A stretch of 36,664 nt of DNA from Syntrophorhabdaceae bacterium (GTDB taxonomy: Bacteria; Desulfobacterota; Syntrophorhabdia; Syntrophorhabdales; Syntrophorhabdaceae). The notes beneath the pieces are model-generated. The model worked only from the letters and a program-made list of their open reading frames with translations. It had not been told where the DNA came from and searched no databases. Positions 1 through 36,664 of the stretch are shown here, piece after piece. Within the stretch, counting starts at the first letter, position 1; every line of letters starts with the position of its first letter. Position numbers and translations under genes: made by a program. The stretch is from NCBI GenBank assembly GCA_035541755.1, contig DATKMQ010000180.1:1-36664 (forward strand), in the 5' to 3' direction.

Positions 1-313
1 CTTCTCCTGCTCTTCCTTTTTTGGTCATCGCGTATCCGTCGAAGGTAGTGGCGATGGACGTAACCTCACCGGGAACATTTACGAGGATGCTTGTCGTGGA
101 ACCGCCATACTGTGCACCATAGTAGATACCTCCGAGCATAATGATTGCCCCGGTGGGATCAAGGTACATGCTGATGGGGAGCAGAATTGAAAGGGCCGAC
201 ACGGGTCCCAGGCCGGGAAGAACGCCGACGAGGGTACCCAGAACACCACCGAGAAAGCAATAGAAGAGATTCATCGGATGAAAGATGTAAATCATGCCAT
301 TCAAAAGATCCAT
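1..313 (-). CDS. tctA: TctA large permease subunit of a tripartite tricarboxylate transporter (partial, N-terminus only)
   Basis: This is the large membrane subunit of a TTT carboxylate transporter. Only about the first 104 residues are in the window; the rest lies beyond base 1. The visible protein begins MDLLNGMIYIFHPMNLFY and contains the glycine/proline-rich stretch GTLVGVLPGLGPVSALSILLP. This is followed by GGIYYGAQYGGSTTSILVNVPGE, the signature of the first half of TctA. The start at 313 is preceded by AAGGGGTG. It lies 24 bp after tctB, the usual tctB-tctA order, in the same operon as two TctC binding proteins. The substrate cannot be read from the sequence. Confidence 0.93.
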   Translation of the reverse strand, partial: MDLLNGMIYIFHPMNLFYCFLGGVLGTLVGVLPGLGPVSALSILLPISMYLDPTGAIIMLGGIYYGAQYGGSTTSILVNVPGEVTSIATTFDGYAMTKKGRAGE

Positions 314-337
314 AGTTTTTCACCCCTTCTTAACGTG

Positions 338-817
338 TTATCTGTAGAATATTCCCCTGGGGAAGATGACGCTGCAGTAGTAAACGAAAACCAGATAGTA
401 TGCCGCGGATAAAATAACTGTCAGTGTCACGTTCTTACGCCACGACTCTACTCTCACCACCCAAAATATCAAAAGAAAGAAGATGGGCGTGGCGATGAGG
501 TACCCAAGAATTTGGATACACACGGTGTAGAAGGCGAGCGTTGCCACGATAGCCAGTACGGTGAGGCCTGCCCCCTTGTTGTCCGATTCTTCCGCAGGTC
601 TTTCCTTGAGAGGCGGGGCGCTCACCAGTCGTGTGCTATGCAGAAGCGTACCGAGCATGAACAGTGCCCCCAGGGCAATGATATAGGTACCCGGACCCAT
701 GATGTCCTGGGTGACATTGCTGACGATTCTTGTGAGACGGATACCTTCGAAGAGGACACCGAAACTCATGATGAAGAGCGTTATCGATTCGATGAATGTC
801 GTCCTTCTGTCTTCCAT
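338..817 (-). CDS. tctB: TctB small membrane subunit of the TTT transporter
   Basis: A 159-residue protein with about four hydrophobic segments: near residues 9-26, 42-60, 84-110 and 112-155, the last probably two spans. They are separated by a charged loop at residues 68-82. Length and topology fit TctB, the small subunit that pairs with TctA in sodium-dependent carboxylate uptake. It lies directly before tctA and about 10 bp after the MarR gene. TctB sequences are poorly conserved, so the call leans on topology and the tctA neighbour. Confidence 0.85.
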   Translation of the reverse strand: MEDRRTTFIESITLFIMSFGVLFEGIRLTRIVSNVTQDIMGPGTYIIALGALFMLGTLLHSTRLVSAPPLKERPAEESDNKGAGLTVLAIVATLAFYTVCIQILGYLIATPIFFLLIFWVVRVESWRKNVTLTVILSAAYYLVFVYYCSVIFPRGIFYR

Positions 818-826
818 GATACCTCC

Positions 827-1393
827 TTAACGCCCGGCCCTATTTGCAGCCGCGATGTTTTCCGAATTCTTCATCTGTCCATTGGGCTTCGTGCTCTTGC
901 CTTTTTTGTTCCCTACTTCTTTTATGGCGCCTCTTCTCACCTTTCTTGTCATCACGAAAAAGCTTTGTATTTCATTCTCGTCAAGGCATGATCTTAACAT
1001 CTGATCTGCAAGATCGATGTCTTTCAATCTTTCCTGCAGGTACGCTAAGCCCTTAGTGGTAACTCTCAAATGGATTGCCCTGCGGTCTTCACTCGAACGT
1101 TCCCTCACGATCGAGCCATCTTTCTCGAGAGCGTCGGTCAATTTGGTTATGCTCTGATTCGATCGAAGCAGGTTTCTCGCCAGGTCCCTGGGGGGCATAC
1201 TTCCATTCCCCAGATTGAACATAACAATCAAGGCCATAGTCTTGAGCCAGTCAATTCTGTCCTTGAATACAATGTCGATATATCGATTTATAATGTCGCA
1301 GAAGTTAATCAATCTGGGAAACGGTCTTATTGAAATACTCTTCACCATTTCCTCTATGTCGTTGGAACCGGGAAGCTTGAATTTGGTCTTCAT
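827..1393 (-). CDS. MarR-family transcriptional regulator
   Basis: A 188-residue winged-helix regulator. The recognition helix region is LLRSNQSITKLTDALEKDG, followed by a wing with the family pattern SSEDRRAIHLRVTTKG (the DxR...LT pattern). The C-terminal tail is long and basic (KKGKSTKPNGQMKNS). The frame stays open upstream to 1543, but the start at 1393 (MKTKFKLPG) has GGGCGAGGAC just before it and avoids overlapping the CoA-transferase gene, so it is preferred. The gene lies inside the CoA-transferase/TTT operon and probably senses the substrate or its CoA ester. Regulators of aromatic acid catabolism such as BadR belong to this family, but the ligand here is unknown. Confidence 0.85.
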   Translation of the reverse strand: MKTKFKLPGSNDIEEMVKSISIRPFPRLINFCDIINRYIDIVFKDRIDWLKTMALIVMFNLGNGSMPPRDLARNLLRSNQSITKLTDALEKDGSIVRERSSEDRRAIHLRVTTKGLAYLQERLKDIDLADQMLRSCLDENEIQSFFVMTRKVRRGAIKEVGNKKGKSTKPNGQMKNSENIAAANRAGR

Positions 1394-1454
1394 AGTCCTC
1401 GCCCTGTATATTCGCATGATCCCGTCAAAGGCCGCATGTGGTTTATGTGCACCT

Positions 1455-2675
1455 TCACCTGAAAACACCTTCCTGTTCCAGCGCACAGAATTCCTCATCG
1501 GACATGCCGAGGAGCTCCGTGCACACATATGCCGTGTGTTCACCGAGACAGGGGGATGTACGCATCTCGGCCCTGGACTTAAGCAACTTGAAAGGGGGGT
1601 TGGGGTGACCGAACGTTCCGATGACAGGGTGTTTCATCGGGCTGAAATACCCCCTTTCTCTGATCTGAGGATCCGACTCCAACAAGTCTTGTGCGTTCTG
1701 CACGACACCTGCTGCTACCCCGTACGTCTGTAGCAGATACATTACCTCTTCCGCACTGTGCTGGCTGGTCCATTGTTGAACAAGCTCATCTAATGCGTCT
1801 TCATTTTCTTTTCGTGCCTTTTGCGTAGCGAACCTTCGCTCTTTGGTCCATTGAGGCCCGCCGATAGCCTTGCAAAAACTTTCCCATTCGTCGTCTGCAA
1901 AAACAGAAATGACACACCAACGGTCTTCCCCTAGACAGGGGTATGCCCCGTGTGGCACACCGTTGCCGACTCGATTGCCGGATCTGCCCTGAATATGACC
2001 GTTAGCCGTGAGATCAAGGATTGCGGGGGTGGTTTTATGGGTCAGCACGTCGAGCATGCTGGTATCAATGTATTGCCCTTTTCCGGTACGACGTCGGTAA
2101 TCCAGTGCTGAGACAATGGCCATTACAGCAAAGAGCGGGAGGACCAGGTCTCCATATGGGACATTGGTAGGCATCACCGGCGATCTGTCAGGCCACCCTG
2201 TCATAAACCGATGGCCCGACTGGCTGCTTCCCATGCCATCAGTACCGAATTCACGGGCCATAGGGCCCGTCTGTCCATATGCACTTATGCTCGCCATAAC
2301 GATATCCGGCTTCACCGTTCTTGCGAATTCATAATCCAACCCGAGCTTGGTGAGGGTGCCGGGGGTAAAATTCTCCGTCACAACATCAGCCCAGCGGTAA
2401 AACCTCGTAACGACTTCCCGCACACGGGGATGTTTCAAATTAAGACCCATGCCGTATTTTGACGTGTTATAGTACGTGAACCATGGTTTATCATCGGGGT
2501 TCGTGGGCGAGGACATGGAAACGTTTCTATTTGTCCTGGAAAAATCTATGTGCACCGTGGATTCCACTTTAACGACCGTGGCCCCGTGATCACCGAGGAG
2601 TTTGCCCGTCAAACTGCCCGCAAGTGCCCATCCGAAATCAAAGACCTTTATGCCGCAGAGCGCCTGTTTTCCCAT
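1455..2675 (-). CDS. CaiB/BaiF (class III) CoA-transferase with catalytic Asp
   Basis: A 406-residue class III CoA-transferase, which moves CoA between carboxylic acids. Seen: the N-terminal GIKVFDFGWALAGSLTGKLLGDHGATVVKVE (CoA-binding Rossmann part), NLKHPRVREVVTRF, ENFTPGTLTKLGLDY, SISAYGQTGP, and VPYGDLVLPLFAV. In the last, Asp176 aligns with the catalytic aspartate (Asp169 of formyl-CoA transferase) that forms the acyl anhydride. The start at 2675 (MGKQALCG) is chosen on family length; a GTG at 2687 with AAGAGAG upstream is an alternative. It lies 22 bp after a second CaiB/BaiF gene, so the two may form a heteromer. The specific acid is unknown; co-located TTT uptake genes suggest an imported carboxylate. 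Confidence 0.92.
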   Translation of the reverse strand: MGKQALCGIKVFDFGWALAGSLTGKLLGDHGATVVKVESTVHIDFSRTNRNVSMSSPTNPDDKPWFTYYNTSKYGMGLNLKHPRVREVVTRFYRWADVVTENFTPGTLTKLGLDYEFARTVKPDIVMASISAYGQTGPMAREFGTDGMGSSQSGHRFMTGWPDRSPVMPTNVPYGDLVLPLFAVMAIVSALDYRRRTGKGQYIDTSMLDVLTHKTTPAILDLTANGHIQGRSGNRVGNGVPHGAYPCLGEDRWCVISVFADDEWESFCKAIGGPQWTKERRFATQKARKENEDALDELVQQWTSQHSAEEVMYLLQTYGVAAGVVQNAQDLLESDPQIRERGYFSPMKHPVIGTFGHPNPPFKLLKSRAEMRTSPCLGEHTAYVCTELLGMSDEEFCALEQEGVFR

Positions 2676-2697
2676 GTCCGATCTCACGCAATCTCTC

Positions 2698-3963
2698 TTA
2701 AATAGTCCCCGATGCCACAAGTGCAGTCACCTCGGCTGCCGAGAGTCCCATCTCCTCAACATAGATTTCGTGGTTGTGCTCACCGACGTGGGGGGCACTG
2801 CGCCTGATAAGATTCTCCGTCTCGCTACACAGGAAGAAATATCCCGGATAACGCAACGTCCTTCCCCATTCAGGATATTCCACATCCGTGAAATACCGAC
2901 GTGCCTGAAGCTGGATGTTGTCCAGGATATCATCGGGACCGTCGAGCACTGCAGCATTTATCCTTCTTCTGAGACCCTCTTCGCGCAACTCCTTCTTCGT
3001 ATGTTTCAGAAAGAACGCGCCTATGGCGGACTCGAACCTGTCGATTGTCTCGCGGCCGAGCGTAGGCAGATCGACCGCTTTCCAATCCGTCACCTCGTGA
3101 AGCGGATTGGGTAAACCATCGTCATCCATCCATCGCGATAGGGCGAGATTGCTCGCTTCACCCATGATTCCGGCAATTATCATCCAGCTCACATACCCGT
3201 CCCTGCAGGGCCATACGGTTCGCACCTTCATTCCGCCGTATTGGGTGCTCGCGCCACTTCTCTTGGTGAGACGCCGGTCGAATTCCCACTGTATGAAGTT
3301 TATGGCATTGCGGCTCGCCGCGACCTCATGGAGAGAAACATCGACCTGTTGCCCCTGTCCCGTGGTCTCCCGAAAATAGTGTGCTATGACTGCTCCAACG
3401 GCCGCAGCTACATTTCCATGGTAATAACAGGCCTCCAGCGATTCCTTGAGAGGGGCACGATCGGAATCGCCGGTATTATCCATTATTCCTCCCATGGCGG
3501 AAATAACGAGATCGCTTGCTTTGAACCCGCTATACGGGCCCTTCTGCCCGAACGGTGTTATCGACACCAGTATGATTCTCTGGTTGAGGCCGCTCAGAAT
3601 GTCGTAACCGATACCCAATGACTCCATGGTACCCGGTTTGAAAGATTCCAGCACAAAATCGGCACGTTCGACCAGTCGTTTGAAGAGTTCCTGTGCTTCA
3701 GCGTTTCTTATATTCAGCGTTATCCCGCGCTTGTCCGTATTGAACGCCTCCCAGTAGAGGCTTTTTTGCGCATCAGTCGTATCGCCGTAAAACGGAGGGA
3801 TGGCGCGCGCCGGATCACCTCCGGACTGCTCAATCTTTATTACATCAATTCCGAGCGCCGCGAGGATCTTTCCGCAGGCAAACCCTTGCTGATCTGTAAG
3901 ATCGAGCGCGCGGAAGCCCTTCAGCAACCCCTCCCTTTTTTCATCTGATTCACAATTTACCAT
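2698..3963 (-). CDS. CaiB/BaiF-family CoA-transferase lacking the catalytic Asp
   Basis: A 421-residue member of the class III CoA-transferase family. Family motifs seen: RALDLTDQQGFACGKILAALGIDVIKIE, NTDKRGITLNIRN, ESFKPGTMESLGIGYD, SITPFGQKGPYSGF and GQGQQVDVSLHEV. Where the partner gene has YGD, this protein reads ACYYHGNVAAAVGAV. Tyr180 or Tyr181 therefore replaces the catalytic aspartate. Heteromeric members such as benzylsuccinate CoA-transferase (BbsE/BbsF) pair two CaiB-like chains, so this is best read as the non-catalytic chain of a heteromer with the next gene; that is inference. The start at 3963 has GAGGAAG upstream. Confidence 0.88.
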   Translation of the reverse strand: MVNCESDEKREGLLKGFRALDLTDQQGFACGKILAALGIDVIKIEQSGGDPARAIPPFYGDTTDAQKSLYWEAFNTDKRGITLNIRNAEAQELFKRLVERADFVLESFKPGTMESLGIGYDILSGLNQRIILVSITPFGQKGPYSGFKASDLVISAMGGIMDNTGDSDRAPLKESLEACYYHGNVAAAVGAVIAHYFRETTGQGQQVDVSLHEVAASRNAINFIQWEFDRRLTKRSGASTQYGGMKVRTVWPCRDGYVSWMIIAGIMGEASNLALSRWMDDDGLPNPLHEVTDWKAVDLPTLGRETIDRFESAIGAFFLKHTKKELREEGLRRRINAAVLDGPDDILDNIQLQARRYFTDVEYPEWGRTLRYPGYFFLCSETENLIRRSAPHVGEHNHEIYVEEMGLSAAEVTALVASGTI

Positions 3964-4031
3964 GCATCTTCCTCATAGGGCCGTGGACTTCCTGTTTTTT
4001 CAGCGAGGTATTGGCCCGTGACCATCCCTCA

Positions 4032-5234
4032 TCAACCGACTTCAGCATGCCCCCCCGATGGCGTCGGGTAAATTACCGGTCCGTTCTGTCTTGACGGAAG
4101 GAGCACGCTCGCGGTGCCCGCAAGTATCAGGGCACCCGTCTGGTCTTCTACGTGGTGTTCGAGATCAACTGAGAAACGCCCGTTCTCCGCGTATTTTCTG
4201 GTCACCCGCGCCCTGCACCAGAAGACATTTCCGTAGCCGCCGCGCCTCCTGTGTTCTGAGCGGAGTTTCCAGACAAACCCCTCATCCCCGACCCAGTTCG
4301 TTAGCATCATATCAACCCAGGTCGTCCTCTGGGCACCCCATCCTCCAACCCCTTCAGGAGTGAAGGCGTACGTGCCGTGCTTGAAATTCAGATAGACTTT
4401 CAGATCAGGATGATATTCTCCCCAGCCGGTATGCTCGTGTATCATACGGAACAGTCTGTCTGAACAAAAAAAGAATTCGCCCGATCCGATGATCCAGGCC
4501 ACTGATTCGTCCACGGTGAAGGGGCCCCGCACAACAGGCGTCAATTCTTCGCCGACCTCCACGTCCTCCCAATAGCGGGGAGTGGCGCCCCGCACAGTTT
4601 CCCGATCCTGTGCCGCATAGACCTCTTTTATATACTCCTCGCTGTGCACGGGAAACTTGGGAGTTTCAGAGATCTTCTGCTTTTTTTCCGCCGGCCAGTA
4701 CTGGAATTCATCCCTGTCATAGACGAGAACCCAGAAGTTGCACGCAGCGAGGGGCAAGCCCCCATTGTGTCTGTAGAATTCATGCCTGCCATAGATGAAT
4801 GCAGTTTTGCCGGCCGTTTTTGTCTGTTTTGTCTCGATCTTGGTGGGAAAGACCGTCTTCCAGTCAATCTCATCACCTTCACAGATCGGCGCATACCATT
4901 CGTAGTCGTCACCGGTATAAAGTGGCGGATAATTCGCAGACGGAGCAGAACTTACCGGTTCGGGATAGCGACCGAGAGCGATCGTATAAAGGATAGTGGG
5001 AGGAGCGATGAGGCACCCATACTTTGTATTCTTTGCATACTCCCTATCGCGGAACAGCGGATTTACATCGCCTATCGCATCAACAAAATGCTTGATCGAG
5101 TCTTTCGTCACCTGGGTATTGAAAAAGCAGACCGGTTTTGGAAAAGCGGGTCCGGCCATGTTTGATCCCCATTCGTTGACAAATGTCTTTCCAATACCCC
5201 TTTTCAGTTCCTCGATATATTCATCAAAAGTCAT
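4032..5234 (-). CDS. MaoC-like double hot-dog protein (FAS1-like dehydratase), copy 2
   Basis: A 400-residue protein with an N-terminal MaoC/FAS1-like dehydratase domain and a second hot-dog-like half. Family members act on acyl-CoA or acyl carrier thioesters as hydratases or dehydratases. The N-terminal motif IGDVNPLFRDREYAKNTKYG (about residues 54-73) keeps Asp and Asn of the hydratase motif D-x-N-P-x-H, but the His is Phe. The second half (about 213-400) begins RGATPRYWEDVEVGEEL and contains WVGDEGFVWKLRSE. It is a close paralogue of the gene at 7498-8673. A GAGGAG lies just before the start. It sits between a TctC gene and two CoA-transferase genes, which fits processing of an imported acid after CoA activation. 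Actual activity is uncertain. Confidence 0.85.
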   Translation of the reverse strand: MTFDEYIEELKRGIGKTFVNEWGSNMAGPAFPKPVCFFNTQVTKDSIKHFVDAIGDVNPLFRDREYAKNTKYGCLIAPPTILYTIALGRYPEPVSSAPSANYPPLYTGDDYEWYAPICEGDEIDWKTVFPTKIETKQTKTAGKTAFIYGRHEFYRHNGGLPLAACNFWVLVYDRDEFQYWPAEKKQKISETPKFPVHSEEYIKEVYAAQDRETVRGATPRYWEDVEVGEELTPVVRGPFTVDESVAWIIGSGEFFFCSDRLFRMIHEHTGWGEYHPDLKVYLNFKHGTYAFTPEGVGGWGAQRTTWVDMMLTNWVGDEGFVWKLRSEHRRRGGYGNVFWCRARVTRKYAENGRFSVDLEHHVEDQTGALILAGTASVLLPSRQNGPVIYPTPSGGHAEVG

Positions 5235-5283
5235 AGTGTCTCCTCAAAGTCTTATCCGCCTTGATTCTTGCCCGCTATCGGAC

Positions 5284-6264
5284 TCATTTAAAGATCTTGG
5301 CCATTGAATCTGTCTCCTGGGCGACGTATTTCTTGGTATCCGCTGCATTGTGATAGAAGGCGAGATTGCCTATCTTCTTGAGTTCTGCAAGAACAGCGGG
5401 ATTTTTCAGCACTTCCGCAAGGGTTTTCTCCCATTTCTGTGCGATGCTCGCAGGCAGCTTGGGAGGACCGGAGATACCGCTCCAATAGTGGTATACCATT
5501 GTGGGGTAACCCTGTTCCGCTGACGTCGATACATCGGGAAATTCGGGGAGCCTCGTTCTGTACAGTGTCACGATAGGCCGGATGAAACCCGCCTGAGTAT
5601 TGGGTACACCCATAGTGGCTCCGAACGTGAGAAGTTTTATGCTGCCGCTGCCGCTCAACGTCAGCATCTGCGCCCCGCTTTGTGCAGGCACCGGCTTGGT
5701 TTTATTGACATCGACCCCAATCAGCTTGGCGAATTGCCTGACCAGCACGTCTGCCGCGGCCGCGCCACCGCCTGAAGGCCACGTGAAAGCCCCGGGGTCC
5801 TTTTTAATCTCTGCTTCAAGATCCTTAAGTGATTTAACGGGCGATGATGCCGGCACAAAGAGAAGGAAAGGCACGGTCGTCGTGAGACTGATATATGTCC
5901 GGCTTTCAAGTTTGGGCAGGAGTTCTTTGGGAGCGGTAAGGGGTATCGCTGAACTGGCGGAAATGTTATCGGCGAACATTGTGTAGCCGTCAGGTTCACT
6001 GTCGAGCACCTCAAGCAAAGCGGGCACCATGTTGCCGCCAGTCTTATTTACAACATTGACCGGCACACCCCAAAGCTTTTTTAGTTCCGCCGCTATGATA
6101 CGGGTCGTTAAATCTGTCGAACCCCCTGGGCCGGTGGGGACAATGATGTCAATAGCCCTCGTTGGGTATTTCTCTTGAGCACACGCTCGATCGCTAAAAA
6201 AACCCGCGGCGACGAGAGCGGCTACACAAAACGTTGCTAACAAGAATAACTTTCTGATAGACAT
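5284..6264 (-). CDS. tctC: TctC/Bug periplasmic solute-binding protein, copy 2
   Basis: A 326-residue periplasmic binding protein of the Bug/TctC family, which delivers carboxylates or related solutes to TctAB. It has a signal peptide (MSIRKLFLLATFCVAALVAAG) ending at about AQEK. The family start of the mature protein follows (YPTRAIDIIVPTGPGGSTDLTTRIIAAEL), then GGNMVPALLEVLDSEPDGYTMFADN and GFIRPIVTLYRTRLPEFPDVSTSAEQGYP. It is very similar to the copy at 6467-7453, which points to tandem duplication. A GAGGGTGC lies before the start. Confidence 0.93.
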   Translation of the reverse strand: MSIRKLFLLATFCVAALVAAGFFSDRACAQEKYPTRAIDIIVPTGPGGSTDLTTRIIAAELKKLWGVPVNVVNKTGGNMVPALLEVLDSEPDGYTMFADNISASSAIPLTAPKELLPKLESRTYISLTTTVPFLLFVPASSPVKSLKDLEAEIKKDPGAFTWPSGGGAAAADVLVRQFAKLIGVDVNKTKPVPAQSGAQMLTLSGSGSIKLLTFGATMGVPNTQAGFIRPIVTLYRTRLPEFPDVSTSAEQGYPTMVYHYWSGISGPPKLPASIAQKWEKTLAEVLKNPAVLAELKKIGNLAFYHNAADTKKYVAQETDSMAKIFK

Positions 6265-6316
6265 AGCACCCTCCTGTTTCGTTACGTTCTGGATGTTTCT
6301 TACTTCCCCATATCTT

Positions 6317-6333
6317 CCATTTCTGCGAAATGG
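6317..6333. repeat. Short perfect inverted repeat between the two tctC genes
   Basis: CCATTTC and GAAATGG form a 7-bp perfect stem with a 3-nt loop in the 202-bp spacer between the tctC copies. There is no T-run after it on either strand, so it is not a classical terminator. It could be an mRNA processing or stabilising structure that sets different levels for the two binding proteins. Confidence 0.35.
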
Positions 6334-6466
6334 CTTCTCACCAATCGCTGACTATGCGAGCCTGCTCCCAGGGCCTCATAAAGAGAGGAGTTAATCCCCA
6401 TGCAAACAGCACGTGTCGCCATGGAAAAGATAAAGCCACGGCGATGATCGCTCAGTGAAAGACCGC

Positions 6467-7453
6467 CTACTTCTTGAGCCCGTACAGTTTGACGACTGCA
6501 TCCGTCTCGTGGGCAACGTATTTTTTGAACTCCGCGGCATCATGGTAGTAGGGAAGCGCCGCTGTCGCCTTTATCTTTGAGAGAACGCCCGGGTTCTTCA
6601 TGAGATCAGCAATGGCCTTGCTCCATATTTCCACGATATAGTCGGGCATCTTCGCCGGTCCCGAGAGCCCCGACCAGAACTCAACTTCAACCGAGGGATA
6701 ACCCGCCTCAGCGGTGGTCGGAACGTCCGCAATTTCAGCCACTCTTTTTTTGGAGGCCACCCCGACAGGTTTGATGATACCCGCCTTTGTGTTGGTGATC
6801 CCGCTCGTCAGACCCAGGAGGCAAATCTTGACGGCACCGCTGCCTATCAGTGTCACTGATTGCGCAGCGCTCTGCATCGGAACAGGCCTTGTTTTGTTAA
6901 CATCGACTCCGATCGCGTTCAGGAATTGTTTCATGGCGATGTCCGCGGCGCTTGCCCCACCACCTGACGGCCACGTAAAAGCACCCGGGTCCTTTTTGAT
7001 ATCCGCCTCCAGATCCTTCATGGTTTTTATCGGTGAAGAGGCAGGCACGTAGAATATGAACGGCGTCGTAACAGTCATGGCAAGGTAAGTCCTGTCCGGA
7101 ATTGTTATGGAACTTGCCTGGGCCACGATGGGCAGCCATGAACTGGTAATGACCGAGTCTGCAAGTATCGTATAACCATCAGGCTTGGCGTTCAGCGCCT
7201 CCATTGTTCCAGGAACCGCGTTTCCCCCGAGTTTGTTTATCACGTTTACCGGCACTCCCCACATCTTCTTAAGTTCGTCAGCCAGTATTCTCGTTGCCAT
7301 GTCGGTGGAACCGCCCGGACCGAACGGGACTATGATATCGATGGCCCTTGTGGGATATTTCTCCGCACCGTACACCTGATTCACAAAACCCGCGAGTACA
7401 ACCAGTACGACGCACACCAGCGCTGCCATAGAGATGCCTTTCACTCTGTTCAT
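6467..7453 (-). CDS. tctC: TctC/Bug periplasmic solute-binding protein, copy 1
   Basis: A 328-residue Bug/TctC binding protein. The start at 7453 is chosen because GGGAGGACGGG precedes it and because the signal peptide MNRVKGISMAALVCVVLVVLAG, cleaved near VYGAEK, then begins properly. An upstream in-frame ATG at 7501 would overlap the previous gene. The mature part carries KYPTRAIDIIVPFGPGGSTD, GGNAVPGTMEALNAKPDGYT and RVAEIADVPTTAEAGYPSVE. It shares most motifs with the copy at 5284-6264 (for example SPIKTMKDLEADIKKDPGAF against SPVKSLKDLEAEIKKDPGAF). Two binding proteins for one TctAB pair suggests two related substrates. Confidence 0.93.
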   Translation of the reverse strand: MNRVKGISMAALVCVVLVVLAGFVNQVYGAEKYPTRAIDIIVPFGPGGSTDMATRILADELKKMWGVPVNVINKLGGNAVPGTMEALNAKPDGYTILADSVITSSWLPIVAQASSITIPDRTYLAMTVTTPFIFYVPASSPIKTMKDLEADIKKDPGAFTWPSGGGASAADIAMKQFLNAIGVDVNKTRPVPMQSAAQSVTLIGSGAVKICLLGLTSGITNTKAGIIKPVGVASKKRVAEIADVPTTAEAGYPSVEVEFWSGLSGPAKMPDYIVEIWSKAIADLMKNPGVLSKIKATAALPYYHDAAEFKKYVAHETDAVVKLYGLKK

Positions 7454-7497
7454 CCCGTCCTCCCTCATGAATTTTGTTTTGAGCCACATACCGTGCA

Positions 7498-8673
7498 TCA
7501 TTTTTGAGGTCTAGGTGATGGATATACCACGGGTCCGTGTTCGCGCGACGGCAGTATGATTGTGGCTTTTGTAGGCTGAATACCAGCCTGTCCATTCTGG
7601 TCTTCCATTACGCATTCAACATCAACGCAGTACCTTCCGTCCAGCATGTATTTATTAACTACTTCACCCTTGCACCACAGCACCACACCCGGCCCCAGGG
7701 TCTTGCGCATTTCTGTCCTGAACTTCCATATGAAACCGTCATCGCCCACCCAGTTGGTCAAAAGCAGGCCCATAAGGGAAATCCTGTATGGAGCCATGGG
7801 GCCGCCTCCAGCGGTCGTGTCCGATTCTTCCTTGAAATTGCGATATATCTTGAAATCAGGGTCGTAGATCCCCCAGCCGCACTGTTCGTAAGCATAGCGG
7901 TACAGGCGGTCTGCCGAATAGTGCCATTCAGCGACGCCACCCCTGATATATGCAACGCTGTCCATGGTGGTCAAGGGACCTCTCACCACAGGCATGAGCT
8001 TTTCCCCAACATGTACATCTTCCCAGTAACGCGGCGTGGCCCCCCGTACGGTTTCATTGTCCTGGGTTTCATAGACTTTTTTGATATACTCCTCGGTATA
8101 TACAGGCTTTGTGCGGTCCTTGCGCCTGTCAGACGCTTTGTACACCACGATGCTGAAATTACTCCTGGCAATTGGAATTCCTCCACGATGACGGGTAAAT
8201 TCAATATTGCCGTCCATAAATGCCACCGTTCCCATGGATTTGCTCTTCTTCACCCTGATTTCGGTGGGGAACGTTGATTTCCAGTCGAGTTCCTCACCTT
8301 GACAAATCGGACTGAATAGTTCGTACTCTTCGCTCACATACAATTCAGGAAATTCAGGTGGCGGCGGGAACCCCGGGGGGTCCGGATAGTTTGCTGAGGC
8401 GATAGTCAACAGAATCGTGGGCGGACCCACAACGCAGTTATATTTGGTTTTCTTGGCGTACTCCCTGTCGCGGTAGAGCGGGTTTAGGTCTCCGATGCCG
8501 TCCGCGTAATGCCTCAGTGAATCCCAGGTGACCTCCTTGTTGAAGCCGAACATGGGCCGGGGCCATTTCGGTCCGGCCATATGGGCTCCCCACTCATTAA
8601 CATATACCTTGCCCATTCCCTTCTTCAGTTCCTCAACATACTCTTCTACGGTATTGATTTTTCTCTTATCCAT
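7498..8673 (-). CDS. MaoC-like double hot-dog protein (FAS1-like dehydratase), copy 1
   Basis: A 391-residue paralogue of the protein at 4032-5234 and the first gene of the operon. The N-terminal motif is IGDLNPLYRDREYAKKTKYN. The hydratase Asp and Asn are present, but the position expected to hold His is Tyr, the same change as in the other copy (Phe there). The second half starts RGATPRYWEDVHVGEKLMPV and contains TNWVGDDGFIWKFRTEMRK. GAGAGGGG lies upstream of the ATG at 8673. It precedes a tctC gene. The order MaoC-TctC-TctC-MaoC suggests a duplicated pair of genes that later diverged. A role as acyl-CoA hydratase is likely by family but not shown. Confidence 0.85.
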   Translation of the reverse strand: MDKRKINTVEEYVEELKKGMGKVYVNEWGAHMAGPKWPRPMFGFNKEVTWDSLRHYADGIGDLNPLYRDREYAKKTKYNCVVGPPTILLTIASANYPDPPGFPPPPEFPELYVSEEYELFSPICQGEELDWKSTFPTEIRVKKSKSMGTVAFMDGNIEFTRHRGGIPIARSNFSIVVYKASDRRKDRTKPVYTEEYIKKVYETQDNETVRGATPRYWEDVHVGEKLMPVVRGPLTTMDSVAYIRGGVAEWHYSADRLYRYAYEQCGWGIYDPDFKIYRNFKEESDTTAGGGPMAPYRISLMGLLLTNWVGDDGFIWKFRTEMRKTLGPGVVLWCKGEVVNKYMLDGRYCVDVECVMEDQNGQAGIQPTKATIILPSREHGPVVYPSPRPQK

Positions 8674-8750
8674 ATTCGGCCCCTCTCATGCTGGTTCATA
8701 TCTCTTTTGCCTGACTACACTTAATGAGCCCTTAAAGAACTTTCATAATA

Positions 8751-8781
8751 GTAACCTTTGGATACTATCAACCTTAGTTAC
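8751..8781. promoter_or_regulatory. Possible operator: inverted repeat GTAAC-N21-GTTAC just downstream of the promoter
   Basis: Arms GTAAC and GTTAC are 21 bp apart. Read on the minus strand, the element also contains two direct AAGGTT repeats, each followed by an AT-rich TAT tail. It lies next to the -10 position of the proposed promoter, where a repressor would block transcription. The MarR protein encoded in the same operon (827-1393) is the obvious candidate, but that is inference. Confidence 0.35.
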
Positions 8782-8810
8782 ATGTTGTCACGTTCTTTCT
8801 ATCTTGTCAA
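8782..8810 (-). promoter_or_regulatory. Candidate sigma-70 promoter of the MaoC/TctC/CoA-transferase operon
   Basis: On the minus strand TTGACA (8810-8805) is a perfect -35 hexamer. It is followed after 17 bp by CAACAT (8787-8782), a weak -10 that keeps only three consensus bases. A weak -10 would fit a controlled promoter. The first gene starts about 110 bp downstream. Confidence 0.45.
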
Positions 8811-9150
8811 GAGAATTTGCTCGTTGAATTTCCGGGGTAAGGCCCATGTAACAAATGATTTGGGGTAAACTACTGTTATACATGAGAGAACCATAATGTG
8901 TTCACAACGGAAAATGACCGCCAGCTTCGTTATCGCCTATTTAGCGGGTATTGCACCTCTCAAGAAGGACCATGGATTGCAATTAGAAATCAGATATCCA
9001 ACACATTCCGCAAGGCCTTCGCCCAGTTTTCGGCGCATATCAGAAAGCCGTGAGATCGACATATTCACCTGCCACCCATGAAACACATTTTCGAAAATAA
9101 GCATCTACCGTCATTTCTACGTAATCGTATTTCTACAGCATTCTGCGTTT

Positions 9151-10350
9151 CTAAGACCTTAAAATGGAGGAGGTCGCACCACATTTCTTCTCCAAATAGA
9201 ACTGGAAATAGCACAGATTAACGACACAGACAAAACCCAAGGACAGAAACATCATTGAATATCCGATGAGGGGTATAACTGCGCCCATTACCATTGGTCC
9301 AATGGCCAATCCCAGGTCAGTAAGCGCCATGTAGGTCCCGACGGAAGTCCCTCCAGAGGAACCGGAGTAATCAAAAGCATATGCCATATTAGCAGAAAAG
9401 ATAAATGTGGCTCCTACTCCCCAGATTAATCCCGCAAGGACAAACATCGGGAGAGTTCTGGAAAAATAGAGTATCACCATGGCGAGTGTCGACACAGAAA
9501 TGCACATGATCGTGATGGTTCCCTTACTCCATGTATCGACAATTCTCCCCGCCAAAATCCTCCCTGCGATGACAACCGCGGCGATAGACGAAAAAAAATG
9601 CCCTGGATTACGCACTCCGCATTGGACAGCGTAGAGAGGTAGGAAGGTGTAGATGGCCCCCATTACGAAACACTGGAGAAATCCGATCATTGTGGGTGCA
9701 ATGATCTTAAAATCAATCAGCAGGCGACCATTGCCGGTATTATCCTTTTGAGATGGTAGAACATTTTGAGCTCTCAGCCCGTAGGATGAAGAAAACGCAC
9801 ACAGAGAAAGACCCAGACAGGCCGAGAAAAGAAGAGTGGCGTTATGCCGGTTCAATAGTAACATACCAAACGAAGGGGCAATTGCTAGCGCGAATGTTGG
9901 CGCCAGGAAGAAGTAGGCGAGACCTTGAACACGGAATCTCAGAGGAATGGCATTTACAATGAATGCGAGAACGGCTGTATCCAAACACGCATAAGCAATC
10001 CCCTGCGAAAACCTCACGGCAAAGAAGGGCCAAAACGGACGAAACAAAATCAATGCCAGGAACGTCACTGCGAATAATATGCTACCGAACATCATGACGG
10101 CCCTCTCCGAATATTTGTGCAAGACTCCTCCTACGAGGAATCTGAAAATCAGGGCCGCAGCGCTATAAATCCCGATGAGCTCACCTATGGCTCTCTCCCC
10201 GGAACCCAGTCTTGAAAGATAAATGGGAAGGGTAGGGACGAGACTATAGCAAGCTACTAGGAAGGCAAACAACGCGAAAAAGCCAAGGACAAAATCACGA
10301 TTCAGTATTTTACGTGCCGTGTGTTGTGAAATAGGTTCTTGGTTTTGCAT
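9151..10350 (-). CDS. MFS transporter, twelve transmembrane segments
   Basis: A 399-residue major facilitator superfamily permease. Hydrophobic helices run through the whole length, starting at FVLGFFALFAFLVACYSLVPTLP. The loop GGVLHKYSERAVMMFGS resembles the MFS motif G-x-x-x-D-R-x-G between helices 2 and 3. A second half-repeat begins near IIAPTMIGFLQCFVMGAIYTFLPLY. It resembles drug/organic-anion antiporters more than sugar porters, but the substrate cannot be told. No clear ribosome binding site precedes either the ATG at 10350 or an in-frame GTG at 10359. The gene stands alone, with intergenic DNA on both sides. Confidence 0.85.
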   Translation of the reverse strand: MQNQEPISQHTARKILNRDFVLGFFALFAFLVACYSLVPTLPIYLSRLGSGERAIGELIGIYSAAALIFRFLVGGVLHKYSERAVMMFGSILFAVTFLALILFRPFWPFFAVRFSQGIAYACLDTAVLAFIVNAIPLRFRVQGLAYFFLAPTFALAIAPSFGMLLLNRHNATLLFSACLGLSLCAFSSSYGLRAQNVLPSQKDNTGNGRLLIDFKIIAPTMIGFLQCFVMGAIYTFLPLYAVQCGVRNPGHFFSSIAAVVIAGRILAGRIVDTWSKGTITIMCISVSTLAMVILYFSRTLPMFVLAGLIWGVGATFIFSANMAYAFDYSGSSGGTSVGTYMALTDLGLAIGPMVMGAVIPLIGYSMMFLSLGFVCVVNLCYFQFYLEKKCGATSSILRS

Positions 10351-10373
10351 GTTACACACATTTAACAGTTTAG

Positions 10374-10462
10374 GATGAGACCTTGCGGCCGCATTTCATT
10401 CAACGGCTATAGGGAGGGAAAGGCCTGATGGCGCCTTTTACGGTATGCCGCAAGGTCTCATC
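10374..10462. repeat. 89-bp element with 16-bp perfect terminal inverted repeats
   Basis: The arms GATGAGACCTTGCGGC (10374-10389) and GCCGCAAGGTCTCATC (10447-10462) are exact reverse complements. Inside lies a smaller stem, AAAGGC and GCCTTT. Folded, the element is a long stem with an internal hairpin. No T-run follows it and no clear target-site duplication flanks it. It lies between the UGSC-fusion gene and the MFS gene. It could be a miniature inverted-repeat element or a REP-like mRNA structure. Confidence 0.6.
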
Positions 10463-10550
10463 GTTATGCAGGTCAACCAAACTACCTCACAATGGATGTA
10501 GCCGTTAGCCTGAGTGAAGTTCCCAGTTCGAAACAGCCACATTCAAATCA

Positions 10551-12263
10551 TTAGTACTGGGTTTTGAAATCTTTGTACTTTTCTACCAGCTCACCCCACT
10601 TCTTGGGCAGGTTAACCTTATGGGTAACCGGACCACCGTGATCCCCGCCGCCTCCATAATAGGTTATGCTGTTCCCATAGCTCATTCCGGCGACGAGAAT
10701 CGGTATATGCTTCCTGGAGAAGAACTTTTTGACCGATCTTGTGGGTTCTGCGGGCAACACAACTTCAGGGAGCGCGTGATTGTTAGCCTTTATCCACCGT
10801 ACCGGGGTATCGGAAACCGGTCTACGCGCATATTCCACGATATAGCGAGTCAAGTCCTCTCGTGAGAAACCATAGCGGTGCAACAGTTTTGCTGCCTCAG
10901 GACACAGCACGAATGCACATCCCGGATCGAAACCGAATACTTGCGGATCGTCACAAATAGCTTTCAACAACGGCTCGGGGTCAGCGCCGTATAAACAGAG
11001 CTGGCGTGTGTTTGGGAAAAACAGCGTGACCGCACTGTCCTCCTTATTGAAACCATAAAACTGATGCATCGGCTCCCATGGGCTCTCCTCTTCGTTCTCG
11101 CCAATACATATGCCGAACCGTCCTTCATGTCCGAACAGCCCGTTATCCTCGTAGCCGCCTCGCACTCCCGCAATGTTCATGATCAAAAGACCAATCGTAT
11201 TGCCTATAGCCGCATTAGCCCGATTGTAGGGACTGAAGACGCCAACCCCGCAGGCGACATCCAGGTCGCGCCGTATTGGTCCATTGATGATCAGGAGCGG
11301 CGCCCAGGACGCCACGCTGCAAGTATATGCCTCCAGCCAGAGCCTTGTATCTGCCAGCGCCTGCGTGGCTGCTATCAGGACAGGCATGTGAATAGGAAGG
11401 CATCCTGCCATGACACCATTGATGGCGATTTTCTCTACTGTAGCTTTGCCGTTCATGAGTGGGAGTTTAGCTACCACATGATCCGGGGGCAAATCAGTCC
11501 CCTTGATCATCTCTTTGACTACGTCTTCCGTGGGCGGTACGATCGGCATACCGTAGGCCCAGCCGCGCTGGTAGAAATACTTGTTTATCTCGTGGAAATC
11601 CCCCTTGGCCGCAATTCTCGGCAGGTTCTCATCCGGCCCTTTCGGGTTTGCTTCGTCCGGCAGAGGAGGCGACGTAAGGGCGGCGATGATATCGTCAAGA
11701 ACCACGCTGACAAGTTGGGGCACTTCTTCCTTAAGGTACTTGTTAAATTCGTCGGCATTTAGGCTTGAGATGTCGCGGATGTCTCCTTCCACATGTCTCA
11801 TTGCCGGAACGCCCCTGAGCGCGGCGGCTCTCCTAAAAATGTTTGAGAAGTTTCTCTTATGGAACACGACGGCCGGTTTGCCCAATCTTTCTACAAAGGC
11901 GGTGTTATATGTTTGATAGAGCGTACAGGAAGCAGCATCACCATATCCTGATATAGCCGCATCTACTCCGCCTACCCACTTTTCAAATCCTGGTTTAAAA
12001 TCAGGGTCTTTGGCTATTTCTGCCACCTCTGTGTACGCATTCGGGTCCTTGGTGTATTCGAAATAGCCGGTGAGTTTCATATTGGGATATCTTGCCTGCA
12101 GTTGTCGACCAACTTCCTCGACAATAGGACGCCAATGTCCCTTGAAGGTCGCTAGTAGGCCCAGTGTTATTTTATTCAGATCCTTTACTCTGGGCCGAAG
12201 GCCGATAGTGTTTACCGGGTCAGTCTCTCCACGGGGATTTAAGGCTTCATAAATCATATTCAT
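10551..12263 (-). CDS. Fusion of a UGSC-like domain (Sec position is Ala) with its partner domain
   Basis: A 570-residue two-domain protein. Residues about 28-205 resemble the UGSC selenoprotein at 34600-35130. LNKITLGLLATFKGHW and VDAAISGYGDAASCTLY correspond to LNGKVICIVDNGK and CHAVISGIGD-Sec-GSCTSW. Ala110 and Ala111 thus stand where Sec and Gly stand, while Cys113 is kept. Residues about 240-570 match the protein at 33459-34517, sharing NGxATVEKIAxNxVMAGCLP, INGPI, RANAxIG and ENEEEsPWEP. The start at 12263 has a strong GGAGGTAAG. It is the last gene of the AprAB-like/TRAP operon, 184 bp after dctP. A role in converting the imported substrate is likely, but the reaction is unknown. Confidence 0.85.
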   Translation of the reverse strand: MNMIYEALNPRGETDPVNTIGLRPRVKDLNKITLGLLATFKGHWRPIVEEVGRQLQARYPNMKLTGYFEYTKDPNAYTEVAEIAKDPDFKPGFEKWVGGVDAAISGYGDAASCTLYQTYNTAFVERLGKPAVVFHKRNFSNIFRRAAALRGVPAMRHVEGDIRDISSLNADEFNKYLKEEVPQLVSVVLDDIIAALTSPPLPDEANPKGPDENLPRIAAKGDFHEINKYFYQRGWAYGMPIVPPTEDVVKEMIKGTDLPPDHVVAKLPLMNGKATVEKIAINGVMAGCLPIHMPVLIAATQALADTRLWLEAYTCSVASWAPLLIINGPIRRDLDVACGVGVFSPYNRANAAIGNTIGLLIMNIAGVRGGYEDNGLFGHEGRFGICIGENEEESPWEPMHQFYGFNKEDSAVTLFFPNTRQLCLYGADPEPLLKAICDDPQVFGFDPGCAFVLCPEAAKLLHRYGFSREDLTRYIVEYARRPVSDTPVRWIKANNHALPEVVLPAEPTRSVKKFFSRKHIPILVAGMSYGNSITYYGGGGDHGGPVTHKVNLPKKWGELVEKYKDFKTQY

Positions 12264-12447
12264 CTTACCTCCGGTAGAATTATTTTGTTGCAACGCCAAA
12301 CAGGATGCCTGGTGAGCGTACACGGCCTGGCCGAAAGTACCAATGCTGCCTCAATCGGTATGCCTGGCATCAGGTTTTGGTCGACTCCTTCGCTCAGTTT
12401 GGCCATCGCCTCATTTCTCTCCGCAACTTAGCGTTGAGCATTATGGC

Positions 12448-13467
12448 TCATTTGCTATATTGTTTGATCAGTCTCTGTGCTTCATGTAGTATCTGCGTTG
12501 CGCGAATTCCTTTCGTATCAAGTGCCTTCGCATCTTTCTCCGCTGTCGAAACCATGAGCGCGGTTAGACTGGACTTATCTGCATCTGACATGTTGATAAA
12601 CTCAACGCCAGACTTTTTTCCGAATTCTGTGGCGTGGATGATCGCCGCCTGCAGCGACTCGTTCACCTGTTGTTCCCAGTATTCTACGTTGTTTTCAAAT
12701 ACCTTTTGGATATCGGGGGGAAGACTCTTCCACTTGGACAGGTTCATTGCCCGTTGTGCAAAGGGCGGACCTGCAACCGATATCATCGACACAAATTTCG
12801 CCACATCAGCAAATTTTAGAGCCTCCAGCGTGTCTAAGGGAGAAAGAACGGCGTCCAGAATTCCCTTTTGCAGTGATACGTATACCTCGGCGTTTGACAT
12901 TTCTATGCCTTCTCCTCCCAATTCCTTTAACACTTTATTCCAGTCACCAAGAGATTTCATTCTCAGACCTTTAAAATCAGACAATCTTCTGACTGGTTTC
13001 CTCGTTATTAACTGTATACCAGGGCTTTGCCATTCAAGAACCTGTACGCCTGCGTCCGTATACTCTTTTTCAATCTCGGGAAATTTGGCCCTCAACTCCT
13101 TGAAAACACGCGCCCCCACTTTATCACTGGCGCCAGCGAGGTAAAGGGACATCGCCTTACAGATCGTAAAACCAGTTTTGCTGTTCGTTGGTACAATGTA
13201 GCCGATATCCGCAGCTCCCGCCGCTATCTCTTCCACCTGGTTCTGGCCCCCGATAATCTGGCCTCCCCAGTAAGGCTTGATCTTAACCCTGCCGTTCGTC
13301 TCCTTCTCAATCTTGGCGATCCACTTCTGATCGGCCTTGCTATAGGTGTGGTCCGCGGGAAAGGGAGTCCCGTAGGTAAGCTCAATCACCTTTTGCTGGG
13401 CGTGAGACTGCACAGTGAGCACCATAAAAACGAATGCCGTCATTAGCAAAACAATGATCTTTTTCAT
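12448..13467 (-). CDS. dctP: TRAP transporter periplasmic binding protein DctP
   Basis: A 339-residue TRAP binding protein. The signal peptide is MKKIIVLLMTAFVFMVLTVQ, with cleavage near SHAQQ. The mature protein starts with ELTYGTPFPADHTYSKADQKW, followed by IEKETNGRVKIKPYWGGQI. The carboxylate-binding arginine is expected in FKGLRMKSLGD (Arg169), and AEVYVSLQKGILDAVLSPLDTL is the family signature after it. AAGGAGGAAG lies before the start. It follows dctM by 80 bp and completes a TRAP system with dctQ and dctM. The ligand is probably an organic acid. Confidence 0.94.
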   Translation of the reverse strand: MKKIIVLLMTAFVFMVLTVQSHAQQKVIELTYGTPFPADHTYSKADQKWIAKIEKETNGRVKIKPYWGGQIIGGQNQVEEIAAGAADIGYIVPTNSKTGFTICKAMSLYLAGASDKVGARVFKELRAKFPEIEKEYTDAGVQVLEWQSPGIQLITRKPVRRLSDFKGLRMKSLGDWNKVLKELGGEGIEMSNAEVYVSLQKGILDAVLSPLDTLEALKFADVAKFVSMISVAGPPFAQRAMNLSKWKSLPPDIQKVFENNVEYWEQQVNESLQAAIIHATEFGKKSGVEFINMSDADKSSLTALMVSTAEKDAKALDTKGIRATQILHEAQRLIKQYSK

Positions 13468-13547
13468 TTCTTCCTCCTTAAGATTTGTTTATATATCATC
13501 CGGGAACTGCTCCAGTTTACAATCTATCTACTGCGCACTCACCTCTC

Positions 13548-14852
13548 CTATTTCATCAGGCTGGGAAGCCATAACGTGATCGGCTTGACGAATATAAAGA
13601 TCGGCAGGGTGATAAGCTCCATCAGAAGAAAGGGCATCGCCCCCCTGAATACAGTTCCGATGGAGACGTCCTTGTTCGCGCCAGCCATGATATAAGCGAT
13701 CATGCCAAGGGGGGGGGTTATGCCTGTGATCTCCAGCATACGAACCTGTACTACACCGAACCAGATGGGATCGTATCCAAGTATGGTCACGATGATGGGA
13801 TAGAAGACCGGTATCGTGAGGATCTGGATCGACGGAGCTTCCATGACCATACCGAGGAAGAAGTATATGATAACAATTACGCCCACCACCGCCCAGGGGT
13901 CTACGTGTAGTGAGAGGACCCACTCCCCTGCAAGTTGTGGAAGACCTGTCTTAGCACAAAAGAAGTTGAATATCATGGCGCCTATAAGGATGGTAAACAT
14001 GACACCGGCTATCTTCATAGTCTCCATGGCGGCCTGCCACAACTTCCTCCAGGTGAGCCTCTTCTTCATGAAGCCTAAGAGGATAGCGCCGAAGGCCCCT
14101 ATGGCCCCGGAGTCCGTGGGGGTGAAGAGACCATAGATCATCCCACCGATGACAATGACGAGCAATACCAATATCTCCCAGCAGTCCTTCAGTGTGGAGA
14201 ACCTCTCCTTAAGGGGGGCAGCGGGCGCCGGTGGACCCGCATTGGGGTTGCGCTTACAGATAATGTAGATGGTCAGAAGGTACGAGAGGACCGTAAGGAA
14301 CGCAGGAATCAGACTCGCGCAAAAGAGTTTGCCTATGGAGGCCCCCGTCAGGATCCCATAGATGATGAACATAGTGCTCGGCGGGATGAGACTGCCAATG
14401 GTACCGCCGGCAGCACAGGCCCCAACAGCAAGTTTTGTGTCGTAATTATACTTCTTCATCTCGGGCAATGCTATCGGGCTCACGGTAGCCGCGGTAATGA
14501 GAGCGCTGCCGCTGCAGGCCCCGAAACCGGCTGATCCCCCGATGCTCGCCATGGCTAGACCTCCTTTGTAGTGGCCGAGCCACTTGGACGCGAGCTTGAA
14601 GAGGTCTGCGCCAAACCCGCAGGTGAAGGTCACCTGAGCCATGAGTACAAAAAGGGGCATGACGGCGAAGGAATAGCTGGAGATGATCTCCACAGGGGTC
14701 GTCGCCATCTTTATGAGGGCTCCCTGGATGGGATAGAGCAGGGTCATGCCGGCGAACCCGACAAGCCCCAGGGCCGCTCCAATGGGCATGCCCAGTGCCA
14801 GTAGGGCAAATATGCAGACAAAACCAAGTAAGCCGAGAATTTCGGGACTCAT
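13548..14852 (-). CDS. dctM: TRAP transporter large permease DctM
   Basis: A 434-residue, highly hydrophobic protein with about twelve membrane spans. Typical DctM motifs: GMPIGAALGLVGFAGM, SYSFAVMPLFVLMAQV, GGSAGFGACSGSALITAATVSPIALPEM, GGTIGSLIPPSTMFIIYGILTGASIGKLF, FTPTDSGAIGAFGA and ITPPLGMIAYIMAG. The start at 14852 overlaps the dctQ stop as ATGA, with AAAGGAG upstream, so the two are translationally coupled. A run of nine C on the coding strand (plus-strand G run near 13710) lies in the ITPPLG motif. Confidence 0.95.
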   Translation of the reverse strand: MSPEILGLLGFVCIFALLALGMPIGAALGLVGFAGMTLLYPIQGALIKMATTPVEIISSYSFAVMPLFVLMAQVTFTCGFGADLFKLASKWLGHYKGGLAMASIGGSAGFGACSGSALITAATVSPIALPEMKKYNYDTKLAVGACAAGGTIGSLIPPSTMFIIYGILTGASIGKLFCASLIPAFLTVLSYLLTIYIICKRNPNAGPPAPAAPLKERFSTLKDCWEILVLLVIVIGGMIYGLFTPTDSGAIGAFGAILLGFMKKRLTWRKLWQAAMETMKIAGVMFTILIGAMIFNFFCAKTGLPQLAGEWVLSLHVDPWAVVGVIVIIYFFLGMVMEAPSIQILTIPVFYPIIVTILGYDPIWFGVVQVRMLEITGITPPLGMIAYIMAGANKDVSIGTVFRGAMPFLLMELITLPIFIFVKPITLWLPSLMK

Positions 14853-15358
14853 CGGGAGACTCCTTTCGTCATAGTACCCTTCGCGGCATCCTTGATGTGG
14901 TGTAAGAACCTGAGAATCAAAAACGAGCACATGAGGAAGACTGCGGTGATCCACAGTGTCCGAGAAGGAACCACGTTGACACCGAGAAGGTCGGTCTTCT
15001 CACCACGCGCGAACTTAACCAATAACACCTTCCATCCTGCATAGAAAATGATTACCCAGTAGAGAGTAGTCAGAAGGGTCGTAAATACCTCGAGGCAGGA
15101 GCGTGCCCTCGATGAAACACGGTCTATGATGACTTCCGCCTTCGCCTGTGCGCCTAACGATTCACAGTAAGCCAGACAGAATGCGCCGACTGCCATCATG
15201 AACGTCTCAACGACGTCGAACGTGCCAGGTATGGTATAGCCCAGAAGGCGGCCAATGGCGGTTGCGACGATGAGAATAAGGACGCCACCCATCACTGCGA
15301 CGGCAAGGAAGGTGCCGTACCTGATGGTGCGCTGAATGAACCTTTCAATTCTTGCCAT
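14849..15358 (-). CDS. dctQ: TRAP transporter small permease DctQ
   Basis: A 169-residue protein with four predicted membrane helices: near residues 15-35, 45-68, 85-110 and 130-152. It contains the DctQ-typical segment DVVETFMMAVGAFCLAYCESLGAQAKAEVIIDR. The start at 15358 is preferred because GGGAGGAG lies 8 bp upstream; that Shine-Dalgarno overlaps an alternative ATG at 15376. It pairs with DctM in the inner membrane. A 213-bp spacer separates it from the ferredoxin gene. Confidence 0.93.
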   Translation of the reverse strand: MARIERFIQRTIRYGTFLAVAVMGGVLILIVATAIGRLLGYTIPGTFDVVETFMMAVGAFCLAYCESLGAQAKAEVIIDRVSSRARSCLEVFTTLLTTLYWVIIFYAGWKVLLVKFARGEKTDLLGVNVVPSRTLWITAVFLMCSFLILRFLHHIKDAAKGTMTKGVSR

Positions 15359-15548
15359 GGTAGATGCTCCTCCCATCTATGATTTCCACTCCTATCGAAG
15401 GAGATATCATATGATGCGTTCCTTACGAGCTCCCGGCTGATAGCCAACGCGCTTTTCCGGTTGGCCCATCATAGCCTGACTTGCCCGAGCATATTTTGTA
15501 TGCCAATTCTTGTGAATCAATCAACAATCTAACCGGCCTCTTAATATT

Positions 15549-15560
15549 GCGTTCGAACGC
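15549..15560. repeat. 12-bp perfect palindrome downstream of the ferredoxin gene
   Basis: GCGTTCGAACGC is a perfect palindrome just after the ferredoxin stop codon. Within the same spacer GCCAAC and GTTGGC (about 15441-15464) can also pair. Neither is followed by a T-run. They may mark an mRNA processing point between the redox genes and the TRAP genes. Confidence 0.3.
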
Positions 15561-15571
15561 GCCCTGTGTTC

Positions 15572-15853
15572 TCATTTGTTTAGAAACTTATACTCAACAT
15601 CGTCCAGAATTGTGGGTTCGATGCCGAAGTCGAGCATCTGATGTAGCGGAAGCTGGACATCTATGGCGACTTCGGAACACATAATCTCGCAGAAGCAGCA
15701 GCATGAGCACTCCGCCCCGTAAGCAACGAAGGGCATCTGTTTCTCTTTGTCCCAACCAAAGATATCCAGGGGGCAATGCCGATAACAAACACCGCATCCG
15801 TTGCAGTGCTTATAGTCTATTTTGGGTCCATAACTTACCTCAGTCTTGTGCAT
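15572..15853 (-). CDS. Two-cluster 4Fe-4S ferredoxin, AprB-like electron-transfer subunit
   Basis: A 93-residue iron-sulfur protein. The first cluster motif is C17-x2-C20-x2-C23-x3-C27 followed by Pro. The second is C49-x2-C52-x2-C55-x3-C59, with extra cysteines at 51 and 53. The layout resembles the N-terminal part of AprB (adenylylsulfate reductase beta), but the protein is clearly shorter than AprB and lacks its tail. It lies 14 bp after the AprA-like flavoprotein gene with a strong AAAGGAGGA, so it most likely passes electrons to or from that FAD. Confidence 0.9.
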   Translation of the reverse strand: MHKTEVSYGPKIDYKHCNGCGVCYRHCPLDIFGWDKEKQMPFVAYGAECSCCCFCEIMCSEVAIDVQLPLHQMLDFGIEPTILDDVEYKFLNK

Positions 15854-15866
15854 GGTCCGTCCTCCT

Positions 15867-17651
15867 TTAGTTCAAATGCTCTTTGTTGTATTTAACTTCG
15901 CCCCCAACCTTCTTCGCAGTTACAACGATATCATCCCACGCAGGATCCAGGTCCGGGTAATCGTCGCGATAATGTATGGGTATCATACGGCTCTCATTCC
16001 GGATCAACGCAGACTGCACGTGTAGTTCCGAAATGTCAATGACCCGCTGTACTTCGAGAGCGCGCATGAGTTCGTGGGGATTGGCGGCGGTCAACATTGG
16101 GACCGTTCGTCTGGCCCGTCTTAGTAATTCAATCGCATGTTCCATTTTTGATTTGACTCTGTGTATACCAACATAGTTGAGGTTAACATTTCTTACGTAA
16201 TTCTCCAACTCCAGCGGGTGTATGGCACATCTCACCTGTTTTTGAAATGGTTCAAAAGCCCAGTTTTTGGCTTCTTCTATCTGCCGGATTTGGTCAGCAC
16301 CGAACTTTGCCTGTGTTTGGGTCGGGATCAACTCAGTAACGTGGTCCGCGATCAGACAGCCCCAGGTCAGTCCTCCCGAACCACCGGCGGCATTACCGAT
16401 AACATTTCCGGCCGCAAAGAGGTTCTTCACGCCTGTCTCCGAGTTCTCGTTCTCACGCAGCACACCACCGCTTGCCATGCCTATACCCACGAGAACGGTC
16501 ACACATTCAACCGGTTTCTCATTCGTCAGGCCTCCCGCAAGTTTGTGGAACTTGAGCGCCTTTGTCGGCTCTGTAGCAGCTGTAAAGTACACCGCTGCAA
16601 TCTCATCCGGCGTGGCTTTGTCCTTTGCTGAAAGGATCACATCCTTTTCATATTCATTGTCTTTCATGTTGGGTGAATAGAGAAAATTTACACCTGGAAT
16701 CATGCCACCCGCCTTGGTAACAACTCTGTCCTGATACTTGTCTTCGAGGAACTCGCCTTTTGAGTTGTACATCTTGAAATACCAGTTGCAGGCTCCGCCG
16801 CCGCTGCTGTGGTTTATTCCTTTTGATACATTGTAGACTACATTCATTTCCATACTGTAGAGCTTGGCACCTGCGTTGAGCGCCGCAATGTGCCCTGCCC
16901 CGTCCAGAGTCGGCGACATGAGCGTATAAAAGAGATTATTTGGGAATGTTGTCCACGGATAAGGATAGAGCCTCGCTGCCCCACCCGTCGACAAGAGAAC
17001 AACCTTTGCCTTGAACACTATAAACTTGCCCGTTCGCACGTCGACTGCTGTGGCACCAACAGCCGCGCCATCCTTGGTAATCAGGCTTGTCACCATTGTT
17101 CTGTCAAAGACACTGACGCCTGCCTTTCTGACAGCGGTTCCCAGCCTCATCTTAAGGTCGCTTCCCCTGGACATGGGGCCGAACCACGGTTCCGCAGGCT
17201 TCCCATTGTCGTCATACTCGACCCGACCCCAGACAGTTCCTTTTCTGTATCCCTGTATTACCTGAATTGAGCCATCGTCCTCTCGGACATTCACTCCTAC
17301 TTCCTCCAAGATCGGCTGAGATATATAGGCATTGTTCATCGTCTTCGCTTCAAGCTTCAACTGTTTAAGGCCTTTGAACCTGTCGGCACCGAAGACCGCC
17401 TTTTTCACGTCATCGTCGCCTTTGTCCTTTGCCCAAACGTCTTCCTGATGAAGCGGAATCTGGTTAAAGTTGTCCAGCCCAACTCCATCACCGCTGTATT
17501 CCATGGTAGCTTTGTCGACTATGGTAATATGCAGGTCACGGCTGTTCTTTCTCGCTCGAATGGCAGCTATCATTCCTACCATGCCGCCGCCTACGATCAG
17601 AAAATCGGTTTCAACAACACCATCAGTGAGTTCCTCTATAGCTTTGGTCAT
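15867..17651 (-). CDS. AprA/FrdA-like FAD-dependent oxidoreductase
   Basis: A 594-residue flavoprotein of the fumarate reductase / adenylylsulfate reductase alpha superfamily. The FAD-binding GGGMVGM lies at residues 21-27 with IVDKA after the second strand. A second FAD segment is VKNLFAAGNVIGNAAGGSGGLTWG. AprA-like features are ACNWYFKMYNSKGEFLEDKY and the C-terminal ALIRNESRMIPIHYRDDYPDLD, but the paired histidines usual in AprA are reduced to one. No sat, qmo or other sulfate-reduction genes are near. The ferredoxin partner follows; a TRASH-type protein gene overlaps its start as ATGA. It likely oxidises or reduces a substrate brought in by the adjacent TRAP system. Confidence 0.85.
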   Translation of the reverse strand: MTKAIEELTDGVVETDFLIVGGGMVGMIAAIRARKNSRDLHITIVDKATMEYSGDGVGLDNFNQIPLHQEDVWAKDKGDDDVKKAVFGADRFKGLKQLKLEAKTMNNAYISQPILEEVGVNVREDDGSIQVIQGYRKGTVWGRVEYDDNGKPAEPWFGPMSRGSDLKMRLGTAVRKAGVSVFDRTMVTSLITKDGAAVGATAVDVRTGKFIVFKAKVVLLSTGGAARLYPYPWTTFPNNLFYTLMSPTLDGAGHIAALNAGAKLYSMEMNVVYNVSKGINHSSGGGACNWYFKMYNSKGEFLEDKYQDRVVTKAGGMIPGVNFLYSPNMKDNEYEKDVILSAKDKATPDEIAAVYFTAATEPTKALKFHKLAGGLTNEKPVECVTVLVGIGMASGGVLRENENSETGVKNLFAAGNVIGNAAGGSGGLTWGCLIADHVTELIPTQTQAKFGADQIRQIEEAKNWAFEPFQKQVRCAIHPLELENYVRNVNLNYVGIHRVKSKMEHAIELLRRARRTVPMLTAANPHELMRALEVQRVIDISELHVQSALIRNESRMIPIHYRDDYPDLDPAWDDIVVTAKKVGGEVKYNKEHLN

Positions 17652-17881
17652 TTCTTCCCTCCTGCTCTCTTTGGTTCCCTGGAGCTGTAATCAAGTTTGA
17701 CGGGGATACAACGCAGCTTATACATCGCCTGCAGGTCTTGGTAAGTGATTGTTGGGACATCGTAGAAATCCAGTTTGAAACAGAAGTCAGAACAATATGT
17801 GTGTCTAACGCCTCTGAGGACCTTGACCTCAGGTTCCTTGATAATTGGTCGTCCACAGTACTCGCAGTGCATCTCAGTCAT
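17648..17881 (-). CDS. Small TRASH-like zinc-binding protein
   Basis: A 77-residue protein with C6-x2-C9 (CEYCG) and C30-x3-C34 (YCSDFC). The spacing C9-x20-C30-x3-C34 fits the TRASH/MYM-type metal-binding fold. The rest is basic and ends in SSREPKRAGGKK. The start at 17881 has a near-perfect AAGGAGGT. The stop overlaps the flavoprotein start (ATGA), so the two are probably made in equal amounts. It may be an accessory subunit or metallochaperone for the flavoprotein-ferredoxin complex; no function is proven. Confidence 0.8.
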   Translation of the reverse strand: MTEMHCEYCGRPIIKEPEVKVLRGVRHTYCSDFCFKLDFYDVPTITYQDLQAMYKLRCIPVKLDYSSREPKRAGGKK

Positions 17882-17925
17882 AGGATACCTCCTTCTTGTC
17901 TGGTTTCATTTACTGAAACCTGATG

Positions 17926-17941
17926 TTGTTATATGGAACAA
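17926..17941. promoter_or_regulatory. Probable IclR-family operator at the AprAB-like operon promoter
   Basis: On the minus strand the element reads TTGTTCCATATAACAA, with 5-bp perfect arms TTGTT and AACAA. It overlaps the proposed -10. A nearly identical element, TTATTCCATAAAATAG, overlaps the promoter of the IclR-type gene itself (19130-19145). The shared TTCCATA core in the same position relative to two promoters strongly suggests one regulator acts on both. Confidence 0.65.
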
Positions 17942-17967
17942 TATCAAAATAACGATCGCGTTGTCAA
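17938..17967 (-). promoter_or_regulatory. Candidate sigma-70 promoter of the AprAB-like/TRAP operon
   Basis: TTGACA (17967-17962) is followed after 18 bp by TATTGT (17943-17938) on the minus strand. The -35 is perfect; the -10 matches four of six positions. The first gene starts about 57 bp downstream of the -10. Confidence 0.65.
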
Positions 17968-18314
17968 GAAAAAACGTCAAAGATTTTTTCTATTGATCGT
18001 TGGAATCCGCAACTACACGGTAAGCCTCACTTCTCGTCTTGTCTTCACTTGACTTCCCGTGCGACCAGCGGGTGTTCTTTAACTTTGGAACATCCGCTTG
18101 CGGAGGTTCAGGTTGCTTCACCACTATGCTGTACGTGGATTTACGGTTGTGAGCTATTTTCCGAAAGATTGTCCACGAAGGTCCGGATCAGTTTCAATTG
18201 GAAGAATGGCAGGAAATCACAAAACCCGAAGACTTGGCTCTGTCGATGGATGCACCAGAAGATTTACGGTAACGGCCCTTTCAGACATCTCGCAAGCTAT
18301 CGTGTAGCCCCCCC

Positions 18315-19100
18315 TTACGGAGCGGGGCATCCCATAGCCCGGGAGATCACACCGGCAGTCGCAACTGTTTCTCTTACAACTCTCATTGCTTCTTCAGTGC
18401 TCAAAGAATGAGAAACGTAGGCCACAGCAAGGGCAGCCACAACCGCTCCTGTATGATCGTGGATTGGAGCGCTCACCCCACTAATCATATCCACCACTTC
18501 TCCGTCCTCCATTGCGTACCCCCGAGAGCGGATAGTTCCCAGTCTTTCTTTGAAGAGATCCTTGTCTGTTATTGACTTTTTCGTCGATTCGGGGAGAGGA
18601 AATTCTTCCAATAAACGCTCCACTTCATCGTCCGGTAGATATGCCATGAGCACGCACCCGGCCGCGCCGTAATGTGGTGGTCTTCTTCTTCCCACCTGGA
18701 GCCCAAATCGTATCGGACTCGAAAGGTCCTCCCTCTTGTCCACGTGGACGAGATAATCGTCGCGGAGAACATCAATAAACAGGGTTTGCCGCACGGATTC
18801 CTGGAGCTTGTCCAAGTACGGAGAGGCAATTTTGCTAACGGAAAAGGACTCCAGCACGAGCTCTCCGAGTTCAAAAAGACTGAGACCCGGCGAGTATTCC
18901 TTTGTTTGTTCATCAAGGCGCAAAAAGCCATATTCTACAAGAGTTGCACAAAGCCTCAGGGAGGTTGACTTCGGAATTCTCGCGACTCTCGCAATCTCTG
19001 TGAGAGTAGCAGACCTCCGCTCATTCTTGAAACTCAATAGTATCTGCAATGCTCTTTCGAGCGATTTGTTATAGAAGCCTTCTGTTTTTGATGCGTTCAT
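18315..19100 (-). CDS. IclR-family transcriptional regulator
   Basis: A 261-residue regulator. Residues 12-70 form the winged helix-turn-helix (KSLERALQILLSF, LTEIARVARIPKSTSLRLCATLVEYGFL). Residues about 80-255 form the IclR ligand domain, with HYGAAGCVLMAYL, RSRGYAMEDGEVVDMISGVSAPIHDHTGAVVAALAVAY and ATAGVISRAMG. It lies upstream of, and in the same direction as, the AprAB-like/TRAP operon, with a 433-bp gap. It has its own promoter carrying the same operator motif, so it probably controls itself and that operon. The effector is probably the imported acid or a product; this is inference. Confidence 0.93.
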   Translation of the reverse strand: MNASKTEGFYNKSLERALQILLSFKNERRSATLTEIARVARIPKSTSLRLCATLVEYGFLRLDEQTKEYSPGLSLFELGELVLESFSVSKIASPYLDKLQESVRQTLFIDVLRDDYLVHVDKREDLSSPIRFGLQVGRRRPPHYGAAGCVLMAYLPDDEVERLLEEFPLPESTKKSITDKDLFKERLGTIRSRGYAMEDGEVVDMISGVSAPIHDHTGAVVAALAVAYVSHSLSTEEAMRVVRETVATAGVISRAMGCPAP

Positions 19101-19129
19101 TATTGCGTTCCATTAATTGCAACTCTATG

Positions 19130-19145
19130 CTATTTTATGGAATAA
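19130..19145. promoter_or_regulatory. Probable IclR-family operator at its own promoter
   Basis: On the minus strand TTATTCCATAAAATAG overlaps the edge of the -10 hexamer. It shares TTCCATA and the surrounding A/T pattern with the element at 17926-17941. A related GTTCCATTAA lies on the plus strand between the promoter and the start codon, within an inverted repeat TTGC...GCAA near 19103-19122. Confidence 0.6.
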
Positions 19146-19172
19146 TATATCAAGCACGTCTCGACTTGTCAA
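19144..19172 (-). promoter_or_regulatory. Candidate sigma-70 promoter of the iclR-type gene
   Basis: TTGACA (19172-19167) and TATATT (19149-19144) on the minus strand are separated by 17 bp, an excellent match to consensus. The start codon lies 44 bp downstream of the -10. Confidence 0.75.
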
Positions 19173-19446
19173 GATGCAACGTATCATTAATGGACCGATT
19201 CTCTCGTCAAGCACCCCGCCACAACGTTTTCCGTTCTACCGCAAAGAGCTTCATGCTCGGTTGCGCACCAACCTATCCGTGTGAGACGGGGAGCGCGAAA
19301 AAGTAAAACCCTGATTGTCTCAACCGTTCTCCTTCATTAGATTGCGTCGGATTATGGTTTGGTGGACGGCGGCGTCCATCGAACAATGTAGCTAACTACC
19401 TGACAACACGTTAGCATTATTATTCGTGCTTAGTGCAGATGCCCCA

Positions 19447-19470
19447 AAAAAACCCCCAAACTTCTGGGTC
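19447..19470 (-). terminator. Weak candidate terminator after oppF
   Basis: On the minus strand a short stem (CCCA with TGGG, 6-nt loop) is followed by GG and a run of seven T. It lies about 40 bp after the oppF stop. The stem is only four pairs, so this may be a weak or rho-assisted terminator. Confidence 0.35.
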
Positions 19471-19509
19471 AAGTCAATGTTTCGTTCAGTCTCGCCTGCG
19501 CATCTTTGC

Positions 19510-20478
19510 TTATTGATACAGATGACAGGCCACCCAATGGCCCTCTTCAATCTGCTTGAATATGGTCTCTTCGTCTCTGCAGACCGAGAGAACGTTTGGG
19601 CATCGGTTATGGAATGGACATCCCGGCGGAGGATTGATCGGGCTCGGCACATCACCCTGCAGCAGTACTCTTTTTTTCGGTGTGCCAACGTGCAATGAAG
19701 GAACGGCATTCAACAATGCCCGGCTGTAAGGGTGCGCCGGAGCCTTGAAAAAGCTGGCTTTGTCCGCCATTTCTACGATTCTGCCGAGATACATCACCCC
19801 CACACGATCACTGATGTGCCGGATCACACCAATATTGTGCGAAATGAACAGATACGCGAGGCCGAGTTTTTCTTGCAGATCTTTCATGAGGTTGAGGATC
19901 TGCGCCTGAACGGAAACATCGAGCGCCGAGGTCGGTTCGTCAGCCACGACCAGTTTTGGTTTTGTGGCCAGCGCCCGAGCGATTCCAATTCTTTGCCGTT
20001 GCCCGCCCGAGAATTCGTGCGGATATCTGCTGAACTGATCTCTTCGTAACCCGACTGCTTCCAACAGGCTGCAAACCTGCTCGTCTCTTTCTGATCTTTG
20101 GACCAGATGGTGGATCTCCATGGGACGCCCGACAATCTCGCCGATCGTCATTCTCGGGTTCAACGACGCAAAAGGGTCCTGGAAGATGAATTGCATGGAA
20201 CGTCTCAAGGGACGCATGTTCTTGGCGTCGACCCCGGTAAGATCTCTGTTATCGAAAACAATCTTTCCTTCGGTAGGCTCAATCAGTTTGAGGATTAGCC
20301 TTCCTACGGTAGTCTTGCCGCATCCTGATTCACCCACCAGGCCCAACGTTCTTCCCTGGTCTATTGAGAAGTCAACCCCATCAACGGCCCGCACAAATGC
20401 CTTGTTTTGCGCCCCCCAACCTCTATCGATGGCAAAATGTTTTTTGAGACCGATTACGTCGAGAAGATGTTCAGTCAT
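19510..20478 (-). CDS. oppF: Oligopeptide-type ABC transporter ATPase (OppF/DppF)
   Basis: A 322-residue ATPase. Walker A GESGCGKT is at 49-56, Q-loop at Gln100, signature FSGGQRQR at 156-163, and Walker B LVVADE at 176-181. The C-terminal extension of the peptide/nickel family carries CPFHNRCPNVLSVC and a final CHLYQ. These cysteines match the four used in this family for an iron-sulfur cluster. It powers import together with the OppD-type ATPase just upstream. It is the last gene of the operon; AAGGAG lies about 14 bp before the start. Confidence 0.94.
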   Translation of the reverse strand: MTEHLLDVIGLKKHFAIDRGWGAQNKAFVRAVDGVDFSIDQGRTLGLVGESGCGKTTVGRLILKLIEPTEGKIVFDNRDLTGVDAKNMRPLRRSMQFIFQDPFASLNPRMTIGEIVGRPMEIHHLVQRSERDEQVCSLLEAVGLRRDQFSRYPHEFSGGQRQRIGIARALATKPKLVVADEPTSALDVSVQAQILNLMKDLQEKLGLAYLFISHNIGVIRHISDRVGVMYLGRIVEMADKASFFKAPAHPYSRALLNAVPSLHVGTPKKRVLLQGDVPSPINPPPGCPFHNRCPNVLSVCRDEETIFKQIEEGHWVACHLYQ

Positions 20479-20496
20479 ATTGATGTGCTCATCTCC

Positions 20497-21549
20497 TTAT
20501 CCCTTAAGCTGCGTGCGATTCGCATCAGACGTCCCGGCAGCCGGATAAGATCCATATTCGCGCGTAATGCCCGATGTTGAATGATTCGTGTACAGCCAGC
20601 ATGATACGAAGTGTCCCGGTGACCCTTCAATGAGTGGGGGGCGGGTACGGGTGCACGGGTCAAACCGAAAAGAACATCGGGGATGAAACTTGCAACCCTG
20701 GGGCAATTCACTTAAATCAGGGACGCTGCCTGGTATGACTGAAAGCACCGATTTTTCCTCGTCTACGGGAGGAATGGCGCCCCACAGGCCCTGGGTATAC
20801 GGATGTTTCGGACCTGCAAAGATCTTGTCCACTGTGGCGCGCTCAACTATCGAGCCGGCGTACATCACCGCCACTTGATCGCACAACTCGGCAACAACTC
20901 CCAAATCGTGGGTAATGAGCAGGATTGAGGTCTGCAGTTCGTCTCTCATTTCCCGAACGAGCTCGAGAATCTGCGCCTGTATGGTCACATCCAGCGCTGT
21001 TGTTGGCTCATCGGCAATAAGAAGAGAAGGCCGGCAGGATAATTCCATTGCTATCATCACTCTCTGTCTCATGCCCCCGCTTAACTGGTGCGGAAACCGC
21101 CGTGCTACGTCTTCCGCATCGGGGATGTGGACCTTTGCCAGCATCTCCACGGCTTTTTGCATGGATGCGCGCTCTCCCGTTCCCTGGTGCAGCCTTATCA
21201 CGTCTGCAACCTGTTGACCGATTCGAAACACAGGATTCAGGGAAGTCATAGGCTCCTGAAAGATCATGGAAATCTCTTTGCCTCTCATTGAGCGGATTTC
21301 TCTTTCGGTGGCCTCGAGCAGGTCCCTTCCCTTGAAGAGAATCTTTCCTCCAACTATTTTGCCAGGCGGATCCGGTATGAGCCGCAATATAGAGAGAGCC
21401 GTAACTGACTTGCCGCACCCCGATTCGCCCACGAGCCCGAAGGTCTCTCCCTCCTCGATCTCGAAGCTCACTCCGTCGAGCGCTTTGGTTGTTTTCCCCG
21501 AGGAGTAGAAGTGAGTTTCCAAATCTGTTATCTGTAGAAGTTGTCCCAT
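20497..21549 (-). CDS. oppD: Oligopeptide-type ABC transporter ATPase (OppD/DppD)
   Basis: A 350-residue ATPase. Walker A GESGCGKS is at 41-48, Q-loop at Gln98, signature LSGGMRQR at 156-163, and Walker B LLIADE at 176-181. The C-terminal oligopeptide transporter extension has CKFHPRCSFRFDPC and a later CWLY. About 25 residues after that (SGITREYGSYPAAGTSDANRTQLKG) extend past the usual family end. It lies 18 bp after the OppC-type gene and 18 bp before oppF. Confidence 0.94.
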   Translation of the reverse strand: MGQLLQITDLETHFYSSGKTTKALDGVSFEIEEGETFGLVGESGCGKSVTALSILRLIPDPPGKIVGGKILFKGRDLLEATEREIRSMRGKEISMIFQEPMTSLNPVFRIGQQVADVIRLHQGTGERASMQKAVEMLAKVHIPDAEDVARRFPHQLSGGMRQRVMIAMELSCRPSLLIADEPTTALDVTIQAQILELVREMRDELQTSILLITHDLGVVAELCDQVAVMYAGSIVERATVDKIFAGPKHPYTQGLWGAIPPVDEEKSVLSVIPGSVPDLSELPQGCKFHPRCSFRFDPCTRTRPPLIEGSPGHFVSCWLYTNHSTSGITREYGSYPAAGTSDANRTQLKG

Positions 21550-21567
21550 TTCGTGAGCCTTTTCCGT

Positions 21568-22431
21568 CTAATCTCGAAGTCGCGGATCCAGGGAATCCCT
21601 TAATCCGTCCCCGAAAAGGTTGAACCCCATTACTACCAGCATAATTGCAAACCCCGGCACGATAGCTGCGTGCGGCGCAGTAACCAGATAATCCCTCGAA
21701 TTGGAAAGCATGGCCCCCCATTCCGGCGCCGGGGGTTGGACGCCCAATCCCAGGAAACTCAGGCCTGATGCGGTCAAAAGCACTGTGGCCATTCGCAAAG
21801 TTGTTTGCACGATGAGCGGCGCCATGGAATTGGGCAGGATATACCGTGCCAGTATATTGGTGTCTGTTTCTCCTGCAACGCGGGCCGCTTCCACGAATTC
21901 GCGCTCCTTCAACGTAATGACAGACCCGCGAACTACCCGCGCAAATTGAGGAATCGAGTAGATACCGGCTGCGAATATTAGATTGGTAAGGCCCGTTCCC
22001 AGAACCGCCACAATGGCGATGGCCAGGAAGATTCCGGGGAAAGCGAGCAGGATGTCCATTACTCTCATGATAGTATGATCGATCGCTCCGCCGTAATATC
22101 CACCGATCATCCCGATGATGGTGCCTATAATCAGAGCTATCATGACCGCAGCGATCTGAATCTCCAGGGAAATTCTGGCTCCACAGATGACCCGGCTTAA
22201 GAGATCTCTGCCGAGGGCATCTGTTCCGAGTAGATGCGCGCGGCTTGGGGCTTCGAGGCGTTTCGTCAGATCTCCTTCATTAGCAGGGTACGGAGCGATG
22301 AGCGGTCCCAGAAGGGAGACAACAAGGAAGACGAGAAGGATCACCCCTCCCGTCACAGCGGCGCGGTTTCTTTTGAGCCTGCGCCAGACCTCTCTTTTCT
22401 GGCCTGTCTTGACCACTGACGTTTTATTCAT
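21568..22431 (-). CDS. oppC: Oligopeptide-type ABC transporter permease (OppC/DppC)
   Basis: A 287-residue inner-membrane permease. The N-terminal region WRRLKRNRAAVTGGVILLVFLVVSLLGP and HLLGTDALGRDLLSRVICGARISL are OppC signatures. The ATPase-contacting loop is EFVEAARVAGETDTNILARYILPNSMAPLIV. About six membrane spans. The start at 22431 (MNKTSVVK) has GAGGATA upstream and overlaps the oppB stop by 8 bp, giving translational coupling. Confidence 0.94.
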   Translation of the reverse strand: MNKTSVVKTGQKREVWRRLKRNRAAVTGGVILLVFLVVSLLGPLIAPYPANEGDLTKRLEAPSRAHLLGTDALGRDLLSRVICGARISLEIQIAAVMIALIIGTIIGMIGGYYGGAIDHTIMRVMDILLAFPGIFLAIAIVAVLGTGLTNLIFAAGIYSIPQFARVVRGSVITLKEREFVEAARVAGETDTNILARYILPNSMAPLIVQTTLRMATVLLTASGLSFLGLGVQPPAPEWGAMLSNSRDYLVTAPHAAIVPGFAIMLVVMGFNLFGDGLRDSLDPRLRD

Positions 22432-23344
22432 AGCGTATCCTCGGGTCCACAAAAGAATAGGCAATGTCCGTTATCAGGTTCACCACTACGAACGTTGTCG
22501 CCACAAGAAGCATGGCCCCCTGCACAACCGGGTAGTCCCTCTGAAAGATTCCATCCACCATCAACCTGCCTAATCCAGGCAGAGAAAAAACGGTTTCCGT
22601 AAGCACAGCGCCGCCAAGCATATATCCAAATTCCAGTCCGAATACCGTGATTACGGGGATCATGGCATTTTTCAGCGCATGTTTCGAAATAACAATTATT
22701 TCTCTGAAACCATTAGCCCGGGCCGTCCGGATATAGTCCTGGCGGATCACCTCCAACATGGAAGCCCTGGTCATACGCGCTATGACCGCGGAGGACGAAG
22801 CGCCGAGTGCAATAGCGGGAAGGACGAGATGTTTTAGCGTTCCCTTTCCGCCTGCGGGGAACCACCCGAGAGAGACGGAAAAGACGAGCATCAGCAACAG
22901 GGCAAGCCAGAAAATGGGCATGGAAATCCCGAAAAGAGAACCGACCATGGATAGGTTGTCAAAGATGGAATATCTCCTGGTGGCCGATATTACACCTGCA
23001 ATCAGGCCGATAAAGGCGGCGATGATGATCGAAAGGAAGGCTAGCTGTGCCGTAAACACGAAGCGTTCTCTGAGCAGTTTGGCAACGGGTTGGTGACTTC
23101 GGATGGACGTACCGAAGTCGCAACGGATCACATGGGATATGAACTGGTAATATTGTACGTGGAGGGGTTTGTCCAGTCCGTATTCTTTTTTTAGGTTCTG
23201 GATAAACGCCTGATCGGCCTGATCGCCTGCAAGAAGGGTTACGGGATCTCCTGGTACCATATGAAGCAGGGCAAAAGAAATGAGCGATACCCCGAAAAGC
23301 ACAGGCAGGAGCATGACAATTCTTCTTGCAATGTAACGTGTCAT
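22424..23344 (-). CDS. oppB: Oligopeptide-type ABC transporter permease (OppB/DppB)
   Basis: A 306-residue permease. Seen: MTRYIARRIVMLLPVLFGVSLISFALLHMVPGDPV at the N-terminus, EYGLDKPLHVQYYQFI, and the coupling loop DYIRTARANGFREIIVISKHALKNAMIPVIT. About six spans. The start at 23344 is chosen because GGGAGG precedes it; the frame extends seven codons further but has no better site. It follows the binding protein gene by about 140 bp. Confidence 0.94.
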   Translation of the reverse strand: MTRYIARRIVMLLPVLFGVSLISFALLHMVPGDPVTLLAGDQADQAFIQNLKKEYGLDKPLHVQYYQFISHVIRCDFGTSIRSHQPVAKLLRERFVFTAQLAFLSIIIAAFIGLIAGVISATRRYSIFDNLSMVGSLFGISMPIFWLALLLMLVFSVSLGWFPAGGKGTLKHLVLPAIALGASSSAVIARMTRASMLEVIRQDYIRTARANGFREIIVISKHALKNAMIPVITVFGLEFGYMLGGAVLTETVFSLPGLGRLMVDGIFQRDYPVVQGAMLLVATTFVVVNLITDIAYSFVDPRIRYE

Positions 23345-23486
23345 CTTGCGGCAGCCTCCCAAATACCGTTTCGCGATCGGTTCGCCTTAATCGACCGATT
23401 CGCCCGGGTCGCGAGCATATTTCAGAGGGAGGGAACGTTATGTGCTTCGTTCCCTCCCGGTCCTTTACAACGTGAGGCGTTCTTGT

Positions 23487-25037
23487 TTATTTCTCAAAGG
23501 TCGTCTTATAGTCCGCATAGGTGAGTTCCAATGGCGAATTGATAACGCCCTTAAGGTTCTTCGCATACCCGATAGTCAATCTGGTTCTGATGAGCGGGAC
23601 ACAGGGAACTTCGTTAGCCAGGTATTCCTGGGCGGCCTTGAGATATTTGTTCATCTGTTCCTTGGTGGTAGCCTGGAGGAATTTGAGTACGATGCCGTCA
23701 AACTCTTTACTGGAGTAGAGGAGGCGGTTATTGCCATTCGGCACGATCGTGCTCGTCGTAAACATCGTAAAAGTATATCCTATTTCCGCAGTGGAAGGAG
23801 ACCATCCCATAATAAAAAGTTCCACATCGGCCTGTTCCGGAGCTTTACCGGTGGCAGCCAGGAAGGCGGCCCATTCCATGGCCTGAATGTTTACTTCCAC
23901 GCCAATCTTTTTCAGTTGCTGCTGAATGGCCTGCGCCAACTCAAAATCCTTTGGATACCTGCCCTGGGGCGTCCAGAGATTAACCTTGAGCCCGTTAGGA
24001 TAACCCGCGACCTTAAGGAGATTCTTCGCCTTCTGAGGGTCATACCCCAGACCTTTCACGGGAAAATAACCTGTGGTGGGAGGTGCGACAATACTCGGAA
24101 CCGCGGAGCCGCCACCATTGTAAAGACTTTTTGCAATGGTCTCTTTATCGATTGCGTAGGCTAACGCTTGCCGGACTTTTGTATCATTGAAAGGTTTCTT
24201 GCTGCAGTTCATGCCCAGAAAAAGGACTTTCAGGGTATCCGTTGAATCGAGTTTTATTTTTGGATTCTTCTCGAGCCTCGCTATATCCTCCGAAGGGATA
24301 TTCACGATAAGGTCGGCATCGCCGGACTGGAGCATCATGACCCTGGAGCTGTCTTCTTTCACGGTCTTCACGATGATCTCGTCAAGGCCTGCCTTTCCCG
24401 CCCAGTAATCGTTGTTTCGGGCCAATGTCAGATGATCGCCGAAAACCCATTCAACAAGTTTGAAAGGGCCTGTGCCCACAGGATGACGGCCAATCTCTTT
24501 TCCATAGGTCTTGAGTGCGGCGGGGCTGATAATTCCCGAGGCGCTGTGAGCCAGATTATTGGTGAAGAAAGAGCAGCGCATTTTCATGTTCACCTTGATG
24601 CTGTAATCGTTGAGCACTTCAACCGACTGCACGTAGGGAGCGAAGAGACTTGCCCGTGCCGGTTTTTCAGGTCCGATCATTCTTTCGAAGAAGGTCTTTA
24701 CGGCCTCAGCGTTAAAAGGCGTTCCATCGTGGAACTTTACGCCCTTTCTTAACGAGAAGGTCCATGACATACCATCTTTAGCCTGCTTCCATTCCGTGGC
24801 AAGCCCAGGCACAAGCTTTAATTTTTCATCGAACCGCACGAGATTTTCGTAGATCATGCGGTCAGCTGCCTCAGAAGGATTTCCGAGAGCATTTGCCGGG
24901 TCAAGGCTGTCAGGGTCCGCACTCGCCGCATAGACGAGTGTTTTCTTACCAGCCTCAGCCATAACCGGGGACGAGAAACAAACCATACACATTAACATCA
25001 GAACGATTAAAACGACCGAGCTAAGAAAGCGTTTCAT
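23487..25037 (-). CDS. Extracellular solute-binding protein family 5 (OppA/DppA type)
   Basis: A 516-residue periplasmic binding protein for the ABC transporter. The signal peptide is MKRFLSSVVLIVLMLMCM..., cleaved near VMAEAG. The mature protein has YAASADPDSLDPANALGNPSEAADRMIYENLVRF, AKDGMSWTFSLRKGVKFHDGTPFNAEAVKTFFERM and VRQALAYAIDKETI, all family 5 signatures. AAAGGAGG lies upstream. Members bind peptides, nickel, glutathione and other compounds. The C-S lyase genes upstream make a sulfur-containing amino acid or peptide plausible. Confidence 0.93.
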   Translation of the reverse strand: MKRFLSSVVLIVLMLMCMVCFSSPVMAEAGKKTLVYAASADPDSLDPANALGNPSEAADRMIYENLVRFDEKLKLVPGLATEWKQAKDGMSWTFSLRKGVKFHDGTPFNAEAVKTFFERMIGPEKPARASLFAPYVQSVEVLNDYSIKVNMKMRCSFFTNNLAHSASGIISPAALKTYGKEIGRHPVGTGPFKLVEWVFGDHLTLARNNDYWAGKAGLDEIIVKTVKEDSSRVMMLQSGDADLIVNIPSEDIARLEKNPKIKLDSTDTLKVLFLGMNCSKKPFNDTKVRQALAYAIDKETIAKSLYNGGGSAVPSIVAPPTTGYFPVKGLGYDPQKAKNLLKVAGYPNGLKVNLWTPQGRYPKDFELAQAIQQQLKKIGVEVNIQAMEWAAFLAATGKAPEQADVELFIMGWSPSTAEIGYTFTMFTTSTIVPNGNNRLLYSSKEFDGIVLKFLQATTKEQMNKYLKAAQEYLANEVPCVPLIRTRLTIGYAKNLKGVINSPLELTYADYKTTFEK

Positions 25038-25106
25038 AAATCCTCCTTTTTCCTATTGCCTCATCTAAACGGGACAACATTGAGCCTGAGGCGTTAAGTC
25101 CCGCAT

Positions 25107-26258
25107 TTACAAAATTCGCAGAGCATTGGCCATGCGTTCAAGACCTTCTGTCAGGATCTTCCTCGGACAGGCAAAATTGAGTCTTACAAACCCGGTTCCA
25201 CCTTTTCCGCATTCCTCTCCGTCATTGAGGGCGACCCTTGCTTCATCGAGAAAGAATTGAAAAGGGTTGCCGGGTATTCCCGATTGCCTGCAATCAAGCC
25301 AGGCCAAGTAAGTCGCCTCCATCTTCCCCATACTAATGGACGGAAGTTTGTCGCGCACATACTGCGCCAGATAATCCCGGTTACCATGCAAGTATTCAAG
25401 ACACTGATCGAGCCACTCCTGGCCATCCTTGAAGCCGGCCAGGGCCGCGGTCAGACCCATAATGTTCACGTGCGGGATAAGGCCCTGACTCGCCGTTATC
25501 CATCTCTCGCGCATTTCCTGATTCCTTATTATCGCAAAAGAACATTTCAGCCCCGCAAGGTTAAAGGTCTTGCTCGGCGACATGAACGTTATGGTCCTTT
25601 CGGCCACCTCTTCAGCGAGAGTTGCTATCGGTATGTGATGATTGCCCGGATACAGGAGATCACAGTGTATTTCGTCGGAGCAAATGAGAAGGCCGTGTTT
25701 TAGACATATTTCGGCAAGTTTCGCCAATTCGTTCCTGTCAAAAACGCGGCCAACGGGATTATGCGGATTGCACAACACGAAGATCTTTGTCCCAGCGCTG
25801 ATGGCTCGCTCAAAGGTTTCAAAATCTATTTCGTACCTGGGCCCTTTTTGCACGAGCGGAGGATCCACAATAGTGCGACCTCGGACTATCGGATCGGTGA
25901 TAAAATGCGAATAAACAGGAGGCTGGATAAGTACGCCATCTCCGGGGTTGGCAAAGATCTGGAAAGCGAAATTGAGTCCGGTCACGACCCCAGGTACAAA
26001 TACAATGTGTTCTTCCGAAACGTTCCATCTGTAAAGTTTCTTAAGCCTGCTTACGATCACGTCTATAAGCTCCGCTCCGGGTCTCACATATCCGAAAATC
26101 CCATGAGCCGATCGTGTACGAAGGGCCTCAACGATCGGCTCAGCAGAGACAAAATCCATGTCTGCCACCCATAGGGGGATTACCTCGCTGCCATACCGTT
26201 GCCATTTAAAGCTGTCTGTGTTCCTTCTATCTATGACTTGGTCAAAATCATACTTCAT
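25107..26258 (-). CDS. patB: PatB/MalY-type pyridoxal phosphate C-S beta-lyase
   Basis: A 383-residue fold-type I PLP enzyme. PatB/MalY proteins cleave C-S bonds of cystathionine, cysteine and S-conjugates, giving a thiol and 2-aminoacrylate that decays to pyruvate and ammonia. Seen: N-terminal YDFDQVIDRRNTDSFKW and PLWVADMDF (typical of the group), CNPHNPVG (163-170), SDEIHCD (194-200), and the PLP lysine in SPSKTFNLAG (Lys230). The start at 26258 overlaps the ridA stop by one base (TAATG), with GAGGTAG upstream. The substrate choice is inferred from family and neighbours. Confidence 0.88.
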   Translation of the reverse strand: MKYDFDQVIDRRNTDSFKWQRYGSEVIPLWVADMDFVSAEPIVEALRTRSAHGIFGYVRPGAELIDVIVSRLKKLYRWNVSEEHIVFVPGVVTGLNFAFQIFANPGDGVLIQPPVYSHFITDPIVRGRTIVDPPLVQKGPRYEIDFETFERAISAGTKIFVLCNPHNPVGRVFDRNELAKLAEICLKHGLLICSDEIHCDLLYPGNHHIPIATLAEEVAERTITFMSPSKTFNLAGLKCSFAIIRNQEMRERWITASQGLIPHVNIMGLTAALAGFKDGQEWLDQCLEYLHGNRDYLAQYVRDKLPSISMGKMEATYLAWLDCRQSGIPGNPFQFFLDEARVALNDGEECGKGGTGFVRLNFACPRKILTEGLERMANALRIL

Positions 26259-26680
26259 TACTCTACCTCGGCCGATGTTGATTCCTGACAAGACGAACCC
26301 CCTGCCTTCACGGCTATGGCTTCGATTTCAATCAGTCCTCCCTTGGGAAGCCGAGATACTTCTATAGTGCTTCGGGCCGGTCTATGGTCGCCGAAGAATG
26401 TTTCGTATAGGCTGTTGACCACCGAGAAATCATTCATGTCCTTCAAGAATATCGTCGTTTTAACTACGTTTCTTCTTCCCATTCCTGCGGCGGCGAGGAC
26501 GGCTTCTATGTTTGCGAATACCTGTTTGGCCTCGGCCTCGACGCTACCTTTGACAATTGCTCCCGATAAGTCAAGACCAAGTTGGCCCGATAAGAAGAGA
26601 TACTCACCCCCTGTTGAAAGGACGGCTTGCGAATAGGGACCAACCGGTAGCGGGGCGCTGCCAGTCAAAATTGATTTCAT
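26258..26680 (-). CDS. ridA: RidA family 2-iminopropanoate/2-aminoacrylate deaminase
   Basis: A 140-residue RidA (YjgF/YER057c/UK114) protein. It hydrolyses the reactive enamine/imine released by PLP eliminating enzymes, protecting other PLP enzymes. Seen: PVGPYSQAV, SGQLGLD, VFANIEAVLAAAG and the active-site block RPARSTIEVSRLPKGGLIEIEAIA. Arg103 and Glu120 are at the expected places. The start at 26680 has GGAGGAG close before it. It lies between two enzymes that can produce its substrate, so its presence is functionally coherent. Confidence 0.93.
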   Translation of the reverse strand: MKSILTGSAPLPVGPYSQAVLSTGGEYLFLSGQLGLDLSGAIVKGSVEAEAKQVFANIEAVLAAAGMGRRNVVKTTIFLKDMNDFSVVNSLYETFFGDHRPARSTIEVSRLPKGGLIEIEAIAVKAGGSSCQESTSAEVE

Positions 26681-26712
26681 CGTCTCCTCCATAAGAAATT
26701 ACATCTCCGTTT

Positions 26713-27723
26713 TTAGAGGCCTGCCTTCCACACGTAAGACTCAAATAGTTTCTTGTAGGGAAATATATCGAAGATGCCCCCGGTGTGGATGAAGAGTATG
26801 TTCCGATACACATTGAGCGAACCTTTCTTTATCTCTGTCATTAGCCCATGCATCGCTTTTCCAGTATATACAGGATCTAGGATTATACCCTCCGTACTGG
26901 CAAAATCGGCGATGAATCGAAGCTCATCTCGGCTGCACAATCCGTATCCTTCTCCCACGTATTCATCAATGACCTTGATGTCATCAGGTGAATACGGGAT
27001 ACCAACATTCAAATACGCGGTACTTTCATGGAGTATTTCTTCGATCCTTTTTTTGCATCCTGCTGCATTGTCGCTTACACTGATCCCCAAAATGGTCCTG
27101 TCGTCCTTCAAAACATTCCGTGCAAGGAACAACCCGGAATATGTGCCGGCTGAACCAAGCGCGACGACGATACAGTCAAAATGTAATTCCATTGCATTTT
27201 CCTGATTCACGATCTCTTGAAAGGCCGCGTAATAGCCTAAAGCCCCTATCCCATTGGAGGCCCCTGACGGAATCACGTAAGGCTTCAGGCCTTTGATTTC
27301 CATTTCTTTCTTTATATCTTTCATTATCCCGCCGATTCTCAGATTATATTCGGCGGGTGCCACAAATCTAATTTCAGCGCCTAACAATTTGTCCAGCAAC
27401 AAGTTTCCGTCGTACTCGCTGACAGGATCGCCCCGCAATACAACGCAGACCTTGAGCCCCATCTTTACACTAGCCGCCACGGTTGCCCTGCAGTGATTAG
27501 ATTGTATCGCCCCGCAGGTAATGAGAGAGTCACATCCGAGGGCAAGAGCTTCCTTCAACGTGTATTCCAATTTTCTAATTTTATTTCCGGAGGTTTCCAT
27601 CCCGGTCTCGTCATCTCTTTTAATGTAGAGGACGGGACTGTCAGTATTATCCAGTGTTGCGCTAAGTTTTTCTATTCTTGTCGGTAAATTTGCTAAAGTG
27701 ATTTTATCGGGAAGGTGGACCAT
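26713..27723 (-). CDS. dcyD: D-cysteine desulfhydrase / ACC deaminase family PLP enzyme
   Basis: A 336-residue fold-type II PLP enzyme. Seen: LPTRIEKL, YIKRDDETGMETSGNKIRKLEY (Lys48, likely PLP lysine), TCGAIQSNHCRATVAAS, GASNGIGALGYYAAFQEI, ALGSAGTYSGL, EGIILDPVYTGKAMHGL and FIHTGG. D-cysteine desulfhydrase yields pyruvate, sulfide and ammonia; ACC deaminase is the close alternative. The C-S lyase and RidA neighbours favour D-cysteine or a related D-amino acid. The start overlaps the gntR stop by one base (TGATG). The gene symbol is tentative. Confidence 0.85.
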   Translation of the reverse strand: MVHLPDKITLANLPTRIEKLSATLDNTDSPVLYIKRDDETGMETSGNKIRKLEYTLKEALALGCDSLITCGAIQSNHCRATVAASVKMGLKVCVVLRGDPVSEYDGNLLLDKLLGAEIRFVAPAEYNLRIGGIMKDIKKEMEIKGLKPYVIPSGASNGIGALGYYAAFQEIVNQENAMELHFDCIVVALGSAGTYSGLFLARNVLKDDRTILGISVSDNAAGCKKRIEEILHESTAYLNVGIPYSPDDIKVIDEYVGEGYGLCSRDELRFIADFASTEGIILDPVYTGKAMHGLMTEIKKGSLNVYRNILFIHTGGIFDIFPYKKLFESYVWKAGL

Positions 27724-28379
27724 CAGAAGAATTCCTTTCTGAGATGGTCCACGGTATATTTCATATGCTCAGTCATGAATTCGCCCGCTGCCTCACTGTC
27801 TTTAGCTTTCACCGCACCGTAGATCTTGCCCCATTGTCCAACAATTGCCGGTACAGATATTTCTTCTCTGAAGGAAGAAGAATATATGCGAGTACAAATG
27901 AGTCGAAGCCTGTCAAGCTCAGCAGTCAGGATCCCGTTGTGAGCTGCCTCGGAAATATGATCATGGCACCGCTTGTCCAGCCTTGAGCGGAGCAGAATAG
28001 AACCATTGTTTCTTATGACGTCTTCCCCTTCTTTGATCAACGACTCGAAACTGTGTAATTGTTCGGGCTTTATTCTTTCCGCGGCCAATCGGGCGGCCAA
28101 GGGCTCTAGAACACATCTGACTTCAAGCGCATCCCTCACCTCATGCAAATTCACCTGGGACACGTAGGTCCCGAAACGAGGTACTACTTCAACCAATCTT
28201 AATTCTTCGAGCTTCTTAATGGCTTCTCGGAAAGGGGTTCGGCTTACGGAAAATTCATCACATATTTCCTTTTCGGACAGCATGGTTTTGGGCGGATACT
28301 TTCCTGAAACTATCCTGTCTTTTAACGCCTGACAAACCTTTTCTGATAAGGCGATAGTCTTGTTATCTGTTAATATCAT
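27723..28379 (-). CDS. GntR-family (FadR/FCD) transcriptional regulator
   Basis: A 218-residue regulator. The N-terminal winged helix is seen in LSEKVCQALKDRIVSGKYPPKTMLSEKEICDEFSVSRTPFREAIKKLEELRLVEVVPRFGTYV. The C-terminal FCD ligand domain has DALEVRCVLEPLAARLAAERI, DKRCHDHISEAAHNGIL and HMKYTVDHL, which contain the Asp and His residues that usually hold a metal. The start at 28379 has GAGGTATT upstream. It heads the operon of C-S lyase and transporter genes and probably regulates it through the inverted repeat at 28395-28412. Confidence 0.93.
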   Translation of the reverse strand: MILTDNKTIALSEKVCQALKDRIVSGKYPPKTMLSEKEICDEFSVSRTPFREAIKKLEELRLVEVVPRFGTYVSQVNLHEVRDALEVRCVLEPLAARLAAERIKPEQLHSFESLIKEGEDVIRNNGSILLRSRLDKRCHDHISEAAHNGILTAELDRLRLICTRIYSSSFREEISVPAIVGQWGKIYGAVKAKDSEAAGEFMTEHMKYTVDHLRKEFF

Positions 28380-28394
28380 TGTTAAATACCTCAA

Positions 28395-28412
28395 GTATGA
28401 TTAGTAACATAC
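28395..28412. promoter_or_regulatory. Probable GntR operator
   Basis: Arms GTATG and CATAC enclose 8 bp. The element lies between the -10 and the gntR start codon, a good place for autorepression by the protein encoded just downstream. Confidence 0.55.
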
Positions 28413-28420
28413 CAGTGATT

Positions 28421-28448
28421 ATTATATAATATGAAACAGGTTTGTCAA
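28421..28448 (-). promoter_or_regulatory. Consensus sigma-70 promoter of the gntR/dcyD/ridA/patB/opp operon
   Basis: On the minus strand TTGACA (28448-28443) and TATAAT (28426-28421) are both perfect hexamers, with a 16-bp spacer. This is the strongest promoter seen in the window. Because the next nine genes are closely spaced or overlapping, it probably drives all of them under GntR control. Confidence 0.8.
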
Positions 28449-28498
28449 CACATTTCTTGATCTTTGCAGATTTATTTTGATTGCGAGAGAGACTGATA

Positions 28499-28521
28499 TT
28501 TTGGGTACTTCGCACCCAAAA
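28499..28521. terminator. Hairpin with flanking A/T tracts, possible bidirectional terminator
   Basis: TTTTGGGT and ACCCAAAA form an 8-bp stem with loop ACTTCGC. On the plus strand it is followed by more A, and on the minus strand by AATATC, so the U-tract is poor. It may insulate the gntR promoter from the cupin gene. Confidence 0.35.
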
Positions 28522-28657
28522 AAGAGCTCGACAAACAGATGAAAAGGACCCATAGAGCCGGAAAGCCCCGAAGCCTGCTGACGCACTTCGTATTCCGTCA
28601 GGTGGATTTCATTGTGTTAAACAAATCCCTGTGAAGATCATCATTAGAACTTCTAAT

Positions 28658-28686
28658 TTGACGCTAGTTAATCGGTGCGCTAAATA
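28658..28686 (+). promoter_or_regulatory. Possible promoter of the cupin pseudogene
   Basis: TTGACG and TAAATA are 17 bp apart. The -35 matches five of six bases and the -10 three. It sits 65 bp before the ATG at 28752. Confidence 0.35.
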
Positions 28687-28751
28687 TAAAGCAAGGTTGA
28701 AGCAAGTTTTTGCAATACAGGTCGTATACGAGTAGAAGGAGGTTGCGGAAA

Positions 28752-29182
28752 ATGGATAATACTAAAGTATATCTTATAGGAACCTTTTGGCAAAGCTGCC
28801 TACCTTGAGATCCAGGTACCGGTGGTAAGCGTGCGATGCAAGAATGCCGTGGCCCCGTGGGGTGGAGTGCCTTTTAACATGACTATGGAACTATTTCTTC
28901 GCCGGTCTCCATGGGGGGCACGGCTACACACATGATTTTGAGGAGTTCCTGTGTTTCTTCGGGTCTGATCCCATGAGCTGTCACGATTTCCATGCGGAAG
29001 CATACATTATTCTGGGGGAGGAGGGAGAAAAGTACATTATCGACAGGCCTTCGGTTATCTCTATCCCGCCGGGACTGGAGCATCGCCCGCTGGTCTTTAC
29101 AGGGGTGGATAAGCCAGTGGTGTTTGGCTTTGTTCAGTTCTCTCCTTACTTTATAGCTAATAAAAAACCTGAAGATTTATGA
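28752..29182 (+). pseudogene. Cupin-domain protein gene with two apparent frameshifts
   Basis: Three reading frames joined in order give a continuous cupin-like protein of about 143 residues. The start MDNTKVYLIG (ATG at 28752, strong AGAAGGAGG upstream) is in frame 1. EPFGKAAYLEIQVPVV...CKNAVAPWGGVPFNMTMEL (about 28780-28893) is shifted by one base. FFAGLHGGHGYTHDFEEFLCFFGSDPM...EAYIILGEEGEKYIIDRPSVISIPPGLEHRPLVF (to the stop at 29180-29182) is shifted by one more. The Gly-His-rich stretch and the PPGLEHRP motif fit a cupin barrel. The intact text between the shifts suggests recent decay or sequencing error. It is the only plus-strand gene in the window. Confidence 0.7.
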
Positions 29183-29266
29183 CAGAGGCGCTCGGAAAGA
29201 ATCATGACATTCAATAGCTCTTTCCCGGCGGCCGAATATCGGAAATGGTTGTTTCAAATCGCGGTG

Positions 29267-29292
29267 CGCTTATGTAAGAAAATTCATAAGCG
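29267..29292. terminator. 8-bp hairpin between the convergent cupin and marR-type genes
   Basis: CGCTTATG and CATAAGCG are perfect arms around a 10-nt A/T-rich loop. The element sits between the 3' ends of two convergent genes, where a bidirectional terminator is expected, but no T-run follows on either strand. Confidence 0.4.
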
Positions 29293-29316
29293 GGTCACAT
29301 GCTTTTCTCGACCCCG

Positions 29317-29811
29317 TCACGCTCGACGGGAAACCTTGAGAGGTCTCAGTTTCACCTCTGTTCTTATTCCAAGCTCCTTCCGCGCTTCGTCGAGGAGTAT
29401 ATGAAGAGATTCTTTCAACTCTTCGCGTTGTTTCTCAGAAAGAGACGAAAAAATCTTACGTGGTCCCGCCAATTGTTTCGTCTGGCGGTACAGGGCCTCC
29501 CCCTGCTTCGTCAGCGCCACTCTGATGCCGTTTTTTCGATCAGGCTCATCAATCTTTTCTATTAATCCTGCTTTCTCCATTCTTTCCAGGAGCCCGTGAA
29601 TGGAGTGTTGCTTTCGAAAAAGCCAGCGTGACAACTCTAGAGCCCGCGCGCTTCCACCTAAATCACTGATGATATGCAGGGTCGCAGAAGTTTCGGGAGT
29701 TATACCAAATTTACGCAGTTCTTTCCGCCTCGCTTTTTGTATGGTTTCCTCGGTCCTGCGTAGGAGCAACCGAAGATCAATTAATTCATTAGCATCTATA
29801 AGATTCTTCAT
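29317..29811 (-). CDS. MarR-family transcriptional regulator
   Basis: A 164-residue winged-helix regulator. Seen: SATLHIISDLGGSARALELSRWLFRKQHSIHGLLERMEKAGLIEKIDEPDRKNGIRVALTKQGEALY, with recognition helix, wing (EPDRKNGIRVALT) and the following long helix. The start at 29811 (MKNLIDAN) is chosen because AGGGAG precedes it and because the promoter found at about 29908 would put the longer ATG (29904) almost at the transcription start. It has its own promoter with a palindromic operator, so autoregulation is likely. Targets may include the neighbouring cluster. Confidence 0.88.
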   Translation of the reverse strand: MKNLIDANELIDLRLLLRRTEETIQKARRKELRKFGITPETSATLHIISDLGGSARALELSRWLFRKQHSIHGLLERMEKAGLIEKIDEPDRKNGIRVALTKQGEALYRQTKQLAGPRKIFSSLSEKQREELKESLHILLDEARKELGIRTEVKLRPLKVSRRA

Positions 29812-29907
29812 GTCTTCACTCCCTTTTCCCAACCAAACGCGTGCGGAGATCTTTTCACACTCGTTTAAGATTTTCCGGCAAAATTGGCGACCCTTATCGC
29901 TCAACCA

Positions 29908-29926
29908 ATTATAGAGCGACTATAAT
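29908..29926 (-). promoter_or_regulatory. MarR-type operator overlapping a TATAAT -10 element
   Basis: ATTATAG and CTATAAT form a perfect 7-bp inverted repeat with a 5-bp centre. The minus-strand TATAAT (29913-29908) inside it is a perfect -10; the -35 is poor (near TTTACT). A dimeric MarR protein bound here would block RNA polymerase. The marR-type gene begins about 97 bp downstream. Confidence 0.6.
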
Positions 29927-30042
29927 CGTAAAGTAAATACCTAAAAGTCAGAACACCAACGTCTGTCGTTTCGTCGGAAATGGTATCCTCTACGATATCA
30001 ATACCGCCCTTTTCTCTTATCGACACATGTTGCAAGGATAGC

Positions 30043-30987
30043 TCACTCCTCCCAACCCGAAAGAACACCAAAGGGCTCCATATCGAGGATGGCAATAATT
30101 TGCTGAATCTTGCCATCATAAATCTTGAATAACTCCGAAATCAATACCGATTTTGGCGGTCGCTCCACTGTAGGCGCATCAGGAGGATAATAGCCAGGAG
30201 GCGTGTCGAGAAAAACATGGCAGACAACAATTCCGCGTTCTTCGTCAACGAGCAGGTAGCGGCGATTACGCACCACCTTGATCCAAGGGAACTTGTCCGG
30301 CGTCCGGTCGCAACCGGCCGGGTCCGGCATACCGGGTGTGCGCGTCGTACAGACACCTTGTTCGTATCGATCACTCTTGGGGTCCGCAAGAACGACGCTG
30401 CTGTCGTGCATTTCAAGGCCCTCCCAGTAGCTGTGGGCTATAGCTACCATATCATCCCTTGATGAACGCCTCGCTGGCTCCACTACCGTGTTGAGCGGCG
30501 GCATCAATTGAGACATGGCCTGAGGTTTCCACAATGCCGGCTTCCCGGCTTTAAGACACTCCGCTACATCGAGACCTTCTTCCCAACCTTCCGGCTTGTG
30601 GCCTACAATCATCTCGATACCGGTGATCTGTTTCTTCTCGACCCTGACTGCCAGTGCTAATATTCCCGTCTCTTTGCCCGTCTTTCCCGTCTCCTCCATA
30701 ATGCCATAAAGAATTCCGTATCCACTTATCGGATCCGCAAAAATCTCTTCCGAGCTTATGGAAGAAAGTGTTTTCCAAAGGCTCTCCCCTAATCCCACGG
30801 CCTTACCGTTATATGTGATCTTCACGTTCGAGCCAAGGGGCAACCAGGAGGGGTTATGCGTCTTGAATGTACCCACAACGGCCTTGACCGTATAAATCAG
30901 GTATTGGCGATCGCTTATAGATGAACTACTCTCCATCGCTATGGGAGCAAGCGGTGCAGGCCTTACCTTAGGTGACAATGCGATCAT
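30043..30987 (-). CDS. Protein of unknown function, 314 residues
   Basis: Not recognised with confidence. There is no signal peptide or membrane segment. The first half has FKTHNPSWLPLGSNVKITYNGKAVGLGESLW. The second half has ARRSSRDDMVAIAHSYWEGLEMHDSSVV and VRNRRYLLVDEERGIVVCHVFLD. This second pattern resembles the NTF2/SnoaL-like fold and proteins of the DUF8021 type, but that is a weak recollection. The start at 30987 is chosen because AGGAGGG lies 6 bp upstream; the frame is open to 31113 without a better site. The start overlaps the stop of a 19-codon leader (ATGA). Neighbours are an SGNH-fold gene upstream and a MarR gene downstream. Confidence 0.7.
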   Translation of the reverse strand: MIALSPKVRPAPLAPIAMESSSSISDRQYLIYTVKAVVGTFKTHNPSWLPLGSNVKITYNGKAVGLGESLWKTLSSISSEEIFADPISGYGILYGIMEETGKTGKETGILALAVRVEKKQITGIEMIVGHKPEGWEEGLDVAECLKAGKPALWKPQAMSQLMPPLNTVVEPARRSSRDDMVAIAHSYWEGLEMHDSSVVLADPKSDRYEQGVCTTRTPGMPDPAGCDRTPDKFPWIKVVRNRRYLLVDEERGIVVCHVFLDTPPGYYPPDAPTVERPPKSVLISELFKIYDGKIQQIIAILDMEPFGVLSGWEE

Positions 30988-31043
30988 ATCGACCCTCCTG
31001 CCTGAAGAGTTTTTTTGCTCCACCTCTCTTGACATTCCACCAT
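30984..31043 (-). CDS. 19-codon leader ORF translationally coupled to the unknown gene
   Basis: The frame MVECQERWSKKTLQAGGSI has one of the best ribosome binding sites in the window (AAGGAGG, 6 bp spacing). Its stop overlaps the next start as ATGA. It matches no family that I recognise. It could be a coupling or attenuating leader, a real microprotein, or the remains of an older N-terminus. Confidence 0.5.
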   Translation of the reverse strand: MVECQERWSKKTLQAGGSI

Positions 31044-31162
31044 ACGAAACCTCCTTTTTCGTATACTTGCCTAACAAGTTGCTCTTTCCGGTAAAGTATG
31101 CAGACTGCGCCAACGAAACCTTTGCTCGGTGTCCCCTGCGGACTCACCAATCTTCGATAGTG

Positions 31163-32374
31163 TTAGGAATCACTTGTCGCATTGCGATCGACCAATTCCA
31201 TGAGTTCGCCCTTCAGTACGTCCATTGCGGCCTTGGCCATCATTTCAACGCCCGCCTCGGTCGGAGCATGTTTATAATTATCGGGATCATATCCCGCTGG
31301 CGGTACCCTGTTTGGATCAAAGGGATCCCGCACGACAGCGTCGAAGTCAATCACTCTATCGAAGACCCCGCTTTCCCGTATCCAGTTATTTACCGTATCC
31401 CGAGTATCCAGCTTCTGCGGGGTAACCCTCCCCTCAAACGTACCGCCTTTGTATATTTGCAGCGTACCGCCGATAACCCTGAGATTATGGGCCCGAGCCC
31501 GATCTACAATCTGTCTCAGCGCCACAATGATCTGATCGGATGTCCGCATCTGGTCCGCAGGGACCAAAATGAAACCTTTTTCTCTCATGCCGGGCAGAGA
31601 TATATCGTTGTGCCCAATAAAGATCAACACATGGGTAGCTCCGCACACGGTGAGCACGTCTCGATCAAAACGCGCTATACCGCTCGACCACTGGTGCAGG
31701 CCCGTCTCACCGGGTTTCCCAAACGTGAGTGAACCGGCGTACCCGGACTGGTTCACCACCGCGAATCTGCCTTGACTTTCTTTTATGATCAAATCGGGCC
31801 AATTCGCTGACCTCGTATCGCCGAAGATAACAAGTACTGCTGGTTTGTTTGTCGAATAGACCTCGACACTGCTTACGATTGTCGGCTCAATTCTTGCTTC
31901 TTCCAGCGCACCGGGATCACCAGTGTGATTCCCTTCCGACAAATAACAGGCATTCAGAGAAGGCAGAACCTGGCTCTGGCCATCCGGGTCAACCGCCCTG
32001 TGATAGCCTGCCGTCACAGCTGGTTCTGGAAAGTAGATGCTGATATCTAACTCGGCCATGGGAGGCACTTTGAGTTCAACAGGATCACTAAGTATAGGGG
32101 CACCGGGATAGATTGTGGCTGTGGGAAATCCACCAAACGTGAGCGAATGCGAGGCACCGTCAGGCCCAACGCGTAGTGAAGCTGCCCCAAACTTAATGGG
32201 CGCGATCCCCCATTCATTGGAGAATCTTACACGCACTTTGGTTCCTCCAGCACTTATCACCACCCGATGGCGCAGGGTTTGCTTATTTACCACCAGTGAA
32301 GGTTCTGGCGCTTTTTCGAGCATCGCAGACCAAGTCGTTATCCAACCCTCTCCTCTACTTTTTGGTTTACACAT
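31163..32374 (-). CDS. SGNH/GDSL-hydrolase-like protein with Thr at the nucleophile position
   Basis: A 403-residue protein. An N-terminal beta-rich domain (WITTWSAMLEK, LRHRVVISAGGTKVRVRFSNEWG, GASLRVG-like) matches the lectin-like part of SGNH hydrolases that begin W-x-x-T-W. The hydrolase part has block I VLVIFGDTRSANWPD, block III IFIGHNDIS and block V DNYKHAPTEAG. In block I the GDS serine is Thr187 and the usual TDG is missing. Asn256 of block III and His369 of block V are present. No signal peptide is seen, unusual for this group. The start at 32374 has AGGGGGT 10 bp upstream; a GTG at 32443 with GAGG is an alternative. It lies after the thioredoxin reductase-like gene. Confidence 0.75.
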   Translation of the reverse strand: MCKPKSRGEGWITTWSAMLEKAPEPSLVVNKQTLRHRVVISAGGTKVRVRFSNEWGIAPIKFGAASLRVGPDGASHSLTFGGFPTATIYPGAPILSDPVELKVPPMAELDISIYFPEPAVTAGYHRAVDPDGQSQVLPSLNACYLSEGNHTGDPGALEEARIEPTIVSSVEVYSTNKPAVLVIFGDTRSANWPDLIIKESQGRFAVVNQSGYAGSLTFGKPGETGLHQWSSGIARFDRDVLTVCGATHVLIFIGHNDISLPGMREKGFILVPADQMRTSDQIIVALRQIVDRARAHNLRVIGGTLQIYKGGTFEGRVTPQKLDTRDTVNNWIRESGVFDRVIDFDAVVRDPFDPNRVPPAGYDPDNYKHAPTEAGVEMMAKAAMDVLKGELMELVDRNATSDS

Positions 32375-32499
32375 GATCTCTGTTACCCCCTGCAGGAGCC
32401 GCCTAATGGCGCTAATCTTTATCCTGTTTTGCGAGCTCTTCACACGACCTCACGCTACGCCTTCAGAAAACACCCGTTTTTGGTCTGTGTTCCAACAGA

Positions 32500-33429
32500 T
32501 CAACACCAGTTGCACTCCGTTATATACTTACAAGCCTCTATGGCTGCTGTAGCGCCATCACCGACTGCTGCGGCTACCTGCATAGCTGATTGGTGACGTA
32601 TGTCTCCCGCGGCGAAAACCCCGGGGATACGGGTACCCATTTTGTAATTCACGAGAACACTTCCGGCCTTGTCCAATTCAACAGTCGCTTTGAGGTAATC
32701 AGTATTTGGCTCCATCCCGATCCAGACGAGCAAACCGTCAACCACCACCTGGGTCCTCCGCGCAGTATGAGCATCAACGAGCCATAGACTCCTGACCCGA
32801 TCATCACCGAGAATAGCCTCAATCCTAGTACTCAGTCGTATTTCTATTTTTGGATGCGCAAACGCGCGTTCTTGTAGGAGTTTTGTAGCGCCACTGCGAT
32901 CCATCGCCTCAATCACAATAACTTTTTTCACATAGCCCGCCAGATAGAGCGCTTCGGTCAGGCCGGAATCCCCGCTTCCCGCTACCGCTACAACCTGGTT
33001 GGCGAAGCCAGGACCATCACAGGTTGCACAGTAAAAGACTCCTCGTCCGGAAAACTCCTCCTCCCCCGGAACATGCAATTTCTTGTTGCGGGCTCCACCG
33101 GCTATAATAACTGCTTTGACAGCGTACTCCTCCTGCAGTGTCCTCACTATCCTGCGATCTCTCTCTATAGCAATCGAGGTAGCGGTATCAAATTCGAGAT
33201 CAGCACCATAGGCTGTCGCATGTTCGAACATCCTTGTGCCCAAATCGGCGCCCGATATTCCTTCAGGGTAACTCGGGTAGTTTTCGATCTTCTCCCTGTC
33301 AGGCAGTTTTCCTCCGATTGTTTCTCTGTCCAGAAGCAGTGTCCGCAATCTATTGCGGCTCGTGTAGATACCGGCGGTTAACCCTGCCGGACCAGCACCG
33401 ATAATAACGACGTCATAATTTTCGTTCAT
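32500..33429 (-). CDS. trxB: Thioredoxin reductase-like FAD/NAD(P) disulfide oxidoreductase
   Basis: A 309-residue flavoprotein. FAD site GAGPAGLTAG (11-20), redox-active C134-x2-C137 in FYCATCDGPGF, NAD(P) site GSGDSG (151-156), and C-terminal FAADIRH followed by QVAAAVGDGATAAIEA. Length and CxxC spacing fit low-molecular-weight thioredoxin reductase. AAAGGAAAG lies upstream. It is 29 bp after the UGSC partner gene, in line with the selenoprotein, so it may reduce the Sec/Cys pair of that protein either directly or through a thioredoxin. The housekeeping enzyme may be encoded elsewhere. Confidence 0.9.
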   Translation of the reverse strand: MNENYDVVIIGAGPAGLTAGIYTSRNRLRTLLLDRETIGGKLPDREKIENYPSYPEGISGADLGTRMFEHATAYGADLEFDTATSIAIERDRRIVRTLQEEYAVKAVIIAGGARNKKLHVPGEEEFSGRGVFYCATCDGPGFANQVVAVAGSGDSGLTEALYLAGYVKKVIVIEAMDRSGATKLLQERAFAHPKIEIRLSTRIEAILGDDRVRSLWLVDAHTARRTQVVVDGLLVWIGMEPNTDYLKATVELDKAGSVLVNYKMGTRIPGVFAAGDIRHQSAMQVAAAVGDGATAAIEACKYITECNWC

Positions 33430-33458
33430 AACTTTCCTTTCGATCGCACATGTCCGTG

Positions 33459-34517
33459 CTACCCTCTGATTAGCTTCGTAGCCGAGTAGCTCGGTCCGAA
33501 CGTCGGAATAAAACAGGAATGCTTTCCGTCCCCTCCAACTACCAACACCACGATGTTTTCTCTTTTTGCCAGCGGCACGTATTCGCTTTCCACAAAGTCA
33601 CCGTACATCTCTTTACCCCCCTTCTTCCTTGCCATGATTTGTTCTTCGGGCATCCTATTAAGGGGAAATCGTGCGTACTCGAATATAAAATCCTTTATAT
33701 CATTTTTTGAAAAACCATCTTCTGCCAGCCTCTTGGCGTGTTCAGGGCATAACACAAGAAGGGGTTCGCCCATGAAGGTCCAAAGATTATTATTACCTGG
33801 GGTGGCCATGGTTCCCGCTGCGGTCATTAAAATCCCCTTTCCTGTGAGACTCTCGGACTCATGGATATTGTGGGGGCCTTCCGCCGCGAAGACTGTAACC
33901 GTCGAGTCGTCCATATTGAACCCGCGTTCAACATGCAAGGGTTGCCAAGGATTTTGTTCTTCGTTCTCGGCCACGCAATAGGTATATTTCGCTGGCTGTC
34001 CTTGCGTCGATTTATCGACTTCGCCGGGAACAGCCCCACCCACGTTGAGCATGATCAGTCGCAAAGCTCTTCCGATCGTTGCGTTTGCCCGACCGCCGGG
34101 GCCGAAGGCACTGGCACCTCCGTTGATACCGAGTTTTTTTGCAATGGGACCATTAATCACAACCAAGGCGCCGCACGGATGTGTAGTTGTTTGAATCGCC
34201 AAAATTCCGAACTTCTCGTCGGTAATCGACTCCACCGCAGCGATAACAACCGGCAGGTACTCGGGCAAGCAGCCTGCCATGACAGCGTTGACCGCTATCT
34301 TCTCCACTGTCGCAGAGCCGTTCAACGGGGGGAGCGTGGCGATCAGTTCCTGCGGGTCTCTGTTTACCGAAGACAGCGCCCTCAATACCCGCTCTTCCGT
34401 AGGCGCAACGATGGGTAATCCGTCTGTCCATCCCTTTTCATAGAAAAGCTGGCTCGCTGCGTCTGCAGATTCATCGACTTCCAGCTGTTCCGAAAGTAAT
34501 CTCGTCTTATTGGTCAT
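33459..34517 (-). CDS. UGSC-partner protein (homologous to the C-terminal domain of the 10551-12263 fusion)
   Basis: A 352-residue soluble protein of no proven function. Conserved with the fusion protein: FYEKGWTDGLPIVAPTEE, PPLNGSATVEKIAVNAVMAGCLPEYLPVVIAA, LVVINGPIAKKLGI, GGRANATIGRALRLIMLNVGG, CVAENEEQNPWQPLHVERGF, and a C-terminal VVGGDGKHSCFIP. A cysteine in VMAGCLP is shared by both. AAAGGAG lies upstream of the ATG at 34517. It follows the selenoprotein gene by about 80 bp. The fusion elsewhere in the window indicates that it works in contact with the UGSC protein. Confidence 0.88.
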   Translation of the reverse strand: MTNKTRLLSEQLEVDESADAASQLFYEKGWTDGLPIVAPTEERVLRALSSVNRDPQELIATLPPLNGSATVEKIAVNAVMAGCLPEYLPVVIAAVESITDEKFGILAIQTTTHPCGALVVINGPIAKKLGINGGASAFGPGGRANATIGRALRLIMLNVGGAVPGEVDKSTQGQPAKYTYCVAENEEQNPWQPLHVERGFNMDDSTVTVFAAEGPHNIHESESLTGKGILMTAAGTMATPGNNNLWTFMGEPLLVLCPEHAKRLAEDGFSKNDIKDFIFEYARFPLNRMPEEQIMARKKGGKEMYGDFVESEYVPLAKRENIVVLVVGGDGKHSCFIPTFGPSYSATKLIRG

Positions 34518-34599
34518 GAGCCTGAACTCCTTTGTATTTAAGGCATTCCGTCTTTCGACTGTTTCTCCGACCTCGTATGAACAGGGCCTACAATCGCAC

Positions 34600-35130
34600 C
34601 TAGCCAGTGAGGGCTTTTACTAATATATCGATCGACTTATCCGCTTTCTCCCTCACCTTTTCCGGCTCAAGGCCGCCGATGGGATGAGGAATCACCACGA
34701 GAGTCAGCGTGCTCAACCCCTTGGCCCTCGCCACAGTCTTAGCGAGGCCGACAAACTGATCACTCACAATGGCAGCGGTAGCTACACCACGTTTCTCAAA
34801 TTCTATGGCATCGTGGATACACCACGATGTGCATGATCCTCAGTCACCAATCCCACTGATAACCGCGTGGCATGTCCTGGCCAGTTCATCAAGGCGATCC
34901 TGCGGCGTGGGATTTGAGGAGCCAAGATGGCCTTTTTTCACATGTATTACCTGGGCCAGATTATACTTCTGACGTAGCAATTCTTCCACCCTCTTCACGT
35001 AAACATCGAAGTTAGGTTTCCCATTATCTACAATACAGATCACCTTTCCGTTCAGGTCCCCGATGCGGGAGCTCACCTGGCATTTTGACGCCGGCAACAC
35101 ACCGGCAGGGCTGAGCACTTTTATGACCAT
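34600..35130 (-). CDS. UGSC-family selenoprotein with in-frame UGA (Sec97)
   Basis: A 176-residue thioredoxin-like selenoprotein read through a UGA. The frame from ATG 35130 (GGGAGGTG upstream) runs ISGIGD, then UGA at 34842-34840, then GSCTSWCIHDAIEFEKRGVATAAIVSD and onward to TAG at 34602-34600. The motif Sec97-Gly98-Ser99-Cys100 is the signature of the UGSC family. Ten nt after the UGA is a perfect 8-bp hairpin with loop UGUAU, placed as a bacterial SECIS. After the UGA the frame stays open for 79 codons and keeps the homology to the fusion protein (for example PHPIGGLEPEKVREKADKSIDIL). A normal gene caller would stop at residue 96. It likely forms a selenenylsulfide and is reduced by the nearby TrxB-like enzyme. 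Confidence 0.9.
34809..34829 (-). promoter_or_regulatory. Candidate bacterial SECIS hairpin inside the selenoprotein gene
   Basis: On the coding strand CATCGTGG pairs perfectly with CCACGATG, leaving a 5-nt loop UGUAU with G at its second position. It begins 10 nt after the UGA, so its loop lies about 18 nt after that codon. This is where SelB-binding hairpins sit in bacterial selenoprotein mRNAs, and a G near the start of the loop is common in them. Confidence 0.8.
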
Positions 35131-35244
35131 TGTCGCTTCACCTCCCGAAATTGTTCCAATCCGTTAACCGCGATGGCCGTGTAGAAAGTATTTCTCATGG
35201 TTCTCTGCCTGTACTGTCACCAATATAATACTGTCTATAGATTT

Positions 35245-35679
35245 CTACATCCGCTTTGGCGTCAATGCCGCGGGCGGATATATCTTGAGTCTGGCCACCC
35301 TGTTGCCGCGAAACGTATACCACGCACTCACTCTATGCGCGACCCTATCACCTTTTTTGAGCGGTGTGATGTTATGATCGGGTACGTCTACCGTGGCATC
35401 CAGTTGAATAATAAGTTCCGCCGCCGCGACGTCGCCGGTGATCAGCAGTCTGACAGGGGTGATAGTTTCTTTGATGGCCTCTCCCCTGTGTACCCCCTTC
35501 ATATAGTTAATTACGTTATCTCGACCCGAGTATTCGAGACCTCCGGGATTCTCGTACACAACGTCTTCCGTAAAATAGTTGAGCGCTCCGTACTCGTAAC
35601 CCTTGGTGCTAAAGTCTCTGTAGAATTGCTCGAGTCTTTCCTTAGTCATTGTTGTATTTTCTGGGTTTCCAGCATTCAT
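35245..35679 (-). CDS. SnoaL/NTF2-like protein
   Basis: A 144-residue protein of the SnoaL-like (NTF2 fold) group. Seen: LEQFYRDFSTKGYEYGALNYFTEDVVYENPGGLEYSGRDNVINYMKGVHRG, typical for the first helix, tryptophan-free cavity and the F/V-x-x-x-G-R-x-x-I pattern, then WYTFRGNRVARLKIYPP. Members act as cyclases, isomerases or hydratases of small molecules. The start at 35679 is preferred since GAGAGGAA precedes it; the ATG at 35715 lies inside a 10-bp hairpin. It follows the TRAP binding protein and precedes the selenoprotein. Confidence 0.75.
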   Translation of the reverse strand: MNAGNPENTTMTKERLEQFYRDFSTKGYEYGALNYFTEDVVYENPGGLEYSGRDNVINYMKGVHRGEAIKETITPVRLLITGDVAAAELIIQLDATVDVPDHNITPLKKGDRVAHRVSAWYTFRGNRVARLKIYPPAALTPKRM

Positions 35680-35701
35680 GATCTGCAAATTCCTCTCATC
35701 A

Positions 35702-35727
35702 GCGTTGCCATTCATTCATGGCAACGC
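35702..35727. repeat. 10-bp perfect hairpin between dctP and the SnoaL-like gene
   Basis: GCGTTGCCAT and ATGGCAACGC pair perfectly around a 6-nt loop. It lies 47 bp downstream of the dctP stop codon. Lacking a T-run, it looks more like a stabilising structure at the 3' end of the binding protein mRNA than a terminator; such structures are common after periplasmic binding protein genes. Confidence 0.6.
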
Positions 35728-35773
35728 GCTATTCGCTCAGAGATGGTCCGTCCGCGGCCAGAGGCATATGTAT

Positions 35774-36664
35774 CTATTTCTGGTTCTTCTTTATCCAGTC
35801 CCTGATCCATGCCACTTCCTCGGCGGCAGGAAATCCTTTTGCACCTTTTTCCTTGATATATGCATCGTAAAGGGGGGCAACCTGCTGAGCCCATCTGTCC
35901 TCTTCTGCGCTGTCTAAATTAATAGTTTGGTGTTTATGGTCCGCAGCGATTTTAATTGATTCTGCATCTTTCTCATCCCAGATGGCGGCCATCTTTCCGG
36001 CGTATTCATTGCCGAGCTGTTCTATGATCTTCTGGATATCGGCCGGCAGAGATTCCCATTTCGTCTTGTTCATCGCTATAAAGCCTACTGCGGATACGGA
36101 TGTCTTACGGTTAACAGTCGTGTAGTCTGCCACTTCGTAGAATTTAAACTGGCCCACCGCCGCCCATGGATTAATAAGACCGTTCACCACCCCTTTTGAG
36201 ATGGCATCATACACATCGCTCGCTGGCATAACCACCGGCACCGCACCGAGAGCCTTCACGACATTCACCACCGCTCCGCCGGCGCATCTGATTTTCACTC
36301 CTTTCAGATCTTCGAGTTTTCTGATCGCTTTCTTTGTATGAAAGTATTGCGGTGATGGTGCCGTGAGAAAGAGAACCTTTACTCCATCCAATTCTTTAGG
36401 CTTGAATTTCTTGTAGAATTCATTGGCGAGCCTTGTCATTACGGCGGAGCTCGCACTTCCAGTGGGCAGATCGAGAATTTCCATTACAGGAAAACGCCCC
36501 GGGGTTATAGCAAAACTAGTCTCGCCGATATCCACAACGCCCTTAATGAGGGAATCGAATGTCTGATTAGGCGGCGTGAGCGTGCCCCCGGGAAAAAAAT
36601 CGACCTTTACCCTGCCGTTCGTCTTCGCCTCGATGTCCTTCCCAAATTCTCCGAGTGCGATGCT
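35774..36664 (-). CDS. dctP: TRAP transporter periplasmic binding protein DctP (partial, N-terminus outside window)
   Basis: The C-terminal 296 residues or so of a TRAP binding protein; the frame is open to base 36664 and the signal peptide lies beyond. Seen: SIALGEFGKDIEAKTNGRVKVDFFPGGTL, DIGETSFA, the ligand-arginine block KLEDLKGVKIRCAGG, and SDVYDAISKGVVNGLINPW. It is distinct from the DctP at 12448-13467. The permease genes are not in the window; they probably lie upstream or elsewhere. It leads into the selenoprotein cluster. Confidence 0.92.
   Translation of the reverse strand, partial: SIALGEFGKDIEAKTNGRVKVDFFPGGTLTPPNQTFDSLIKGVVDIGETSFAITPGRFPVMEILDLPTGSASSAVMTRLANEFYKKFKPKELDGVKVLFLTAPSPQYFHTKKAIRKLEDLKGVKIRCAGGAVVNVVKALGAVPVVMPASDVYDAISKGVVNGLINPWAAVGQFKFYEVADYTTVNRKTSVSAVGFIAMNKTKWESLPADIQKIIEQLGNEYAGKMAAIWDEKDAESIKIAADHKHQTINLDSAEEDRWAQQVAPLYDAYIKEKGAKGFPAAEEVAWIRDWIKKNQK

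Follow-up and report, generated by a model that had tools for sequence, protein, structure and literature searches.

The UGSC locus and its gene neighborhood

Here, we describe a gene of the UGSC selenoprotein family, its partner gene and their neighbors near one end of a 36,664-nt stretch of DNA (hereafter, the window) from a Syntrophorhabdaceae bacterium (contig DATKMQ010000180.1). The gene occupies positions 34600..35130 on the minus strand, running from an ATG at 35130, with the ribosome-binding-like sequence GGGAGGTGA upstream, to a TAG at 34602-34600, and encodes 176 amino acids if the in-frame UGA at 34840..34842 is read as selenocysteine (Sec), residue 97. A mechanical ORF caller closes the frame at this UGA (34842-34840) and thereby truncates the gene to an ORF of 96 codons (35130..34840). 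Read through, the frame continues as U97-G-S-C, in the context GIGD-U-G-S-C-T, and extends for 79 residues past the U with no second internal stop. An earlier reading of the letters alone (the sequence-only reading) had described the frame, the motif and the 79 additional residues, all of which we recovered; the minus strand was missing from that description. The read-through protein scores above the curated cut-offs of both NCBIfam NF041046, “UGSC family (seleno)protein” (143.7 bits, cut-off 125), and Pfam PF24696, “UGSC” (164.9 bits, cut-off 25), and the UGSC/CGSC active-site motif of these families is present as U97-G-S-C, which falls in the corresponding alignment column. Judged by these comparisons, the gene is a complete, new member of the known UGSC selenoprotein family, for which a (seleno)protein model already exists at NCBI.

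The gene belongs to a run of minus-strand genes, probably an operon, with gaps of 29 to 114 nt. The run is headed by the solute-binding protein (DctP) of a TRAP transporter (35774..36664, cut by the window end), followed by a SnoaL-like protein (35245..35715), from which the UGSC gene is separated by 114 nt. Downstream lie the gene for a protein that we denote UNK1 (33459..34517; 352 aa), a thioredoxin-reductase (TrxR) homolog with a CATC redox motif that starts 29 nt past UNK1 (32500..33429), and a GDSL-like hydrolase (31163..32443). Elsewhere in the window, on the same strand, a paralog (10551..12323) combines the UGSC and UNK1 domains in one protein and carries Ala in place of Sec (DAASC). 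The homology of the UGSC protein to this fusion, previously claimed for 10551-12263, is real (PF24696, 59.5 bits) and is confined to the N-terminal domain of the fusion.

The in-frame UGA and its decoding

The host genome (3.85 Mb in 180 contigs, 95.8% complete) is not devoid of sel genes: it encodes tRNA-Sec (76.3 bits, gathering threshold 47), SelB (377.6 bits), SelA (583.5 bits) and SelD (373 bits), each over its cut-off. The SelD gene (contig C90, locus L022) itself contains one in-frame TGA, and its product is probably a selenoprotein as well.

We aligned 88 UGSC domains, 8 from the host genome and the rest from loci fetched independently by UNK1, 66 of 80 of which also hold a UGSC domain. 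The Sec column contains TGA in 81 sequences, Cys in 5 and Ala in 2, and the half downstream of the UGA is conserved in all 88, so that homologs do not consistently end at this codon. Within the host genome, 6 of the 10 UGSC domains carry a single in-frame TGA. In a sample of 99 genomes from the same phylum, UGSC domains were detected in 15. Among the 14 genomes with a TGA copy, SelB was found in 11 and SelA, with no SelB over the cut-off, in 3 (G009, G033 and G093), while G092, in which the sole UGSC copy has no TGA, is missing both SelA and SelB; given that SelB is common in the phylum (85 of 99 genomes), its presence alone is weak evidence, and the matching absence is a single case. In G033 (4.2 Mb), there are 23 UGSC-domain matches, mostly with TGA, which amounts to a large expansion of paralogs.

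Directly downstream of the UGA lies a hairpin of the bacterial SECIS type (34809..34829, minus strand), CATCGTGG-UGUAU-CCACGATG, which, as noticed in the sequence-only reading, is a perfect 8-bp stem (34829 to 34809) separated from the UGA by 10 nt. We superimposed 77 distinct TGA sequences, with the UGA as common origin and gaps disallowed; the core stem, in which positions 14-18 past the UGA face positions 24-28, was fully paired in 65, compared with 0-2 of 77 when one side was slid by 1-3 nt. Paired cells in the core stem numbered 355 of 385, against 290.6 ± 5.7 (maximum 311 in 2000) when the 3′ arms were reshuffled among the sequences; kinship inflates such covariation counts, and the slid controls preserve kinship. 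Compensatory arm pairs include CGTGG/CCACG, CGTGC/GCACG, CGGGC/GCTCG, CGTTG/CAACG and CATGG/CCATG, and GU is conserved in the apical loop of 66 of the 77 sequences. The folding energy after the UGA, compared with elsewhere in the same genes, is −15.7 vs −10.1 kcal/mol in the UGA copies and −9.5 vs −8.7 kcal/mol in seven non-UGA copies. Two points speak against the element: the hairpin coincides with conserved codons, and in one haloarchaeal version, which has Cys, the stem can still pair. An Rfam scan of the window returned no match, which says little for so short a hairpin. Position, pairing, covariation and the apical GU are all those of a SECIS element directly following the UGA.

Two other readings of this codon have to be considered. 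If the UGA were a genuine stop, or the gene had decayed, the 96-residue protein delimited by the ORF caller would be the actual product and the downstream part would go untranslated; this is highly improbable, given that the UGA is retained at one codon in nearly all aligned domains, the downstream half is conserved throughout, the hairpin covaries, the host has a full set of sel genes, and the frame contains no other stops. A variant code, under which the UGA specifies another amino acid, such as Trp, would equally account for a frame that is open once the UGA is read through, and is more improbable still: nearly all matches contain a single UGA, placed at the redox position where five homologs have Cys, the presence and absence of selB and selA track the UGA, and the other genes in the window, including those for UNK1 and TrxR, are open under the normal code. 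Taken together, the family scores, the sel genes, the conservation of the UGA, the hairpin and the same-phylum cross-check strongly support the original claim of Sec in a UGSC-family protein. Thus, codon 97 is almost certainly decoded as Sec, and there is little room for doubt that the gene product is a selenoprotein. With the family cut-offs passed, the codon kept, and the hairpin recurring, with compensatory changes, at an unchanged distance from the UGA, the observation stands well above chance.

UNK1 as a constant partner

UNK1 (34517-33459) has no match in Pfam or NCBIfam at E 0.1 and shares 38% identity with its homolog, the C-terminal portion of the 10551-12323 fusion. All 10 UGSC domains in the host genome are accompanied by UNK1, nine of them fused to it and one, the product of 34600..35130, encoded by an adjacent gene. 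The 80 loci from other genomes were picked by UNK1, so that the counts from these loci measure the need of UNK1 for UGSC: in 69 of 97 UNK1 places, the two are fused (14) or adjacent, with UGSC at most 400 nt upstream (27) or downstream (28), whereas in 12 UGSC lies further off in the locus and in 16 none is found in the flanks. Fusion, combined with adjacency in both gene orders, is strong evidence that UGSC and UNK1 share a function, and we infer with considerable confidence that they form one functional unit, which is likely to be a redox unit. Clustering of the neighbors revealed no fixed third gene besides the UGSC and UNK1 families.

Among the sampled loci, seven from Poribacteria encode UNK1 and no UGSC in the flanks, which mostly span about 6 kb on each side. 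The haloarchaeon Natrialba asiatica has the UGSC-UNK1 pair in a Cys version (CGSC). The genes also occur in metagenome bins that bear the names Klebsiella pneumoniae and Bordetella parapertussis, labels that may be wrong. In the host genome, the fusions on contigs C31, C81, C100 and C122 have N-termini that by eye resemble signal peptides, suggesting that some UGSC-UNK1 fusions are exported.

Four of the ten host copies carry no Sec; the residue is Ala in the window paralog (10551-12323) and in a copy on contig C137, Ile in another copy on C137, and Gln on C122, and the remainder of the protein is kept in each. In the UNK1 tree, these copies fall into two groups, and the sisters of each group bear Sec (support 0.98-1.0); thus, there were at least two losses of Sec, and in no case was it replaced by Cys. 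Sec is therefore dispensable for whatever these copies do, which implies that either the Sec-less copies are not redox enzymes or the activity common to all copies resides in UNK1.

Linkage to thioredoxin reductases

The host genome encodes three full-length TrxR, of which one, over the curated cut-off, is located elsewhere, and the two below the cut-off both adjoin UGSC-UNK1 genes, one at 32500..33429 and the other on contig C129, where it immediately precedes a further UGSC-UNK1 fusion. By a rough estimate, with ten UGSC loci and thousands of genes, such two-of-two adjacency would arise by chance a few times in 100,000. The UNK1 proteins next to the two reductases belong to distant branches of the tree, so that the association does not reflect one inherited copy. 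A TrxR as a fixed neighbor across bacteria was rejected: no reductase of this kind was found in any of the 80 loci of other genomes, indicating that an electron donor of this type is no constant component of the UGSC-UNK1 system.

Predicted fold and probable relationship to GrdB

AlphaFold2 was run on 51 sequences from the window and the loci. The model of the UGSC protein (pLDDT 92.9, pTM 0.86) alternates between strands and helices (predicted order E-H-E-H-E-H-E-H-E-H), and its UGSC motif lies where strand 3 leads into the third helix. Thus, the protein is predicted to be a Rossmann-like, alternating beta-alpha domain with Sec97 and Cys100 in the turn past strand 3. The thioredoxin fold, by contrast, consists of beta-alpha-beta followed by beta-beta-alpha, with CxxC at the first helix; as the motif precedes the third helix in our model, the predicted order of elements is not that of a thioredoxin, and this candidate fold is not supported by the model. 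No thioredoxin chains were present among the best 50 structural matches of the model, which alone excludes nothing. These matches, with Z of about 8 to 11, were to generic domains of the alternating alpha/beta kind, among them PurE, response regulators and LarB, and they reflect a common arrangement in the model, not a function. A sequence search against solved structures yielded nothing credible for either the UGSC protein or UNK1. For a fused homolog (L039:1851-3557), the model (pLDDT 91.7, pTM 0.92) gave a structure search dominated by the UGSC part; the best match of residues 20-169 (model m5b42177c5e2c) is chain H of 8s7v, a methyl-coenzyme M reductase activation complex (Z 11.5, 128 aligned residues, rmsd 3.0), slightly above the other matches.

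Profile comparisons point to GrdB, the Sec subunit of glycine/sarcosine/betaine reductase (PF07355), of which PrdB is a relative. The UGSC profile finds a GrdB at its UGTC motif with 23.5 bits, and, when aligned GrdB and GrdB-like proteins from genomes of the same phylum were compared with the UGSC alignment by hhalign, the probability was 95.4% across 89 columns, with Sec aligned to Sec and PHP-G to PHP-G, a comparison that covers a short region and has an E-value for one pair only. We found no direct match of the UGSC protein to PF07355 at E 0.1. By these comparisons, the UGSC protein is not a member of the GrdB family and is probably homologous to its Sec domain. Of the proposed thioredoxin-like enzyme, then, the UxxC motif is present, whereas the fold part lacks support in view of the alternating beta-alpha model and the profile link to the Sec domain of GrdB. 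In the glycine reductase protein B complex, the partner of GrdB is the pyruvoyl protein GrdE. We rejected UNK1 as an equivalent of GrdE: the probability against the GrdE profile is 0.1%, and the conserved region of UNK1 lacks the invariant Cys that a pyruvoyl group would require. Elsewhere in the host genome, on contig C85 (L143:5932-6885, also L036), a TGA at a U-P-I-C motif interrupts the frame of a GrdB-like protein; the weak PF07355 match (19.4 bits) extends across the TGA, and the gene probably encodes a further selenoprotein.

Proposed function

On balance, we favor the proposal that the Sec-decoded UGSC protein, a probable relative of the Sec domain of GrdB, acts as a unit with UNK1 in a reductive attack and is recharged by TrxR. 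Incorporation of Sec at codon 97 by SelA, SelB, SelC and SelD, aided by the SECIS hairpin just downstream, is close to being shown. The substrate, perhaps an organic acid, may be imported via the TRAP-type binding protein that is encoded at the head of this run of genes; the Sec97/Cys100 redox pair would then attack the bound small molecule reductively, and the resulting selenenyl-sulfide might be reduced by the adjacent TrxR, either directly or via thioredoxin. The electron scheme is borrowed from glycine reductase, and the chance that UGSC-UNK1 is a substrate-specific reductase fed by TrxR falls just short of even. More tentatively, UGSC and UNK1 could represent an undescribed class of two-part selenoreductases, in which a GrdB-type Sec domain is combined with a new partner in place of GrdE and with dedicated recharge by TrxR, and which diversified into many paralogs in each genome, acting on different imported substrates and some of them Sec-less.

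Alternatively, the selenoprotein might be a general thiol oxidoreductase or a peroxide-detoxifying enzyme with a thioredoxin-like fold rather than a metabolic reductase, in line with the UxxC motif, the adjacent TrxR and the likely thioredoxin fold to which a 2008 paper assigns UGSC (PMC2398784). We consider this unlikely because the topology of the model is alternating beta-alpha with the motif past strand 3, the profiles relate the protein to GrdB, the pairing with the large UNK1 domain is constant, and there are numerous paralogs per genome, several of them close to transporter genes. Less likely again is that UNK1 is the real enzyme and UGSC mainly a binding or regulatory subunit, with Sec serving to bind a metal, selenium or an electrophile. 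Sec loss without replacement by Cys in the four host copies, in at least two lineages and with the UNK1 domain kept, would fit such a division of labor, as would the UNK1 genes without a nearby UGSC in the sampled Poribacteria; yet, across phyla, the large majority of copies retain Sec, a pattern that is difficult to account for unless the residue acts in redox chemistry or as a nucleophile. For the favored UGSC-UNK1 redox unit, the constant UNK1 partner, the likely kinship with GrdB and the two linked TrxR jointly provide a concrete, testable idea of what UGSC proteins do.

Comparison with known selenoproteins

The glycine reductase complex binds its substrate through the Sec subunit, GrdB, and takes its electrons from thioredoxin (PMC13188914). 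GrdB and PrdB share with the UGSC protein a Sec-G-T/S-C motif that is followed by a similar helix and the PHP-G region, whereas the N-terminal half of GrdB is missing from UGSC, and UNK1 is unrelated to GrdE.

The UGSC family was reported in a 2008 study of marine metagenomes, which describes the Sec motif, a UGSC/Unknown_1 fusion and a presumed thioredoxin-like fold, and ranks UGSC among the most abundant selenoproteins of the Global Ocean Sampling survey (PMC2398784); a 2026 review still lists it with selenoproteins of largely uncharacterized function (PMC13188914). The guess of the 2008 paper at the fold (PMC2398784) is not supported by our model, suggesting that the published thioredoxin-fold label merits another look. 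In the Unknown_1 fusion of that paper (PMC2398784, supplementary figure S1), which comes from aquatic bacteria, UGSC is joined to an uncharacterized conserved domain. This domain may be the same as UNK1. Our literature search, of partial coverage, found no paper on a link between UGSC and GrdB or on a split UGSC/UNK1 pair with TrxR. With the published family, as represented by NF041046, PF24696 and the 2008 paper (PMC2398784), the gene at 34600..35130 shares passage of the cut-offs, the UGSC motif with UGA, the downstream SECIS and a partner that is fused in some members; it differs in that its partner is encoded by a gene of its own alongside, with TrxR next to it.
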